Shown here piece by piece: positions 1-64,000 of a DNA stretch of 64,000 nucleotides. Within the stretch, counting starts at the first letter, position 1; every line of letters begins with the position of its first letter. The notes below the pieces were generated by a model. It saw only the letters and a list, made by a program, of their open reading frames with translations, was not told the origin of the DNA and did not search any database. The DNA lies in the NCBI RefSeq assembly GCF_008124525.1, contig NZ_VNHJ01000003.1, positions 62,001 through 126,000 on the forward strand, in the 5' to 3' direction. The stretch comes from Oceanicella actignis. GTDB lineage: Bacteria > Pseudomonadota > Alphaproteobacteria > Rhodobacterales > Rhodobacteraceae. Position numbers and translations under genes: made by a program.

Positions 1-877
1 GCGCCGGGCGCGCGCCGCGCAGCTCCAGATGGTAGCCGCGCTCGGCGATCATGTTGATCTCGAGCCCCAGCCCGCGCGCCAGCTCGCGCGAGCGCACGCC
101 CGCCGCCAGGATCACCCGGTCGGCGCGCAGCGTGCGCCCGTCTTCCAGCGTCATCGTCCCGTCGCGGGCGATGGCGCGCGCGCGCGCCTTCACATGCGCG
201 CCGCCCTGGCGCAGGAAATGGCGCGCCAGCGCGGCGACGTAGCCGCCGGGCGACGCGATCCAGCCGTGATCCTCGAAGATCGCCGCGAAATCGTAGCGCG
301 GGTTCAGCGCCGGATCGGCCGCGCGCAGCGCCGCGCCGTCGGCCTCGCGCCAGGCGAAGCCCAGCTCGCGGCGCAGGGCGAAGCCCCAGGCGTCCTTCTC
401 GAAGGCGGTGCGCGAGGCGTAGAGATAGGCGTATTCCCCCGTGCGGATGAAGGGCGCGGCGGGCGTGCCCGCGGCCAGCTCCTGGTGCTGGCGCACGCTG
501 TCCTCGGTCAGCATGGCCAGCGCGGCGGCGATGCGGCGGGCCTCGGCCTCGCGCCCGGCGCGCAGGAAGGGACCCAGCCAGGGCATGAGCCGCGGCAGGT
601 CGCGCCAGCGCAGGAAGAGCGGGCTGCCCGGGTCGAGCAGCATGCGCGGCGCGCGCAGCGCCAGCCCCGGCGTCGAGACGGGCACGACCGCGCAGCGCGC
701 CAGGATGCCGCCATTGCCGAACGAGGCCTGCTCGGGATCGCCGGGCTCGACCGGATCGACCAGCGTCGCCCGCCAGCCCTCGCGGCGCAGCCGCTCGGCC
801 GCCGCCACGCCGGTGATGCCCGCCCCGATCACCAGCGCCGAGGGCGCTTCGCCGCCCCCCTTCGCCACTTCGCGCAT
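1..877 (-). CDS. FAD-dependent D-amino-acid dehydrogenase-like oxidoreductase (3' end outside window)
   Basis: The first 292 codons of a DAO/DadA-family flavoenzyme, which would oxidise a D-amino or secondary amino acid to an imino acid. The start is the ATG at 877-875, preceded by AAGGAGGG. A Rossmann FAD-binding motif VIGAGITGVAAAERLRREG lies at about residues 16-34. It is followed by the family's SFGNGGILA segment (about 57-65), and ERGYHLELRGA lies close to the window edge, which matches the DadA substrate-domain region. Family members are usually about 410-420 aa, so roughly 120 residues are missing. The gene diverges from the Asp/Glu racemase family gene at 1004, which suggests shared D-amino-acid chemistry (inference). 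Substrate unknown; glycine or sarcosine oxidase-like activity is possible. Confidence 0.85.
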   Translation of the reverse strand, partial: MREVAKGGGEAPSALVIGAGITGVAAAERLRREGWRATLVDPVEPGDPEQASFGNGGILARCAVVPVSTPGLALRAPRMLLDPGSPLFLRWRDLPRLMPWLGPFLRAGREAEARRIAAALAMLTEDSVRQHQELAAGTPAAPFIRTGEYAYLYASRTAFEKDAWGFALRRELGFAWREADGAALRAADPALNPRYDFAAIFEDHGWIASPGGYVAALARHFLRQGGAHVKARARAIARDGTMTLEDGRTLRADRVILAAGVRSRELARGLGLEINMIAERGYHLELRGARPA

Positions 878-1003
878 GTCTTCGCCCTCCTTCGCGCGGC
901 CTTGCGCGCGCCGCGCGCCGCCGGCAGACTGCGGGCAGGTTTCCGCCGCGCGCGCGGCTTGTCAACGCGCCCGCCCGGGCGCCCCTGCACGATCGGGCCG
1001 AAC

Positions 1004-1771
1004 ATGCCGTCGATCCCGCCTCCCGAGGCCGTCCGGCCGCCCGGCCCCCTTCCAGACGCGGCCGAAGGCGCGCCGGCGTTGGGGATCATCGTTCTCGACA
1101 CCCGTTTTCCGCGCATTCCCGGCGATGTGGGCGCGCGCGCAAGCTGGCCCTTTCCGGTGCGCTTCGCCGTGGCGCGCGGCGCGACGCCCGAGGCGGCGGT
1201 GCTGCGCGGGGCGCGGCGCGCGCCGCCGGCCCTGCTCGAGGCCGTGATCGAGGCCGGGCGCGCGCTGACGGCGGCGGGCTGCGCGGGGGTGGCGACCACC
1301 TGCGGCTTTCTGTCGGTGTTCCAGGACGCGCTGGCGGCGGCGCTGGAGGTTCCGGTGGCCAGCTCGTCGCTCATGCAGGCGCGGCTCGTGGCGGCGACGC
1401 TGCCGCCGGGGCGCGTTCCGGGCATATTGACCGTCAGCGCGCGAAGCCTGACGGCGGCGCATCTGCGCGCCGCCGACGTGCCGCCCGGCGCGCCGGTGGG
1501 CGGGCTCGATCCGCGCTCGGCCTTCGCGCGCACGCTGCTCGAGGACCTGCCCGAGCTGGACCGCGAGGCCGCGCGGGCCGAGATGATCCGCGCCGCGCGC
1601 GCGCTGGTCGCGGCGCATCCGCGCGTCGGGGCGCTGGTGCTGGAATGCGCGAACATGTGCCCCTATGCCGCCGACGTGGCCGAGGCGACGGGCCTGCCGA
1701 CCCATTCGGCGCATGATTTCCTGACCTGGTTCCATGCCGGGCTGCGCCCGCCGCGCTTTCGCGCGCCCTGA
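1004..1771 (+). CDS. aspartate/glutamate/hydantoin racemase family protein
   Basis: 255 aa. It has the two-cysteine architecture of cofactor-independent Asp/Glu racemase superfamily enzymes: a first Cys in VATTCGF (about residue 104) and a second in VLECANMCPYA (about 212-222). GIIVLDTRFPRIPGD near residue 26 is typical of the uncharacterised subgroup annotated simply as racemase family. The ATG at 1004 was chosen because it begins just before the conserved core; no Shine-Dalgarno sequence is evident in front of it. The gene is divergent from the DadA-like oxidase, an arrangement that would let a racemase and a D-amino-acid dehydrogenase act together, but the substrate cannot be read from sequence. 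Maleate isomerase-like chemistry is an alternative. Confidence 0.85.
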   Translation: MPSIPPPEAVRPPGPLPDAAEGAPALGIIVLDTRFPRIPGDVGARASWPFPVRFAVARGATPEAAVLRGARRAPPALLEAVIEAGRALTAAGCAGVATTCGFLSVFQDALAAALEVPVASSSLMQARLVAATLPPGRVPGILTVSARSLTAAHLRAADVPPGAPVGGLDPRSAFARTLLEDLPELDREAARAEMIRAARALVAAHPRVGALVLECANMCPYAADVAEATGLPTHSAHDFLTWFHAGLRPPRFRAP

Positions 1772-1783
1772 GGCGCGGCCCTC

Positions 1784-1812
1784 TTTTGCGCTGCGGCAAG
1801 CCGTGCTATGGC
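1784..1812 (+). promoter_or_regulatory. candidate sigma70 promoter for ppa
   Basis: TTTTGC, a 17-nt spacer, then TATGGC. It begins just after the racemase stop codon and would give a leader of about 85 nt before ppa. Matched by eye only. Confidence 0.35.
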
Positions 1813-1904
1813 CCGCCCGGACGGCGCCGCGACCGGCTCGGGGCGCCCGCCCTCATCACCGCCTCGACAAGCCCCGCAGCGGGCCCGGACAAGCAGGAGC
1901 GAGC

Positions 1905-2441
1905 ATGAACATCGACAAGATCCCCGCCGGCAAGAACCCCCCCTCGGACATCAACGTGGTGATCGAGATCACCGGCGGCGCGGGCGGCGGCGCGCCGGTG
2001 AAATACGAGATCGACAAGGACTCGGGCGCGGTCTTCGTCGACCGCATCGTCAACACGCCCATGTTCTACCCCTGCAACTACGGCTTCGTGCCCAACACGC
2101 TGCACGCCGACGGCGATCCGACCGACGTGCTGGTGCTGTGCGACTTCGACCTGGCGCCGGGCGTGGTCATCCGCTGCCGCCCGGTCGGCGTGCTGAAGAT
2201 GGAGGATGACGGCGGCATGGACGACAAGCTGATCGCCGTCCCGGTCGAGAAGGTCGATCCCTTCCAGGCGGGCATCCGCGACCTCGAGGACATTCCGCTC
2301 AAGACCCGCGAGCGCATCAAGCACTTCTTCGAGCACTACAAGGATCTTGAAGAGGGCAAGTGGGTCAAGGTCATCGGCTGGGGCGACAAGGCCGAGGCCG
2401 AGGCGATCCTGCAGGCCTCGGTCGAGGCCGCGCGCAAGTGA
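1905..2441 (+). CDS. ppa: inorganic pyrophosphatase
   Basis: 178 aa family I (EC 3.6.1.1) soluble pyrophosphatase, which hydrolyses PPi to phosphate in the cytoplasm and pulls biosynthetic reactions forward. The signature D-x-D-P-T-D-V-L is present at residues 69-76, with the conserved Asp triad D69, D71 and D74. Further family blocks are PCNYGFVPNT (56-65) and the C-terminal KTRERIKHFFEHYKDLE. The length is normal for the bacterial hexameric form. AGGAGC lies five bases before the ATG. The gene ends about 50 bp before a strong intrinsic terminator and converges with the peroxiredoxin gene. Confidence 0.98.
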   Translation: MNIDKIPAGKNPPSDINVVIEITGGAGGGAPVKYEIDKDSGAVFVDRIVNTPMFYPCNYGFVPNTLHADGDPTDVLVLCDFDLAPGVVIRCRPVGVLKMEDDGGMDDKLIAVPVEKVDPFQAGIRDLEDIPLKTRERIKHFFEHYKDLEEGKWVKVIGWGDKAEAEAILQASVEAARK

Positions 2442-2490
2442 CGCCCCGCGGGGCGCCCGGCCCGGCGCCCCGCGCGACCGCTGCAACGGC

Positions 2491-2525
2491 AAGGCCCCGC
2501 CGGAGCGCTCCGGCGGGGCCTTTTC
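2491..2525 (+). terminator. Rho-independent terminator of ppa
   Basis: A perfect 28-nt palindrome at 2493-2520 (14-bp arms beginning GGCCCCGCCGGAGC) is followed by TTTTC. It sits between convergent ppa and the peroxiredoxin gene and may serve both. Confidence 0.85.
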
Positions 2526-2552
2526 GCATGCGCCTTGCGCCGATGGCGCGGC

Positions 2553-3203
2553 TTACGAGCCCTGCAGCTTGACCAGCCGCAGATAGGGCAGCTTGGCGTC
2601 GAAGCCGCCGAACTTCTGGCGCGCCTCGTCGTCCGACAGCGACAGGGCGGCGATCACCTCCTCGCCCGGGCGCCAGTTGGCGGGGGTGGCGACGGGAACG
2701 CCCTCGGACAGCTGCAGCGCATCGACGGCGCGCAGGATCTCGTCGAAGTTGCGGCCCACGGACATGGGATAGATCATCATCAGCTTGATCTTCTTGTCCG
2801 GCCCGATGACGTAGACCGCGCGCACCGTGGCGGTGTCGGCGGGGGTCTCGGCCTTGTAGGCCTCGGCGGGCAGCATGTCATAGGCCTTGGCGATCTTCAG
2901 ATCGGGGTCGGCGATGATGGGAAAGTCCACCTTCGCGCCCGAGAAGGATTCGATGTCGGCCGCCCATTTGCGGTGCTCCTCGACCGGGTCCACCGACAGG
3001 CCGATCACCTTCACGCCGCGCGTCGCCCACTGCTGCGACAGGCGCGCGACGGCGCCGAACTCGGTGGTGCAGACCGGGGTGAAATCCTTGGGGTGCGAGA
3101 ACATGATGGCCCAGCTGTCGCCGATCCACTCGTGAAAGCGGATGCGGCCCTGGGTGGTGTCCGCCTCGAAATCGGGGGCGATGTCGTTGATGCGAAGGCT
3201 CAT
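2553..3203 (-). CDS. 1-Cys peroxiredoxin (Prx6 family)
   Basis: 216 aa thiol peroxidase that reduces H2O2 and alkyl hydroperoxides in the cytosol. The peroxidatic Cys45 lies in PVCTTE (residues 43-48), the Prx6 version of the motif. No other cysteine occurs anywhere in the protein, so it must work by the 1-Cys mechanism with an external thiol reductant. Other family blocks are FSHPKDFTP (35-43), GLSVDPVEEH and the C-terminal PANWRPGEE. The length matches bacterial Prx6 proteins. The ATG at 3203 is preceded by AAGGAGAG. The gene is monocistronic and divergent from dnaB across a 233-bp gap. Confidence 0.95.
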   Translation of the reverse strand: MSLRINDIAPDFEADTTQGRIRFHEWIGDSWAIMFSHPKDFTPVCTTEFGAVARLSQQWATRGVKVIGLSVDPVEEHRKWAADIESFSGAKVDFPIIADPDLKIAKAYDMLPAEAYKAETPADTATVRAVYVIGPDKKIKLMMIYPMSVGRNFDEILRAVDALQLSEGVPVATPANWRPGEEVIAALSLSDDEARQKFGGFDAKLPYLRLVKLQGS

Positions 3204-3436
3204 GACTCTCTCCTTGTCTGCGGGGCTTGTCTGCCGCCCGGCTTCGCAGGCCTCGCCTGCGTCGTCCGGCAGAAGATGGGCCGCGGCGCGCCCGGTTGCA
3301 ACCGCCCGCGCGCGCCACATCGCCGCACGACCGCCGCGCGGCCGGCGCGGCGGCGCCATGCGCTTGAAGGGCGGACGCGCCCCCTCGCCCTTGGCGGCGC
3401 GCGAGGGTAGGATCGCGGCCCGACTCGGAGCACGCC
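3204..3436. promoter_or_regulatory. divergent prx/dnaB control region with a 12-bp palindrome
   Basis: No gene is seen here. The region must hold promoters for the peroxiredoxin (minus) and dnaB (plus). A perfect palindrome CGGTTGCAACCG at 3293-3304 is the only AT-containing dyad and could be an operator. No hexamer pair convinced me. Confidence 0.3.
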
Positions 3437-5044
3437 ATGCACGACGACATTCCGCCCCCCGCCGCCGATCCCATGGCCGGCGCCTATCCCGATCCCGCCG
3501 GCGCCGGCGACGCGGGCGCGCGGCCCCACGACGATGCGGCCCCCGATCCGGGCCCCGATCCGGCGGCGGTTCCGGCGCCCCCGGGCGCCGCGGCCGCGCA
3601 GGGCCTGCCCGCCCCGTGCAACATCGAGGCCGAGCAGGCCGTTCTGGGCGCCCTGCTGGTCAACAACGAGGTGTTCGACCGCATCGCCTCGATCATCGAG
3701 CCGCACCATTTCTACGACCCCGTCCACCAGCGCATCTACGAGCTGATCGCCAGCCGCGTGAACAAGGGCATGCTGGCCACGCCGGTCACGCTCAAGGCCT
3801 TCATCGAGCAGGACGAAGGCATCCGCGAGATCGGCGGCGCCGAGTATCTGCTGCGCCTGGCGGGGGCGGCGGTGTCGGTCTCGGCCGCGCCCGATTACGC
3901 GCGCACGATCCACGACCTGGCGGTGCGGCGCGACCTGATCCGCATCGGCGAGGAGATCCGCTGGAAGGCGGCGCGCATGGATCTGGAGACCGAGCCGCGC
4001 GAGCAGATCGTCGAGGCCGAGCAGGCCCTCTACTCTCTGGCCGAGAAGGGCAAATACGAGGGCGGCTTCAAGAGCTTCCTGTCCGCTTCGATCGAGGCGA
4101 TCCACGTCGCCAACCAGGCCTATCAGCGCGACGGGGGGCTGGCGGGCATTCCCACCGGGCTGATCGACCTGGACCGCAAGCTGGGCGGTCTGCACCCGTC
4201 GGACCTGCTGATCCTGGCCGGGCGCCCCTCGATGGGCAAGACGACGCTGGCCACCAACATCGCCTTCAACGTCGCCCGCGCCTATCGCGAGGGCGAGCGC
4301 CCCGACGGCACCTTCGGCACGATCGACGGCGGCAAGGTGGGGTTCTTCTCGCTCGAGATGTCGGCCGAGCAGCTGGCCACGCGCATCCTTTCCGAGGCCG
4401 CGCGCGTGCCCTCCGAGAAGATCCGCCGCGGCGACATGGAGGAGGAGGAGTTCCAGCGCCTGGTGGACGCCAGCCGCGAGCTGGAGCGCATGCCGCTTTA
4501 CATCGACGACACGCCGGCGCTGCCCATCTCGACCCTGGCCGCGCGCGCGCGCCGGCTCAAGCGCCAGCACGGGCTGGACCTTCTGGTGATCGACTATCTG
4601 CAGCTGGTGCGTCCGGCCAGCGCCAAGGACAGCCGCGTGAACGAGGTGTCCGAGATCACCCAGGGCCTGAAGGCCATCGCCAAGGAGCTGAACATCCCGG
4701 TCATCGCGCTCTCGCAGCTCTCGCGCCAGGTCGAGGCGCGCGAGGACAAGCGCCCGCAGCTGTCGGACCTGCGCGAGTCGGGCTCGATCGAGCAGGACGC
4801 GGACGTGGTGATGTTCGTCTTCCGCGAGGAATACTACAAGGAGCGCGAAAAGCCCTCGGAGCACGACGTGGAGGCGATGATGAAGTGGCAGGAGGTGATG
4901 GAGCGCGTCGCGGGCAAGGCCGAGGTCATCATCGGCAAGCAGCGCCACGGCCCCATCGGCACGGTCGAGCTGGCCTTCGAGGGCCGCTTCACCCGCTTCG
5001 GCAACCTGGCCCGTCCCGAGCAGGCGCCCGATGGCGGATTCTGA
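3437..5044 (+). CDS. dnaB: replicative DNA helicase DnaB
   Basis: 535 aa hexameric 5'-3' helicase that unwinds DNA ahead of the replisome and recruits primase. Residues 1-60 are a Pro/Ala/Asp-rich tail not found in E. coli DnaB. The N-terminal helicase domain follows (CNIEAEQAVLGALL from 61). The RecA-like motor carries Walker A GRPSMGKTT (262-270), FSLEMSAEQLATR, Walker B LLVIDYLQL and the ALSQLSRQVE/SDLRESGSIEQDAD sensor motifs. No intein is present. The start at 3437 has GGAG upstream. The last 14 bases overlap the alr start, which implies translational coupling. DnaB-alr adjacency is common in Rhodobacterales (from memory). Confidence 0.98.
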   Translation: MHDDIPPPAADPMAGAYPDPAGAGDAGARPHDDAAPDPGPDPAAVPAPPGAAAAQGLPAPCNIEAEQAVLGALLVNNEVFDRIASIIEPHHFYDPVHQRIYELIASRVNKGMLATPVTLKAFIEQDEGIREIGGAEYLLRLAGAAVSVSAAPDYARTIHDLAVRRDLIRIGEEIRWKAARMDLETEPREQIVEAEQALYSLAEKGKYEGGFKSFLSASIEAIHVANQAYQRDGGLAGIPTGLIDLDRKLGGLHPSDLLILAGRPSMGKTTLATNIAFNVARAYREGERPDGTFGTIDGGKVGFFSLEMSAEQLATRILSEAARVPSEKIRRGDMEEEEFQRLVDASRELERMPLYIDDTPALPISTLAARARRLKRQHGLDLLVIDYLQLVRPASAKDSRVNEVSEITQGLKAIAKELNIPVIALSQLSRQVEAREDKRPQLSDLRESGSIEQDADVVMFVFREEYYKEREKPSEHDVEAMMKWQEVMERVAGKAEVIIGKQRHGPIGTVELAFEGRFTRFGNLARPEQAPDGGF

Positions 5045-6155
5045 TCCCGAGGCCCCCTGGTCGCAGACGGCGCGGCTGACGGTCGATCTGGACGCGATCG
5101 CGCGCAACTGGCGCGCCCTGGCCGCGCGCGCGCCCGGCGCCGAAACGGGCGCGGTGGTCAAGGCAGACGCCTACGGGCTGGGCATGGCGCGGGTGGCGCC
5201 GGCGCTGGCGCGGGCGGGGGCGCGCAGCTTCTTCGTCGCCAATGCGCGCGAGGGCGCGGCGCTGCGGCGCATCCTGGGGCCGGGGCCCGACATCTGGATC
5301 TTCAACGGCTTCACCCCGGCCGAGCGCGAACTCTTCGCCAAGGCGCGCCTCTTCCCGGTGCTGTGTTCGCTGCGCCAGCTGCGCGAGTTCCGCGCCGCCC
5401 TGCCCGATCTGCCCGAGGGGCTCGAGGTCGGGCTGCACATCGAGACCGGCATCAACCGCCAGGGCTTCGGCATGCACGAGCTGGACGCGCTGCGCGCCGA
5501 GGGGCTGGGCGAGGCGCGCGCGACGCTGCTGCTCTCGCACCTGGCCTGCGCGGACGAGCCCGAGCACGGCATGAACCTGCGCCAGCGCGGCGCCTTCGCG
5601 GGGCGCTCGGCGCTGCTGGCGGCGGCGGCGCCGGGGGCGCGCATGTCGCTTGCGGCCACGGGCGGCATCCTGCTGGGCGAGAAGTTCCACTTCGACCTCA
5701 CGCGCCCGGGGATCGGGCTTTACGGCGGCCTGCCCTTCGCCCAGGCCGACCCGGTGGTGCGGCTCGAGGCGCCCATCCTTCAGGTGCGGCGCATCCTGCG
5801 CGGCGAATCCGTGGGCTACGGCGCTAGCTGGACCGCGCCGCGCGACAGCATGATCGGGGTGCTGCCGGCGGGCTACGCCGACGGCCTGCCGCGCGCGCTG
5901 CGCGGGGCGAAGGTGTGGCTCGACGGGCGCCCCGCCCCGCTGGTCGGCCGGGTGAGCATGGACATGCTCACCGTCGATCTGACCGACCATCCGCGCGCCG
6001 CCCCCGGCCGCATGGTCGAGATCCTCGGCCCCAATCAGAGCGTCGACCAGCTGGCCGCCGCCGCGGGCACGATCGGCTACGAGATCCTCACCTCTCTTGG
6101 CGCGCGCTACGAACGCCGCTACACAGAGGCCGATCCGCACGAGGCGGCGGGCTGA
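5031..6155 (+). CDS. alr: alanine racemase
   Basis: 374 aa PLP enzyme (EC 5.1.1.1) that interconverts L- and D-alanine for peptidoglycan. The PLP lysine is K44 in VVKADAYGLG (42-51), and the opposing catalytic tyrosine is near residue 263 in VGYGASW. LAGYADGL- and VSMDM-type blocks (LPAGYADGLPRAL, RVSMDMLTVDL) complete the C-terminal barrel signature. Its start lies inside the dnaB 3' end (14-nt overlap), so it is probably expressed by translational coupling. mlaE follows 35 nt later on the same strand. Confidence 0.96.
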   Translation: MADSDPEAPWSQTARLTVDLDAIARNWRALAARAPGAETGAVVKADAYGLGMARVAPALARAGARSFFVANAREGAALRRILGPGPDIWIFNGFTPAERELFAKARLFPVLCSLRQLREFRAALPDLPEGLEVGLHIETGINRQGFGMHELDALRAEGLGEARATLLLSHLACADEPEHGMNLRQRGAFAGRSALLAAAAPGARMSLAATGGILLGEKFHFDLTRPGIGLYGGLPFAQADPVVRLEAPILQVRRILRGESVGYGASWTAPRDSMIGVLPAGYADGLPRALRGAKVWLDGRPAPLVGRVSMDMLTVDLTDHPRAAPGRMVEILGPNQSVDQLAAAAGTIGYEILTSLGARYERRYTEADPHEAAG

Positions 6156-6190
6156 GCCCCGCCCCAGGCAAGAAAGGACGCGGCGCGCGC

Positions 6191-6985
6191 ATGACCGTGA
6201 TGACCTCGATCCAGGGCTTTCTGGCCGCCATCGGCGCGGCGACGCTCGAGCTGTGCCGCGCCATCGGCGCGCTGGCGCTCTTCGCCGTCTCGGCCGTCGC
6301 CCATGCCGCGCGCCCGCCCTGGTATCCGGCCGAGCTGGGCCGCCAGATCCTGCGCATCGGCTATTTCAGCCTGCCTGTCGTGGGGCTGACGGCGCTGTTT
6401 ACCGGCGGCGCGCTGGCGCTGCAGATCTATCTGGGCGGCTCGCGCTTCAACGCCGAGTCGGTCGTGCCCTCGATCGTCGCCATCGGCATGGTGCGCGAGC
6501 TGGGCCCGGTGCTGGGGGCGCTGATGGTGGCCGGGCGCGTCTCGGCCTCGATCGCGGCCGAGCTGGGCACCATGCGCGTGACCGAGCAGATCGACGCGCT
6601 CACCACCCTGTCCACCGACCCGATGAAATACCTGGTCGCGCCGCGCATCCTGGCGGCCGTCATCGCCATGCCCATGCTGGCGGCGGTCTCGGACGTGATC
6701 GGGGTGATGGGCGGCTACCTGGTCGGGGTCGAGCGGCTGGGCTTCAACCCCGGCGCCTATCTGCGCAACACCGCCGACTACCTGCTGCTTCAGGACGTGA
6801 CCTCGGGCCTGATCAAGGCCGCGGCCTTCGGCTTCATCGTCGCGCTGATGGGCTGCTATCACGGCTACAATTCGGGCCGCGGCGCGCAGGGCGTCGGGCG
6901 CGCGACGACCAACGCGGTCGTTTCGGCCTGCATCCTGATCTTCGCGGCGAACTACATCCTGACCGAGGCGCTGTTCTCCTCATGA
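6191..6985 (+). CDS. mlaE: MlaE-type ABC transporter permease (phospholipid trafficking)
   Basis: 264 aa inner-membrane protein of the MlaE/YrbE/TTG2B family, which moves phospholipids between the inner membrane and MCE-domain carriers to keep the outer membrane asymmetric. The hallmark block GMVRELGPVLGALMVAGRVS, running on into ASIAAELGTMRVTEQIDAL, is at about residues 98-138. Around it are about five hydrophobic segments and an N-terminal helix. AAGGA precedes the ATG by 12 nt. Its stop overlaps the ATPase start in an ATGA. No mlaD or mlaC gene is adjacent, so the substrate-carrying subunit must be encoded elsewhere. Confidence 0.93.
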   Translation: MTVMTSIQGFLAAIGAATLELCRAIGALALFAVSAVAHAARPPWYPAELGRQILRIGYFSLPVVGLTALFTGGALALQIYLGGSRFNAESVVPSIVAIGMVRELGPVLGALMVAGRVSASIAAELGTMRVTEQIDALTTLSTDPMKYLVAPRILAAVIAMPMLAAVSDVIGVMGGYLVGVERLGFNPGAYLRNTADYLLLQDVTSGLIKAAAFGFIVALMGCYHGYNSGRGAQGVGRATTNAVVSACILIFAANYILTEALFSS

Positions 6986-7749
6986 GCGACGCAGGCACCC
7001 CCATGATCGAGCTGCGCGGCGTCTCGAAGAGCTTCGGCGCCAAGCATGTGCTGCGCGGCGTGGACCTGGCGGTGGCGCGGGGCGAAAGCCTGGTCGTCAT
7101 CGGCGGATCGGGCACGGGCAAGTCGGTCACGCTCAAATGCATCCTCGGCCTGATCCCGCACGATTCGGGGCAGATCCTGCTCGAAGGCCAGCCCCTGACG
7201 CCCGAGCGGCGCGCGCGCATGCTCGAACGCTTCGGCATGCTGTTCCAGGGCGGCGCGCTGTTCGACAGCCTGAGCGTGTGGGAGAACGTGGCCTTCCGGC
7301 TGCTGCGCGGCCCCGCGCGGCGCCCGCGCGCCGAGGCGCGCGCGCTGGCGGTCGACAAGCTGCGCCGCGTGGGGCTGGGGCCGGACGTGGCCGACCTTTA
7401 CCCGGCCGAGCTGTCGGGCGGCATGCAAAAGCGCGTCGGCCTGGCGCGCGCCATCGCCGCCGATCCGCAGATCATCTTCTTCGACGAGCCCACCACCGGC
7501 CTCGATCCCATCATGGCCGGCGTCATCAACGACCTGATCCGCGAGCTCGTGACCGAGATGGGGGCCACGGCCATCACCATCACCCACGACATGAGCTCGG
7601 TGCGCGCCATCGCCGACACGGTGGCCATGCTGCACGAGGGGCGGATCCGCTGGCGCGGCCCGGTTTCGCGGCTGGACGACAGCGGCGATCCCTATGTGGA
7701 CCAGTTCATCCACGGCCGCGCCGAGGGTCCGATCGAGGCGGTCAGATGA
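6982..7749 (+). CDS. mlaF: MlaF-type ABC transporter ATPase
   Basis: 255 aa cytoplasmic ATPase that partners the upstream permease. Walker A is GGSGTGKS (41-48), followed by the Q-loop FQGGALFDSLSV typical of MlaF. The ABC signature is LSGGMQKR and Walker B is IIFFDEPTTGLDP. The switch His is in ITITHDMSS. Coupled to mlaE by a 4-nt ATGA overlap. The length (255) is close to E. coli MlaF (269). radA follows after 46 nt, so the whole dnaB-to-purF run may be co-transcribed in part. Confidence 0.95.
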   Translation: MSDAGTPMIELRGVSKSFGAKHVLRGVDLAVARGESLVVIGGSGTGKSVTLKCILGLIPHDSGQILLEGQPLTPERRARMLERFGMLFQGGALFDSLSVWENVAFRLLRGPARRPRAEARALAVDKLRRVGLGPDVADLYPAELSGGMQKRVGLARAIAADPQIIFFDEPTTGLDPIMAGVINDLIRELVTEMGATAITITHDMSSVRAIADTVAMLHEGRIRWRGPVSRLDDSGDPYVDQFIHGRAEGPIEAVR

Positions 7750-7795
7750 GCCCGCGCGCCGCCGCGCCGCGCGCGCGCCCGCAGGGCTGAGGGCG

Positions 7796-9172
7796 ATGGC
7801 CAAGGCCCGGACCCCCGCCGCCTTCGTCTGCCGCGAATGCGGCGCGGCGCACCGCAAATGGGCCGGGCGCTGCGACGCCTGCGGCGCGTGGAACGCGATC
7901 GAGGAAGAAACCGCCCTTTCCGCCGCCGGGCCGGCCTCGCGCTCGCTGGGCGGGGCGCGCGGGCGGGTGCTCGAGCTGTCGGCGCTGAGCGGGACCGAGC
8001 CCGACCCGCCGCGCCTCGCCGTCGGCGTCGAGGAGCTGGACCGCGTGCTGGGCGGCGGGCTGGTGCCGGCCTCGGCGATCCTGGTCGGGGGCGATCCGGG
8101 CATCGGCAAGTCCACCCTTCTGCTGCAGGCCGCCGCCGCCTTCGCCCGGCGCGGGGCCAAGACGATCTACGTCACGGGCGAAGAGGCCTCGGCGCAGGTG
8201 CGCATGCGCGCCGCGCGTCTGGGCCTGGCCGAGGCGCCGGTGCTGCTGGCGGCCGAGACCAATCTGCGCGACGTGCTGACCACGCTCGAGGCCGAGCGGC
8301 CGGCGGTGGCCATCGTCGACTCGATCCAGACCATGTGGGCCGACAACGTCGACAGCGCCCCCGGCTCGGTCAGCCAGGTGCGCGCCGCGGCGCACGAGCT
8401 GACCAGCTTCGCCAAGCGCCGCGGCGTGTCGGTGATCATGGTCGGGCATGTGACCAAGGACGGCCAGATCGCCGGCCCGCGCGTGGTCGAGCACATGGTC
8501 GACACGGTGCTCTATTTCGAGGGCGAGCGCGGCCATCAGTTCCGCATCCTGCGCGCGGTCAAGAACCGCTTCGGCCCGGCCTCCGAGATCGGCGTCTTCG
8601 AGATGACCGGCAAGGGGCTCAAGCAGGTGCTCAACCCCTCGGCGCTGTTCCTGTCGGACCGCGAGACGACCGCGCCGGGCTCGGCGGTGTTCGCCGGGCT
8701 CGAGGGCACGCGCCCGGTGCTGGTCGAGTTCCAGGCCCTGGTCGCGCCGGCGCAGCCCGGTTCGGCGCGGCGCGCGGTGGTGGGCTGGGATTCGAGCCGC
8801 CTGGCCATGCTGCTGGCGGTGCTCGAGGCGCGCTGCGGGGTCTCGCTGGCGCAGCACGACGTCTATCTGAACGTGGCCGGCGGCCTGCGCGTCAGCGAGC
8901 CGGCGGCCGACCTGGCCGTGGCGGCGGCGCTGCTGGGCGCGGTGCGCGGCGCGGCGGCGCCGGCCGATGCGGTGGTGTTCGGCGAGATCAGCCTGTCGGG
9001 CGCTCTGCGTCCGGCGCCGCAGCCCGACCTGAGGCTGCGCGAGGCCGAGAAGCTGGGATTTCGCGCCGCGCTGACGCCTTCGCAGGTGAAGCTGGCGGCG
9101 AAATCTGGCATGACGGTCCGGCGATTCGACGACCTGGCCCAATTCGTCGGCCAGGTCTTCGCCGAGGGCTGA
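7796..9172 (+). CDS. radA: DNA repair protein RadA (branch-migration ATPase)
   Basis: 458 aa. It processes recombination intermediates by driving RecA-assisted branch migration. An N-terminal C4 zinc finger is formed by C12, C15, C26 and C29. The RecA-like ATPase has Walker A GGDPGIGKST (about 97-106), and the RadA-specific KNRFG motif sits at about 255. The C-terminal third is the Lon-protease-like domain (DVYLNVAGGLRVSEPAADLA). The length matches E. coli RadA (460). The ATG at 7796 was chosen because the zinc finger begins at residue 12 and GAGGG lies just upstream. Followed by cvpA, its usual neighbour in this group. Confidence 0.97.
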   Translation: MAKARTPAAFVCRECGAAHRKWAGRCDACGAWNAIEEETALSAAGPASRSLGGARGRVLELSALSGTEPDPPRLAVGVEELDRVLGGGLVPASAILVGGDPGIGKSTLLLQAAAAFARRGAKTIYVTGEEASAQVRMRAARLGLAEAPVLLAAETNLRDVLTTLEAERPAVAIVDSIQTMWADNVDSAPGSVSQVRAAAHELTSFAKRRGVSVIMVGHVTKDGQIAGPRVVEHMVDTVLYFEGERGHQFRILRAVKNRFGPASEIGVFEMTGKGLKQVLNPSALFLSDRETTAPGSAVFAGLEGTRPVLVEFQALVAPAQPGSARRAVVGWDSSRLAMLLAVLEARCGVSLAQHDVYLNVAGGLRVSEPAADLAVAAALLGAVRGAAAPADAVVFGEISLSGALRPAPQPDLRLREAEKLGFRAALTPSQVKLAAKSGMTVRRFDDLAQFVGQVFAEG

Positions 9173-9215
9173 GGCGCGGCGCGCGAGTGGCGTTGAAAGG
9201 CATGGGGGCGACCTG

Positions 9216-9845
9216 ATGGAGTATACGATCGCGGACGGGGCGGTTCTTGTGGTGACGCTGGTCTCGGGGCTGCTGGCCTTCACCCGCGGCTTCACGCGCG
9301 AGGCGCTGGCCATCGGCGGCTGGATCCTGGCCGCGATCCTGGCCCTTTACGGCGCGCCGCTGGTCGAGCCCATCCTCAAGGAGACCCCCACCATCGGCGA
9401 CATCCTGCAGCGCAACTGCAACCTGTCCAAGCTGGTGGCCTTCGCGGTCGTCTTCGCCATCGCGCTGATCTTCCTGTCGATCTTCACGCCGCTCTTTTCC
9501 TCGGCGGTGCGCGAATCGCCCCTCGGCGCGGTGGACAAGGCGCTGGGCTTCCTGTTCGGCCTAGCGCGCGGCGTGGCGCTGGTGGCCGTGGCCTGGCTGA
9601 TCTACGCGCAGATCATGCCGCCCTCCGAACGCCTGCCCGCCATCGAGAAGGCGCGCTCGGTCGCCCTCATCAAGGAGGCCGCCAACATCATCGAAAACAA
9701 CGCCCCGCGCACCGTGCCCGACTGGATCCGCCGGCCCGTCAACCAGCTGACCGCCGAGTGCGGCGGCTTCTTCGAGCTGGACGCCCCCGGCGCCGGCGCC
9801 GGCGCGCTGACCCCGAACGGCCGCGCCGCGCCCGCCGAGCGCTGA
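9216..9845 (+). CDS. cvpA: CvpA family inner-membrane protein
   Basis: 209 aa. Four predicted transmembrane segments occupy about residues 8-30, 35-52, 72-93 and 108-130. A soluble tail follows (PDWIRRP block near 168-174). The N-terminal pattern with GLLAFTRGFTREAL is diagnostic of CvpA, named for colicin V production and tied to envelope homeostasis, with unclear biochemistry. It lies 43 nt after radA and 113 nt before purF. The cvpA-purF linkage is very widely conserved. Confidence 0.93.
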   Translation: MEYTIADGAVLVVTLVSGLLAFTRGFTREALAIGGWILAAILALYGAPLVEPILKETPTIGDILQRNCNLSKLVAFAVVFAIALIFLSIFTPLFSSAVRESPLGAVDKALGFLFGLARGVALVAVAWLIYAQIMPPSERLPAIEKARSVALIKEAANIIENNAPRTVPDWIRRPVNQLTAECGGFFELDAPGAGAGALTPNGRAAPAER

Positions 9846-9862
9846 GCCGGCGCCCGCGGCGG

Positions 9863-9891
9863 GTGACAGCGCCGCGGGCGGCCGATATAAG
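9863..9891 (+). promoter_or_regulatory. candidate sigma70 promoter for purF
   Basis: GTGACA, a 17-nt spacer, then TATAAG, in the 113-bp cvpA-purF gap. The predicted start would be near 9898, giving a leader of about 60 nt. The TATAAG stands out in a GC-rich background. Confidence 0.45.
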
Positions 9892-9958
9892 GCCACCGAA
9901 CCTTCCCCGCGCCCGCGCCGCGGGCCGCCCGCCAACGCCGACCGAGGGCGCATCGACC

Positions 9959-11449
9959 ATGACCGACGCCGACATCGCCTCCCGCTTCCCGCGTCACCCC
10001 TTCGACAGCGACGACCCGGACAAGCTGCGCGAGGAATGCGGCCTGTTCGGCGCCTTCAACGTGACCGACGCCGCCAGCTTCGTGGCGCTGGGCCTGCATG
10101 CGCTGCAGCATCGCGGACAGGAGGCGGCGGGCATCGTCACCTACGACCCCGAGATCGGCTTCAGCTCGGTGCGCCGGCTGGGCTATGTGCGCGACAACTT
10201 CACCCAGCGCGAGACGATAGAGGCCCTGCCCGGCCGCAGCGGCATCGGCCATGTGCGCTACTCGACCTCGGGCGCCAAGGGGCAGACCGCCATCCGCGAC
10301 GTGCAGCCGCTTTACGCGGACCTGGCCATGGGCGGCTGCGCCGTCGCGCACAACGGCAACCTGACCAACGCCCGCGCCATCAAGAAGGAGCTGATCGAGC
10401 GCGGCTCGATCTTCCAGTCCTCGTCCGACACCGAGGTCATCATCCATCTGATGGCCCGCAGCTTCCAGAAGAACATCCCCGAGCGCATGAAAGAGGCGCT
10501 GCGCCGCGTCGAGGGCGCGTTCTCGATCATCGCGCTGACGCGCTCGAAGATGATCGGCGTGCGCGACCCGCTGGGCGTGCGCCCGCTGTCGCTGGCGCGT
10601 CTGGGCGAGGGCTGGGCGCTGGCTTCCGAGACCTGCGCCTTCGACATCTGCGGCGCCGAGTTCGTGCGCGAGATCGAGCCGGGCGAGATGGTCATCATCT
10701 CGGAGAAGGGCGTCGAAAGCTTCCGCCCCTTCGAGCCGGCGCGCCCGCGCTTTTGCATCTTCGAGCATGTGTATTTCTCGCGCCCCGACAGCGTGATCGG
10801 CGGCCGCTCGGTCTATGAGAGCCGCCGCGCCATCGGCGTCGAGCTGGCGCGCGAGGCGCCGGTCGAGGCCGATCTGGTCTGCCCAATCCCCGACAGCGGC
10901 ACCCCGGCGGCCATCGGCTACAGCCAGGAAAGCGGCATTCCGTACGCCATGGGGATCATCCGCAACCAGTACATGGGCCGCACCTTCATCGAGCCCTCCG
11001 AGCAGATCCGCAACATGGGCGTGCGGCTCAAGCTCAACGTCAACCGCGCGCTGATCCGCGGCAAGCGCGTGGTGCTGGTGGACGATTCGGTGGTGCGCGG
11101 CACCACCTCGCGCAAGATCCGCGAGATGATCGTGGACGCCGGCGCGGCCGAGGTGCATTTCCGCATCGCCTCGCCGCCCACCGCCTGGCCCTGCTTCTAC
11201 GGCGTGGACACGCCCGAGCGCGACAAGCTTCTGGCCGCGCGCATGACCGAGGAAGAGATGCGCGCCTATCTGGGCGTGGACAGCCTGCGCTTCATCTCGC
11301 TCGACGGGCTTTACCGCGCCGTGGGCGAGGAGAACGGCCGCGACCCCTCGGCGCCGCGCTATTGCGACGCGTGCTTCTCGGGGCAGTATCCGATCCCGCC
11401 CTCGGACGCGCTGAGCGAGGGCGCGCTCGAGCTGGAGGACGCGCGATGA
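9959..11449 (+). CDS. purF: amidophosphoribosyltransferase
   Basis: 496 aa (EC 2.4.2.14). It catalyses the first committed step of purine synthesis: PRPP plus glutamine to phosphoribosylamine. The catalytic N-terminal nucleophile is Cys27 in REECGLFGAF, so a 26-residue propeptide must be removed. Glutaminase-domain blocks include ALQHRGQEAAGI and GHVRYSTSG. The PRPP-binding loop is VVLVDDSVVRGTTSRK. The Cys positions near IASPPTAWPCFYGVD and YCDACFSGQYP resemble the B. subtilis-type enzyme with an Fe-S cluster (inference). The stop overlaps the next start as ATGA. Confidence 0.98.
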   Translation: MTDADIASRFPRHPFDSDDPDKLREECGLFGAFNVTDAASFVALGLHALQHRGQEAAGIVTYDPEIGFSSVRRLGYVRDNFTQRETIEALPGRSGIGHVRYSTSGAKGQTAIRDVQPLYADLAMGGCAVAHNGNLTNARAIKKELIERGSIFQSSSDTEVIIHLMARSFQKNIPERMKEALRRVEGAFSIIALTRSKMIGVRDPLGVRPLSLARLGEGWALASETCAFDICGAEFVREIEPGEMVIISEKGVESFRPFEPARPRFCIFEHVYFSRPDSVIGGRSVYESRRAIGVELAREAPVEADLVCPIPDSGTPAAIGYSQESGIPYAMGIIRNQYMGRTFIEPSEQIRNMGVRLKLNVNRALIRGKRVVLVDDSVVRGTTSRKIREMIVDAGAAEVHFRIASPPTAWPCFYGVDTPERDKLLAARMTEEEMRAYLGVDSLRFISLDGLYRAVGEENGRDPSAPRYCDACFSGQYPIPPSDALSEGALELEDAR

Positions 11450-12120
11450 GCGCGCCGCTGGCCGGCAAGATCGCCCTGGTCACGGGCGCAAGCCGCGGGC
11501 TTGGCCGCGCTCTGGCCGAGGAGCTGGGCGCGCGCGGCGCGCATGTGATCGCGCTGGCGCGCACCGTCGGCGGGCTCGAGGAGCTGGACGACGCCATCCG
11601 CGCCCGCGGCGGCGAGGCGACGCTGGTTCCGGCCGACGTGTCGGACGACGACGCCCTGCCCCGCCTCGGCGCCGCGATCCATCAGCGTTGGGGCAAGCTC
11701 GACCTGTGGGTGAACTGCGCCGTCCATGCGCCGCCGCTCACCCCCGCGTCGCATCTGAACGTCAAGGACTGGGACCGAGCCATGGCGGTCAATGCGCGCG
11801 CGCAGGCGCAGCTGGTGCGCATGCTCGAGCCGCTCTTGCGCGCGGCGCCGTCGGGCGTGGCCGCGCTGATGGACGATCCGCGCAATGACGGGGCGTTCCA
11901 CGGCGCCTACGCCGCCTCGAAGGCGGCGGCGCGCGCGGCGGCGCTGTGCTGGGCCGAAGAGTGCCGCCGCCTCGGGCCGAAGGTGCTGCTTCTGACGCCG
12001 CCGCTCATGGCGACGGCGGTGCGCGCGCGCTTTCGCCCCGGCGAGGACCGCGCCGCGCTGGCGACGCCGCCGGCGGCGGCGGCCCGGCTGCTGCCGGAAA
12101 TTCTCGACGCGCTGGGCTGA
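11446..12120 (+). CDS. SDR family oxidoreductase, purF-coupled
   Basis: 224 aa Rossmann-fold SDR. The NAD(P)-binding TGASRGLG is at residues 14-21, the NAG-equivalent reads NCAV, and the catalytic pair Y-x3-K is in YAASKAAA. The residue normally serving as catalytic Ser, about 12-14 before the Tyr, falls in ALMDDPRNDG, so no serine is visible there. I believe the purF-linked Rhodobacterales homologs share this, but have not checked. Translationally coupled to purF by ATGA. The substrate is unknown and a role in purine metabolism should not be assumed. Confidence 0.88.
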   Translation: MSAPLAGKIALVTGASRGLGRALAEELGARGAHVIALARTVGGLEELDDAIRARGGEATLVPADVSDDDALPRLGAAIHQRWGKLDLWVNCAVHAPPLTPASHLNVKDWDRAMAVNARAQAQLVRMLEPLLRAAPSGVAALMDDPRNDGAFHGAYAASKAAARAAALCWAEECRRLGPKVLLLTPPLMATAVRARFRPGEDRAALATPPAAAARLLPEILDALG

Positions 12121-12143
12121 AGGCGGGCGCGCGGCCGAAGGCG

Positions 12144-12171
12144 GCGCGGGGCCGGCATCCCGGCCCCGCGC
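12144..12171. terminator. hairpin between convergent SDR and cupin genes
   Basis: Perfect 12-bp arms GCGCGGGGCCGG / CCGGCCCCGCGC with loop CATC. There is no T-run on either side. It probably acts as a bidirectional end of transcription. Confidence 0.55.
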
Positions 12172-12186
12172 CCCGGCCCCCGAGGT

Positions 12187-12594
12187 TCAATCCTGCGGCG
12201 GCGTCAGGTAGTCGTCCTGCGAGACCTGCTCGAGCCAGTGCGCGGTCACGCCGTCGACGGCCTCCTGCATCGCCAGATGCGTCATCGGCTGATCGGGCGC
12301 GGCGCCGTGCCAGTGCTCTTCGCCCGGGGCGAAGCGCACCACGTCGCCCGGCCCCAGCTCGCGCACCGGACCGCCGCGGCTTTGCACCCGGCAGCGCCCC
12401 GACAGGATCAGCAGCGTCTGCCCCGCCGGGTGCGTGTGCCAGGCCGTGCGCGCGCCCGGCGCGAAGGACACCGTCAGCGCCGACAGGCGCGAGGGCGCCT
12501 CGGGCGCGGCGACGGTCTGCATCCAGACCTCGCCGACGAAATAGTCCTCCGGCGCCCGGCGGGCGGCGCGTTCGCGCAGGGTCTCGATCTTCAT
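12187..12594 (-). CDS. small cupin-domain protein
   Basis: 135 aa single-domain cupin. Motif 1 reads G-x5-H-x-H in PGARTAWHTHPAGQTLLIL (about residues 46-64), and motif 2 is PGDVVRFAPGEEHWHGA with metal-type histidines. Such proteins are often annotated as carboxymuconolactone decarboxylase-associated or quercetinase-like cupins. The C-terminal AVDGVTAHWLEQVSQDDY is typical of that group. AGGAGG precedes the ATG by five bases. It lies 35 nt downstream of der on the same strand and may be read from the same transcript. The ligand is unknown. Confidence 0.88.
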   Translation of the reverse strand: MKIETLRERAARRAPEDYFVGEVWMQTVAAPEAPSRLSALTVSFAPGARTAWHTHPAGQTLLILSGRCRVQSRGGPVRELGPGDVVRFAPGEEHWHGAAPDQPMTHLAMQEAVDGVTAHWLEQVSQDDYLTPPQD

Positions 12595-12629
12595 GGCGTC
12601 CTCCTTCTGGCCGGCCGGCGGGCCGGCGG

Positions 12630-13997
12630 TCAGCCGCGCGGTTTGCCGCGCGCGCGCGCCTTGCCCTCGAAGGGGTTCTCGCCCTTGCGGTAGGTCAGGC
12701 GGATCGGCGTGCCCTCAAGCCCGAAATCGCGCCGCAAGCCGTTGACGAGAAAGCGCGTGTAGCTTTCGGGCATCTCGTCGGCGCGCTGGCAGAAGGCCAG
12801 GAAGCTGGGCGGGCGGCTCTTGATCTGCGTCATGTAGCGCAGCTTGATCCGCCGTCCGCCGGGCGCGGGCGGGGGGTGGGCCTCGGTCTGCTCGCGCAGC
12901 CACTGGTTCAGCTGCGAGGTCGAGATGCGCGCGTTCCAGACCTCGTGCGCGTCCAGCACCGCCTGGCGCAGCTTGTCCAGCCCCTTGCCCTGGATGGCCG
13001 AGACCGCCACCAGCGGCGCGCCCTTGAGCTGGGGCAGAAGGCGGGCGAACTGCTCGCGCAGCTCGCGCAGGCGCCGATTCTTGTCCTCGACCAGGTCCCA
13101 CTTGTTCACCGCCACCACCACCGCGCGCCCCTCGCGCTCGGCCAGGTCCGCGATGCGCAGATCCTGCGTCTCGAAGGGGTTCTGGGCGTCGACCAGCAGC
13201 ACCACCACCTCGGCGAAGCGCACCGCGCGCAGACCGTCCGAGACGCTGAGCTTCTCGAGCTTCGAGACCACGCGCGCCTTCTTGCGCATGCCCGCGGTGT
13301 CGAAGATGCGAAAATCGGTCCCGCCCCACGACACATTCACCGAAATGGCGTCGCGGGTGATGCCGGCCTCGGGGCCGGTCAGCAGCCGGTCCTCGCCCAG
13401 TATGGCGTTGACCAGCGTCGACTTGCCGGCATTGGGCCGACCGACCACGGCCAGCTGGATGGGGCGGTCGGGGCGCGGCGCGTCCAGCTCGCGCGCCTCG
13501 TGCTCGGCCACCAGCGGCTCGAGCGCCGCGTAAAGATCGCCCATGCCCTCGCCATGCTCGGCCGACAGGCCGATGGGCTCGCCCAGCCCCAGGCGCCAGG
13601 CCTCGAGCACGCCGGCCTCGCCCTGCGCGCCTTCGGCCTTGTTGACGCCCAGGATCACGCGCCCGTTCCTGCGCCGCAGGATGTCGGCGAAGACCTCGTC
13701 CTGCGGGGTCACGCCGGCGCGCGCGTCCAGAAGGAACAGGCAGGCGTCGGCCATGTCCACGGCGCGCTCGGTCAGCGCGCGCATGCGCCCGGGCAGGCTT
13801 TCGGGGTCGGCCTCCTCGAGGCCGGCGGTGTCGATGACCGTGAAGGTCAGATCGCCCAGCCGCGCTTCGCCCTCGCGCAGGTCGCGGGTGACGCCCGGCT
13901 GGTCGTCCACCAGCGCCAGGCGCTTGCCCACGAGGCGGTTGAAGAGGGTCGATTTTCCAACGTTCGGTCTTCCGACGATCGCCAGCTTGAATGACAT
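12630..13997 (-). CDS. der: ribosome-associated GTPase Der (EngA)
   Basis: 455 aa essential GTPase for 50S subunit assembly. It has two tandem G domains, each with a P-loop: GRPNVGKST near residue 9 and GRPNAGKST near residue 185. Both NKxD motifs are present, VNKAEG-like and VNKWDL. A C-terminal KH-like domain follows ([19 protein letters not shown]). I chose the ATG at 13997 because GGAG lies six bases upstream and family members begin [16 protein letters not shown]. An in-frame ATG at 14009 would start inside that ribosome binding site. Third gene of the TPR-bamB-der run. Confidence 0.97.
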
Positions 13998-14071
13998 GTC
14001 ATGCTCCATCCGCGCTGCGCGCGGAACCAGTTCGCGGCCCGCGCCCGGCGGGCGGGGCCCAATGCGGCGAC

Positions 14072-14108
14072 GGGCCGCGCCGCCCGCGCGTTGCGCGGCG
14101 GGGCGGCC
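14072..14108 (-). terminator. imperfect GC hairpin between bamB and der
   Basis: Two near-complementary arms (GGGCCGCGCCGCCC and GGCGGGGCGGCCC) around a short loop lie in the 133-bp gap. It lacks a T-run, so it may be an RNA-stabilising or attenuating structure rather than a true terminator. Confidence 0.3.
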
Positions 14109-14130
14109 CGCGGCGTGTCTTGCGCGCGCT

Positions 14131-15471
14131 TCAGCGCAGCGCGGTCAGGCGGCCGTCGGCGGTGTGCACATAGATCGCGCCGCCCGCCGCCAGCGGCTCG
14201 GAATACGCGCCGCCGCTCAGCCGCGTCTCGGCCAGCTGGGCGCCGGTGACAGGATCATGCGCCAGCATGCGCCCGTCGGACGAGACGGTCAGCAGCCGCC
14301 CGCCGGCCAGGATGGGGCCGCGCCAGGCGATGGGCCCCTCGCGGTCGTCGGGGTCGGCGTAGCCCGGCAGCTCGACGCGCCACAGCGTGCGGCCCGTCTG
14401 CGCGTCGAGGCGCATGAGCGCGGGTTCGGTCGAGGCGACGAAGACGCTGTCGCCCGCCGGCCAGACCGGCGAGAGCGCGCCGAAGGCGCGCGTCCACTTG
14501 CGCCGGCCCGTGCGTCCGTCGATGGCGGTCAGCTGCGCGCCCGCCCCGCCGGCATAGATGTCCGTGCCCACGATCACCGGCGCCGAGGTCACGTCGGGAA
14601 ACGCCGCCAGCCCCGAGGCGCCGAGCCCCCCCGCCGCCAGGTTCGCCGTCCACAGCTGCAGCCCGCCCGAGGCGCGCGCCAGCGTCAGCTCGCCCGAGCC
14701 GAAGGGAAGAACCACCACCGAGCGCAGCGTCGCCGGCGGCGCGCCCGCCAGCGCGCCGGCGCGGGCGCTGGCCGCGTCCATGCGCCACAGCTCGGCGCCG
14801 TCCTCGCCGTTCAGCGCGTGGGCCGTGTTGGCGCGCGTGACGACGAAGACGCGCCCGTTCGCCGCCGCGGGCGCCACTCGCACCGGCCCGTCCACCCGCC
14901 GGCGCCAGATGATGCGCCCGTCCCGGGGGTCGAGCGCCAGCGCCTCGCCAAAGCCGGTCGTGGCGTAGACGCGCCCGTCGGCCGCGACGACGCCGCCGCC
15001 GAAGCCGGCCTCGGGGTCCTCGCCCTCGGGGGTCAGGTCCACGCGCCAGAGCTGCGCGCCCGAGGCGGCGTCGAAGGCCAAGAGGGCCGCCTCGCCGTCG
15101 CGCACGAAGACGCGCCCGCCCGCCACGGCCGGCTGGCCGGGGGCGGGCATGTCCTCGAAGGCGGCGCCGGCGTCGACGCTCCAGACCGCGCGCGGCGCGG
15201 CGGGCGCGGCGACGTGACCGGCCCCGTCGAAGGCCGAATGGGCCGCGTCGCCGTTCACATGCGTCCAGTCGGCGACCGAGATGGCGGGCGGGATCGGGCG
15301 CGTCTCGGGGCTTGCGGGCGCCTGCTCGGCGGCGCCGGCGGGCAAGACGGGCAGCCGCTCGCCGGCAAGGCGCGCCTCGTCGTCGGACGCGCACGCGCCC
15401 AGCGCCGCAAGCGCGCAGGCCGCCCCCCCGATGCGCAGCGCGCGGCGAGCGAGATCAAGGCGACGGGTCAT
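14131..15471 (-). CDS. bamB: BamB-like outer-membrane assembly lipoprotein (PQQ-type beta-propeller)
   Basis: 446 aa. A lipoprotein signal peptide ends in the lipobox LGAC with lipidated Cys27. The rest is a repeated propeller with WD-like blade ends such as [37 protein letters not shown] and GRTLWRVEL. BamB is a scaffold of the BAM complex that inserts beta-barrel proteins into the outer membrane. AGGAGG precedes the ATG. The context is diagnostic: the TPR anchor protein lies 39 nt upstream and der downstream, the order conserved from E. coli (yfgM-bamB-der) to alphaproteobacteria. Confidence 0.92.
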
Positions 15472-15510
15472 GCGTATCCTCCTGACTGCAAGGCGCGGCG
15501 CGCGGCGCGC

Positions 15511-16173
15511 TCAGGCGCCGTCCTCGCCCGAGGCGGGCAGCGCCTCGGCCAGAGCGCCCAGCCGCTCGCGCAGCTCGGCGGTGGCGCGCGGGTCGGACAT
15601 CGCGGCGGCCATGTCCTCGCGCGCGCCCTTGGCGTCGCCCGCGCGCAGCCGCGCGACGGCGCGCGCCTCGAGCGCCAGCGGGCGCAGCGTCGCCCCCTCG
15701 GCGGCGAAGGGCGCGATCGCCTCGGCCAGCGCCTCGGGCTTCATGTCGGGGGCGCGCAGCATCAGCGCCTTCCAGCCCGCGAGATCGCGCCAGAGGGGAT
15801 CGGCGCCCGCATCGGCGGCGATCGCGTCGAGCAGCCGCGCCGCCTCTTCGGGCTTGCCCGCATCGGCCAGCGCGCCCGCCTCGCTCATGCGCGCCAGCAG
15901 CGCGGCGCCCGGGGCGGCCGCTTCGGCGACGGCGGCGAAGGCTTCGGCGCGCCGGGCGGGGTCGTCGATGCGCGCGGCGGCGATCAGCCGGCCGCCGGTC
16001 TCGCGCGCGGCCTCCTCGCGCCGGTGCTCGCGCCAGCTGAACACGGCCGCGGCCAGGACGATCAGCGTCAGCCCCGCGATCACCGCCGGGCCGAAGCGCC
16101 GCCACAGCCGCAAGAGCCGGTCGCGGCGCAGCTCTTCGGTGACCTCCTGGATGAAGCTGTCGGTGTCGCTCAA
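15511..16173 (-). CDS. YfgM-like membrane-anchored tetratricopeptide protein
   Basis: 220 aa. A cytoplasmic N-terminus (SDTDSFIQEVTEELRRDRLL) is followed by one transmembrane helix at about residues 27-46. A periplasmic helical domain of TPR_21 type comes next, rich in Ala pairs. YfgM is a SecYEG-associated periplasmic chaperone partner in E. coli. The start is inferred as TTG at 16173-16171 because homologs begin MSDTDSFI and no ATG fits the conserved N-terminus. An in-frame ATG far upstream would add about 65 unconserved residues. First gene of the bamB-der operon. Confidence 0.85.
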   Translation of the reverse strand: MSDTDSFIQEVTEELRRDRLLRLWRRFGPAVIAGLTLIVLAAAVFSWREHRREEAARETGGRLIAAARIDDPARRAEAFAAVAEAAAPGAALLARMSEAGALADAGKPEEAARLLDAIAADAGADPLWRDLAGWKALMLRAPDMKPEALAEAIAPFAAEGATLRPLALEARAVARLRAGDAKGAREDMAAAMSDPRATAELRERLGALAEALPASGEDGA

Positions 16174-16258
16174 CTGCCTGCACTCCCGTCTCGCGCCGCG
16201 CGCGGGCGGCGGCGCGGAAAAATTCCGTCCGTCCTGCGACCGAAAGGCGCTGATCGGG

Positions 16259-16287
16259 CGTATATTGTCAAGGCCGCCCGCGCGCAA
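16259..16287 (-). promoter_or_regulatory. candidate promoter of the TPR-bamB-der operon
   Basis: Read on the minus strand: TTGCGC, 17 nt, TATACG, giving a leader of about 79 nt. A perfect TTGACA lies in the spacer (16266-16271) but lacks a good -10. Confidence 0.4.
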
Positions 16288-16289
16288 CC

Positions 16290-16319
16290 TTGCCGCCCCG
16301 CGCATGCAGGCCATATTGT
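16290..16319 (+). promoter_or_regulatory. candidate promoter of the RND efflux operon
   Basis: TTGCCG, an 18-nt spacer, then TATTGT. The leader to the ATG at 16367 would be about 40 nt. It is divergent from, and immediately beside, the bamB operon promoter. Confidence 0.4.
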
Positions 16320-16366
16320 GCCCCCGCATGCGCCGCCGCGGCCGCATGCGTCGAACGGAGCTGGTC

Positions 16367-17548
16367 ATGCGCCTTGCACATCTTCTGACCGCCGCGCTGG
16401 TCGCGGCCGGGCTTTACTGGTGGGTCGTCGCCACGCCCCCCCGCGGGCAGGAGCCGCCGCCCCCCGCCGGCGCCGCCCAGGCCGCCCCCCACGCCGAGGA
16501 GAAGCCGATGCGCGTGGCCGGCTTCCTGTCGCGCGCGCGCCCGGTGGAAAGCGAGATCGCGCTGCGCGGACGCACCGAGGCGCAGCGCCGCGTCGAGGTG
16601 CGGGCCGAGACCTCGGGGCTGGTGATCTCGGACCCGCTGCGCGCCGGCGCCGAGGTGCGCAAGGGCGACGTGCTGTGCCGCATCGAGATGGGCGCGCGCG
16701 CCGCCCAGCTGGCCGAGGCCGAAGCCGCGCTGGCCAGCGCCGAGGCCGACGACCGCGCCGCGCAGACCCTGTCGCGCAAGGGCTACGCCTCGGACATCGT
16801 GGCCGCCGCGCGCCGCGCCCAGCTCGAGGCCGCGCGCGCGCGCCTGGCCGCGATTCGGCGCGACATCGAGAAGCTGGTGATGACCGCGCCCTTCGACGGC
16901 TTTCTGGAAACGGACGCGGCCGAGACCGGCGCGCTCCTGCGCAACGGCGACGTGTGCGCGACGGTCATCGCCCTCGATCCCATCAAGCTGGTCGGCTTCG
17001 TGCCCGAGGTGGACGTCGACCGCCTGGCCCCCGGCATGGAGGCGCGTGGGCGCCTGGCCTCGGGGCGGCCGCTGGCGGGGCGGATCAGCTTCGTCTCGCG
17101 CTCGGCCGATCCGGCCACGCGCACCTTCCGCGTCGAGGTCCAGGCCCCCAATCCCGACGCCGCCATCCGCGACGGCATGACCGCCGAGATCGCCGTGCCG
17201 CTGACGGGCGAGCGCGCGCACATGCTGCCGCAGGCGGCGCTGACGCTGGACGATTCGGGCCGGCTGGGCGTGCGCGTGGCCGAAGGCGGGCGCGCGCGCT
17301 TCGTCCCCGTCGAGATCCTGCGCGACGAACCGGTGGGCGTGTGGGTGCGCGGGCTGCCCGACGAGGCCATGGTCATCGTCGTCGGCCAGGAATATGTCGG
17401 CGAGGGCAGGCCCGTCCTGGTCACCGAGGTGAGCTGGACGCCCGAGGACGGGGGCGTGGTCTCGCCGCCCGCGCACGCGCTGGCCGGCGACGCCGCGGGC
17501 GACGCCGCGCGCGGCGGCGCGGGCGCCGAGGCGGGCGACGCGCGATGA
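16367..17548 (+). CDS. RND efflux periplasmic adaptor (membrane fusion protein)
   Basis: 393 aa HlyD/AcrA-type adaptor linking an RND pump to an outer-membrane channel. Residues 5-25 form an uncleaved or signal-like hydrophobic segment, followed by a Pro/Ala linker. The barrel-sandwich halves are visible at VEVRAETSGLVISDPLRAGA and MTAPFDGFLETDAAETGALL. They flank an alpha-helical hairpin with Ala-rich heptads (RAAQLAEAEAALASAEADDR). The start is the ATG at 16367 with CGGAG upstream. The stop overlaps the pump gene by ATGA. No outer-membrane factor or regulator is adjacent. Confidence 0.92.
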   Translation: MRLAHLLTAALVAAGLYWWVVATPPRGQEPPPPAGAAQAAPHAEEKPMRVAGFLSRARPVESEIALRGRTEAQRRVEVRAETSGLVISDPLRAGAEVRKGDVLCRIEMGARAAQLAEAEAALASAEADDRAAQTLSRKGYASDIVAAARRAQLEAARARLAAIRRDIEKLVMTAPFDGFLETDAAETGALLRNGDVCATVIALDPIKLVGFVPEVDVDRLAPGMEARGRLASGRPLAGRISFVSRSADPATRTFRVEVQAPNPDAAIRDGMTAEIAVPLTGERAHMLPQAALTLDDSGRLGVRVAEGGRARFVPVEILRDEPVGVWVRGLPDEAMVIVVGQEYVGEGRPVLVTEVSWTPEDGGVVSPPAHALAGDAAGDAARGGAGAEAGDAR

Positions 17549-20500
17549 CGGGCATGGTCGACTGGGCCGTCGCGCGGGCCCGCATGATCCTGGCCTTCAT
17601 CGCCCTCTCGCTCGGCGCGGGCTGGATCGCCTATGTCTCGCTGCCCAAGGAGGGCGAGCCGGACATCGACATCCCGATGATCTTCGTCTCGGCGCCCTTC
17701 CCCGGCATCTCGGCCGAAGACAGCGAGCGGCTTCTGGTCAAGCCGCTCGAGCAGGAGCTGCGCGGGGTCACGGGTCTTGACAAGATGACCTCCTTCGCGG
17801 CCGAGAACTACGCCGGCGTGCTGCTGCAATTCGAATTCGGCTGGGACAAGAGCGCCACCATCGCCGCCGTGCGCGAGGCGGTGGACAAGGCCCGGACCGA
17901 GTTCCCCGCCGGCGCCGAAGAGCCCAGCGTCGACGAGTTCAACTTCTCGGAATTCCCGATCCTCGTGGTGGCGCTCTCGGGCGACGCGCCCGAACGCACC
18001 ATGCTGCGCCTGGCCAAGGACCTGCAGCGCGACATCGAAAGCCTGCCGCATGTGCTCGAGGCGGGCCTTGCGGGCCAGCGCGACGAGATGCTCGAGGTGG
18101 TGATCGACCCGCTCAAGCTCGAGGCCTACGACATCACCGCCCAGGAGCTGACGCGCGTGGTCACCGCCAACAACCGCCTGGTGGCCGCCGGCGCGCTCGA
18201 GTCGGGCTCGGGGCAGTTCTCGATCAAGCTGCCCGGCAGCTTCGAGACCCCGCGCGACGTCTACGCCCTGCCGGTCAAGACCAACGGCGACCGTGTGGTG
18301 ACGCTGGGCGACGTGGCCGCCATCCGCCTGACCTTCGAGGACGCCAAGGGCACCGCCCGCTACAACGGCAAGCCCACCGTCGCGCTGCAGATCGTCAAGC
18401 GCAAGGGCCAGCCGGTGATCGACACCGTCGCGGCCGTGCGCGCGCGCGTCGAGCAGGCCGTCGCCGCCTGGCCCGAGCCGTTGCGCCAGGCGGTCAAGGT
18501 CAGCTACGCGATGAACGAATCGACCAAGGTGGCCGGCATGGTCAGCCAGCTCGAAGGCTCGGTGCTGACGGCGATCGCGCTGGTGATGGTGGTGGTTCTG
18601 GGGGCGCTGGGGCTGCGCTCGGCGCTGCTGGTGGGCTTCGCCATCCCGACCTCGTTCCTCTTGACCTTCGCCTTCATGGCCATCTTCGGCATGTCCATCA
18701 CCAACATCGTGATGTTCGGCCTGATCCTGGCGGTGGGCATGCTGGTGGACGGCGCCATCGTGGTCGTCGAATACGCCGACCAGCGCATCAGGGAGGGGAC
18801 CGGCCCCATGCGCGCCTACGCCGAGGCGGCGCGGCGCATGTTCTGGCCCATCGTCTCGTCCACCGCGACGACGCTGTGCGCCTTCCTGCCCATGCTGTTC
18901 TGGCCGGGCATTCCGGGTCAGTTCATGGGCAACCTGCCGGTGACGCTGATCTTCGTCCTGTCGGCCTCGCTGGTGGTGGCGCTGATCTACCTGCCCGTGC
19001 TTGGCGGCGTCGCCGGACGCATGAGCCGCGCGGTCGAGCGCGCGGGCGCGGGCCTCGGGGCGATGCTGGGGCGCGCGCCGCGCCGCGCGCCGCGGCCCGT
19101 TCCGCAGGCGGGCGTGCGCCGCACGCCCTTCGGGCGCTTCACCGCCTTCATCGTCGGCAACCCGGTCATGCCCTTCGTCGCCATCGCGCTGACCTGCGCG
19201 GCGGTGTTCTCGGCCTTCACCTGGTATGGCGCGAACAACAAGGGCGTCGAGTTCTTCGTCAAGACCGAGCCCGAGCGCGCCAACGCCTATGTGCGCGCGC
19301 GCGGGAACCTGTCGCTGGCCGAGCGCGACCGCCTGGTCAAGGCGGTCGAGGACCTGATCATCGGGGTCGACGGCGTGGCGTCGGTCTTCTCCTTCGCCGG
19401 AGAGGGCGGGCTGAACCAGCGCGGCGGCAACAAGCCGCTGGACGCGGTCGGGCAGATCCAGATCGAGCTGGCCCCCTGGGGAACGCGGCGCCCGGGCGAC
19501 GAGATCCTGGCCGAGATCAACGAGCGCATCTCGATCTATCCCGGCGTCTTCGCCGAGATCGAGCAGCAGCGCCAGGGCCCGCAGCAGGGCAAGCCCGTGC
19601 AGCTGCGCCTGACCGGGCAGGACTGGGACGCGCTGCTCGAGGCGGCGCGCATCGCCCGCGCCCGCTTCGACGCCACCCCCGGCCTTGTCGAGATCGAGGA
19701 CACGCGCCCCCTGCCCGGCATCGACTGGAAGCTGGACGTGGACGTGGCCACCGCCGGCCGCTTCGGCGCCGACGTCAGCACCATCGGCGCCATGGTCAGC
19801 CTGGTCACGCGCGGCGTCCTGCTCGACACCATGCGCCCCGACGGCTCGGATGACGAGATCGAGATCCGCGTGCGCTATCCCGAGGATCAGCGCACCCTGG
19901 CCACGCTGGACGGCATGCGCGTGCGCACGCCCCAGGGGCTGGTGCCGCTGAGCAACTTCGTCTCGCGCGCGCCCGAGCCCAAGCTGGGCCAGATCCAGCG
20001 CTACAACGGCGAGCGCTTCTTCTTCGTAAAGGCCGACGTGGCGCCCGGCGTGAACGCCAACCAGAAAATCGCCGAGCTGAACGAGTGGCTGAAGACCAAC
20101 CCGCTGCCCGCGGGCGTCTCGGCCGCCTTCGCCGGCGATCAGGAAGAGCAGGCCGAAAGCCAGCAGTTCCTGATGAAGGCCTTCGTCGGCGCGTTGGGAC
20201 TGATGTTCGTGATCCTGCTGGCGCAGTTCAACTCGTTCTACAACTCGGCGCTGGTGCTGACGGCGGTGGTGATGTCGGTGGCCGGCGTGCTGGTGGGCAT
20301 GATCGTGATGGAGCAGCCCTTCTCGATCATCATGACGGGAACGGGCATCGTCGCGCTGGCGGGAATCGTCGTGAACAACAACATCGTGCTGATCGACACC
20401 TACCAGGAGTTCGCGCGCATCATGCCGCCGATCGAGGCCATCGTGCGCACCGCCGAGCAGCGCATCCGCCCGGTGCTGCTGACCACCATCACCACCATGG

Positions 20501-20946
20501 CGGGCCTGACGCCGATGATGTTCGGCGTGTCGGTCGATTTCCTCAACGGCGGCTACACCATCGACGCGCCGACGGCGCTGTGGTGGAAGCAGCTGGCCAC
20601 GGCGGTGGTGTTCGGCCTGGGGCTGGCGACGGCGCTGACGCTGATCTTCACCCCCGCCGCCCTGGCCGCGCGGGTGTGGGTCGGGCGCGGGCGCGAGGCG
20701 GCGGCGCTGCGGTTGCGGGCCCTGTTCTCGGCGCGCGCGCGGGACGATCTGCGCCTGGCGCGCGCGGCCCGGCGCGCCGGCGCCGGCGATCTGATCTGGA
20801 GCGCCGCGGCCCCCCTGGGCGCGGCCGCCATCCGGGCCGACGCGCCCCCCGCCCCCGCCAGGGCGCCGCGCCGCCCGACCCCCGAAGCGACCCCGGAACA
20901 GGGGCGCAACAAGGACGGCGGCCCACCGGCCGAGGCCGCCGAGTAG
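17545..20946 (+). CDS. RND family efflux transporter (HAE1/AcrB-like pump)
   Basis: 1133 aa proton-driven inner-membrane exporter. An N-terminal TM1 is followed by large periplasmic porter loops, repeated in the second half after TFIVGNPVMPF-type sequence near residue 535. TM4 carries the relay acidic region FGLILAVGMLVDGAIVVVEY, and the second half has GIVALAGIVVNNNIVLIDTY. The linker at about 500-520 is Ala/Arg-rich. A charged, Pro-rich C-terminal tail of about 85 residues after TM12 is unusual for the family. Drug, detergent or fatty-acid substrates are all possible. Coupled to its adaptor by ATGA. Confidence 0.95.
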   Translation: MTGMVDWAVARARMILAFIALSLGAGWIAYVSLPKEGEPDIDIPMIFVSAPFPGISAEDSERLLVKPLEQELRGVTGLDKMTSFAAENYAGVLLQFEFGWDKSATIAAVREAVDKARTEFPAGAEEPSVDEFNFSEFPILVVALSGDAPERTMLRLAKDLQRDIESLPHVLEAGLAGQRDEMLEVVIDPLKLEAYDITAQELTRVVTANNRLVAAGALESGSGQFSIKLPGSFETPRDVYALPVKTNGDRVVTLGDVAAIRLTFEDAKGTARYNGKPTVALQIVKRKGQPVIDTVAAVRARVEQAVAAWPEPLRQAVKVSYAMNESTKVAGMVSQLEGSVLTAIALVMVVVLGALGLRSALLVGFAIPTSFLLTFAFMAIFGMSITNIVMFGLILAVGMLVDGAIVVVEYADQRIREGTGPMRAYAEAARRMFWPIVSSTATTLCAFLPMLFWPGIPGQFMGNLPVTLIFVLSASLVVALIYLPVLGGVAGRMSRAVERAGAGLGAMLGRAPRRAPRPVPQAGVRRTPFGRFTAFIVGNPVMPFVAIALTCAAVFSAFTWYGANNKGVEFFVKTEPERANAYVRARGNLSLAERDRLVKAVEDLIIGVDGVASVFSFAGEGGLNQRGGNKPLDAVGQIQIELAPWGTRRPGDEILAEINERISIYPGVFAEIEQQRQGPQQGKPVQLRLTGQDWDALLEAARIARARFDATPGLVEIEDTRPLPGIDWKLDVDVATAGRFGADVSTIGAMVSLVTRGVLLDTMRPDGSDDEIEIRVRYPEDQRTLATLDGMRVRTPQGLVPLSNFVSRAPEPKLGQIQRYNGERFFFVKADVAPGVNANQKIAELNEWLKTNPLPAGVSAAFAGDQEEQAESQQFLMKAFVGALGLMFVILLAQFNSFYNSALVLTAVVMSVAGVLVGMIVMEQPFSIIMTGTGIVALAGIVVNNNIVLIDTYQEFARIMPPIEAIVRTAEQRIRPVLLTTITTMAGLTPMMFGVSVDFLNGGYTIDAPTALWWKQLATAVVFGLGLATALTLIFTPAALAARVWVGRGREAAALRLRALFSARARDDLRLARAARRAGAGDLIWSAAAPLGAAAIRADAPPAPARAPRRPTPEATPEQGRNKDGGPPAEAAE

Positions 20947-21276
20947 GCCCGCCAGGACGCGGCCGGGGCGATTGCCGCGTCGCCGGGCGGCCTCGGCGTC
21001 GCAAGCGGCCCGATGCGCCGCCCATCCGCGACGCGACGGCTTGACCCCGGGCGCGCGAAGGAACCCGAGGGCGATCCCGGCAGGCGGGTCCGGCATGGCG
21101 CCCTAGGCATCGGACGGATCGCCAACCAGGCTGACATTCCGGCGGGCGCCCAAGGGCGCCAAGTGCGCCGGGCGCGCAGTCCAAAGGCGGTGCGAAGGGT
21201 TGAGCCGGCGCGCAAGGGCGCCGGGCGGGCGGATCCTGCATGGCTTGGGCGGCGCGTCGTCGCCGACGCGCCGCGC
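20947..21276. other. 330-bp gene-free gap between convergent RND and ABC genes
   Basis: No supported coding sequence or RNA gene is visible. A perfect hairpin at 21251-21272 (GGCGCGTCG, loop TCGC, CGACGCGCC) lies four bases beyond the ABC gene stop and is its likely terminator, though without a T-run. Confidence 0.45.
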
Positions 21277-23175
21277 TCAGCGCGCCTCGTCCGCCGGGGC
21301 GGCTTCGGCGTCGCCCTCGCCCTCGCCCTCGCCGCTTTCCTGACGCTTCCACAGCTGCGCGTAGCGGCCGCCGCGGGCCAGCAGCTCGGCATGGGTTCCG
21401 CTTTCGACCACCTCGCCGTTCTCGAGCACCACGATCCGGTCCGCATCGACCACGGTCGAAAGCCGGTGCGCCACCACCAGCACCGTGCGCCCCCGGCTCA
21501 GCCGCCGCAGGCTGTCCTGGATCTGGCGTTCGGTCTCGGTGTCGAGCGCCGAGGTCGCCTCGTCCAGGATCAGGATCGGCGGATTCTTGAGGATGGCGCG
21601 CGCGATCGCCACGCGCTGCTTCTCGCCGCCCGACAGCTTGAGCCCCCGCTCGCCCACCATGGTTTCGTAGCCCTGGGGCAGCGAGGCGATGAAATCGTGG
21701 ATCTGCGCGGCGCGCGCGGCCTCTTCGATCTCGGCCTGGGTCGCGCCCTCCTTGCCGTAGCCGATGTTGTAGCCGATCGTGTCGTTGAACAGCACCGTGT
21801 CCTGCGGCACCACGCCGATGGCGCGGCGCAGGCTGTCCTGCGCGACCTCTCGCACATCCTGCCCGTCGATGGTCACGCGCCCGCCCTGCACGTCGTAGAA
21901 GCGATACAGAAGCCGCCCCAGCGTCGACTTGCCCGAGCCCGTCGGCCCGACCACCGCCAGCGTGCGCCCGCCCTCGGCGCGCAGGCTCACGCCCTTGAGG
22001 ATCGGCCGGTCGGGCTCGTAGCCGAAGCGCACGTCCTCGAAGGCGACCTCGCCGCGGGTGACCTTCAGATCGGGCGCGCCGGGGCGGTCGACGATCTCGG
22101 GCGGCTGGTCGAGCAGCTCGAACATATCGGACATGTCGGTCAGCGCCTGGCGGATCTCGCGATACACCGTGCCCAGAAAGTTCAGCGGCATGGTGATCTG
22201 GATGATGAAGGCGTTGACCATCACGAAGTCGCCCACCGTCAGCCGCCCCTCCATCACCCCCTGCGCGGCCATCGCCATCACGACGCCAAGCCCGGCGGTG
22301 ATGATCAGGCTTTGCCCCAGGTTCAGGAAGGCCAGCGAGACGCCCGTGCGCACGGCCGCGCCCTCATACGCCGCCATCGATCGGTCGTAGCGCGCGGCCT
22401 CGCGCCGCTCGGCGTTGAAATACTTGACCGTCTCGTAGTTGAGCAGGCTGTCCAGCGCCTTCTGGCTGGCGCTGGCGTCCTGGCGGTTCATCTCGGCGCG
22501 GATCTTCACGCGCCATTCGGTCACGGCGAAGGTGAACCAGACGTAAAGCGCGATGGTCGCGGCCACCACCAGGAAATAGCGCAGGTCCAGCTCGACCGCG
22601 AACACCGCCGCGACCATGGCCAGCTCGAGCGCCAGCGGGCCGATCGAGAAGACGAGAAAGCGCAGCAGGAACTCGACGCCCTTGACGCCGCGCTCGATGA
22701 TGCGGCTGAGCCCGCCCGTGCGCCGCGAGACGTGGTAGCGCAGGCTGAGCGCGTGAATGTGCGAGAAGGTCTCGAGCGCCATGCGCCGCAGCGCCCGTTG
22801 CGCCACCCGCGCGAACAGCGCGTCGCGCAGCTGGGCGAAGCCCACCCCCATGAGCCGCGCCATCGCATAGGCCGCCACCAGCCCGATCGGGCCGACCGCC
22901 AGCGCAAAGCCCACGGCCTGGGGCGCGTCCGGCGCCGGCGCCAGCGCATCGACCGCCGCCTTGTAGAAGAACGGCGTCGCCACCGTCGCCACCTTGGCCA
23001 GCGCCAGCAGGATCAGCGCCGCGACCACGCGCCGCCGCACCCATGGCGCATCCGCCGGCCACAGATAGGGCGCGACGCGCGCGATGATGCGCAGGCTGGC
23101 GCGCCGACGCGCCTTGCCCGAGGCGGGATCTTCGGCCGGGGGCCGGGCGCGCGCAGAGCGGCGGAATGCGGACAT
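21277..23175 (-). CDS. Atm1-type ABC exporter (glutathione/heavy-metal or Fe-S linked)
   Basis: 632 aa half-transporter with an N-terminal six-helix ABC membrane domain fused to one nucleotide-binding domain. The Atm1 signature [19 protein letters not shown] and the stretch [19 protein letters not shown] identify it as the mitochondrial Atm1/ABCB7-like branch. That branch exports glutathione-based persulfides or metal-thiol conjugates and protects from metals. NBD motifs: [29 protein letters not shown]. The acidic C-terminal tail ([16 protein letters not shown]) is lineage-specific. AGGAG precedes the ATG. Confidence 0.94.
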
Positions 23176-23247
23176 GAGGGCGGCTCCTGCCAGAATGCGG
23201 GGTTGCGGGCGGCCCGGGGCCGATGGCGCAAAGGAAGGACGGCGCGC

Positions 23248-24504
23248 TCAGCGCGGCGCGCCGGGCAGGTCGAACACCTGCCCCGGATAGATCAGGTCGG
23301 GGTCGCGGATGCGCGCGCGGTTGGCCTCGTAGATGACCACATAGCGCGCGCCCGCGCCGTAATGCGCGCGGGCGATGCGCCAGAGGCTGGCGCCCGGCTG
23401 CACGACCACCTGGCCGGGGGTCAGCGCCCGGGCGGGCTCGCGGCGGAAGGGGGTCTCGAGGCGGCTGCGCACCTTGCCCGCGCGGTCCACCTCATCGACG
23501 CGCAAGGTGTAGTCGCCCGGCGCGTCCAGCGCATCGAGCTGCGCGCTCCACGCGCCGGCGCCGTCCACCGCCGCGTCGCCCAGATGCGCGCCGTCGGCGT
23601 AGACGCGCGCGACAGCGCCCGGGCTGCCCCTGCCCGAGACGGTGACCGCGCCCTTCTCGTCATAGCTGACGAGGTCGAGCGTCACCGCACCGTCGGCCGG
23701 CGCCTGCGGCTGCACAAGTCGCGCGCCCTCGGGGCCGAGCGCGACCACCGCGGGCGCAGCCTCGGCCTTCGCGGGGGGCGGCGTCGGGGCGCCGCCCGCG
23801 ACCGCCGCCGGCTCGGCGCCGGGCGCGCCCGCGCGTGGCGCGTCCTCGCGGCCGGGGGCGGCGGGGGCCGAGGGAGCCAGAACGATCACCTCCTGCGCGC
23901 CGGTCGCGGCCGTCCCGTCCGGGCCGAAGGCGCGCAGGCCCAGCCGCAGCGCTCCGCCGGGCGCGCGGACGGGCAGCTCGGCCATCAGCACGAAGGCGCC
24001 GTCGGCGCCGGCGCGCGCGCGGGCCACGGGCGCGCCGTCGGCCGTCAGCTCGACCTCGGCGCCCGGCGCGGCGCGGCCGGCGATCAGCGCCGCGCCGTCG
24101 GGCTCGACGCGCGCGATGTCGAAGCTGGGCGCGGCGGCGGCTTCGCGCCCTTCGGCCGGCACGGCCTCGGACCCCGTGCCCAAGGTCGAAGCCGGGGCCG
24201 ATTCAGCGGCGGACTGATCGGGGACGGGAGCGCTGGCCGAAGCCGGCGCCGGCGCGGCGGGCGATGCCGCGCCCGGTTCGCGGCCCGGTCCGGGACCGGG
24301 TTCGGCGGCGGGCGCGGCGGCTATTTCGGGCGCCGCCGCGCGCTCGGGCGCGGACGCGGTCTCGACGGCCGAAGCCGCGCCCCCGGCCGGCCTGTCCGGC
24401 GCGGCCAGGCGCAGCTCGGGCGGCGCGCAGCCGCGCAGCCCCGCCGCGCCCAGCGCCGCAAGCGCCGCCAGGGCGACCGTCGCCCTCAGCGCGCCCCGTC
24501 TCAT
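23248..24504 (-). CDS. LysM peptidoglycan-binding protein with Ig-like middle domains
   Basis: 418 aa. An N-terminal hydrophobic signal segment (about residues 8-24) is followed by about 85 residues of Ala/Pro/Ser-rich linker. Two Ig-like or Bap-like units come next (FDIARVEPDGAALIAGRAAP and AVTLDLVSYDEKGAVTVSGR). A single C-terminal LysM ends in IRDPDLIYPGQVFDLP. LysM at the end with an AGASLWRIARAHYGAGARY start is the YgaU/XkdP style. It is probably periplasmic and bound to the wall. GCAPP near residue 26 could be a lipobox-like Cys, but the -3 to -1 residues are poor. Function unknown. Located 72 nt upstream of the Atm1 gene on the same strand. Confidence 0.85.
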   Translation of the reverse strand: MRRGALRATVALAALAALGAAGLRGCAPPELRLAAPDRPAGGAASAVETASAPERAAAPEIAAAPAAEPGPGPGREPGAASPAAPAPASASAPVPDQSAAESAPASTLGTGSEAVPAEGREAAAAPSFDIARVEPDGAALIAGRAAPGAEVELTADGAPVARARAGADGAFVLMAELPVRAPGGALRLGLRAFGPDGTAATGAQEVIVLAPSAPAAPGREDAPRAGAPGAEPAAVAGGAPTPPPAKAEAAPAVVALGPEGARLVQPQAPADGAVTLDLVSYDEKGAVTVSGRGSPGAVARVYADGAHLGDAAVDGAGAWSAQLDALDAPGDYTLRVDEVDRAGKVRSRLETPFRREPARALTPGQVVVQPGASLWRIARAHYGAGARYVVIYEANRARIRDPDLIYPGQVFDLPGAPR

Positions 24505-24593
24505 CGCGCCCTCATCGTCTGGAAAACCTTCATGACACCGATATATAGTCGCCGCCGCGCGCCGGCAATCGGCGCCCTTCGCGGAGCCTTCCG
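24505..24593. promoter_or_regulatory. divergent LysM/LOG promoter region
   Basis: This 89-bp gap contains the only AT-rich island nearby (GATATATAGT at about 24539-24548), a likely -10 for one or both genes. No matching -35 was convincing. Confidence 0.3.
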
Positions 24594-25154
24594 ATGACCG
24601 ACAGCCCTGCCCTTTCCATCTGCGTCTATTGCGGCTCGCGCATGGGCGACGACCCCACCTATGCCGAGGCCGCGCGCGCCTTCGGCGCCGCCCTGGCGCG
24701 GCGCGGGCACCGTCTGGTCTATGGCGCGGGAGATGTGGGCCTGATGGGCGAGGTCGCCCGCGCCGCGCAGCAGGCGGGCGGCTGGACGCTGGGCGTGATC
24801 CCCGAGCATCTGCGCGCGCGCGAGGTGGGCAAGGCCGATCTTTCGGCGCTCATCGTCACCGAGACCATGCACGAGCGCAAGAAGGTGATGTTCATGAACG
24901 CCGACGCCGTCGTCGCCCTGCCCGGCGGCGCCGGAACGCTGGACGAGCTGTTCGAGGCGCTGACCTGGCGCCAGCTGGGCCTGCACCGCAAGCCGATCGT
25001 GGCGCTGAACGTGGCGGGGTTCTGGGATCCGCTGCTGGCGCTGATCGCGCATTTTCACGCGCGCGGGTTCTGCGGCGCGGACGTGCCGGCCTCGCTGGCC
25101 GCCGCGCCCGACGCCGAGGCCGCGCTCGACCTGGTCGAGGCGCAGGCGCGCTGA
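24594..25154 (+). CDS. LOG family protein (cytokinin riboside 5'-monophosphate phosphoribohydrolase-like)
   Basis: 186 aa. The LOG active-site motif PGG-x-GT-x2-E appears as PGGAGTLDE (110-118), and the substrate-binding MHERK is at 92-96. The N-terminal SICVYCGSR block is also typical. LOG enzymes cleave the N-glycosidic bond of nucleotide 5'-monophosphates, and bacterial homologs are often wrongly called lysine decarboxylases. The true bacterial substrate here is unknown. The 3' end overlaps the antisense rarD gene by 100 bp. Confidence 0.93.
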   Translation: MTDSPALSICVYCGSRMGDDPTYAEAARAFGAALARRGHRLVYGAGDVGLMGEVARAAQQAGGWTLGVIPEHLRAREVGKADLSALIVTETMHERKKVMFMNADAVVALPGGAGTLDELFEALTWRQLGLHRKPIVALNVAGFWDPLLALIAHFHARGFCGADVPASLAAAPDAEAALDLVEAQAR

Positions 25155-26107
25155 AGCTCGGCCGCCGCGCGGCGCGCGCGCCGCTCCTGCGCCAGCCCGT
25201 CGCGGGTGTAGATCGCCAGGCCAAGCCAGATCAACGCCAGCGCCGGACCATGCCAGGGGCTGAGCGGCTCGGCGAAAAGCAGCGTTGCGCAAAGGAATTG
25301 CAGCGTCGGGTTGAGGTAGCTTATCAATCCCACCGTCGCATAGCGCAGCCGCCGCGCCGCCAGCGAGAACAGGATCAGCGGCGCGCCCGTCAGCACCCCC
25401 GAAAAGGCCAGCATGGCGCTGTCGCGCCAACCCTCTCCGAACAGGCCGCCCGGCTTGCCCGTGAAGTCGCTCCACCCCCACAGATGCGCCCCCGCCAGCC
25501 ACAGCGCCGCGATCGGCGCCAGCAGCGCGACCTCGGCCGCCACGCCCGCGATCGGTCCGACGGAAAGCCCCTTTTTCGCAATGCCGTAGAGGCCAAAGCT
25601 GAAAGCCAGCGCGAGGGCGATCCAGGGCGGGCGCCCGATCCCCCAGGTCAGCAACCCCGTCGCCGCCAGCGCCAGCGCCAGCGCCGCCGCCTGGGCGCGG
25701 TTGAAGCGCTCGCCCAGCCACGCCGCGCCAAGCCCCGCCGCCACGAGCGGAAAGATGTAATAGCCGAGGCTGGCCTCGACCGCGCGCCCCGACTGCACCG
25801 ACCAGATGAACAGCAGCCAGTTGACCGAGATCATCGCCGCCGCGAAGGCCAGCGCCCGCGCCGAGGCGCGCTCGGCCAGCGCGCGCAGCGCCTCGGGGCC
25901 GCGCCCGCTCAGCGCCGCGAAGCCGCCGATGAAGAACAGGCTCCAGAGCGTGCGATGCGCCAGGATCTCGATCGGCGGCACATGCGAGAGCGCCTTGTAG
26001 TAGATCGGCGACAGCCCCCAAACCGTGGCCGCCGCCACGATCGCCGCCGCCGCCGCGCCGGGGCGCGGAGGCTGGGCGTCGCGTCGCCGACTCGTGCCCG
26101 CGCTCAT
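25055..26107 (-). CDS. rarD: RarD-type EamA/DMT permease
   Basis: 350 aa inner-membrane protein with ten predicted helices and the RarD N-terminus (ATVWGLSPIYYKALSHVPPI, then EILAHRTLWS). It also has the family block FIWSVQSGRAVEASLGYYIF, continuing PLVAAGLGAAWLGERFN. The transported substrate of RarD is not established; drug/metabolite and chloramphenicol-sensitivity links are historical. The last ~35 residues are hydrophilic and Ala/Ser/Arg-rich, and lie opposite the end of the LOG gene. GAGGA precedes the ATG. The gene follows the sodB terminator, so it probably needs its own promoter. Confidence 0.92.
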   Translation of the reverse strand: MSAGTSRRRDAQPPRPGAAAAAIVAAATVWGLSPIYYKALSHVPPIEILAHRTLWSLFFIGGFAALSGRGPEALRALAERASARALAFAAAMISVNWLLFIWSVQSGRAVEASLGYYIFPLVAAGLGAAWLGERFNRAQAAALALALAATGLLTWGIGRPPWIALALAFSFGLYGIAKKGLSVGPIAGVAAEVALLAPIAALWLAGAHLWGWSDFTGKPGGLFGEGWRDSAMLAFSGVLTGAPLILFSLAARRLRYATVGLISYLNPTLQFLCATLLFAEPLSPWHGPALALIWLGLAIYTRDGLAQERRARRAAAELQRACASTRSSAASASGAAASEAGTSAPQNPRA

Positions 26108-26121
26108 GGCCGTCCTCGCAA

Positions 26122-26150
26122 GAAAGGCCCCCGCGATGGGCGGGGGCCTT
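26122..26150 (-). terminator. Rho-independent terminator of sodB
   Basis: Perfect 11-bp arms (AAGGCCCCCGC / GCGGGGGCCTT) with a 5-nt loop. On the minus strand the hairpin is followed by TTTCTTG. It lies 21 bp beyond the sodB stop. Confidence 0.8.
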
Positions 26151-26170
26151 GCGCCTCGGCGCCGTCCGCG

Positions 26171-26782
26171 TCAGCCGCCGGCGGCGGCCAGACGCTCGGC
26201 GACGTTCTCCCAGTTCACCAGGTTCTCGAGGAAGTTCTGCAGATAGGCCGGACGCCGGTTGCGGTAGTCGATGTAGTAGGAGTGCTCCCACACGTCGCAG
26301 CCCAGCAGCGCGGTCTGGCCGAAGCAGAGCGGGTTCACGCCGTTCTCGGTCTTGGTGACCTTGAGCGCGTCGCCCTCCTTGACCAGCCAGCACCAGCCCG
26401 AGCCGAACTGCGCGGCGCCGGCGGCGGCGAACTCTTCCTTGAACTTCTCGACCGAGCCGAAGGCGTCCTTGAGCCGGGCTTCGAGCTCGGACGGCATCGC
26501 GCGGCCCTTCGGCCCCATCATCTGCCAGAACTGGGTGTGGTTCCAGTGCTGGGCGACGTTGTTGAAGATGCCGTTCTGGGCGACCGCGCCGGGCTGGTAG
26601 TTGCCGCGGATGATCTCCTCGATCGGCTTGCCTTCCCACTCGGTGCCGGCGACCAGCTTGTTGCCGTTGTCGACATAGGCCTTGTGGTGGATGTCGTGGT
26701 GGTATTCGAGCGTCTCGCGCGACATGCCAAGATCGGCCAGCGCGTCGTGCGAGTAGGGAAGATCGGGAAGTTCGAAAGCCAT
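26171..26782 (-). CDS. sodB: superoxide dismutase [Fe]
   Basis: 203 aa Fe/Mn-type SOD (EC 1.15.1.1), which converts superoxide to O2 and H2O2. The metal ligands read H28, H82 (in HWNHTQFW), D163 and H167 (in DVWEHSYYIDY). The AAQFGSGW block, with Gln in the second sphere, favours iron over manganese. The length is normal. The start is the ATG at 26782 with AGGAGG six bases upstream. An earlier in-frame ATG 48 nt upstream lacks a ribosome binding site and adds an unconserved tail. Monocistronic, ending at its own terminator. Confidence 0.96.
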   Translation of the reverse strand: MAFELPDLPYSHDALADLGMSRETLEYHHDIHHKAYVDNGNKLVAGTEWEGKPIEEIIRGNYQPGAVAQNGIFNNVAQHWNHTQFWQMMGPKGRAMPSELEARLKDAFGSVEKFKEEFAAAGAAQFGSGWCWLVKEGDALKVTKTENGVNPLCFGQTALLGCDVWEHSYYIDYRNRRPAYLQNFLENLVNWENVAERLAAAGG

Positions 26783-26814
26783 CTTGGTCCTCCTCTGAGC
26801 GAAGTCGCATGAGC

Positions 26815-26894
26815 GGCGCGGCGGAATCATGCCGCGCCCTCGCCGCTCATCTAGTCCGACAAAAAGCGGATGGAAGCAAAAGGTTTCAACCCTT
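26815..26894 (-). promoter_or_regulatory. sodB upstream region with hairpin and dyad
   Basis: A perfect 8-bp hairpin at 26815-26838 (GGCGCGGC / GCCGCGCC) would lie in the sodB leader. Farther upstream, a dyad at 26877-26894 (AAAAGGTTTCAACCCTTT) has a GGTT/AACC core and flanking A/T pairs. It is a candidate operator or promoter element. No classical Fur or Irr box was recognised. Confidence 0.35.
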
Positions 26895-26908
26895 TCCCAT
26901 CCGGCGGA

Positions 26909-27289
26909 TCAAACGGGCAGCAGCGCCGCGGCCACCCGGCGCCCCTCGGCCAGCAGCACGTTGTAGGTGCGGCAGGCGGCGCCGGTGCCCATGATCTCGA
27001 CGCCGATGCCGGCCTGCTCGAGCGCGGCGCGCGCCTCGTCCGGCAGGGGCGCGACGTCGGCGCCCATGCCGACCAGAAGAACGTCGATCTCGGCCGCCTC
27101 GGCCAGGACGGGCGCGAAGACCTCGCAGCTCAGCTGCGCGGCCGCGGCCGGCGCCTCGGGCCAGGGGCGCGGGCCCGAGGGCAGCAGCGCCAGCGCCCCC
27201 TCGTAGCGCGCGCCGCCGACGCGAAAGCCGCCGGCGCCATAGGCGTCGATGGGCTGGCGGTCCTCGAAGTCGATCTCGGTGATGCGCAT
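26909..27289 (-). CDS. Mth938-like domain protein (DUF498)
   Basis: 126 aa single-domain protein of the Mth938/NDUFAF3-like fold. Blocks VDAYGAGGFRVGG-like (IDAYGAGGFRVGG, about 14-26), EIDVLLVGMGADVAPLP and MGTGAACRTYNVLLAEGRRVAAALLP are characteristic. In mitochondria the relative NDUFAF3 assists complex I assembly; in bacteria the role is unknown, but the gene is regularly found after secF in alphaproteobacteria. Here it starts 17 nt after secF with GGAGGG as ribosome binding site, so it is the last gene of the yajC-secD-secF operon. Confidence 0.9.
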   Translation of the reverse strand: MRITEIDFEDRQPIDAYGAGGFRVGGARYEGALALLPSGPRPWPEAPAAAAQLSCEVFAPVLAEAAEIDVLLVGMGADVAPLPDEARAALEQAGIGVEIMGTGAACRTYNVLLAEGRRVAAALLPV

Positions 27290-27306
27290 CGCGCCCTCCG
27301 CTGCGC

Positions 27307-28275
27307 TCAGACCTGCGCGCCGTTGAAGTTCACCCCCGTCGGCCCCTTGGCCGCGCCGCCGGCGCCGCCCGACCAGTCGCGCTTGACGTCAAGGCGCAGC
27401 ACCGCCGCCGCGGCGATGAAGATCGACGAGTAGGTGCCCACCACGATGCCCCAGATCATGGCGAAGGTGAAGCCGCGCATGGTCTCGCCGCCAAGGAAAT
27501 ACAGCGCCAGCAGCGCCAGCAGCGTGGTGCCCGAGGTCATCAGCGTGCGGCTCAGCGTCTCGCCGATGGACAGGTCCAGCAGCTTGTCGAGGGGCATCTC
27601 CTTGTATTTGCGCAGGTTCTCGCGCACGCGGTCGAACACGATCACCGTGTCGTTCAGCGAGTAGCCGACGATGGTCAGCAGCGCCGCGATGGTCGACAGG
27701 TTGAACTGCAGCTGCAGCGCCGAGAACACGCCCATGGTCAGCACCACGTCGTGGACCAGCGCGATGACCGCGCCCAGCGAGAACTGCCACTCGAAGCGCA
27801 GCCAGATATAGACCAGCACCGACAGCACCGACAGCGCCACCGCCAGCGCCCCCTGCACGATCAGCTCGCCCGAGACCTTGGGGCCGACCACCTCGACGCG
27901 GCGGATCTCGACGCCGGGGATCTCGGCCTCGAGCGCCTCGCGCACGCGCTTGACGGTCTGCATCTGGTCGCCCTCGGCGTCCGAGGGCTGGGCCTCGACG
28001 CGCACGAGGATGTCGCGCGGGTCGCCGAACTCCTGCACCTGCACGTCGCCCAGCCCCAGCGCGCCGACCGCCGCGCGCACGCGCGCGATCTCGGCCGGCT
28101 GCGGGGTGCGGGCCTCGATCATCGTGCCGCCGCGAAAGTCGATGCCGAAATTCAGCCCCGCCGTGAAGAGCAGCACGATCGAGGCCAGCACCGCCGCCGC
28201 CGACAGCGTCACGGCAAGGCGCGTCCAGCGCATGAAGGGAAAGCGGACCTCGTCGGGAACCAGCTTGAGTCTCAT
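27307..28275 (-). CDS. secF: protein-export membrane protein SecF
   Basis: 322 aa partner of SecD in the proton-motive-force-driven complex that pulls proteins through SecYEG. TM1 is near residues 20-40, with the SecF hallmark NFGIDFRGGTMIEA just after it. The periplasmic P1 domain follows, then the C-terminal helices with GYSLNDTVIVFDRVRENLR. GGAG precedes the ATG. Only 10 nt separate secD and secF. The hydrophilic Gly/Lys C-terminal tail is short. Confidence 0.97.
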   Translation of the reverse strand: MRLKLVPDEVRFPFMRWTRLAVTLSAAAVLASIVLLFTAGLNFGIDFRGGTMIEARTPQPAEIARVRAAVGALGLGDVQVQEFGDPRDILVRVEAQPSDAEGDQMQTVKRVREALEAEIPGVEIRRVEVVGPKVSGELIVQGALAVALSVLSVLVYIWLRFEWQFSLGAVIALVHDVVLTMGVFSALQLQFNLSTIAALLTIVGYSLNDTVIVFDRVRENLRKYKEMPLDKLLDLSIGETLSRTLMTSGTTLLALLALYFLGGETMRGFTFAMIWGIVVGTYSSIFIAAAAVLRLDVKRDWSGGAGGAAKGPTGVNFNGAQV

Positions 28276-28285
28276 TGCGCGCTCC

Positions 28286-29953
28286 TCAGACGGTCAGCGT
28301 TCGGGGACGCCGGGCGGCGAACCAGATCGAGATGATGAGCCGCGTCACCAGCACCGCGGTGAAGACCGAGGTCAGGATGCCGATGCCCAGCGTGACGGCG
28401 AAGCCCTTGACCGGGCCCGAGCCCATGGCAAACAGGATCACCGCCGCGATCAGCGTGGTGACGTTGGCGTCCACGATGGCCGAGAAGGCGCGCTCATAGC
28501 CCAGCTCGATGGCGCGGGCGGGGCCCTTGCCGGCGCGCAGCTCCTCGCGGATGCGCTCGAAGATCAGCACGTTGGCGTCCACCGCCATGCCCACCGTCAG
28601 CACGATGCCGGCGATGCCGGGCAGCGTCAGCGTGGCCCCCAGCGCGCTGAGCGCGCCGATCAGCATGGCCAGGTTGAACATCAGCGCGATGTCGGCGAAG
28701 ACGCCGAACAGGCCGTAGGCCAGCACCATGAAGACCAGCACGGCGACGAAGGCGACGACCACCGCTCGCTCGCCCGCGGCGATCGAGTCCGCGCCCAGAT
28801 CGGGCCCGACGGTGCGTTGCTCGAGCACCTTGATGCGCGCGGGCAGCGCGCCGGCGCGCAGCAGGATCGCGAGGCGCGTGGCGCTTTCGACCGTGAACGA
28901 GCCCGAGATCTGCCCGGCGCCGCCGGTGATCGGCTCGCGGATCACGGGGGCGGTGATGACCTTGCCGTCCAGCACGATGGCGAAGGGCCGCCCGACATTG
29001 GCCGCCGTCACCTGGCCGAAGCGGCGCGCGCCGGCGGTGTCGAAGCGGAAATTGACCACCGGCTGGCCGGTCTGCTGGTCGAAGCCGGGCTGCGCGTCGG
29101 TCAGCCGGTCGCCGGTGATGAGCGCCTCGCGCTCGAGAATGTAGAAGCGCTGGGGATCGTCCGCGTCGGGAACCTTGATCTTTCCCGGGCCCGGGCGCGT
29201 GTTGGCGTCGGCCGAGGCGCTGTCGACCAGGTGGAAGGTCAGCTTGGCCGTGGTGCCGATCAGCGCCAGCACCTCTTCGGCCGAGCCGACGCCGGGCACC
29301 TGCACCAGGATGCGGTCGCGGCCCTGACGCTGGATGGTGGGCTCGCGCGTGCCAGCGGCGTCGATGCGCCGGCGGATGATCTCGAGCGACTGCGCCATGG
29401 TCGACTCGTCGATCTGGCGGCGCGCGGCCTCGGTCAGGCGCACCACCACCTCGTCGCCCTGGGCCTCGACCTCGATGTCGGGCCCGCCCGCGCCCAGAAG
29501 GCCGCCGCCCACCGGCGTCGCCAGCGCCTCGAGCGCCTTGATCGCGTGCGGCATGCCCGCCGGATCGTTCAGGCGGATGCGCAGCTCGGGGCCGCCCTGA
29601 TCGACGCGGCGAAAGCCGCCGATCAGGTCGCGGATCTCGCGCAGCGTCTTGCGCGCCTCGGGCCAGAGCGCGTCCATGCGCTCGGCATAGACGTCGGCCA
29701 GCTCGACCTCGACCAGCAGATGGGCGCCGCCGCGCAGGTCCAGCCCCAGATTGACCAGCCCCGAGGGCAGCCAGGCGGGCCACAGCGCCGCCTGTTCGGC
29801 CAGCCCCGGATCGGTCCGGCCCGCCTCGAGCGCCTTGCGCGCGTCATTGGCGCGCTCGACCCGGTCGTAGAACAGGTTCGGCAGCGAGAACAGCACGCCC
29901 GCAAGGCATGCCAGGATCACGACCGCCTTCTTCCAGGCAGGGAAATAAAGCAT
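28286..29953 (-). CDS. secD: protein translocase subunit SecD
   Basis: 555 aa. The N-terminal TM is followed by LGLDLRGGAHLLVEVE-type sequence (residues about 67-82). The large periplasmic P1 base/head follows, with VNFRFDTAGARRFGQVTAAN and the GRPFAIVLDGKVI block. Five C-terminal helices then carry GMAVDANVLIFERIREELR. It works with SecF and YajC in late steps of Sec export. The upstream neighbour is yajC, 67 nt away. The length is intermediate between E. coli SecD (615) and shorter forms. Confidence 0.97.
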   Translation of the reverse strand: MLYFPAWKKAVVILACLAGVLFSLPNLFYDRVERANDARKALEAGRTDPGLAEQAALWPAWLPSGLVNLGLDLRGGAHLLVEVELADVYAERMDALWPEARKTLREIRDLIGGFRRVDQGGPELRIRLNDPAGMPHAIKALEALATPVGGGLLGAGGPDIEVEAQGDEVVVRLTEAARRQIDESTMAQSLEIIRRRIDAAGTREPTIQRQGRDRILVQVPGVGSAEEVLALIGTTAKLTFHLVDSASADANTRPGPGKIKVPDADDPQRFYILEREALITGDRLTDAQPGFDQQTGQPVVNFRFDTAGARRFGQVTAANVGRPFAIVLDGKVITAPVIREPITGGAGQISGSFTVESATRLAILLRAGALPARIKVLEQRTVGPDLGADSIAAGERAVVVAFVAVLVFMVLAYGLFGVFADIALMFNLAMLIGALSALGATLTLPGIAGIVLTVGMAVDANVLIFERIREELRAGKGPARAIELGYERAFSAIVDANVTTLIAAVILFAMGSGPVKGFAVTLGIGILTSVFTAVLVTRLIISIWFAARRPRTLTV

Positions 29954-30020
29954 GGGCGCCTTTCCTGAACGACGCGCGGCCCAACGCGCGGGCGCCGGGC
30001 CGCCAGAGCGAGGCGCGGCC

Positions 30021-30347
30021 TCAGGCTTCCTTCGCCGGCTCGGTGCGCGACACCACCGTGGCGATGGTGTTCTTGACCACGCGCACGCGCACGCCGTCGG
30101 CGATCTCGGCCTCGACCTCGTCGTCCTTGACCTTGACCACCTTGGCGATGATGCCGCCCTGGGTGATGATCTGGTCGCCGCGGCGCAGCGCGGCCAGCAT
30201 CTCGCGGTGCTCCTTGGCGCGCTTCTGCTGCGGACGGATCAGGAAGAAGTAGAAGATCACGAAGATCAGGATCAGCGGGATGAAGGAGCCGAAGCCCCCC
30301 ATCGGCGCGCCGCCCGCCGCCTGGGCGTAGGCCGGGGTCACGAACAT
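30021..30347 (-). CDS. yajC: preprotein translocase subunit YajC
   Basis: 108 aa. One transmembrane helix near residues 21-41 (PLILIFVIFYFFLIRPQQKR is the family signature), then a cytoplasmic domain with GDQIITQGGIIAKV. It binds the SecDF complex. GGAGAG precedes the ATG. First gene of the operon yajC-secD-secF-Mth938, served by the promoter at 30401-30428. Confidence 0.97.
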   Translation of the reverse strand: MFVTPAYAQAAGGAPMGGFGSFIPLILIFVIFYFFLIRPQQKRAKEHREMLAALRRGDQIITQGGIIAKVVKVKDDEVEAEIADGVRVRVVKNTIATVVSRTEPAKEA

Positions 30348-30400
30348 GGTCTCTCCATATGCCGGGGGCGCTCGGGCCCCGCTTGCTTGAACTCGGCCGG

Positions 30401-30428
30401 ACTATAGCCCCGGGCGCGGCCGATGCAA
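30401..30428 (-). promoter_or_regulatory. sigma70-type promoter of the yajC-secDF operon
   Basis: On the minus strand: TTGCAT, 16 nt, TATAGT. The predicted transcript start near 30394 leaves a leader of about 46 nt with a good ribosome binding site. Confidence 0.6.
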
Positions 30429-30439
30429 GGCGCGCCGCG

Positions 30440-30454
30440 TTAGCGCGCCCTTAA
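30440..30454 (+). promoter_or_regulatory. CtrA-type binding box ahead of the chemoreceptor operon
   Basis: TTAG, seven bases, TTAA. It matches 7 of 8 positions of the alphaproteobacterial CtrA full-site pattern TTAA-N7-TTAA and lies 58 nt before the small exported-protein gene. TTAA is rare in such GC-rich DNA. A 7-bp inverted repeat (AGCGCGC/GCGCGCT) overlaps it. Confidence 0.45.
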
Positions 30455-30511
30455 GGAAAGCGCGCTTAGCTGGGCGCGCAACCCGCCCACGCCCCTGTGC
30501 CGGAGCCCGCC

Positions 30512-30808
30512 ATGCGCGCAAGCCTGATCGCCGCCGCGTCCGTCGCCATCGCCCTCGCCGCGCCGCTGGGCGCGCTGGTGGCGGCGCCGACGCCCGGCTC
30601 CGGCCCCTACGTCGCCGTCGTGCCGCCCTGGCGCGACGCGGACGCGGTCATCGACAGGGCCGGCGGGGCGCCGCTGCTCCCCTTCCGGGCGCCCTTCGGG
30701 GCCTTGGTCGAAGGCGGCCCGGACCTGCCTCGCCGCCTTGTGGCGGCGGGCGCCTGGACGGTCCTCGACGGCGCGACGCTCGCCATGATCTGTGGAGTTT
30801 CCCAATGA
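30512..30808 (+). CDS. small exported or membrane-anchored protein of unknown function
   Basis: 98 aa. Residues 3-27 form a signal peptide or anchor ([20 protein letters not shown]). A short extracytoplasmic domain follows with a conserved-looking [20 protein letters not shown] and a closing [15 protein letters not shown] recognise no characterised domain. The codon and GC pattern match the neighbours. CGGAG precedes the ATG. The stop overlaps the chemoreceptor start by ATGA, so the two products are made together and this one may be a periplasmic partner or regulator of the receptor (inference). Confidence 0.75.
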
Positions 30809-32514
30809 CGCACCCATCCGATTCCTCCTTCGCCGCCGGTCAGGAGCGGGCGGCGCGCAAGCTGGCCGCCGCCAACTGGGCGCATGCGGCGCTGCTGCCC
30901 GCGATCGCCTGGATGGCCGGCGGGCCCGCGCTGTGGGTCGGCGCGGCGGCCGTCGCGCTCTGCCTCATGGCCGAGGGCGCCGCGCGCGTGGGCGGGCCGG
31001 CCGGCCGCGCGGCGCTGGCGCTGGCGATCATGGGCCAGGCCTGCGCGCTGGTCGCGGCCTTCACGGGCCATCCGTGGCAGATCGACGCGCACATGTATTT
31101 CTTTGCGCTCCTCGCCGCGCTCTCGGCCATGGCCGACGCGCGCGCCCTGCTGGCGGGCGCCGGTCTGGCCGCGGTCCATCACGTGGTCTTCGCGCTTGCC
31201 GCGCCTCAGCTCGTCTTCCCGGGATCGGCCGATCTTGCGTCCACTCTTGCCCGCGTGGGCGTGCACGCGGCGATTCTGGTCATCGAGACGATCGTCCTCG
31301 TCCTTGCCGCGATCGACCGCAAGGCGCTGCATGAAAGCGCGCAGCGGGCGCAGGCCGAAGCGGCCGAGCAGGCGCGCGCCGCCCAGACCGCGCATGAAGA
31401 GGCTCGCGCCGCCGAAGCCCGCGACGCCGCCCGCCGCGCCCAGATGCTCGAAACGCTCGAGAAGGAATTCTCGGCCGCGGTCGCGCGCGGCCTCGAGGGC
31501 GACCTTGGGGCAAGGATCAAGGCGCGCTTCGACGAAGAGACGCTGAACAAGCTGGCCGAGGGCCTCAACCAGCTCTACGCCGAGATCGACGGCGTGTTCG
31601 AGGACATCGAGACCCAGGCCGAGGCGATGGCCGCCGGCAACCTGAACGCGCGCATGGAGCGCCCGCGCCGCGGCCGTTTCGAAACCCTGCGCAACACCCT
31701 GAACCGCACCGCCGAGCGGCAGCGGGCCATGATCGCCGAGATCGTCCAAACCGTCGCCGCCGTCCGCGACGCCTCGCAGGAGATCGAGCAGTCGGCCACG
31801 GGCACCGCCCGCCGCGCCGAGGAGAACGCCGCCTCGCTCGAGGAGATCGCCGCCGCGATGGAAGAGATGGCCGCCTCGGTCGCCTCGAACGGCGCGCGCC
31901 TCGACGAGGCCGAGGGCATGGTGCGCGACGCCGCCTCGGCCGCCGAAACCGGCGAGCGGCGCATCGCCGACGCCATCGGCGCCGTGCGCCGCATCGAGGA
32001 CGGCTCGGCGCGCATCGCCTCGATCATCGACGTCATCGAGGCGATCGCCTTCCAGACCAACCTGCTGGCCCTGAACGCGGCGGTCGAGGCTGCGCGCGCC
32101 GGCGAGGCGGGCAAGGGCTTCGCCGTCGTCGCCACCGAGGTGCGCGCCCTGGCCCGCCAGTCGTCCGACGCCGCGCGCGACATCTCGGCGCTGATCTCGG
32201 AAAGCTCGGCCAGCGTCGCCGACGGCGTGCGTCTGGTTGGCGAAACCGGCGACACCCTCAAGCTGATCGCCGAGCGCGTGCGAGGCCTCGCCTCCACCGT
32301 CAGCGCCATCGCCGAAGCCGGCCGCGAGCAGACCGCCAGCGTCGCCGCCACCTCGGCCTCGGTCTCGCGTCTCGATCAGGCCACGCAGGCCGACGCCGCC
32401 GAAGCGGAAAAGGCCGCCCGCGCCGCGCGCCATGTGCGCACCGAGGCGACGTCGCTGTCCGAGCTGGTCTCGGCCTTCGATCTGGGGGCCGGCGGCCGCG
32501 CGGCGGCCGCCTGA
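30805..32514 (+). CDS. methyl-accepting chemotaxis protein with multi-helix membrane sensor
   Basis: 569 aa. About six hydrophobic segments fill residues 20-175, with the block [20 protein letters not shown] and a downstream [17 protein letters not shown]. That gives a membrane-embedded sensor rather than a periplasmic ligand domain. A coiled-coil linker follows (about 172-230), then HAMP-like repeats. The signalling hairpin tip is [20 protein letters not shown], then [20 protein letters not shown] (about 414-452). It relays to CheA/CheW. Most related sensors in Rhodobacterales carry the same paired-His motif (from memory). Its stimulus is unknown. Terminated 10 bp downstream. Confidence 0.93.
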
Positions 32515-32523
32515 CCGGCCCGC

Positions 32524-32556
32524 CCCCGCCGCGCGCCGGCGCGGCGGGGCTCTTTT
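32524..32556 (+). terminator. Rho-independent terminator of the chemoreceptor operon
   Basis: 11-bp perfect arms CCCCGCCGCGC / GCGCGGCGGGG with loop GCCG, followed by CTCTTTT. The T-run doubles as the start of the serS promoter -35 region. Confidence 0.85.
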
Positions 32557-32581
32557 ACATTCGCGTCGGTTCGGGCATAAC
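32554..32581 (+). promoter_or_regulatory. candidate serS promoter
   Basis: TTTACA, a 16-nt spacer, then CATAAC, directly after the preceding terminator. Leader of about 28 nt. Confidence 0.5.
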
Positions 32582-32615
32582 CGCGGCTCTCAGGAAACCA
32601 CCGGAAACGCGAGCC

Positions 32616-33908
32616 ATGCACGACATCCGCCAGATCCGCGAAAACCCGTCCGCCTTCGACGCCGCCCTGGCGCGCCGGGGGCTCGCGCCGGTCGCGGCGC
32701 GCATCCTCGAGCTGGACGCCGCGCGGCGCGAGAAGATCGCCGCCGCCGAAGCCGCCCAGGCCGAACGAAACGCCGCATCCAGACGCGTCGGCGCCGCCAA
32801 GGCCGCCGGCGACGAGGCCGAGTTCGCCCGGCTGCGCGAACTGGTGGCGCAGAAGAAGGACGAGATCGCGCGCCTGGAGGACGAGGCGCGCGCCTTCGAC
32901 GAGCGCCTGCGCGCCATGCTGATGGAAATCCCCAACCTTCCCTACGACGACGTCCCGGACGGGACGGACGAGAACGACAATGTCGAGATCCGCCGCTGGG
33001 GAACGCCGCGCGCCTTCGACTTCGCGCCGCTCGAGCACTACCAGATCCCGGCGGCCGCGGCGGGCCTCGACTTCGAGACCGCCGCGCGGCTGTCGGGCAG
33101 CCGCTTCGTGATGCTGCGCGGCGCCATGGCGCGCCTGCACCGGGCGCTGGCGCAGTTCATGCTTGATCTTCACACGCGCGCGCATGGGCTCGAGGAAACC
33201 TGGACCCCGGTTCTGGTCAAGGACGAGGCCATGCTGGGCACGGGTCAGCTTCCGAAATTCGCCGAGGACAGCTACCGCACCGAGAACGGCTGGTGGCTCA
33301 TCCCCACCGCCGAGGTGACGCTGACCAACACGGTCGCCGGGCAGATTCTGGAACCCGGCGCCCTGCCCCGGCGGCTGTGCGCGCACACCCAGTGCTTCCG
33401 CTCGGAAGCCGGAAGCGCCGGCCGCGACACCGCCGGAATGCTGCGCCAGCATCAGTTCGAGAAGGTCGAGATGGTCTCGATCGTCCGCCCCGAAGACAGC
33501 CGCGACGAGCTCGAGCGCATGACGCGCTGCGCCGAGGCCGTGCTCGAGGCGCTCGAGATCCCCTACCGCACCGTCGTTCTGTGCGCCGGCGACATGGGCT
33601 TCGGCGCCCGCCGCACGCATGACGTCGAGGCCTGGCTGCCCGGCCAGGGCAAGTATCGCGAAATCAGCTCCTGCTCGGACTGCGGCGACTTCCAGGCGCG
33701 GCGCATGAACGCCCGTTTCCGCCGCGAGGACGGCGCCAAGCCCGAGTTCGTCCACACCCTCAACGGCTCGGGCCTGGCGGTCGGGCGCACGCTCATCGCG
33801 GTGGCCGAGAACGGCCAGCAGGCCGACGGCTCGATCCGCCTGCCCGAGGCCCTGCGCCCCTACATGGGCGGCGCCGCCGTCATCCGCCCCGACGGCGCGC
33901 TGGCCTGA
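32616..33908 (+). CDS. serS: seryl-tRNA synthetase
   Basis: 430 aa class II aminoacyl-tRNA synthetase that charges tRNA-Ser and tRNA-Sec. The N-terminal [22 protein letters not shown] opens the long antiparallel coiled-coil arm (about 30-100). Class II motif 2 is seen in [26 protein letters not shown], which also gives the Ser-binding loop. Motif 3 is [18 protein letters not shown]. The length equals E. coli SerRS. No T-box or other leader element is apparent. Confidence 0.98.
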
Positions 33909-33974
33909 TCCGGCCGCCCGCGCGCGGATCGGAGCCGAGATCGCCGCGGATCATCCTCGCCGCCCGATGCGGCC

Positions 33975-34007
33975 GCCCGCGCGCGGACCCGACATCCGCG
34001 CGCGGGC
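33975..34007 (+). terminator. 13-bp hairpin between serS and surE
   Basis: Perfect arms GCCCGCGCGCGGA / TCCGCGCGCGGGC with a 7-nt loop, and no T-run. An 18-nt sequence at its 5' arm, CGGCCGCCCGCGCGCGGA, also occurs at about 33911-33928. It may end serS transcripts or attenuate read-through into surE. Confidence 0.45.
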
Positions 34008-34064
34008 GCTGGACGCGCCCCGATCAAGCCGCTAAGTCTTCGCCGACAAGCGGAAAGAGGGCGC

Positions 34065-34850
34065 ATGCGTATTCTCATCACCAATGACGACGGAATCACG
34101 GCCGAGGGGCTTGCCGCGGCCGAGGACATCGCGCGCGAGGTCGCCGGACCGAACGGCGAAGTCTGGGTCGTCGCGCCGGAAATGGAGCAGTCCGGCGTCG
34201 CGCACTGCATCTCCTACACCAAGCCCATGCGCCTCGTGCCGCTGGGCGCGCGCCGCTGGGCGGTCGACGGCTCGCCCGCCGATTGCGTGATCGTGGCGCT
34301 GCGCCGCCTGATGGCCGAGGCGCCGCCCGATCTGGTCATTTCCGGCGTCAACCGCGGCCACAACGTGGCCGAGGACGTGGTCTATTCGGGCACGGTCGGC
34401 GGCGCGATCGAGGCGGCGCTGCAGCGCGTGCGCGCCATCGCGCTCAGCCAGTATTACGGACCCGAGAACATCGACGCCGCCGATCCGTTCGAGGCCGCCC
34501 GGCGCCTTGGCCCGCGCGTGGTGCGCCGGATCCTCGAGCTGCCCTGGGACGAGAAGGCCGATTACGGCCTGTTCTACAACGTGAATTTCCCGCCCCTGCC
34601 CGCCGACAAGGTGCGCGGCGTGCGCGCCGCCCGCCAGGGCCGGCGCCCCGGCGGCGCCTTCGAGGTGCGCGAGCACATCGCCCCCAACGGGCGCACCTAT
34701 TACTGGCTGGCCCATGGCCGCGGCAACCGCGAGGCCGCCGCCGGCGTCGACGCGCGCGAGGCTTCGGAGGGCTGGATCACCGTCACGCCCATGCGCGCCG
34801 ATCTCACCGCCGCCGACCGGCTGGACGAGATCGCCGCCGCGCTCGGCTGA
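34065..34850 (+). CDS. surE: 5'/3'-nucleotidase SurE
   Basis: 261 aa metal-dependent survival-protein phosphatase acting on nucleoside monophosphates. The N-terminal MRILITNDDGI supplies the metal-binding D8-D9 pair, and later family blocks include VISGVNRGHNVAEDVVYSGT, continuing VGGAIEAAL. The length is typical. Followed by pcm after 12 nt, the classic surE-pcm pair; both act in stress and stationary-phase survival. Confidence 0.97.
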   Translation: MRILITNDDGITAEGLAAAEDIAREVAGPNGEVWVVAPEMEQSGVAHCISYTKPMRLVPLGARRWAVDGSPADCVIVALRRLMAEAPPDLVISGVNRGHNVAEDVVYSGTVGGAIEAALQRVRAIALSQYYGPENIDAADPFEAARRLGPRVVRRILELPWDEKADYGLFYNVNFPPLPADKVRGVRAARQGRRPGGAFEVREHIAPNGRTYYWLAHGRGNREAAAGVDAREASEGWITVTPMRADLTAADRLDEIAAALG

Positions 34851-34862
34851 GGAGAGGGGTCC

Positions 34863-35549
34863 ATGAGCGCGGCGCCCGAGCATGACGACGCCCCCGACGC
34901 CCTGCGCGAGGGGCGCATGAAGCTGGTCTTCGCCCTGCGCTCGCGCGGGGTGACGGATGCGCGCGTGCTCGACGCCATCGAACGCACCCCGCGCGAGCTG
35001 TTCCTGGACCGGGCCTTTCGCGATCGCGCGCTCGAGGATGTGGCGCTGCCGATCGCCTGCGGGCAGACCATCTCGCAGCCCTCGATCGTGGGGCTGATGA
35101 CGCAGGCGCTCGAGGTCACGCCGCGCTGCAAGGTGCTCGAGGTCGGCTGCGGCTCGGGCTATCAGGCCGCGGTTCTGGCGCGACTGGCGCGGCGCGTCTA
35201 CACGATCGAGCGCCACCGCCCGCTGGCGCGGCGCGCGCGCGCCCTGCTCGAGCGCGAGCTCGACCTGCACAACGTCACCGTCATCGCCGGCGACGGCGCC
35301 TCGGGCCTGCCCGAGCAGGCGCCCTTCGACCGCATCATCCTGACCTGCGCGGCCGAGGACACGCCCTCCGAGCTGCTGGCGCAGCTCAGGGTGGGCGGCG
35401 TCATGGTGCTGCCCGTCGGGCAGAGCGACGAGATCCAGCAGCTGATCCGCATCCGCCGCACGCCCGAGGGGCTGGACTATCAGGACCTTGCGCCCGTGCG
35501 TTTCGTGCCCTTGCTCGAGGGCATGGCCGAAGACCCGGACGAGGGCTAG
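34863..35549 (+). CDS. pcm: protein-L-isoaspartate O-methyltransferase
   Basis: 228 aa SAM-dependent enzyme (EC 2.1.1.77) that starts the repair of isoaspartyl damage in aged proteins. SAM motif I reads [18 protein letters not shown] (about 89-106). The preceding [21 protein letters not shown] is the PCMT active-site block. The C-terminal domain matches the family length. GGAGAGG precedes the ATG. It lies between surE and the NlpD-like gene with short gaps (12 and 39 nt), consistent with one operon. Confidence 0.97.
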
Positions 35550-35588
35550 ACCGCGGCCGCGGCCCGCACCCAACCGAACGAGGACGCC

Positions 35589-36992
35589 ATGACCAAGCCC
35601 AACGCCTTTTCGCTGCGCGCCGGCCCCGTGGCGCTGAGCCTGCTGGCGCTGACCGCCTGCGGCTGGGACGAGCCGCGCGCGCCCGTTCCCGGCGCGCCGA
35701 CCGCCGTCGCGCCAAGGCCCGTCGCGCGCCCCGAGGCGCCTCGCCCCCAGCCCTTGTCCGAGGCGCCCGCCAGCGATTCGCGCGGGGTGATCGACTATGG
35801 CGACTACGCCGTGGTCCAGGCCCGGCCCGGCGACACGCTCGAGGCGATGGCCGCTCGCGTTGGCCTGCGCCCGTCCGAGCTTGCCGCCTATAACGGCCTG
35901 CCGACGGGCTATCGCCCCCGCCCGGGCGACGAGCTGGTCTTGCCGCCCCGCGCCGAGGGCTATGGCGCCGCCGCGCCCGCGCCCGAACCGGCGCCGGCGC
36001 CCGCCGCGGCGGCGCCCGCGCCCGAACCCGCCCAGGGCTGGAACCCCGCCGCCATCGGCGCGGCCATCGAACGCGCGCCGGGCCCCGACGCCTCGGGCCA
36101 GAGCGCCCCGGCCGCGAATGCGCCCGGCGCGGCGCCCGCCGCCGACGTCCCGGATGGCGGCACGCGCATCGTCTACCGCACGGTCAAGCCGGGCGAGACC
36201 GTCTATTCCATCGCACGCGAGACCGGCGTGCCCGCCGATGCGATCATCTCCTGGAACGGGCTGCGCGCGCCCAGTTACGCGGTCATGCCCGGGCAGGTGC
36301 TGGCCCTGCCCGCCGACGCGCCGCAAAAGCCCAGCGACGAGGCGCCGGCGCGCGTTGCGGCGCCCGGCGCCGGCGCGGGCGCGCCGCCGCCCGCCGTCGC
36401 GGGCGCGCCGCTGCCGGCCGACACGGTTCCGCCGCCCAGGCTGAAGTCGCCGCAGCTCAGCCGCTACCAGACCCCGGCCGAGCGCGCCGCCGAGGCGGAC
36501 GCCCGGCCCGAGCCGGCGCCGGCGCCGCGGCCGGCGGCCGAGACGCCCCCCGAAGCGCCGGGCGCGACGCCGCCCAAGACGGCGAGCGAAACCGCCGCGC
36601 CGGGCGCCTCGCAGACCGCCAAGGCCGCCGAGGGCAAGCTGATGCGCCCCATCGACGGTCCGATCGTGCTGCGCTTTGGGCAAGGCGGCCCGGCCGGGCG
36701 CAATGACGGGATCGAGATCGCCGCCAAGCCGGGCGATCCGGTGCGCGCCGCGGCCGATGGCGAGGTGGCGCTGGTGTCCAAGTCGCTGGGCGATTGGGGC
36801 ACCATCGTGCTGGTGCGCCATCCCGACCGGCTGATGACCGTCTATGGCCGCCTGGCCGATGCGCGCGTGTCGAAAGGTCAGCGGGTGACGCGCGGCCAGA
36901 CCATCGGCACGGTGGCCGAGGGCGATCCGACGACGCTGCATTTCGAGGTGCGGCGCGGCGCCTTCTCGGAAGATCCCGAGAACCACTTCTGA
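35589..36992 (+). CDS. NlpD/DipM-like LysM-LytM lipoprotein (degenerate M23 peptidase)
   Basis: 467 aa outer-membrane lipoprotein with lipobox LTAC (lipid Cys24). Two LysM domains lie at about 73-120 and 194-243, separated by Pro/Ala linkers, and a C-terminal LytM domain spans about 352-460. The zinc motif HxGxD is replaced by RNDGIEI, and the later HxH reads TLHFE with the first His lost. It cannot be a working M23 metallopeptidase. NlpD, EnvC and DipM share this loss and instead activate amidases at division. The surE-pcm-nlpD order supports the assignment. Confidence 0.92.
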   Translation: MTKPNAFSLRAGPVALSLLALTACGWDEPRAPVPGAPTAVAPRPVARPEAPRPQPLSEAPASDSRGVIDYGDYAVVQARPGDTLEAMAARVGLRPSELAAYNGLPTGYRPRPGDELVLPPRAEGYGAAAPAPEPAPAPAAAAPAPEPAQGWNPAAIGAAIERAPGPDASGQSAPAANAPGAAPAADVPDGGTRIVYRTVKPGETVYSIARETGVPADAIISWNGLRAPSYAVMPGQVLALPADAPQKPSDEAPARVAAPGAGAGAPPPAVAGAPLPADTVPPPRLKSPQLSRYQTPAERAAEADARPEPAPAPRPAAETPPEAPGATPPKTASETAAPGASQTAKAAEGKLMRPIDGPIVLRFGQGGPAGRNDGIEIAAKPGDPVRAAADGEVALVSKSLGDWGTIVLVRHPDRLMTVYGRLADARVSKGQRVTRGQTIGTVAEGDPTTLHFEVRRGAFSEDPENHF

Positions 36993-37012
36993 CGCCGCGC
37001 CGCGCCGGGCCC

Positions 37013-38077
37013 TCAGGCGGCATTGCGCGCGGCGCGCGCGGCGGCGATCCGCTCGGCGGCCATGCGCTCGGCCACCTCCTCGGTGGTCAGGCCCTCGGCC
37101 TCGGCGCGGGCGAAGATCGCGTCCAGCGTCTGACCGATCCCCTCGATCCGCCGCATGGCCGCGGCGCGGTCGGGGCCGCCCCAGATCGGCGCCGAGGCGC
37201 CGATCACCCCGCCCGCATTGGCGATGAAGTCCGGGGCGTAGAGCACTCCGCGCGCGCGCAGGGCCTCGGCGTGGCGCGGGGCCTCGAGCTGGTTGTTGGC
37301 CAGACCGCAGACGGCGCGCGCGCCCAGCTCGGGGATGGTGCGGTCGTTCAGCACCCCGCCAAGCGCGCAAGGCGCGAACACATCGGCCGGCGCCGCGTGG
37401 ATGCGCGCGGGATCGACGGCCTCGGCCCCCAGACCCTCGACCACCGGGCGCAGCGCGGGCTCGTTCACATCGGCCACGGCCAGCTCGGCCCCCGCCTCGC
37501 GCAGCAGGCGGCACAGCTCGCGCCCCACGCCGCCAAGCCCCTGAACGGCGATGCGCCGCCCGGCGGGGCTCTCGTCGCCGAACAGGCGCCGAAGCGTCGC
37601 CTTGATGGCGACGAAGCCGCCCCAAGCGGTGAATTTCGACGGGTCGAACCCGTCGGGATACTCGGACGCCTTGCAGAAGACGTAGTCGCAGGCGCGCGCG
37701 ATCACGTCCGCGTCGCGCGGGCTCACGCCCACGTCGATCGCGGTCCAGTAGCGCCCGCCAAGCGACTGCACATGCCGGCCCATGGCTTCGAGCAGGCGCT
37801 CCTTGTCCGGGCGGGCCGGGTCGGCGACGATCACGCATTTGCCGCCGCCCAGCGGCAGGCCCGCCGCCGCGTTCTTGAGCGTCATGCCCCGGCTCAGCCG
37901 CAGCACGTCGCGCAGGGCCTCTTCATGCGTCGCGTAGGGGTGCATGCGGCAGCCCCCCGCCGCCGGGCCAAGCGTCGTGTCATGCAGCGCGATGATGCCG
38001 AACAGGCCGGCCTCGGCGTCGCGCACGAAGACGACCTGTTCGTGATCGTCGAATTCGGGATGGTCGAAGGGCGTCAT
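37013..38077 (-). CDS. Leu/Phe/Val dehydrogenase family protein (leucine dehydrogenase-like)
   Basis: 354 aa NAD-dependent amino-acid dehydrogenase that would oxidatively deaminate a branched-chain or aromatic amino acid to its 2-oxo acid. The catalytic lysines are K68 (TLKNA) and K80 (LPLGGGK), followed by a Rossmann VQGLGGVGRELCRLL motif. The N-terminal GPAAGGCRM and mid-region PDFIANAGGVI are family hallmarks. The length (about 350-365) is right for leucine dehydrogenase and too short for glutamate dehydrogenase. The ATG at 38077 is preceded by GGGAGGA. It converges with the NlpD-like gene, only 20 bp apart. Confidence 0.9.
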   Translation of the reverse strand: MTPFDHPEFDDHEQVVFVRDAEAGLFGIIALHDTTLGPAAGGCRMHPYATHEEALRDVLRLSRGMTLKNAAAGLPLGGGKCVIVADPARPDKERLLEAMGRHVQSLGGRYWTAIDVGVSPRDADVIARACDYVFCKASEYPDGFDPSKFTAWGGFVAIKATLRRLFGDESPAGRRIAVQGLGGVGRELCRLLREAGAELAVADVNEPALRPVVEGLGAEAVDPARIHAAPADVFAPCALGGVLNDRTIPELGARAVCGLANNQLEAPRHAEALRARGVLYAPDFIANAGGVIGASAPIWGGPDRAAAMRRIEGIGQTLDAIFARAEAEGLTTEEVAERMAAERIAAARAARNAA

Positions 38078-38097
38078 GGCGTTCCTCCCTCTTTCGC

Positions 38098-38114
38098 CTT
38101 TACCTAGCGTAAAG
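38098..38114 (-). promoter_or_regulatory. operator-like inverted repeat upstream of the leucine dehydrogenase gene
   Basis: CTTTAC, 5 nt, GTAAAG, a perfect dyad 21 bp before the start codon. It resembles the TTTACGT-type operators of MerR-family LiuR regulators of branched-chain amino-acid catabolism, from memory, so the identity is tentative. Confidence 0.4.
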
Positions 38115-38256
38115 AGTAGCGCCGAAGCCCGAGGCCGGTTTTGCGGATGCGGGGCCGTTCGGGGACCGTTTGAGGATGCGCGCCCCTTGGAAGGCGGTGA
38201 GGCGCAATCCTGTCCCAATCTTGCGGCCAAGCAGGAAATGCGCCGCGACTCGCCCG

Positions 38257-39126
38257 TCAGCCGCGCAGGCGCACGCCCTTGCGCCCCGCCAGATCGGTGA
38301 TGAACTGCCAGGCCACGCGCCCCGAGACCGCGCCGCGGGTCTGGCGCCACTCGATGGCCTCGGCGCGCAGCGCGTCGTCGTCGATCTCGATGCCCAGCGC
38401 GTCGCGATAGCCGCGCACCATCTCGAGGAACTCGTCCTGCGAGCAGGGATGAAAGCCCAGCCAAAGGCCGAAGCGATCGGACAGCGAGACCTTCTCCTCG
38501 GTCGCCTCGGAGGGGTTGATGGCCGAGGCGCGCTCGTTCTCGATCATGTCGCGGGGCATCAGGTGGCGGCGGTTCGAGGTGGCGTAGAAGATCACGTTCT
38601 CGGGCCGCCCCTCGACGCCGCCGTCCAGCACCGCCTTGAGCGACTTGTAATGGGCGTCATCGTGATCGAAGCTCAGATCGTCGCAGAACAGGATGAAGCG
38701 GCGGTCCTCGGCGCGGCGCAGCAGCTGCATCAGGCGGCCGATCGAGGGGATGTCCTCGCGCTGGATCTCGACCAGGATCAGCCGCGGCGGCGTCGCGCCG
38801 GCATTGACCGCGGCATGCGCAGCCTTGACCAGCGAGGACTTGCCCATGCCCCGCGCGCCCCACAACAGCGCGTTGTTCGCCGGCAGACCCTGCGCGAAGC
38901 GGCGCGTGTTCTCGAGCAGCGTGTCGCGCGCGCGGTCGATCCCGCGCAGCAGCGCCAGATCCACCCGCGCCACCCGGCGCACGGGTTCGAGCCGGTCGGG
39001 CGCGACGTGCCAGACATAGGCCTCGGCGCTCCAGTCGGGCATGGCGGCGGGCGGCGGGCTGATGCGCTCGAGCGCCTCGGCGATGCGCGTCAGCGCGTCG
39101 GCGTTGGCGAAGGCGGGCTCGCTCAT
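38257..39126 (-). CDS. DUF815 family P-loop ATPase
   Basis: 289 aa AAA-like ATPase of unknown role. Walker A reads GARGMGKSSLV (about 89-99) and Walker B-like RRFILFCDDLSF (about 141-152). The family blocks VFYATSNRRHLMP-like (IFYATSNRRHLMPRDM) and RFGLWLGFHPCSQDEFL are both clear. It may load or remodel a partner as DnaA/DnaC-like ATPases do, but no partner is known. The start codon overlaps the tatC stop by ATGA, so its synthesis is coupled to TatC here. Confidence 0.92.
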   Translation of the reverse strand: MSEPAFANADALTRIAEALERISPPPAAMPDWSAEAYVWHVAPDRLEPVRRVARVDLALLRGIDRARDTLLENTRRFAQGLPANNALLWGARGMGKSSLVKAAHAAVNAGATPPRLILVEIQREDIPSIGRLMQLLRRAEDRRFILFCDDLSFDHDDAHYKSLKAVLDGGVEGRPENVIFYATSNRRHLMPRDMIENERASAINPSEATEEKVSLSDRFGLWLGFHPCSQDEFLEMVRGYRDALGIEIDDDALRAEAIEWRQTRGAVSGRVAWQFITDLAGRKGVRLRG

Positions 39127-39938
39127 GCCTCGTCCTCGTCGTCAGGGTCGATCAGCCCGTCGGCGATGTCCTGCTCGCGGCGTTTGCGCTCGGCCGCGCG
39201 GACCAGGAAGATCGAGATCTCGTAAAGCAGGTAGATCGGGATGCCCAGGCCCAGCTGGCTGATCGGATCGGGCGGCGTCAGCACCGCCGCCGCGGCCGCG
39301 ATGCCGACGATGGCGTAGCGGCGCATGTTGGCCAGCCCGTCGGCCGTCACCAGCCCCGCCCGCCCCAGCAGCGTCAGCAGCACCGGCAGCTGGAAGCAGA
39401 TGCCGAAGGCCAGGATGAAGGTCATGACGAGGCTCAGATACTCGTTGACCTTGCCCAGGAACTCGATGCCCGTATCCCCGTCCGACCCCGGCGCCTGGAA
39501 GTCCAGGAAGAAGTCGATCGCCATGGGCATGACCAGGAAATACACCAGCGAGGCGCCCATCAGGAACAGCACCGGCGTGGCGATCAGGAAGGGCAGGAAG
39601 GCGCGCTTTTCGTTGGCGTAAAGCCCCGGGGCGACGAAGCGCCAGACCTGCATGGCGATGACCGGGAAGGCCAGGAAGAACCCGCCCCAGACGGCGATCT
39701 TCAGATGGACGAAGAACTTTTCGTAAAGCTGGGTGTAGATCAGCTTGGCGTCCTGCCCGCGCGCGATCAGCTCGTGGCGCAGCGGCGCGGTGAGGAAATC
39801 GTAGATCTCGCGCGCGAAGATGCCGCAGATCACGGCCGCCACCGCCAGCGCGATCAGCGAGTAGATCAGCCGCTGGCGCAGCTCGGCCAGGTGCTCGATC
39901 AGGGGCGCGGTCGAGGCGTCGATGTCGTCGTCGGTCAT
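39123..39938 (-). CDS. tatC: twin-arginine translocase subunit TatC
   Basis: 271 aa six-helix inner-membrane receptor for twin-arginine signal peptides. The N-terminal cytoplasmic LIEHLAELRQRLIYSLIAL contains the signal-peptide contact region. FVAPGLYANEKRAFLPF and the PDPISQLGLGIPIYLLYE block near the last helices are diagnostic. The ATG at 39938 was chosen for the short N-terminus MTDDDIDASTAPL typical of rhodobacterial TatC. The ribosome binding site is weak (GAAGG farther upstream). Third tat gene, 85 nt after tatB. Confidence 0.97.
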   Translation of the reverse strand: MTDDDIDASTAPLIEHLAELRQRLIYSLIALAVAAVICGIFAREIYDFLTAPLRHELIARGQDAKLIYTQLYEKFFVHLKIAVWGGFFLAFPVIAMQVWRFVAPGLYANEKRAFLPFLIATPVLFLMGASLVYFLVMPMAIDFFLDFQAPGSDGDTGIEFLGKVNEYLSLVMTFILAFGICFQLPVLLTLLGRAGLVTADGLANMRRYAIVGIAAAAAVLTPPDPISQLGLGIPIYLLYEISIFLVRAAERKRREQDIADGLIDPDDEDEA

Positions 39939-40023
39939 GTCTTGCGTGGCCTTCAGGGCGAGCGGCGGGCGAAGGGCCGCGCCCGGCCGGCCGCCGGGGC
40001 GACGGCGCGGGCCTGGCGGGCGG

Positions 40024-40551
40024 TCAGGCGTCGGGCGCGGCGGGCGGAACGGCGGGGCGCGCGCCGGACGGGTTGTCGGCCGGGGCCCGCGGGGCGGCGT
40101 CGGGCGCGGGCGCGGGGGGCGTTTCGCCCCTGGCCTCGGCCTCGAGCGCGGCGGCGTCCGCCTCGATCTGCGCCAGCTTCTCGGCGCGGGCCTTGCGCGC
40201 GGCCTGCTCGGCCTGCCAGGCGGCGTTCTCGGCCTCGTCGGCGGCGTCGAGCGAGCCTGGGGCCGGCTTGGCGGGCTTCCTGTCCTCGCCCAGCCGGTCG
40301 GCATAGGCGCGCGCGCTCGAGCCGATGTCGCGCGAAAGGCCCGAGACCTGCCGCTGCACGTCGCGCAGCTCGGGCAGGTCCGCCTCGCGCGCGGCGTCCT
40401 CGAGCGTGCGCTGGAACTCGCGCGCCATGCCCCGCGCCTTGCCCACGTAGCGGCCCAGCGTGCGCAGCATGACCGGCAGGTCCTTGGGACCGACCACGAT
40501 CAGCGCCAGCGCGCCGATGACCAGCAGCTCGGACCAGCCGATGTCGAACAT
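40024..40551 (-). CDS. tatB: Sec-independent translocase protein TatB
   Basis: 175 aa. The N-terminal [20 protein letters not shown] membrane helix with Glu8 is followed by GPKDLP and an amphipathic helix ([19 protein letters not shown]). A long Ala/Pro/Asp tail comes after, longer than many TatB proteins in its Pro-rich last third. It forms the receptor complex with TatC. GGAGG precedes the ATG. 39 nt downstream of tatA. Confidence 0.96.
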
Positions 40552-40590
40552 GCGCGGACCTCCGTGGCGGCGGCTGGGGCGGCGGCCCGA

Positions 40591-40821
40591 TCAGCCTTCC
40601 TTCTTCTGCGCCTCGGCGCTGGGGGTGACGTCGATCACCTTGCCGTCCTCGGCGCGGCGCTCGTCGGCCACCTTCTGCGGCTCGTCATCCTCGGCCAGGC
40701 CTTTCTTGAAGCTCTTGATGCCCTTGGCCACGTCGCCCATCAGGCCGGAGATCTTGCCCCGACCGAAAAGGACCACGACCAGAAGGACGACGATGAGAAT
40801 CTGCCAGATGCTCGGGCTCAT
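40591..40821 (-). CDS. tatA: twin-arginine translocase subunit TatA
   Basis: 76 aa pore-forming subunit. A single TM ([20 protein letters not shown]) is followed by the amphipathic helix [19 protein letters not shown] and an acidic tail. I chose the ATG at 40821, with GGGAG upstream, over an in-frame TTG five codons earlier because the family begins MSPSIWQ-like. First gene of tatABC-DUF815. Confidence 0.97.
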
Positions 40822-40842
40822 GCCGGATACTCCCAATTCCGC

Positions 40843-40898
40843 GGGCGCCTCGCGCCCGGCTCCGCTTCACACATATTGAATGCCGCGCCCGGGCGAAA
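40843..40898 (-). promoter_or_regulatory. candidate tat operon promoter and leader hairpin
   Basis: On the minus strand TTTCGC (40893-40898), 17 nt, TATGTG (40870-40875). A small hairpin (GGGCGC/GCGCCC, 40843-40857) falls in the 42-nt leader. Confidence 0.4.
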
Positions 40899-40954
40899 GG
40901 GCCAAAACGGCGCGCGGGCGCGACCAGGCGTCCCGACGCGCCCCCCGCGCGCCC

Positions 40955-42259
40955 TCACGCGCCCGCCCTGGGGCGCGCGGGGAACAGAAAGCAGCGGTCG
41001 CGGCGCATCGACAGCCACAGCCCCGTTCCGCGCTCGGGCAGGAAGGCGCCGGGCGTGGTGGCGCGCAGGATCGCGCCGTCATGCTCCATCCGCGCCTCGA
41101 TCAGGCTTTCCGAACCCATGAAGCGCGCGCGCTCGACGCGGCCATAGGCGGGCACGCCATGCTCGGCGCTTTCGCGCGGGGCGGGCTGGCCGCGGTCGAG
41201 CTCGATGCGCAGGTGCTGCGGGCGGATGACGATCTCGACCTCGGCCCCGTCGGGCAGGTCGGGCGTCAGGAACAGGCCGAAGGGCGTGTCCGTCTGGCGC
41301 GAGCGCACCACCGCGCGGATCACGTTGACGTCCGAGAAGAAGGCCGCCGCCTCGAGATCGGCCGGGTGGTTGTAGATGTGATAGGGCGCGCCCACCTGCA
41401 CGATGCGCCCCCCGCGCATCAGCGCGATGCGGTCGGCCATGCGCATGGCCTCTTCGGGCTCGTGGGTGACGAGCAGCACGCCCGTCCCCTCCTCCTTGAG
41501 CACCGACAGCGTGTCGTCGCGGATCTCGTCGCGCAGGCGCTGGTCGAGGCCCGAGAAGGGCTCGTCCATCAGCATCACCCGCGGCCGCGGCGCCAGCGCG
41601 CGCGCCAGAGCCACGCGCTGCTGCTCGCCGCCCGAAAGCATGTGCGGGAACTTGTCGCCATACCCGCCCAGGCCCACGCGGCGCAGATAGGTCTCGGCCT
41701 CGGCGGCGCGCGCGCGCGGCAGGCCGAAGGCCACGTTCTGCGCCACCGTCAGATGCGGAAACAGCGCGAAATCCTGGAACATGAGCCCGATCGAGCGCGC
41801 CTCGGGCGGCGCGTGCCGGACGCCGTCGGAAACGACGCGCCCGTCCAGCGCGACCGTGCCCGCGTCCTGCCGCTCGACGCCGGCGGCGATGCGCAGCGTG
41901 GTGGACTTGCCGCAGCCCGAGGGGCCGAGCAGGCAGACGAGCTCGCCCGGCTCGACCTCGAGCGAGACGTCGTCGACCACGCGCCGCCCGTCGTAATCCT
42001 TGCGCAGGCCCGCCAGCGCCAGGCGCGGCGGCGCCAGAAGGGGCGGCGCCGCGGGGCGGGCGGGCCGCCGGGGGGCGAGCTCGTGCGCCGGCTCGCGCGC
42101 GGGGAGCTCGGGGCGCGGATGCGCGCGCGTCTGCGGCCCCGCTTCGGAGCGCGCGCGGGCGGCGGACGCCTCGTCCGCCCGCCCGTCCTGCGCCTCGCGC
42201 TCGACCGCGCGGGCCGCCGCGCCCGAGGCGCCGCCGGTGTTCTCGATGTCGTGCGTCAC
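40955..42259 (-). CDS. ABC transporter ATPase with TOBE domain (FbpC/PotA-like), N-terminally extended
   Basis: 434 aa. The ATPase domain begins near residue 80. Walker A is GPSGCGKST (112-120), signature LSGGEQQRVALARAL, Walker B RVMLMDEPFSGLD and switch LLVTHEPEEA. A TOBE-type C-terminus follows (VRPQH-like IVIRPQHLRIEL). This is the CUT1/Fe3+/polyamine importer class; the FQDFALFPHLTVAQNVAFGL block is commonest in FbpC. Residues 1-78 are a low-complexity Ala/Arg/Glu/Pro tail absent from the family. The start is GTG at 42259 with GGGAG five bases upstream. No permease or binding protein is nearby. Confidence 0.88.
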   Translation of the reverse strand: MTHDIENTGGASGAAARAVEREAQDGRADEASAARARSEAGPQTRAHPRPELPAREPAHELAPRRPARPAAPPLLAPPRLALAGLRKDYDGRRVVDDVSLEVEPGELVCLLGPSGCGKSTTLRIAAGVERQDAGTVALDGRVVSDGVRHAPPEARSIGLMFQDFALFPHLTVAQNVAFGLPRARAAEAETYLRRVGLGGYGDKFPHMLSGGEQQRVALARALAPRPRVMLMDEPFSGLDQRLRDEIRDDTLSVLKEEGTGVLLVTHEPEEAMRMADRIALMRGGRIVQVGAPYHIYNHPADLEAAAFFSDVNVIRAVVRSRQTDTPFGLFLTPDLPDGAEVEIVIRPQHLRIELDRGQPAPRESAEHGVPAYGRVERARFMGSESLIEARMEHDGAILRATTPGAFLPERGTGLWLSMRRDRCFLFPARPRAGA

Positions 42260-42371
42260 GGCCGCTCCCGCCTCGTCGCTCGGCGACGATATTGCCGATG
42301 ATTTCGCTCAGGTTGACATGGCAGATAGCAATCCGAGGGCCCCGGGGCAAGGCGCGAGCGCGCAAGCGGCG

Positions 42372-42914
42372 TCATCGCGCCTCCAGATCGCGCCGCATCG
42401 CGATGCGCGACGAGGCGTCCAGCCCCGCGCGGCGCAGCGCGGCGACGTCGGCGCGGCATTCGGGGGTCCACTCCTCGGGCGGGATCGGCGCGAAGCCCAG
42501 GCGCGCATAGACCGGCGCGTTCCAGGGAACGTCGGCATAGGTGGTCAGCGTCAGCGCGGCGCGGTCCATGGCGCGCGCGCGCCGGGCCAGCGCCGAGATC
42601 AGCGCGCGCGCCACGCCGCGGCGCTGGAAGGCGGGGTCCACGTCCAGCTCGCACACATGCAGGCTGTCGCGCTCGACCTCCCAGACCAGAAACCCCGCGA
42701 CGCGGCCGCCGATGCGCGCCACCAGAAGCCGCCCGGCCTCGGCGCAGTCGGCGAAGGCGGCGGCCGGGGCGGGCCCGTCGGCCGCGACCTCGGGATGGGG
42801 GCTGGCGAGGAACATGCGCGCGCAAGCGTGTTCGATGCGCGCGCAATCGGCGCCGTCGGCGCGCCGGCCCGCCTCGACGCGCGGCGCGCCTCGGCCGGGG
42901 CCGGGGCCGCTCAT
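42372..42914 (-). CDS. GNAT family N-acetyltransferase
   Basis: 180 aa acetyl-CoA-dependent acetyltransferase. The acetyl-CoA pyrophosphate loop Q/R-x2-G-x-A reads QRRGVARAL after the beta4 strand LHVCELDVDPAF (about 85-105). The C-terminal TYADVPWNAPVYARLGFAPI is the usual beta5-alpha4 closing element. The N-terminus is Gly/Pro/Arg-rich. It sits seven bases downstream of the SDR stop and is probably in one transcript with it. Acceptor unknown. Confidence 0.88.
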   Translation of the reverse strand: MSGPGPGRGAPRVEAGRRADGADCARIEHACARMFLASPHPEVAADGPAPAAAFADCAEAGRLLVARIGGRVAGFLVWEVERDSLHVCELDVDPAFQRRGVARALISALARRARAMDRAALTLTTYADVPWNAPVYARLGFAPIPPEEWTPECRADVAALRRAGLDASSRIAMRRDLEAR

Positions 42915-42921
42915 CGGGCGC

Positions 42922-43701
42922 TCACATCGTCAGATTGGCCGCGCCGCCGTCCAGAAGGATGTTCTGGCCGACGATGAAGCCCGCATGCTCGGAGCACAGG
43001 AAGGCGCACATGGCGCCGAACTCGCGCGGCGTGCCATAGCGGCGGGCGGGGATGGTCGCGGCGCGGCGCGCGCGCGCCTCCTCGATGGTGATGTTCTCGG
43101 CCGCCGCCACGGCCGCGTCCAGCGCGTCGGCGCGGTCGGTGGCGTGGATGCCCGGCAGCAGGTTGTTGACGATGACCCCATGCGGCGCGACCTGGCGCGC
43201 CGTGCCGGCGACGAAGCCCGTCAGGCCCGTGCGCGCTCCGTTCGACAGGCCCAGCTGCGGGATCGGCGCGCGCACCGACTGCGAGGTGATGTTGACCACC
43301 CGCCCCCAGCCGCGCGCGATCATGCCCGGCATGAGCGCCTTCATCAGCATGATGGGCGTCAGCATGTTCGCCTCGATGGCGGCCAGCCAGTCCTCGCGCT
43401 CCCAGTCCGACCACAGGCCCGGCGGCGGCCCGCCGGCGTTGGTGACGAGGATGTCCACGCCCTCGGCCGCCGCGATCAGCTGCGCGCGCCCCTCTTCGGT
43501 CGTGACGTCGCAGGCGACCTCTTCGACCTTCACGCCATGGGCGGCGCGGATCTCTTCGGCCGCGCGCGCCAGCGGCCCCGGGCTGCGCGCGTTCATGATC
43601 AGATCGACTCCCGCCTCGGCCAGCGCCTCGGCGCAGCCGCGCCCCAGCCCCTTCGACGAGGCGCACACCAGCGCCCGCCTGCCCCTGATGCCCAGATCCA
43701 T
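42922..43701 (-). CDS. atypical SDR family protein lacking the Tyr-Lys pair
   Basis: 259 aa. The Rossmann fold is clear: CASSKGLGRGCAEAL (residues 13-27) for cofactor, CDVTTEEG, TNAGGPPPG and VNITSQSVRAP with the usual Ser. Where YxxxK should occur, the sequence reads QLGLSNGARTGLTGFV, giving Leu and Arg instead. This variant is a recognised SDR subgroup (classed with 3-oxoacyl-reductase-like proteins) whose chemistry is not defined. AGGGAG precedes the ATG. Paired with the GNAT gene. Confidence 0.87.
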   Translation of the reverse strand: MDLGIRGRRALVCASSKGLGRGCAEALAEAGVDLIMNARSPGPLARAAEEIRAAHGVKVEEVACDVTTEEGRAQLIAAAEGVDILVTNAGGPPPGLWSDWEREDWLAAIEANMLTPIMLMKALMPGMIARGWGRVVNITSQSVRAPIPQLGLSNGARTGLTGFVAGTARQVAPHGVIVNNLLPGIHATDRADALDAAVAAAENITIEEARARRAATIPARRYGTPREFGAMCAFLCSEHAGFIVGQNILLDGGAANLTM

Positions 43702-43784
43702 GACTCGCTCCCTGCCTGGCGATGCTTCGGGCGCCGAGCCTAGGCCGCGGCGCGCGCCTTCGCAACGCCCGGCGCGCTTGCCCC

Positions 43785-43813
43785 TTTCCAGCGGCGCGGC
43801 GCGGCGCTACATA
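43785..43813 (+). promoter_or_regulatory. candidate leaderless promoter of prfC
   Basis: TTTCCA, 17 nt, TACATA. The prfC ATG begins exactly 6 nt after the -10 hexamer and no Shine-Dalgarno sequence is present, so transcription may start at the A of the ATG. Confidence 0.45.
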
Positions 43814-43819
43814 GCCGCC

Positions 43820-45427
<1,608 letters not shown>

Positions 45428-45478
45428 CCCGCGCGCCCTCCGCCGGGCGACGCGCACGAGCGACCAAAGGAGCAAGAG

Positions 45479-45622
45479 ATGATCCGAGCAGCAGCGATCC
45501 TGACCGCCGCGCTGGCCCTTGCCGCGTGCAACACCGTCGAAGGCGCCGGCAAGGACATCCAGGCCGGCGGCAAGGCGATCGAGAAGGCCGCCGAGAAGAC
45601 CAGCAAGGCCATCTCGCAGTGA
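45479..45622 (+). CDS. entericidin A/B family small lipoprotein
   Basis: 47 aa, too short for most gene finders. The signal peptide MIRAAAILTAALALAAC ends in a lipobox with Cys17. The mature part NTVEGAGKDIQAGGKAIEKA is the entericidin signature. AAAGGAG lies six bases before the ATG. In E. coli EcnA/EcnB form a bacteriolytic lipoprotein pair under stationary-phase control; here a single copy is present with no second partner beside it. A hairpin follows five bases after the stop. Confidence 0.92.
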   Translation: MIRAAAILTAALALAACNTVEGAGKDIQAGGKAIEKAAEKTSKAISQ

Positions 45623-45626
45623 CCCG

Positions 45627-45649
45627 CCGCCCCGCTCCGGACGGGGCGG
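45627..45649 (+). terminator. hairpin after entericidin gene
   Basis: Arms CCGCCCCG / CGGGGCGG with loop CTCCGGA, immediately after the stop. No T-run. Confidence 0.5.
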
Positions 45650-45684
45650 GGCGCTTGCCGGGGCGGCGCGATTCGCAAGGATTC

Positions 45685-45712
45685 TTGACTTGCGCCGCCA
45701 TCGGCGTATGGT
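45685..45712 (+). promoter_or_regulatory. strong sigma70-type promoter of the DEAD-box gene
   Basis: TTGACT, 16 nt, TATGGT, the best -35 in the window. The predicted start near 45719 gives an unusually long leader of about 100 nt. Confidence 0.65.
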
Positions 45713-45749
45713 GCGCCGCAGCGCCGCGCCGATCCGGGCGCGCAGGACG

Positions 45750-45799
45750 CGGCCGCCTGAGAGTTAGCGGCCGACATGGACCGCAGATCCGCATGGATC
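45750..45799 (+). promoter_or_regulatory. structured 5' leader of the DEAD-box gene
   Basis: Two hairpins: CGGCCGC/GCGGCCG with a 10-nt loop (45750-45773), and GATCC/GGATC with loop GCAT (45786-45799), ending 20 bp before the ATG. Cold-inducible RNA helicase genes often have such leaders (inference). Confidence 0.4.
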
Positions 45800-45818
45800 C
45801 TCTCACGCAAGGACCTAC

Positions 45819-47432
45819 ATGAAGTTTTCCGACCTCGACCTTGATCCCAAGGTCCTTCAGGCCATCCAGGAGGCCGGCTACGAAACGCCGACCCCCATCC
45901 AGCAAAAGGCCATCCCCGAGGCGCTCAAGGGCCGCGACGTTCTGGGAATCGCCCAGACCGGCACCGGCAAGACGGCCGCCTTCACCCTGCCGATGATCTC
46001 GATCCTGGCGCAGGGCCGCGCGCGCGCGCGCATGCCGCGCAGCCTGGTGCTGTGCCCCACGCGCGAGCTGGCCGCCCAGGTGGCCGAGAATTTCGAGATC
46101 TACGGCAAATACCACAAGCTGAGCATGGCGCTGCTGATCGGCGGCGTCAGCTTCAAGGATCAGGACCGCCTGATCGACCGCGGCGTGGACGTGCTGATCG
46201 CCACGCCCGGCCGGCTTCTGGACCATTTCGAGCGCGGCAAGCTGATGCTGACCGGCGTGCAGATCATGGTCGTGGACGAGGCCGACCGCATGCTCGACAT
46301 GGGCTTCATCCCGGACATCGAGCGCATCTTCTCGCTGACCCCGTTCACCCGCCAGACGCTGTTCTTCTCGGCCACCATGCCGCCCGAGATCACGCGCCTG
46401 ACCGAGCAGTTCCTGCACGCGCCCGTGCGCGTCGAGGTGGCGCGCCAGTCCACGACCGGCGAGAACATCGAGCAGCGCGTGTGCGAGCTGACCCCCTCGC
46501 GCAAGGACCGCGCCGATTCGGAAAAGCGCGCCGCGCTGCGCGCGCTGATGCGCGCCGAGGGCGAGGCGCTCAAGAACGCCATCATCTTCTGCAACCGCAA
46601 GCGCGACGTGTCCGTGCTGCACAAGTCGCTGGTCAAGCACGGCTTCAACGCCGGCGCGCTGCATGGCGACCTGGACCAGTCGATCCGCACGCGCGTGCTC
46701 AACGGCTTCCGCGACGGCGAGATCCAGATCCTCGTCGCCTCGGACGTGGCCGCGCGCGGGTTGGACATTCCCTCGGTCAGCCACGTCTTCAACTTCGACG
46801 TGCCCATCCATTCCGAGGATTACGTCCACCGAATCGGCCGCACCGGCCGCGCCGGGCGCAAGGGCGTGGCGGTGACGCTGTGCCTGCCGCACGAGCAAAA
46901 GCACCTCGACAAGATCGAAGAGTTGGTCAAGGCCAGGATCCCGCGCGTGCCCTCGCCCCTTGCCGCGCCGGCGCCCGCGCCCGAGGGCGAAGCGCCCGAG
47001 GCCGAGGCGCGCCCGCGCCGCCGCGGCCGCCGCAAGAGCGCCGCCGAGGCCGCGGCCGAAGCCGCGCCCGCGCAGCCCCCCGCGGCCGAACGCGCGCCCG
47101 AGCCCGATGCCGCGCCCAAGGCGGCCGCGCCCGACGCGCCCGCCCCCGACGCGCCCACGCCGCGCCCCGTCCGCGCCCGCCGCGGCGAGGGCAAGCGCGC
47201 CGAGCCTTCGGCGCAGCAGGACGAGGCTCCCGCCCCCCGCGCCCGCCCCGAGCGCCGCCGCGGCGGGCAGGTGGTGGGGCTGGGCGATCATGTGCCGGCC
47301 TTCCTGCTGCAGCCGATCAACGTGGACGAGCTGATCGCCGCCAGCGCCCGCGACGCAGACCCCGAGGAGGAAGAGGCCGACGCCCCCTCCCCCGCCGAAG
47401 ACAGCCCGTCGGGCGAAGGCGCGGCGGTCTGA
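45819..47432 (+). CDS. DEAD-box ATP-dependent RNA helicase
   Basis: 537 aa. Q-motif FSDLDLDPKVLQAIQEAGYE, then TPIQQKAIP. Motif I is AQTGTGKT, motif Ia PTRELAAQV, motif II VDEADRMLDMGF (DEAD) and motif III FFSATMPPE. Motif V ASDVAARGLDIP and motif VI HRIGRTGRAGR complete a RhlE/CsdA-like helicase core of about 380 residues. The C-terminal ~150 residues are a basic Arg/Pro/Ala-rich tail of the type that binds RNA, ending acidic. Likely roles are ribosome assembly or mRNA decay in the cold. The ribosome binding site is weak (AAGGA, five bases upstream). Confidence 0.96.
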   Translation: MKFSDLDLDPKVLQAIQEAGYETPTPIQQKAIPEALKGRDVLGIAQTGTGKTAAFTLPMISILAQGRARARMPRSLVLCPTRELAAQVAENFEIYGKYHKLSMALLIGGVSFKDQDRLIDRGVDVLIATPGRLLDHFERGKLMLTGVQIMVVDEADRMLDMGFIPDIERIFSLTPFTRQTLFFSATMPPEITRLTEQFLHAPVRVEVARQSTTGENIEQRVCELTPSRKDRADSEKRAALRALMRAEGEALKNAIIFCNRKRDVSVLHKSLVKHGFNAGALHGDLDQSIRTRVLNGFRDGEIQILVASDVAARGLDIPSVSHVFNFDVPIHSEDYVHRIGRTGRAGRKGVAVTLCLPHEQKHLDKIEELVKARIPRVPSPLAAPAPAPEGEAPEAEARPRRRGRRKSAAEAAAEAAPAQPPAAERAPEPDAAPKAAAPDAPAPDAPTPRPVRARRGEGKRAEPSAQQDEAPAPRARPERRRGGQVVGLGDHVPAFLLQPINVDELIAASARDADPEEEEADAPSPAEDSPSGEGAAV

Positions 47433-47438
47433 GCGGGG

Positions 47439-47467
47439 TCGACGCGCCCGCGCCGCCGGCCTATCAT
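47439..47467 (+). promoter_or_regulatory. candidate leaderless promoter of the pentapeptide gene
   Basis: TCGACG, 17 nt, TATCAT, then exactly 6 nt to the ATG at 47474, with no Shine-Dalgarno sequence. Confidence 0.4.
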
Positions 47468-47473
47468 CGCGTC

Positions 47474-48307
47474 ATGAAGCCGCTGCGCGCATTGCTGGCC
47501 CTCGCCGCCCTCGCTGCGGCGACGGCGCCCCGACCGCCCCTCGCCGATCTTGCGCAGCGCGCGGACGACGCGGCCCTGGCGCAGCGCCTGACGCAATCGG
47601 GCGGCTGTCCGGGCTGCGACCTGCGCGCGGCAGGCCTGCGCGCGATCGTCCTGCGCGGCTGCGATTTGTCCAGGGCGATCCTGCGCGAGGCCGATCTGAA
47701 GGAGGCGCGGCTCGACGGCTGCATCCTTGCCGGCGCAGATCTGCGCCGCGCCGAGCTCGAGCGCGCCAGCCTGCGCGACGCCGATCTGCGCGGCGCGCGC
47801 ATGCGGGGGGCCGACATCGAGAAGGCCGAGCTGAGCGGCGCGGATCTGCGCGGCGCCGATCTGCGCGAGGCGGACGCGGCGTCCAGCGTGCTGACCGGCG
47901 CGGATCTGCGCGACGCCGACCTGCGCGGCGCCGAGTTCAGGCGCGCCGACCTCACCGGCGCGCAGCTGGCCGGCGCGCTGGCCGACGAGGCCATGCTCGA
48001 GCGCGCCGAGGCGGCGGGCGCGGACCTGTCGCAAACCCGCCTGCGCGGGGCCGACATGGACCGCATCCACGCCGCCGGCGCGATCCTGCGCGGCGCCGAC
48101 CTGACCGACGCGCGCCTGTCCAGCGCCGACCTGCGCGGGGCGGATCTGCGCGGCGCGCAGCTCGAGGGAGCGCTCTTGCGCCGCACCCGCCTGACGGGCG
48201 CCGACCTGCGCGGCGCGCGCGGCCTGACCAAGGAGCGGCTGCGCATGGCCTGCGGCGACGAAACGACCCGCCTGCCCGAGGGATTCTCGATCGACCCCTG
48301 CGACTGA
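47474..48307 (+). CDS. exported pentapeptide-repeat protein
   Basis: 277 aa. Residues 1-24 form a signal peptide (MKPLRALLALAALAAATAP). A GGCPGCDLRAAGL entry motif follows. Between about residues 50 and 255, A(D/E)L-x2 pentapeptides fill some 40 units (for example GADLRGADLREADAASS and LSSADLRGADLRGAQLEG), predicting a right-handed quadrilateral beta-helix. The C-terminus MACGDETTRLPEGFSIDPCD supplies two cysteines that could form a disulfide outside the cytoplasm. The function is unknown; DNA-gyrase mimicry seems unlikely for an exported form. No ribosome binding site. Confidence 0.9.
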   Translation: MKPLRALLALAALAAATAPRPPLADLAQRADDAALAQRLTQSGGCPGCDLRAAGLRAIVLRGCDLSRAILREADLKEARLDGCILAGADLRRAELERASLRDADLRGARMRGADIEKAELSGADLRGADLREADAASSVLTGADLRDADLRGAEFRRADLTGAQLAGALADEAMLERAEAAGADLSQTRLRGADMDRIHAAGAILRGADLTDARLSSADLRGADLRGAQLEGALLRRTRLTGADLRGARGLTKERLRMACGDETTRLPEGFSIDPCD

Positions 48308-48319
48308 CGGGCGCAAGCC

Positions 48320-48348
48320 TTGCCAAGCGCGGTGCCGGCGGGGATGAT
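48320..48348 (+). promoter_or_regulatory. promoter for leader ORF and solute-binding protein
   Basis: TTGCCA, 17 nt, GATGAT, then 6 nt to the ATG of the 12-codon ORF. The optimal spacing and the ATG position predict a leaderless transcript. Confidence 0.55.
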
Positions 48349-48354
48349 GACCGC

Positions 48355-48393
48355 ATGAACGCCCCGCAGCCGACCGGGCCGATCGCGCGATGA
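48355..48393 (+). CDS. putative 12-codon leader ORF coupled to the solute-binding protein
   Basis: ATG to TGA encodes [12 protein letters not shown]. Its TGA overlaps the ATG of the next gene as ATGA (48390-48393), the same coupling used by true gene pairs in this window. The ATG is placed 6 nt after a -10 hexamer. The peptide is Pro/Ala-rich with no recognisable function. It may exist only to load ribosomes or to sense translation. It could be coincidental, since it is very short. Confidence 0.4.
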
Positions 48394-50042
48394 GCAAGCC
48401 GCCGCCCTCGCCCCCCGACGACCGCCTCGCGCGCCTTGCGCATGAGGCGCGCGCGGGGCTGCTCGACCGTCGCAGCTTCATGGCTCTGGCCACCATCTTC
48501 GGCGCGGCGCCGGGGCTGGCGCGCGCGCTGGCTGGGCTGCCGGCCGTCGCGCAGCAGCCGCCCGCGCCGCCCGGCGGCGTGCTGCGCTGCCAGATGCCGG
48601 TGCGCGCCGCCGGCGATCCGCGCCTGTTCGACACGCCCGAGCAGGCCAACCTTGCGCGCGGAACCTGCGAGACGCTGGTGCGATACACGGCCGACTACGC
48701 CTTCGAGCCATGGCTGGCCGAAAGCTGGAGCGTCTCGCGCGATGCGCGGCGCACCGTTCTGCGCCTGCGCAAGGGCGTGCGCTGGTCGAACGGCGACCCG
48801 TTCGATGCGCGCGACGTGCTGTTCAACCTCGAACGCTGGTGCGACCGCGCCACGCCGGGCAACTCGATGGCCGCGCGCATGGCCTCGCTGATCGATCCGG
48901 CCGAGGGGCGCCTGGCGGCCGGCGCCGCGCGCGCGATCGACGCCCACACCGTCGAGCTGCGCCCGCTGGTTCCCGACGCCACCCTCGTCGCCGGCATGGC
49001 CGACTATCCGGCCCTGCTGGTTCATCGCGACTTCGACCGCGCGGGGGGCGATCTGATGGCCCATCCGGTCGGAACCGGCCCCTTCGCGCTGGCCGCGCTC
49101 GAGCCGGGGCGGCGCGCGACGCTGATCCGCCGCGAGGGCTGGTGGGGCGGGCGCGTCGCGCTCGACCGGATCGAGTATCTGGACCTGGGCGCCGATCCCT
49201 CGGACTGGGCCGAGGCCTTCGCCCGCGACGAGATCGACATGACTCACGAGACGGGCGCCTCGTTCGTGGTCCGCTTCGACGAGATGGGGCTCAACCGCTC
49301 GGACGTGATCTCGGGCGCGACGGCGGTGGCGCGGATGCGGGTGGACGCGCGCCTGGGCGCGCTGCGGCCCTATGCCGACCCGCGCCTGCGCCGCGCCTTC
49401 CAGCTGGCGGTGGACAACACGGTGGTGCTCGAGCTGGGCCACGCCAATCGCGGCTGGATCGCCGAGAACCACCATGTCGGCCCGATGCATCCCGACTATT
49501 TCCCCCTGCCGCGGCGCGCCCCCGACCCGGCCGAGGCGCGGCGCCTGATCGCGCAGACCGGGCTGGCCGATTTCGAACACGAGCTGATCTCGCTGGACGA
49601 CGACTGGCGCCGCGACACCGGCGACGCGGTGGCCGCGCAGCTGCTGGATGCTGGGATCCGGGTGCGCCGGCGGCTGCTGCGCGCCGACGCGTTCTGGCGC
49701 GACTGGACGCGCCATCCCTTCTCGATCACCGACTGGACCATGCGCCCGCTGGGCGTGCAGATCCTGGCGCTGGCCTATCGCAGCGGCGAGGCGTGGAACG
49801 AGACCGGCTTCTCGGACCCCGAATTCGACGCCCTGCTGGCCGAGGCGCTGGGCATGCCCGACGCCGAGCGGCGGCGGCTGATCATGGCCCGTCTCGAGCG
49901 CATCCTGCAGGACAGCGGGGTCATCATCCAGCCCTACTGGCGCACGCTTCAGCGCCACTTCACCGCCCGCGTGCGCGGCGCATGGATGCACCCCATGCTC
50001 GAGCATCACCACGATCTGTGGGGGCTGGTGCCGGCGCCCTGA
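48390..50042 (+). CDS. ABC transporter solute-binding protein, family 5 (peptide/nickel type), Tat-like signal
   Basis: 550 aa extracytoplasmic binding protein. The N-terminal [20 protein letters not shown] (about 24-43) has the RR-x-F-x-hydrophobic pattern of a twin-arginine signal. SBP_bac_5 features follow: [45 protein letters not shown] and GTGPFAL. The length fits DppA/OppA proteins. No permease or ATPase gene adjoins it, so it is an orphan. No own Shine-Dalgarno sequence is seen; translation probably depends on the overlapping leader ORF. Ligand unknown. Confidence 0.92.
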
Positions 50043-50051
50043 GCGCCGGGG

Positions 50052-50798
50052 TCAGATGGTGCGCCCGCCATCCACCTCGAGCACCACGCCGGTGATGAAC
50101 TCGGCCTCGTCCGAGCACAGCCACAGCGCCGCGTTGGCCACGTCGCGCGGGGTCGAGAAACGGCCGAGCGGCACCGTCGCCAGGAAGGCGGCGCGGCGCT
50201 CGGGCGTGTCCTCGCCCATGAAGCTGGCCAGAAGCGGGGTCTCGCCCGCCACCGGCGCCAGGGCGTTGACGCGCACCTTGTCCGGCGCCAGCTCGAGCGC
50301 AAGCGAGCGCGTGGCCAGGTTCGCCGCCGCCTTTGTGGCGTTGTACCAGGTCAGACCGGGGCGCGGGCGGATGCCCGCGGTCGAGCCGATGTTGAGCATC
50401 ACCCCGCCCCCCTGCGCGCGCCAGATCGGCGCGACGGCGCGGGTGAAGTGATAGATCGACTTGACGTTGACCGCGAACAGGCGGTCGAACTCGTCCTCGG
50501 TCACCTCCAGCACGGGCTTGTTGCGGTGGGTCCAGCCGGCGTTGTTGACCAGAACGTCGATCCCGCCGAAGGCCGCCTCGACGGACGCCGTCGCGGCCTC
50601 GACCGCGGCGCGGTCCGACACGTCGCACCAGAGCGGCAGCGCCGCCTCGCCCATCTGCTCGGCCGCCTCGCGGGCGGCGTCCTCGCGAATGTCCAGAATC
50701 GCCACCCGCGCGCCCTCCTCGACGAAGCGGCGGGCGATGCCCAGCCCGAAACCCGACGCGCCGCCGGTGACGATGCAGCGCTTGTCCTTCAGCCTCAT
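50052..50798 (-). CDS. SDR family oxidoreductase (3-oxoacyl-[ACP]/glucose dehydrogenase-like)
   Basis: 248 aa classical SDR. TGGASGFGLGIARRF (residues 11-25), CDVSD, NNAGWTH, NIGSTAG with the catalytic Ser, and YNATKAA with Tyr and Lys. The C-terminal ITGVVLEVDGGRTI is typical of the FabG-like group. All catalytic residues are intact, in contrast to the SDR at 42922-43701. It lies 63 bp downstream of cckA on the same strand and converges with the binding-protein gene, nine bases away. Substrate unknown. Confidence 0.92.
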   Translation of the reverse strand: MRLKDKRCIVTGGASGFGLGIARRFVEEGARVAILDIREDAAREAAEQMGEAALPLWCDVSDRAAVEAATASVEAAFGGIDVLVNNAGWTHRNKPVLEVTEDEFDRLFAVNVKSIYHFTRAVAPIWRAQGGGVMLNIGSTAGIRPRPGLTWYNATKAAANLATRSLALELAPDKVRVNALAPVAGETPLLASFMGEDTPERRAAFLATVPLGRFSTPRDVANAALWLCSDEAEFITGVVLEVDGGRTI

Positions 50799-50861
50799 GT
50801 TCTCCTCCCCTGTCCCGCGCGCGGCGCGCGAAGCCGACGATGGCGCAGGCGAGGGCGGCGC

Positions 50862-53066
50862 TCAACCCCCCGCGGGGGCGCCGGTCAGCGCGTCCTTCAC
50901 GGCCTTGCTGAGTTCGTTGAGCGTGAAGGGCTTGGGCAGGTAGCTGAAGTCGGTCAGATCGTCGAGGCTGCGGCGGAAGGCGTCCTCGGCATAGCCCGAG
51001 ACGAAGATCACCCGCAGATCGGGCCGCGTCCTGCGCGCGATGCGGATCCAGCTGGGCCCGTCCATGCCCGGCATGACCACGTCCGAGACCACCAGGTCGA
51101 TGCGCCGCCCCGGCTCGCGCACGATCTCGAGCGCGGCCTCGGCGCTGTCGGCCTCGATCACCTCGTAGCCGCGCAGCCGCAGCGCCCGCGCGGCGAAGGA
51201 GCGCACCGGCGCCTCGTCCTCGGCCAGCAGCACCACCCCCTCGCCCCCGAGATCGGGCGCGGGGCTGGCGGCGGCCGGCTGGTCGGGCTCTTCGGCCTCT
51301 TCGTCGAGGCGCGGCAGATAGATCGAGAAGGTCGCCCCCTGCCCCGGCGCGCTGTCGGCGAAGATGAACCCGCCCGTCTGCTTGACGATGCCATAGGCGG
51401 TCGACAGGCCCAGCCCCGTGCCCTCGCCCGGCTTCTTGGTGGTGAAGAAGGGCTCGAAGATCTTGCCGATCTTGTCGGGCGGAATGCCCTGCCCGGTGTC
51501 CGAGACCTCGATCAGCACATACTCGCCGGCGGGCACGGCGGCGCGGTCGCGGCGGAACTCTTCGCTCACGGTCACGTTGCGCGTGCGGATGCGCACGTCG
51601 CCGCCCTCGGGCATGGCGTCGCGCGCGTTGACGACCAGGTTCATGATGACCTGCTCGAACTGGCGCTCGTCCACGCGCACGCGGCCGATCTCGCCCTCGT
51701 GCTCGAGATGCAGGCGCACGCGCTCGCCCAGCAGGCGGTTGAGCATGTGCGACAGCTCGGTCAGCGTGTCGACCAGCGAGATCACCCGCGGCCGCAGCGT
51801 CTGCTTGCGCGAGAAGGCCAGCATCTGCCGCACCAGCGCCGCCGCGCGATTGGCGTTCTGGCGGATCTGCATCAGGTCCGCATGATCGGGATCGTTGGTG
51901 TCGCGGCGCATCAGCAAGAGGTCGCAATGGCCGTTGATCGCCGTGAGCAGGTTGTTGAAGTCGTGCGCCACTCCGCCGGCCAGCTGACCCACCGCCTGCA
52001 TCTTCTGGCTCTGGACGAACTGCGCCTCGAGGGTCTTGAGCTCGGTCGCGTCGGACAGCACCGCGATCAGGGCCGGCTCGCCCTCGAACGTCACGCGCGT
52101 GAGCGACAGCTGCAGGAACACCTCGCGGTCCGGGTCGCGGCCGCGCGCCATCTCGGCCCGGCCCGACGAGCGCCCCGCCGCCGCCTCGCGGATGCGCGCC
52201 GAGACCGGCCGACCCAACCCTTCGACCAGCGCGTCGAGACGCGCGCCGGGCGTCGCGCCGGGGCCCAGCAGCCGCCGCGCGGGCGCGTTGGCCGAGACCA
52301 GCGTGCCGTCGGGCCTGAGCCGCGCCAGCGCGACGGGCAGATGTTCGAGCAGATCCTCGCCGCCATCCGCCTCGGGCTCGTCCTCGCAGACGGGCTGAAC
52401 CAGCCACACGCGCGGCGCGTCGGCCCCGCGGCGCGCCGCGTCGAAAAAGACCCGCACCCGCGCGCCGGGTTTTCGGGGCCGCGCCAGGCGCACCGTCTGG
52501 CCCGGGCGCTCGGGGAAGGTTTCGAACAGGTCCTCGAGCCGCTGCACGGGGCCCTCGACCATCTCGGCAAGGCAGCGGTTGACGATGACGCGCCCGTTCG
52601 ATTCGCGCGCCACGCCGAAGCCCCCGGCGATGGCCAGATCGCCCGCCCCGCCCTCGGACGCCGGGCGCAGGCGCCACAGCGCGCCGCCGGCGGCGGGGGC
52701 GGCCTCGGCCTCCCACACCGCGCCGCCATGGGGAAGGGTGTCGGTCGCGGCGCGCCGTTCGCGCAGCGCGGCGCGCAGCAGGCGGTAGACGACGCGGCGC
52801 GCCAGCGTCTGGGCGGCCGGATCGGCGGCGGCCAGACGCTCGTCCAGCATGCCCGCGCCGGGGCCGAAGGCGGCTTCGAAGGCGCCGTTCGCGGCCAGGA
52901 TGGCGCCGTCGTCGTCGGTCAGCGCGGCGGGCTGGGGGTTGTCGGCGAAAAGGGCGTCGAAGGCGGCGCGGGTGCGATCGGCGCGGCGCGCGGGCAGCGT
53001 CGCCGCCGCGACCGTCGCAAGCAGACCTCGGCGCGGCGCGCCTTCGCCGTCTTCGGGGGTGAACAT
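50862..53066 (-). CDS. cckA: CckA-type hybrid sensor histidine kinase
   Basis: 734 aa. PAS-like regions fill the first 340 residues (ALTDDDGAILAANGAFEAAF; TLVSANAPARRLLG). The HisKA H-box QLAGGVAHDFNNLLTAINGH is near 357-376, followed by HATPase N, G1 and G2 boxes (VINLVVNARDAM-like, DTGQGIPPDKIGKIFEPFFT, EGTGLGLSTAYGIV). A C-terminal receiver carries the phospho-acceptor Asp in VVSDVVMPGMDG (about 660). CckA feeds phosphate through ChpT to CtrA. I see no clear transmembrane helix, unlike Caulobacter CckA. The ATG at 53066 is preferred to an in-frame GTG 21 nt upstream. Confidence 0.93.
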   Translation of the reverse strand: MFTPEDGEGAPRRGLLATVAAATLPARRADRTRAAFDALFADNPQPAALTDDDGAILAANGAFEAAFGPGAGMLDERLAAADPAAQTLARRVVYRLLRAALRERRAATDTLPHGGAVWEAEAAPAAGGALWRLRPASEGGAGDLAIAGGFGVARESNGRVIVNRCLAEMVEGPVQRLEDLFETFPERPGQTVRLARPRKPGARVRVFFDAARRGADAPRVWLVQPVCEDEPEADGGEDLLEHLPVALARLRPDGTLVSANAPARRLLGPGATPGARLDALVEGLGRPVSARIREAAAGRSSGRAEMARGRDPDREVFLQLSLTRVTFEGEPALIAVLSDATELKTLEAQFVQSQKMQAVGQLAGGVAHDFNNLLTAINGHCDLLLMRRDTNDPDHADLMQIRQNANRAAALVRQMLAFSRKQTLRPRVISLVDTLTELSHMLNRLLGERVRLHLEHEGEIGRVRVDERQFEQVIMNLVVNARDAMPEGGDVRIRTRNVTVSEEFRRDRAAVPAGEYVLIEVSDTGQGIPPDKIGKIFEPFFTTKKPGEGTGLGLSTAYGIVKQTGGFIFADSAPGQGATFSIYLPRLDEEAEEPDQPAAASPAPDLGGEGVVLLAEDEAPVRSFAARALRLRGYEVIEADSAEAALEIVREPGRRIDLVVSDVVMPGMDGPSWIRIARRTRPDLRVIFVSGYAEDAFRRSLDDLTDFSYLPKPFTLNELSKAVKDALTGAPAGG

Positions 53067-53132
53067 GCCTGCCCGTTCCTTCCTCACGCCTCGCGCGCCG
53101 CCGCCATCGCGCCCGATCAGAGCCCAGAAAGG

Positions 53133-53147
53133 CTAACAGATCGTAAA
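53133..53147 (-). promoter_or_regulatory. weak CtrA-like site upstream of cckA
   Basis: On the minus strand TTTA, seven bases, TTAG: 6 of 8 matches to TTAA-N7-TTAA, located 67-81 nt before the ATG. Chance occurrence is plausible. Confidence 0.2.
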
Positions 53148-53154
53148 CCCGCGC

Positions 53155-54402
53155 TCACCCCTCCTGCGCGACGCGGCGCAGCAGCGCGGCGTAGAAGCCG
53201 TCGCCGCCGTCGCGCGGGGTGAAGACGCGCTCATCCTCGAGCGCGAAGCCCCCCTCGGCGAGGAACGCTTCGACGACGTCGCGATTCTCGGCCCGCAGCA
53301 GCGAACAGGTGGCGTAGAGCAGCCTTCCGCCGCCGGCCACGTTGCGCGCCGCCGCCCGCAGCACGCGCGCCTGCAGGGCGCGCAGGGCCGCCAGCTCGGC
53401 CGGCGTCAGCGCCCATTTGGCGTCAGGGTTGCGCCGCCACGCGCCCGAGCCCGAACAGGGCGCGTCCACGAAGACCAGATCGTAGCGCCCGCGCGGCGCC
53501 GCATGCAGCGTCCGCACCCGCGTGCCGGCGCGGCGCGCCCGGGCGGGCAGGTCGGCCATGCGGCTGGGATCGGCGTCATGCGCGTCGATGGGACCGCCGG
53601 TCATGGCCGCCAGGGCCAGCGCCTTGCCGCCGCCGCCGGCGCAGAAGTCGAGCACGCGCTCGCCCGGGCGCGCGCGCGACATCAACGCCGCCGCCTGGCT
53701 GGCGGCGTCCTGGATCTCGACCAGCCCGTCGCGATAGGCGGCCGCGGCCCGCAGACGCCGCGCGCCCTCTCCCACGCGCAGGCACCAGGGCGAGAGCGGG
53801 CCGGGGGCGGCCTCGACTCCGTCCGTGCGCAGCGCCTCGATCGCCTGTTCGGGGGTCGCGCGCAGCGCGTTCACGCGCAGGTCCAGCGGCGCGCGCGCGC
53901 GCATCGTCGCCATGGTCTCTTCCAGGCGCGGGCCGAAGGTGCGGCGCAGTTCCGGCTCGAGCCAGTCGGGAAAGTCCAGCCGCACCGGCGCCGGCGCGGG
54001 CGGCGGCGGCGCCGCCAGGCGCGCGCGCTCTTCGTCCGAAAGCGGGGCCGGCGCAAAGCGCCCGCCGTCGCACAGGGCCGCGATCTGCGCGACGCTCAGC
54101 CCCTGCTCGGCCAGCAGCGCCAGAACCAGCGCCCGCCCGCCCGCCGCGCCGGGCCCCATCCGCCAGGCCAGCGAGCGGCGCCGGCGCAGCGCGTCATAGA
54201 CCAGATCCGCCACCGCCGCCCGGTCGCGCGCGCCGGCGTAGCGGTTCTCGCGACCCCAGCGGGCCAGCAGCCGGTCGACGCCGCGCGCCAGGCGCGGATC
54301 GGACGGCCCCGCTTCGGGCCCCGCCCCCGGCGCCGGCGCCAGCGCCGCCTCGATCGCGTCAAGAAGCGCCATGGCGGCGGAGAGGCGGGCGGCGGGGGTC
54401 AT
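53155..54402 (-). CDS. RsmB/NSUN family RNA (cytosine-C5) methyltransferase
   Basis: 415 aa SAM-dependent RNA m5C methyltransferase. An N-terminal NusB-like helical part ([19 protein letters not shown]) is followed by the catalytic domain. It has SAM motif [16 protein letters not shown], motif [21 protein letters not shown] with one catalytic Cys, and motif [15 protein letters not shown] with the nucleophile Cys. Rhodobacterial genomes carry several paralogs, so whether this one modifies 16S C967 is open. The ATG at 54402 starts the conserved part; no strong ribosome binding site. Confidence 0.92.
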
Positions 54403-54481
54403 GTCAGGCTCATGCTTTTGCGCTAGGGTCGGGCCCTGGATCAGGGCGGGCTTACCCGCCGCGACGGAAAAGGACAAGCGC

Positions 54482-56260
54482 ATGACCTTTCGCACCGCCC
54501 GCCCCGCCGCGCTGGCCGCCGCGCTGGCCGCCGCGCCGGTCCTTGCCGCGCTCGGGCAGCTCGGCCCCGCCCCCTTGCGCGCGCAAGAGGCCGTCCAGCC
54601 CGAGGACACCCACGCACGCGCCGTCATCGCCGCCCCCGCGCGCGCGCGCAGCTTCATGGTTGCGGCCGCCCATCCGCTGGCCGCCGAGGCCGGGCGCGCG
54701 GCGCTGGCGCGGGGCGGATCGGCCGCCGACGCGGCGCTGGCCATGCAGATGGCGCTGAACGTGGTCGAGCCGCAAAGCTCGGGGCTGGGCGGGGGCGCGT
54801 TCATCGTCTACTGGGACGCCTCGGCGCGGCGTCTGCTTACCATCGACGGGCGCGAGAGCGCCCCCGCCGCCGCGGGCCCCGACTACTGGCTGGGCCCGGA
54901 CGGCAAGCCGGTCGCATGGTGGGAGGCCGTGGTGGGCGGGCGCTCGGTGGGCGTGCCGGGCGTGCTGCGCGCGCTCGAGACGCTGCATCGCGCCCATGGC
55001 CGCCTGCCCTGGGCCGAGGGCTTCGCCCCCGCCGTCAGGCTGGCCGAGGAGGGGTTCGCCGTCTCGCCCCGCCTGGCCGCCTCGATCGCGCAGGCGGCCG
55101 GGCGCGGGCTGGACCGCTTTCCCGCCGCGCGCGCGCTGTTCTTCGGCCCCGACGGCGCCCCGCTCCGGGCGGGCGCGCGCATGACCAACCCCGACCTTGC
55201 GCGCGCCATGCGGCTGATCGCGGCCGAGGGCGCGGACCCCTTCTATGAGGGCGCGCTGGCCGGCGACATCGTGGCGGCGGTGCGCACGCCCATCAACCCC
55301 GGCATCCTGAGCCCGCAGGACCTGGCGGGCTACCGCGCCGTGCTGCGCGACCCGGTCTGCGCGCCCTATCGGGGATACGAGGTGTGCGGGATGGGTCCGC
55401 CCTCGTCCGGGGGGCTGACGGTCGGGCAGATCCTGGGGATGCTGTCGCATTTCGACCTGCCCGCGATGGGGCCCTCGGCCCGGGCCTGGCATCTGTTCGC
55501 CGAAGCGTCGAAGCTGGCCTATGCCGACCGGGCGCTATACATGGCCGACGCCGATTTCGTGAAGATGCCGGTGCGCGGGCTGCTGGACGCCCGGTATCTG
55601 GCCGCGCGCGCGCGCCTGATCGACCCCGCCCGCGCGATGGCAAGAGCCGCGCCGGGCGCGCCGCCCTGGGACGACGCCGCCCTGCGCGCCCCCCAGATCC
55701 AGATCGAGCGCCCCGGCACGAGCCACCTCGTCGCCGTCGATCGCCATGGCGACATGGCGTCGATGACGACGACCATCGAGACCGGCTTCGGCAGCCGCGT
55801 GGTCACCAACGGCTTTCTGCTCAACAACGAGCTGACCGATTTCTCGCGCGCGCCCGAGCGCGACGGCCGCCCGGTGGCCAATCGCGTCGAGGGGGGCAAG
55901 CGGCCGCGCTCGTCCATGGCGCCGACCGTCGTGCTGCGCGAGGGGCGGCCCGTGCTGCTGATCGGCTCGCCGGGGGGCTCGCGCATCATCGGCTACGTCG
56001 CCGGCGCGCTGGTGCGCATCCTCGACTGGGGCATGGACCCGCAGGCGGCCGTTTCGGCGGGGCATGTGATCAGCCGCGGCGGACCGGTCGAGCTCGAGCG
56101 CGGAACCGAGGCCGAGGCGCTGGCGGACGGGCTGCGGGCGCTGGGGCACGAGGTGACGATCCGCGACCTCAATTCGGGCCTGCATGCCATCGCGCTGACG
56201 CCCGAAGGGCTGCTTGGCGCGGCCGACCCGCGGCGCGAGGGCGTCGCGCTGGGCGACTGA
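54482..56260 (+). CDS. ggt: gamma-glutamyltransferase
   Basis: 592 aa periplasmic Ntn-hydrolase (EC 2.3.2.2, 3.4.19.13) that cleaves and transfers the gamma-glutamyl group of glutathione. The signal peptide covers about residues 1-36. Autocleavage creates the small subunit starting at Thr413 in [18 protein letters not shown]. Other blocks include [29 protein letters not shown] and [20 protein letters not shown], then PGGSRII. AAAAGGA precedes the ATG. Divergent from the RsmB-like gene with a 79-bp control region. May supply cysteine and glutamate from exported glutathione. Confidence 0.96.
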
Positions 56261-56361
56261 GCGCCGCCCGCGCCTTGCGCGCAGCCGCGCCGGGGGGCGG
56301 GCGCCCGATCCTCGCGGCCGGCGCGCGCCGCGCCGGGGGGCGCGCATGCCCCCGCCGCGTG

Positions 56362-56382
56362 CGCCCGCCGCCGGAGCGGGCG
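56362..56382 (-). terminator. hairpin between ggt and the esterase gene
   Basis: CGCCCGC / GCGGGCG with a 7-nt loop, directly after the minus-strand esterase stop. No T-run. Confidence 0.35.
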
Positions 56383-56383
56383 A

Positions 56384-57343
56384 TCAGCCGCCCAGCCGCG
56401 CGCGAATGAAGGCGTCCTCGGCCGCCTGATAGTCGCGCGCGATCTTCAGATCGAACATGTTGAAGGCATGCACCCCGCCCGGATAGACGCGCAGATCCGC
56501 CTCGGCGCCCGCCGCGACCCAGCGCGCGGCCATCATCAGCGTGTCGTCCAGCAGCGGGTCCCAGGTTCCGACCTGGAACAGCGCGGGGGGCATGCCCTCG
56601 AGCGCGGCCAGAAGCGGCGACACGCGCGGATCGGCGCGCAGCGCCCGGTCGGGAACGAAGTTGCCCACGAACCAGGCGATGGTCGGGGTGGACAGGATCA
56701 GCTGCCGCGCGCCCCAGTTCGCCGCCGAGGGCGTCATGCGCAGATCATGCATGCCATAGTTCAGGATCGCGCCGCGCACGCGCTCCATCCGTCCCGCATC
56801 GCGCAGCGCCAGAAGGGTCAGCGCCGCCAGATGCGCGCCCGCCGACTCGCCGCCCACGATCATGGGCGCGTCGTCCCCCGCCCCGAGCGCCCGCGCGCCC
56901 TCGTCCAGCGTCCATAGCGCCGCCGCAAGGCACGCCTCGGGCGCCGCCGGCCAGGGATGCTCGGGCGCCAGCGGATAGGCCACCGAAACCACCGCCGCGC
57001 CCGTGCGCCGCGCGATGCGCTGGTTGTGCAGGTCGTAATGCGCCGGGCTGCCCAGGGTCCAGCCGCCGCCATGGATGTGCAGATAGACCCCCCGCGGCGC
57101 GCCCTCGGGCGCCGAGACTCGCACCCGCCCGCCGCCGGGCAGCTCGAGCCAGCGCGACCCCTCGAGCGGGCCGGCGGGCGGGAACAGGCCGCGCCCCTCC
57201 TCGCGCGCGCGGCGGGTCTCTTCGACCGGCACGGCATGCGTGGGGGGAACAGCGCGCAGCGCCTCCTCGAGACGGGCGTTGAAGGCGAGGGTTTCCTCGT
57301 CGGCGGCGGCGGGCGCGAACAATGCGGTGTCCAGCGTGAGCAT
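56384..57343 (-). CDS. HSL-type alpha/beta hydrolase (esterase)
   Basis: 319 aa carboxylesterase of the hormone-sensitive-lipase family (bacterial group IV). The oxyanion-hole HGGGW (about residues 93-97), the nucleophile in GGESAGAH, the acid in VGTWDPLLDD and the His in PGGVHAFNMF make a complete triad. No signal peptide, so cytoplasmic. The ATG at 57343 has no Shine-Dalgarno sequence but lies 6 nt after TAGCAT, suggesting a leaderless mRNA. Substrate unknown, probably a short acyl ester. Confidence 0.92.
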   Translation of the reverse strand: MLTLDTALFAPAAADEETLAFNARLEEALRAVPPTHAVPVEETRRAREEGRGLFPPAGPLEGSRWLELPGGGRVRVSAPEGAPRGVYLHIHGGGWTLGSPAHYDLHNQRIARRTGAAVVSVAYPLAPEHPWPAAPEACLAAALWTLDEGARALGAGDDAPMIVGGESAGAHLAALTLLALRDAGRMERVRGAILNYGMHDLRMTPSAANWGARQLILSTPTIAWFVGNFVPDRALRADPRVSPLLAALEGMPPALFQVGTWDPLLDDTLMMAARWVAAGAEADLRVYPGGVHAFNMFDLKIARDYQAAEDAFIRARLGG

Positions 57344-57349
57344 GCCCGC

Positions 57350-57355
57350 ATGCTA
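57350..57355 (-). promoter_or_regulatory. -10-like hexamer 6 nt before the esterase ATG
   Basis: TAGCAT on the minus strand, then GCGGGC, then ATG. The -35 region is poor (TTTT-containing). Listed because three other genes in the window show the same geometry. Confidence 0.3.
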
Positions 57356-57385
57356 GCAAATCGCCGGCGCGCGAAAAGCCCCCGC

Positions 57386-57740
57386 GACCCTCGGCCGCGC
57401 GCAAGACAGGCCCCGGCGACGCGCGAGACGGAACGACGTCCCGCGCGGGGAAACGCCAGGCGCGCGAGGCGGAACGGCGGTTTGACGAGCGACCACCCCT
57501 CGCAGGCGAGGGAACGGCAAAGCCAGATCGCGCGCGGCGCCCGGCGGACGTCCCCTCGCGCGCGTGGAGACGCCGCAATCTCGGCCGGAGCGCCGACGTC
57601 CCTGCGCGCGGAAAACGCGGCACGATCGGCGCGACTTTGGCGCGGATGACGCCGACGCTCCGGCCGGCGCGGAAGACGCGCTGGCGCGGCGCGATGACAT
57701 GCGTGCCGTCCCGACGCCCGTGCGAGCGCCGGAAGACGCC
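57386..57740. repeat. array of about six degenerate, imperfectly palindromic 25-nt units
   Basis: Units at about 57386, 57435, 57491, 57547, 57595, 57654 and 57713 (the first is weakest) recur every 48-59 nt. The common pattern is GACGTCCC, a GC spacer of 5-10 nt, then GGAAACGCC or GGAAGACGCC. Each can fold as a short hairpin. The surrounding gap 57344-57902 has no supported gene. Units share a pattern but not identity, so they are not a fresh tandem duplication. Confidence 0.45.
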
Positions 57741-57902
57741 AGCCATGCCACGCCATGACGGGCCGCCAAGGCGCCGGCGGCGCCGCGCCCCGCGCACAAG
57801 CGCGTGACCCGCGCGCGCGCGCATTGACAGCCCCCGCGCGGGCGGAAAACCTGCCGCAAGCGCCCAGACGGGCGCGCGGTTCCAGCAGAAGAAGGAAAGC
57901 CG

Positions 57903-58853
57903 ATGAAGGACCACGCCGCCGGCCCCGCCCCCGGCAAGTTCGTCGATCCCGAGCTGGCCCTTTCGGGGCGTCCGCGCGCGCGCGTCGCGCCGGTCGGGCT
58001 CAAGACGCTGTGGTTCAACACGGGCACGCTGTGCAACATCGAGTGCCTGCGCTGCTACATCGAGTCCAGCCCCACCAACGACGCGCTGGTCTATCTGACC
58101 GAGGCCGAGGTGCGCGCCTATCTGGACGAGGCCGAGGCGCTGGGGCTCGAGCTGCGCGAGGTCGGCTTCACGGGCGGCGAGCCCTTCATGGCGCCCGAGA
58201 TCATCGGCATGATCGGCGCCGCGCTCGAGCGCGGGCGCGAGGCGCTGGTGCTGACCAACGCCATGCGCCCGATGATGCGGCCGCGCGTGCAGGCGGGCAT
58301 CCGGCGCCTGGCGGCCGCGCATGGCGGGCGGCTGACTCTGCGCGTCTCGCTCGATCACCACGAGGCGCGCCATCACGACGAGGAGCGCGGCGCGGGCGCG
58401 TTCGAGATCGCGCTGGCCGGTCTGCGCTGGCTGCGCGAGGCGGGCGTGCGCACGGCGATCGCCGGCCGCACCCTGTGGGGCGAGGACGAGCGCGACGCGC
58501 GCGCCGGCTACGCCGCCCTGTTCGCGCGCGAGGGGCTCGACATCGACGCCTGGGACCCCGCCCGCCTGGTGCTGTTCCCCGAGATGGACGAAAGCGGCGA
58601 TCCGCCCGAGATCACCGTCGATTGCTGGCAGATCCTGAACAAGCGCCCCGAAGAGGTGATGTGCGCCAGCTCGCGCATGGTGGTGCGGCGCAAGGGCGCC
58701 GACGGCCCGAGCGTGGTCGCCTGCACGCTGCTGCCCTACGATGCGCGATTCGAGCTCGGGCGCACCCTGGCCGAAGCCCTGCGCCCGGTGCCGCTCAACC
58801 ACCCGCATTGCGCGACCTTCTGCGTCCTGGGCGGGGGCAGCTGCTCGGCCTGA
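57903..58853 (+). CDS. radical SAM protein of uncharacterised family
   Basis: 316 aa. The SAM-cluster motif C-x3-C-x2-C is C44, C48 and C51 in TLCNIECLRCYIES. GFTGGEPFMAPEI supplies the GGE SAM-amino-binding motif. The C-terminus has more cysteines in MCASSRM, VVACTLLPYD and HPHCATFCVLGGGSCSA, so an auxiliary Fe-S cluster or product-binding site is possible. I recognise this as a conserved alphaproteobacterial family with strongly preserved termini but no assigned reaction. GAAGGA lies seven bases before the ATG. Isolated between two gene-poor gaps. Confidence 0.9.
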   Translation: MKDHAAGPAPGKFVDPELALSGRPRARVAPVGLKTLWFNTGTLCNIECLRCYIESSPTNDALVYLTEAEVRAYLDEAEALGLELREVGFTGGEPFMAPEIIGMIGAALERGREALVLTNAMRPMMRPRVQAGIRRLAAAHGGRLTLRVSLDHHEARHHDEERGAGAFEIALAGLRWLREAGVRTAIAGRTLWGEDERDARAGYAALFAREGLDIDAWDPARLVLFPEMDESGDPPEITVDCWQILNKRPEEVMCASSRMVVRRKGADGPSVVACTLLPYDARFELGRTLAEALRPVPLNHPHCATFCVLGGGSCSA

Positions 58854-59133
58854 GCCGGGGCTGGCCGGCGACGACCGCCCCCTGCGCCATGACCGGGCCT
58901 CGCGGCGGGCGGCGCTCGGGCATCCGCATCGCCGCAGCCTGGCGCGCGGCCGCCCGGACATCCCCGGCCATGACCAGGCGCCGCGCGGCGCGATGGACGG
59001 CAGGCCCGACGGTCGTCGGCCCCCGCCGGGGGGTCGAGGCGCGGGCCGGGCGAGGCTCCGGCATCAGGCGCCGCCGGCCCCGCGACCCCGATCCGCGCAA
59101 GGCGCAGGCCGGGGGCGGCGACGCGCGGCGGCC
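58854..59133. other. 280-bp gene-free gap between convergent genes
   Basis: Follows the radical SAM gene and faces the end of the DUF3445 gene. No conserved coding potential, RNA gene or convincing terminator was seen. Confidence 0.5.
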
Positions 59134-60093
59134 TCAACCCGGCGCCGAGCCCTCGGCCGCCTGCGCCCAGGCGCGCAGGGCCGGGCCGGCCTTGGCGGCG
59201 CGCTCCTCTTCGCCCAGCGCCGCCAGCGCGCGCCCAAGGCCGCGGCGCTGCGCGGGGGTCAGCGCCTCGATGGGGGAAAGAAAGGTTCGGATCGCGAAAA
59301 CCACCGCCCCGCTGCGCGCAAGGCGCAGGATCGTCTGCCGCTCGACCCGCAGCCAGCGCTCGGGCGCGCGCGGCGCGCAAGGCGCGGACGCGGCGGCCAT
59401 CTTCTCGGCCTCGGAAACCGGCGTCCACAGGGCGCGTTCGCTCTGGAAATTCCAGTTGGCGCGCACCAGCGGCCGCCCCGCCCGCACGCCGTCGAACAGA
59501 CGCTGCACGCGCCGCGCCAGCTCGCCCTCGTATCCCGGGACCGGGCGGTGGATGCGCACCAGCGGACGGCGGAACTTCTCGGCCAGCGTCCAGTGCGCCG
59601 GAAAGCACACCGCCGCCGACAGCAGCACATGCTCGGCCGCGCCCGCCGGCCGGTCGAGGATGACGAAATCCTCCTGCGCAAGGCGCGCCGCCACGGCGAT
59701 GGGCGGCCCCTGCTCGAGTGGCACGCGCACCCCGTCCGCGCGCAGCGCCGCGCCGCCCGGCGCCCGCAGCCGCCCGCGCGCGCTCTGATGGGCGATCACC
59801 AGCTCCAGCAGCTCTTGCGCCGCCGCGTCGGCCGCAGGATCATGGGCCAGCACCCGGTCGGGCATCGCGGCGATCAGCGCATCGCGCGCGGCCATCTGCG
59901 CGTCATGATCGGCCGCGGCGACCAGCCAATCCGCGGGATCGAGGGGCGCCACGCCCGGCGCGCCGGCCGTGCGCGGATCCATGAAAGGCGTCAGCGGCGC
60001 GTGCTCCAGCGCCACCCCCGGCGCCGCCGCCAGCGCGATCGCGGCGCGCGCGGCGGCCTCGGGCGCCGTCTCGAACCAGCCCTCGGCGCTCAT
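59134..60093 (-). CDS. DUF3445 / heme-dependent oxidative N-demethylase family protein
   Basis: 319 aa. The conserved core AQEDFVILDRPAGAAEHVLL followed by SAAVCFPAHWTLAEKFRRPL and VRIHRPVPGYEGEL is the DUF3445 signature. The characterised member HODM removes methyl groups from secondary amines such as dimethylamine, using a PAS-like heme domain and an FMN/Fe-S reductase partner. A His and an RANWNFQSE block at the end of the core are retained. The start overlaps the stop of the upstream methyltransferase gene as ATGA, and no reductase subunit is adjacent. The real substrate here is not known. Confidence 0.87.
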   Translation of the reverse strand: MSAEGWFETAPEAAARAAIALAAAPGVALEHAPLTPFMDPRTAGAPGVAPLDPADWLVAAADHDAQMAARDALIAAMPDRVLAHDPAADAAAQELLELVIAHQSARGRLRAPGGAALRADGVRVPLEQGPPIAVAARLAQEDFVILDRPAGAAEHVLLSAAVCFPAHWTLAEKFRRPLVRIHRPVPGYEGELARRVQRLFDGVRAGRPLVRANWNFQSERALWTPVSEAEKMAAASAPCAPRAPERWLRVERQTILRLARSGAVVFAIRTFLSPIEALTPAQRRGLGRALAALGEEERAAKAGPALRAWAQAAEGSAPG

Positions 60094-61322
60094 TTCAACC
60101 CGCGCGACAGACGCAGAAGGTTCGCCGAGGTCAGCGCCCGGTGCAGCGGCGCGTAGCGCTGGCCGAAGGCCAGCCAGTCCAGCCCCAGCGCCTGCGCCAC
60201 GCGCCCCAGCGTCAGCCGCCCGTCAAGCCGCGCGGCGATGGGCGCGGCCTCGCGCGCGATGGGCAGATCGAAGCGCACCCCCGAGAAGTTCACGCGCAGC
60301 CGCCCGCGCTTGTGGATCTCGCGCGCCAGGGCGTCGGCGCGCAGGGCGTTGAGATGGGGCGTCATGTCGGGCGCGGGCCGGGCCACGCGCGCCTCGGCGC
60401 GCTCGCGCGGCGCGACGTAGAGCACATGCGCGCGCATGTTCCCGGCCAGCCGCTCGGCCAGCGCCCAGCGTTCGGGCTCGGACAGGCGCGCGACGCGGGC
60501 GGCGAATTCCTCGCCCTCGGGCAGGTAATGGCGCGGATCGTAGCGCGCCGGCTCGACGAACGAGACCGGGGCAAGGCCCGCCGCCTCGAGCAGCGCGAGC
60601 AGCGCGGGCACGTCATAGGGGCGGTCGCGCCCGTGCAGCAGCAGATCGTAGAACCCGGCATCTCCCGATTCGTGATCGCGCAGATGCTCGTTGCGCAAGA
60701 ACCAGTTGGTCGGCGGCAGCGCGCCCAGCGCCGCGCGCGCAAGGCGCAGCTTCTCGGCCGGCGGATCCTGGCCCAGAAGCTGGGCGAAGGCCTCTTGCAG
60801 CGGATAGACGCCCGTGCGCCCATAGGGGGCGTAGAGCATCAGCCCCATGCCCCCCTCGGGCGCAAGCGCGCGCGCCAGCGCGGTCAGCCCCGCCTCGGGA
60901 TCGGGCAGATGGTGCAGAACCCCGCAGCAATCGACATAGTCGAAGGCCCCGCCCTCTTCGGCCGCCAGCTCGGGGGCGCGCGCGATGTCGCCGGTCTCGA
61001 AGCGGATCATGTCGCTCAGCCCCCGCCGCGCGGCGCGCGCCTCGGCGACCTTGCGCGCGGCGCGCGACAGGTCCAGATAGACGATCCGCGCCGGGCAGCC
61101 GGCGTCGCGCAGGCGCTGCGCCAGCAGGATCAGCCCGTCGCCCGTGCCGCCCCCCGCCACCAGCGCGCGAAAGGGCTGAGACCAGTCGCGCCCGCCGCGG
61201 AACAGGAAGTGGTCGACCTCGACCAGCTCCGAGGGCGAGCCGACGATCAGGCGGCGATCCTCGTCGGCGGGGTCGCGCGCGGGATAGGGAAGGAGCTCGT
61301 ATTGCTCCTGGACGGGGTCCAT
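60090..61322 (-). CDS. class I SAM-dependent methyltransferase with C-terminal helical domain
   Basis: 410 aa. The N-terminal MDPVQEQYELLPYPARDPADE is family-typical. SAM motif I is VAGGGTGDGLILLA (about 55-68), an acidic end to beta2 is VYLDLS, and motif IV is YVDCCGVLHHLPDPEAGL. After about residue 300, a separate domain (HLNALRADALAREIHKRGRL, then RVNFSGVRFDLPIAREAAPI) resembles the regulatory winged-helix tail of some methyltransferases. AGGAGG precedes the ATG. Translationally coupled to the DUF3445 gene. The acceptor is unknown; methylation and demethylation of the same amine would be an attractive guess only. Confidence 0.88.
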   Translation of the reverse strand: MDPVQEQYELLPYPARDPADEDRRLIVGSPSELVEVDHFLFRGGRDWSQPFRALVAGGGTGDGLILLAQRLRDAGCPARIVYLDLSRAARKVAEARAARRGLSDMIRFETGDIARAPELAAEEGGAFDYVDCCGVLHHLPDPEAGLTALARALAPEGGMGLMLYAPYGRTGVYPLQEAFAQLLGQDPPAEKLRLARAALGALPPTNWFLRNEHLRDHESGDAGFYDLLLHGRDRPYDVPALLALLEAAGLAPVSFVEPARYDPRHYLPEGEEFAARVARLSEPERWALAERLAGNMRAHVLYVAPRERAEARVARPAPDMTPHLNALRADALAREIHKRGRLRVNFSGVRFDLPIAREAAPIAARLDGRLTLGRVAQALGLDWLAFGQRYAPLHRALTSANLLRLSRGLK

Positions 61323-61512
61323 GACGCGGCCTCCTGAATGCGCGCCCCATATGGGCGCGGCGGCCCGCTCGCCCCGGGCGGGCGGGACGGAACAATGATG
61401 ATAACATGCCCGCGCCCCCGGCGCACGGAATCGGCCCGGACGGAGCATCTGTCGGGCGCCGCGCGGGCCGATGCAAGCCCCGCGCCGCCGCAAGCATCGA
61501 AAGGAGGCGCGC
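61323..61512. promoter_or_regulatory. divergent methyltransferase / hydrolase-OsmC control region
   Basis: A CCCATATGGG palindrome flanked by CGCG repeats lies near 61343, and an AT-rich GATGATAACATG near 61398. These are likely promoter elements, but no hexamer pair was certain. Confidence 0.3.
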
Positions 61513-62631
61513 ATGCGCACGCAGACCATCCGCATCGACGCGGCCGAGGCCGCGCTGGACCTGCCCATGGAGGCGCCCCGCGGCGCGGCGCTGCTGGCGC
61601 ATCAATTCGCCGGCTCGCGCGCCGATCGCCGCATCGCCGGCGCGCTGGCCGCGCGCGGGCTGGCGACGCTGCGCCTTGACCTGAGCGCGCCGCCGACGGG
61701 CGGCGGCGCCGATCCCGCCGCGCTGGTGGCGCGCGCCGCGCAGGAAATGGCGGCGCGGGGTCTCGCGCCGGGGCTGATCGCGGGGCATGGGCTGGGCGGA
61801 ACGGCCGCGGCCGCCGCGGCGCATCGGATCGGATCGGCGCGCGCGCTGGCGCTGATCAACGCTTTTCACGACGGCGCAGCGGTCATGGGGCCGGGGGCCC
61901 CGGCGGGTCTGGACGGGCCGTCGGTGGACCAGGCGCTGCGCGCGCTGCGCCGGCCGCTGCTGATCCTGCACGCGCCGCGCGACGCGACCGCCGCCATCGA
62001 CAACGCCACCGCGCTGTTCCTTGCCGCGCGCCATCCCAAGAGCTTCCTCTCGCTCGACGACGCCGACCATGTCCTGTCCGATCCGCGCCATGCGGACGAC
62101 GCGGCCGAGATGATCGCCGCCTGGGCGGGGCGGCGCCTGCCCCCGCCCCCGGCCCGCCCCGACGAGCCGCCCGCCGCCGAGGGTCCGGTCCTGGTCGCCG
62201 AAGCCGCGCCCGACGGCTTCGCGCAGCATGTCTTCGCCGCCCCCGACGCCGCCTTCATGGCCGACGAGCCGCCCTCGCTTGGCGGCGGCGGGCGCGGGGC
62301 GACGCCCTATCAGCTGGTGGCGGCGGGGCTGGGGGCGTGCACCTCGATGACCATCCGCATGTATGCGCGGCGCAAGGGCTGGCCGCTGACCCATGTCGAG
62401 GTCGAGCTGCGCCACGACCGCATCCATGCCGGCGACTGCGCCGACTGCCCCGAGGGCGCCGGCAAGCTCGACCGCTTCCGCCGGCGCATCGCGCTGCACG
62501 GCCCGCTGGACGCGGCGCAGCGCGCGCGGCTGATGGAGATCGCCGACCGCTGCCCCGTCCACCGCACGCTGACGGGCCGGATCGTGATCGAGACCGAGGA
62601 GGCGCCGCCCCCGAGCGCGGCCGATGGCTGA
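61513..62631 (+). CDS. bifunctional alpha/beta hydrolase-OsmC fusion (hydrolase Ser missing)
   Basis: 372 aa. Residues 1-230 form an alpha/beta-hydrolase domain with LLAHQFAGSRADRRI and a nucleophile elbow that reads GHGLGG instead of GHSLGG. The catalytic Ser is therefore Gly. The acid DATAAIDNA and His DADHVLS regions remain. Residues 235-372 are an OsmC domain with peroxidatic Cys in GLGACTSMTIRMYARRKGWP and the second Cys in CPVHRTL. OsmC proteins reduce organic hydroperoxides. The fusion itself is known in proteobacteria. AAGGAGG precedes the ATG. Confidence 0.92.
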   Translation: MRTQTIRIDAAEAALDLPMEAPRGAALLAHQFAGSRADRRIAGALAARGLATLRLDLSAPPTGGGADPAALVARAAQEMAARGLAPGLIAGHGLGGTAAAAAAHRIGSARALALINAFHDGAAVMGPGAPAGLDGPSVDQALRALRRPLLILHAPRDATAAIDNATALFLAARHPKSFLSLDDADHVLSDPRHADDAAEMIAAWAGRRLPPPPARPDEPPAAEGPVLVAEAAPDGFAQHVFAAPDAAFMADEPPSLGGGGRGATPYQLVAAGLGACTSMTIRMYARRKGWPLTHVEVELRHDRIHAGDCADCPEGAGKLDRFRRRIALHGPLDAAQRARLMEIADRCPVHRTLTGRIVIETEEAPPPSAADG

Positions 62632-62700
62632 CGCCGCCCCCTAGCGCGGCCCATGGCTGACGGCGCGCCCGAGCGCGGCCGGGGGCTGACGCCGCGGCCC
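62612..62700 (+). repeat. three-copy 29-bp tandem repeat across the stop codon
   Basis: AGCGCGG starts recur at 62614, 62643 and 62672, an exact 29-nt period. Each unit contains a GGCTGACG core. Copy 1 includes the last codons and the TGA (62629-62631) of the hydrolase-OsmC gene; copies 2 and 3 are noncoding. A partial fourth start (TTGACGGCGCGG) lies at about 62703. Confidence 0.8.
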
Positions 62701-62775
62701 CCTTGACGGCGCGGCCCGCCTCGTGCCCCGATCGCCCCCGACCCGGCGCCGTGCCGGAATCCGCAGGAGCACGCC

Positions 62776-63699
62776 ATGTCCGACGCGCAGTTGCGCCACG
62801 AATTCGTCCGCGTCCGCGATCTGATCTTCCGCTGCCTGACGGCGGGTCCGCGCGACGCGCCCATGATCCTGATGCTGCACGGCTTTCCCGAGTATTCGGG
62901 CGCATGGGAAGAGATGATCGCGCGCCTGTCCGATTCCTTCTTCTGCGTCGCGCCCGACCAGCGCGGCTATGCCGGCTCGTCCAAGCCCGAGGCGGTCGAG
63001 GCCTATGCCGGCGGCAAGCTGGCGGGCGACGCGCTGGCGATCCTCGAGCACTTCCGCCCCGGCGGCCGCGCCGCGGCGGTCTTCGGCCATGACTGGGGCG
63101 CCTCGGTGGCCTACGCGTTGTCCTTCCGCGCCCCCGAGCGCATGGAGCGGCTCATCATCGCCAACGGCGTGCACCCGATCCCCTTCCAGCGCGAGCTGGC
63201 GCGCGGGGGCGCGCAGTCCGAAGCCTCGCAATACATCGAATGGCTGCGCGCCGAGGGATCGGAGAAGCGCCTGGCCGAGGACGACTTCAACGGCATGCTG
63301 CGCCTGTTCTCGGCCAAGATGGACCTGAGCTGGCTCTCGGGCGCGCGGCTGCAGCGCTACAAGACCGCATGGGCGGCGCCGGGGGCGTTGCGCGGCATGG
63401 TCAACTGGTATCGGGCGACGCCCCTGCGCGTCGCCCGCCCCGGCAGCCCCATCCCGCCCGAAGAGCTGCCCGCCCTGCCCCCCGAGGCGCTGCGCGTGCG
63501 CGTGCCGCATCTGCTGCTGTGGGGGCTGAAGGACACGGCGCTGCTGCCCGAAACGCGCCAGGGGCTGGACGCGCTGTGCGACGATCTGACGGTGCGCGAG
63601 TTCGCGAAGGCCGATCACTGGATCCTGCACCAGACGCCCGACGAGGTGGCCGAAGAGGTCCGCGCTTTCCTGTCCCGCCCGGCCCCGGCCGCGGGCTGA
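62776..63699 (+). CDS. epoxide hydrolase-like alpha/beta hydrolase
   Basis: 307 aa. HGFPEYSGAW near residues 35-44 is the HGFPE oxyanion motif, and GHDWGAS puts Asp in the nucleophile position. That is the hallmark of epoxide hydrolases and haloacid/fluoroacetate dehalogenases rather than esterases. The lid domain contains a conserved Tyr region, and KDTALLP plus DHWILHQTPDEV give the remaining acid and His. GGAGC precedes the ATG by five bases. No signal peptide. Substrate unknown; epoxide versus halide chemistry cannot be separated by eye. Confidence 0.9.
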   Translation: MSDAQLRHEFVRVRDLIFRCLTAGPRDAPMILMLHGFPEYSGAWEEMIARLSDSFFCVAPDQRGYAGSSKPEAVEAYAGGKLAGDALAILEHFRPGGRAAAVFGHDWGASVAYALSFRAPERMERLIIANGVHPIPFQRELARGGAQSEASQYIEWLRAEGSEKRLAEDDFNGMLRLFSAKMDLSWLSGARLQRYKTAWAAPGALRGMVNWYRATPLRVARPGSPIPPEELPALPPEALRVRVPHLLLWGLKDTALLPETRQGLDALCDDLTVREFAKADHWILHQTPDEVAEEVRAFLSRPAPAAG

Positions 63700-63722
63700 C
63701 GGCGCCGCGCGCGCAAGGGCCG

Positions 63723-63746
63723 GCCGCCGCGGCGCGTCGCGGCGGC
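63723..63746 (+). terminator. hairpin after the epoxide-hydrolase-like gene
   Basis: Perfect 9-bp arms GCCGCCGCG / CGCGGCGGC with a 6-nt loop, 24 bp after the stop. No T-run. Confidence 0.45.
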
Positions 63747-63839
63747 GCCCGCGGGCATCCGAAGACCCGATCAAGGCCCGCGACGCGCCGCGCCCGCGCT
63801 CGGGCCCCGGAGCGCACCCGGCCCCGCGGCGACGGGTCA

Positions 63840-63882
63840 GATCAACGGGGCGTTGATCCCGCCCCCCAACCCCTGCGATAGT
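63840..63882 (+). promoter_or_regulatory. promoter overlapped by a 19-bp operator-like palindrome
   Basis: The perfect inverted repeat GATCAACG-GGG-CGTTGATC (63840-63858) contains the -35 TTGATC (63853-63858). An 18-nt spacer leads to -10 GATAGT (63877-63882). The arrangement is that of a repressor site covering the -35 of the gene starting at 63926. Confidence 0.55.
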
Positions 63883-63925
63883 GCGCCCTCGCCGAGCAGA
63901 ACCGGAATCGGGAGAACGCAGCCGC

Positions 63926-64000
63926 ATGGCCACCCCCAACGCCAACCCCGCAGCGCGGGCCGACGAGGACGAGGATCTTTTCCAGGCGCGCGAGGATGCG
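63926..64000 (+). CDS. 5' end of an unidentified gene (cut by window edge)
   Basis: 25 codons: a hydrophilic, acidic N-terminus (MATPNANPAARADEDEDLFQ, then AREDA). GGGAG lies 12 bases before the ATG, and a promoter with operator-like dyad lies upstream, which supports a real start. No signal peptide or membrane segment in the visible part. Too short to identify. Confidence 0.6.
   Translation, partial: MATPNANPAARADEDEDLFQAREDA

Follow-up and report, generated by a model that had tools for sequence, protein, structure and literature searches.

The 559-nt intergenic gap that separates an esterase gene from a divergent radical SAM gene is probably an unconstrained, internally repetitive spacer with a GC content of 76%. 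The resemblance among the six units that it contains is weak, although above the level of dinucleotide shuffles, and ranks as ordinary for this genome; the units do not recur and form no consistent hairpin. The window, by which we mean the whole 64-kb stretch of DNA analyzed, corresponds to positions 62001–126000 of contig C3 from a 3.28 Mb genome (35 contigs, 99.9% complete). Its GC content is 73.4%, that of the gap 75.7%. The relevant features are located as follows.

56384–57343, minus strand: esterase (alpha/beta hydrolase, hormone-sensitive-lipase-like; Abhydrolase_3, E = 4.3e-52)
57344–57902: intergenic gap of 559 nt, separating the divergent esterase and radical SAM genes
57435–57457, plus strand: unit 1, GACGTCCC-gcgcgg-GGAAACGCC (two-block motif EM, PWM)
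57491–57518, plus strand: unit 2, GACCACCC-ctcgcaggcga-GGGAACGGC (weakest fit, leave-one-out score 7.8)
57547–57574, plus strand: unit 3, GACGTCCC-ctcgcgcgcgt-GGAGACGCC (two-block motif EM, PWM)
57595–57619, plus strand: unit 4, GACGTCCC-tgcgcgcg-GAAAACGCG (two-block motif EM, PWM)
57654–57680, plus strand: unit 5, GACGCTCC-ggccggcgcg-GAAGACGCG (two-block motif EM, PWM)
57713–57740, plus strand: unit 6, GACGCCCG-tgcgagcgccg-GAAGACGCC (de novo search placed the sixth site at 57705)
57824–57852, plus strand: possible radical SAM promoter, TTGACA-17 nt-AAACCT (by eye; not called in a consensus scan)
57903–58853, plus strand: radical SAM protein gene (radical SAM domain, E = 2.4e-13)

The start positions of consecutive units are 56, 56, 48, 59 and 59 nt apart and their ends 61, 56, 45, 61 and 60 nt, with pairwise identities between 0.61 and 0.84 (mean 0.72). 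These measurements agree with the initial annotation, which had reported about six look-alike units at a variable spacing of 48–59 nt. Its account of a gene-free, 559-nt gap flanked by an esterase and a radical SAM gene is likewise confirmed by the domain matches and by a gene finder, which predicted no gene between 57344 and 57902. The description of the units as palindromic holds only weakly. Compared with shuffles, units 1 to 6 fold with z-scores of -0.09, -1.17, -1.20, +0.77, -1.89 and 0.00, and folding of all six revealed no conserved stem-loop per unit.

To what extent do these units stand out statistically? Two-block motif EM with a free start (blocks of 8 and then 9 nt separated by 6–14 nt; six sites with a minimum spacing of 40 nt) recovered five of the six units exactly and placed the sixth site 8 nt off (57705 instead of 57713). 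The resulting score of 127.2 was reached by none of 100 dinucleotide shuffles (113.7 ± 3.0). Since the gap length, the number of units and the minimum spacing were fitted to the description in the initial annotation, this search was not blind and amounts to a favorable test. Spacer DNA with 73% GC readily gives CRISPR-looking series of motifs that can even beat dinucleotide shuffles, and for this reason the appropriate comparison is with other intergenic DNA from the same genome. In slices from 1.66 Mb of the genome, including the window (genes predicted by codon usage, gaps kept), the gap ranked 4th of 65 with the tuned motif test and, once the sample was enlarged, 15th of 163, so that about one in eleven comparable slices scored at least as high. 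Hence, even on a test built around it, the gap belongs to the top tenth of intergenic slices and is no outlier.

By the count and length of its gapless 25-mer matches, the gap has an ordinary self-similarity: 25–32% of shuffles and 37–41% of slices from the window reach the same level. A shuffle control, which the initial annotation had named as a possible refutation, thus gave a divided answer, with equal self-similarity by the plain 25-mer measure and unequal self-similarity by the tuned motif. As a group, intergenic slices score above their own shuffles (mean z 0.5–0.6, sd 1.9–2.0), which indicates that internal repetitiveness is a genome-wide property. Chains of four units in the gap scored 88 at a spacing of 55–65 nt and 76–83 at other spacing ranges, a small margin. 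When five-unit chains were searched without the earlier coordinates at a loose spacing of 44–66 nt, the gap tied for the highest score among 121 intergenic regions, a score reached by 1% of its own shuffles; this chain is not identical to the six units listed above. At a strict spacing of 56–63 nt, the gap is unremarkable (43rd and 60th of 121) and matches its shuffles.

The suggestion that the units belong to a dispersed palindromic repeat family found no support. When the gap was compared with its own genome by BLAST, the best hit was a 23-nt exact match, and the rest was GC-rich noise. A search of 99 other genomes of the family, with no congener among them, returned a single match of 45 nt. 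A position weight matrix of the unit (threshold 12, 464 kb) produced 222 matches compared to 191 ± 109 for column-permuted matrices, and so is not enriched. The unit therefore recurs neither in its own genome nor in the 99 other family genomes, an outcome that the initial annotation had named as speaking against its proposal. The matched stretch within the own genome, 57377–57399, is identical to C3:334206–334228 on the opposite strand. The family match lies in one genome of another genus (L064, 1501–1545; 87% identity to 57650–57692, E = 8.5e-6). By eye, no array is seen around this site, and the match is possibly a fragment of a former coding sequence.

How could an unconstrained spacer have acquired such a repetitive appearance? 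The small number of letters and the strong CG-dinucleotide bias of a 73% GC genome could make GACG, CCC, GCGCGC and GGAA blocks recur, and local slippage or duplication followed by loss of constraint may have produced partly similar blocks. The shared core TCCC-GCGC-GGGA would then be the usual look of GC-rich near-palindromes, and the six units would need, and presumably have, no conserved function. In favor of the spacer reading are the 25-mer self-similarity at the level of shuffles and slices, rank 15 of 163, the lack of PWM excess and of recurrence in the family, and the small chain margin. It is also favored by the abundance of long intergenic regions (49 with a length of 500 nt or more in 1.264 Mb), and by a gene neighborhood that is not common to relatives. 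The radical SAM protein is 61–70% identical to homologues mostly from Rhodobacteraceae, and in none of 80 relatives did we find the esterase within some 3 kb of the gene for this homologue; consequently, the relatives offer no orthologous gap for comparison. What counts against the spacer reading is that none of 100 shuffles reached the motif score, that five of six units were recovered de novo, that a five-unit chain at loose spacing ties for the top rank, and that the units resemble a CRISPR repeat of the same genome beyond nearly all permutations.

Many relatives (L069, L081, L085, L097 and others) share a stretch similar to GTCTAACA...TTCACAATGGYGTCA about 60–110 nt upstream of the start codon of their radical SAM homologue, whose counterpart in the window does not carry this stretch.

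The CRISPR repeat in question belongs to one genuine type I-E CRISPR-Cas locus on contig C18 (L166, 2821–13379), the array of which continues on contig C20 (L185, 1–1653). The only matches to the Cas3 HD domain and to Cas1 are located on C18. The open reading frames at this locus follow the usual I-E order, with subunits beyond Cas3 and Cas1 assigned by eye; a search with one generic model for cas2, TIGR01573, was negative. An open reading frame that by eye resembles a DUF262-type protein (about 9.1–11.1 kb of L166) separates the presumed cas5 from the presumed cas6, which is unusual. The repeat, GCGTTCCCCGCACACGCGGGGATGACCCG, has a period of 61 nt, and all 18 copies found within three mismatches are on C18 and C20, the latter of which also contains a masked stretch.

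Could the gap be a heavily decayed array of this kind, with six relic repeats of about 25–28 nt and their spacers, from which selection was lost and in which small indels blurred the 61-nt period? We consider this reading, raised in the initial annotation in the general form of a decayed array, possible but unlikely. Like the array on C18 and C20, the gap contains units of 23–28 nt with a CCC-GC-GGG core, and three of the five spacings between unit ends are 60–61 nt, which is the period of the intact array. Against the I-E repeat, the units have a mean score of 25.8, compared to 19.4 (sd 3.2) for random intergenic 32-mers; their z-score of 1.97 was reached by 0 of 150 and by 0.5% of 200 palindrome-preserving permutations. 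However, the units show just as good a fit to a CGTC-REP consensus (z = 2.39), so their resemblance to the I-E repeat is not specific for CRISPR, and readings on the plus and minus strands fit about equally. True repeats of the I-E array are nearly all identical, have a constant period and adjoin the cas operon, whereas the units in the gap are 61–84% alike, lie 45–61 nt apart and have no cas genes nearby. Given the equal fit to the REP consensus and the average rank at strict 56–63 nt spacing, we do not class the gap as CRISPR. Diverged repeats outside an array are known from CreTA (PMC9458426), in which ectopic degenerate CRISPR repeats, mostly one or two, are physically linked to cas genes. 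The gap differs by having six units on a contig other than that of cas, and the literature on REP elements and on CRISPR repeats that are decayed or ectopic provided comparison cases and no match to the gap. If the gap were a decayed array, the genome would hold an unusual record of several CRISPR-like arrays in decay.

Clearer degenerate arrays do occur elsewhere in this genome. On C3 from about position 132398 (L209, C3:130001–150000; 2398–2668), degenerate TCCCCGCGCGCGGG-cored units follow each other at 61, 61, 59 and 58 nt in an 801-nt intergenic region without cas genes, and this array looks like a relic of a type I-E-like array. On C2 from about position 390323 (L159, C2:380001–400000; 10323–10535), four units are spaced by 59, 60 and 61 nt in a 947-nt intergenic region; they have a GCGCGCGGGG core, after which comes (C)ATG. 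Both arrays stand out at the strict spacing of 56–63 nt. The sampled 1.66 Mb contain 297 intergenic regions with a length of 150 nt or more, in which strong 25-mer self-matches are in excess at lags of 55–64 nt, with 28 regions at 55–59 nt and 24 at 60–64 nt compared to 10.8 ± 2.8 at flanking lags. After removal of six named loci, including L209, L159 and the gap, the same bins still contain 25 and 20 regions. In 400 kb of held-out DNA that had not been used to form this idea, we counted 9 and 14 regions compared to 5.8 ± 2.2, which shows that the excess replicates at 60–64 nt and weakly at 55–59 nt; no array resembling L209 or L159 was seen in this part. This genome-wide self-similarity of intergenic DNA is more interesting than the gap itself. 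These observations also speak for the decayed-array reading, and they allow a broader one: hairpin arrays of a degenerate I-E-like type with a period near 60 nt might be scattered through the genome, the clearest at L209 and L159, and the gap might be a worn example. Such arrays might have arisen through off-target Cas1-Cas2 integration or descend from ancient orphan arrays, and some may have been retained as crRNA-like regulators. We regard this explanation as improbable. Model R1, derived from 15 units at four loci other than the gap, yielded no base pair in RNAalifold and detected only one of the six units in the gap (57552–57577, E = 0.17) amid many background matches.

The position of the units between two divergent genes would suit a group of operators through which a regulator controls both promoters, and GACGTCCC is present in three copies within 170 nt, compared to five in the whole window. 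However, the spacings between unit starts do not correspond to whole helical turns, the two-block matrix is not enriched in the genome, and no further target gene emerged; genome-wide, GACGNCCC-N6-16-GGARRACG has three matches. Operator function is improbable. We give slightly less credit to repeated RNA hairpins, either REP-like or processed as small RNA, because single units fold inconsistently, Rfam returned no match at gathering score within the window and no REP-like family was seen in 1.264 Mb of the genome, although the 355 nt from 57386 to 57740, taken as a whole, fold moderately better than their shuffles (z = -1.93 on the plus strand, -2.80 on the minus strand) and Alphaproteobacteria typically carry REPs of the CGTC-tagged superfamily (Di Nocera et al. 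2013, PMC3733652). According to the predicted structures, the better folding of this stretch comes from long-range pairing and not from one hairpin per unit. For a protein-binding or RNA-hairpin element, both suggested by the initial annotation, we thus obtained no positive evidence.

The comparison with REP elements can be made in more specific terms. REPs have stems of 8–9 bp that start with AT, loops of 4–5 nt and many copies per genome, mostly as head-to-head pairs (PMC3733652). The units in the gap are similarly short, GC-rich and palindrome-like with CGTC at one end; unlike REPs, they lack such stems and dispersed copies, and all have the same orientation. Ten CGTC-type tagged hairpins with a stem starting with AT or AC were found in 1.264 Mb, and the stems of the eight listed are unrelated to each other. 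CGTC-type tagged hairpins overall number 391, hardly above the first of three control tag sets (371) and more common than the other two (252 and 182).
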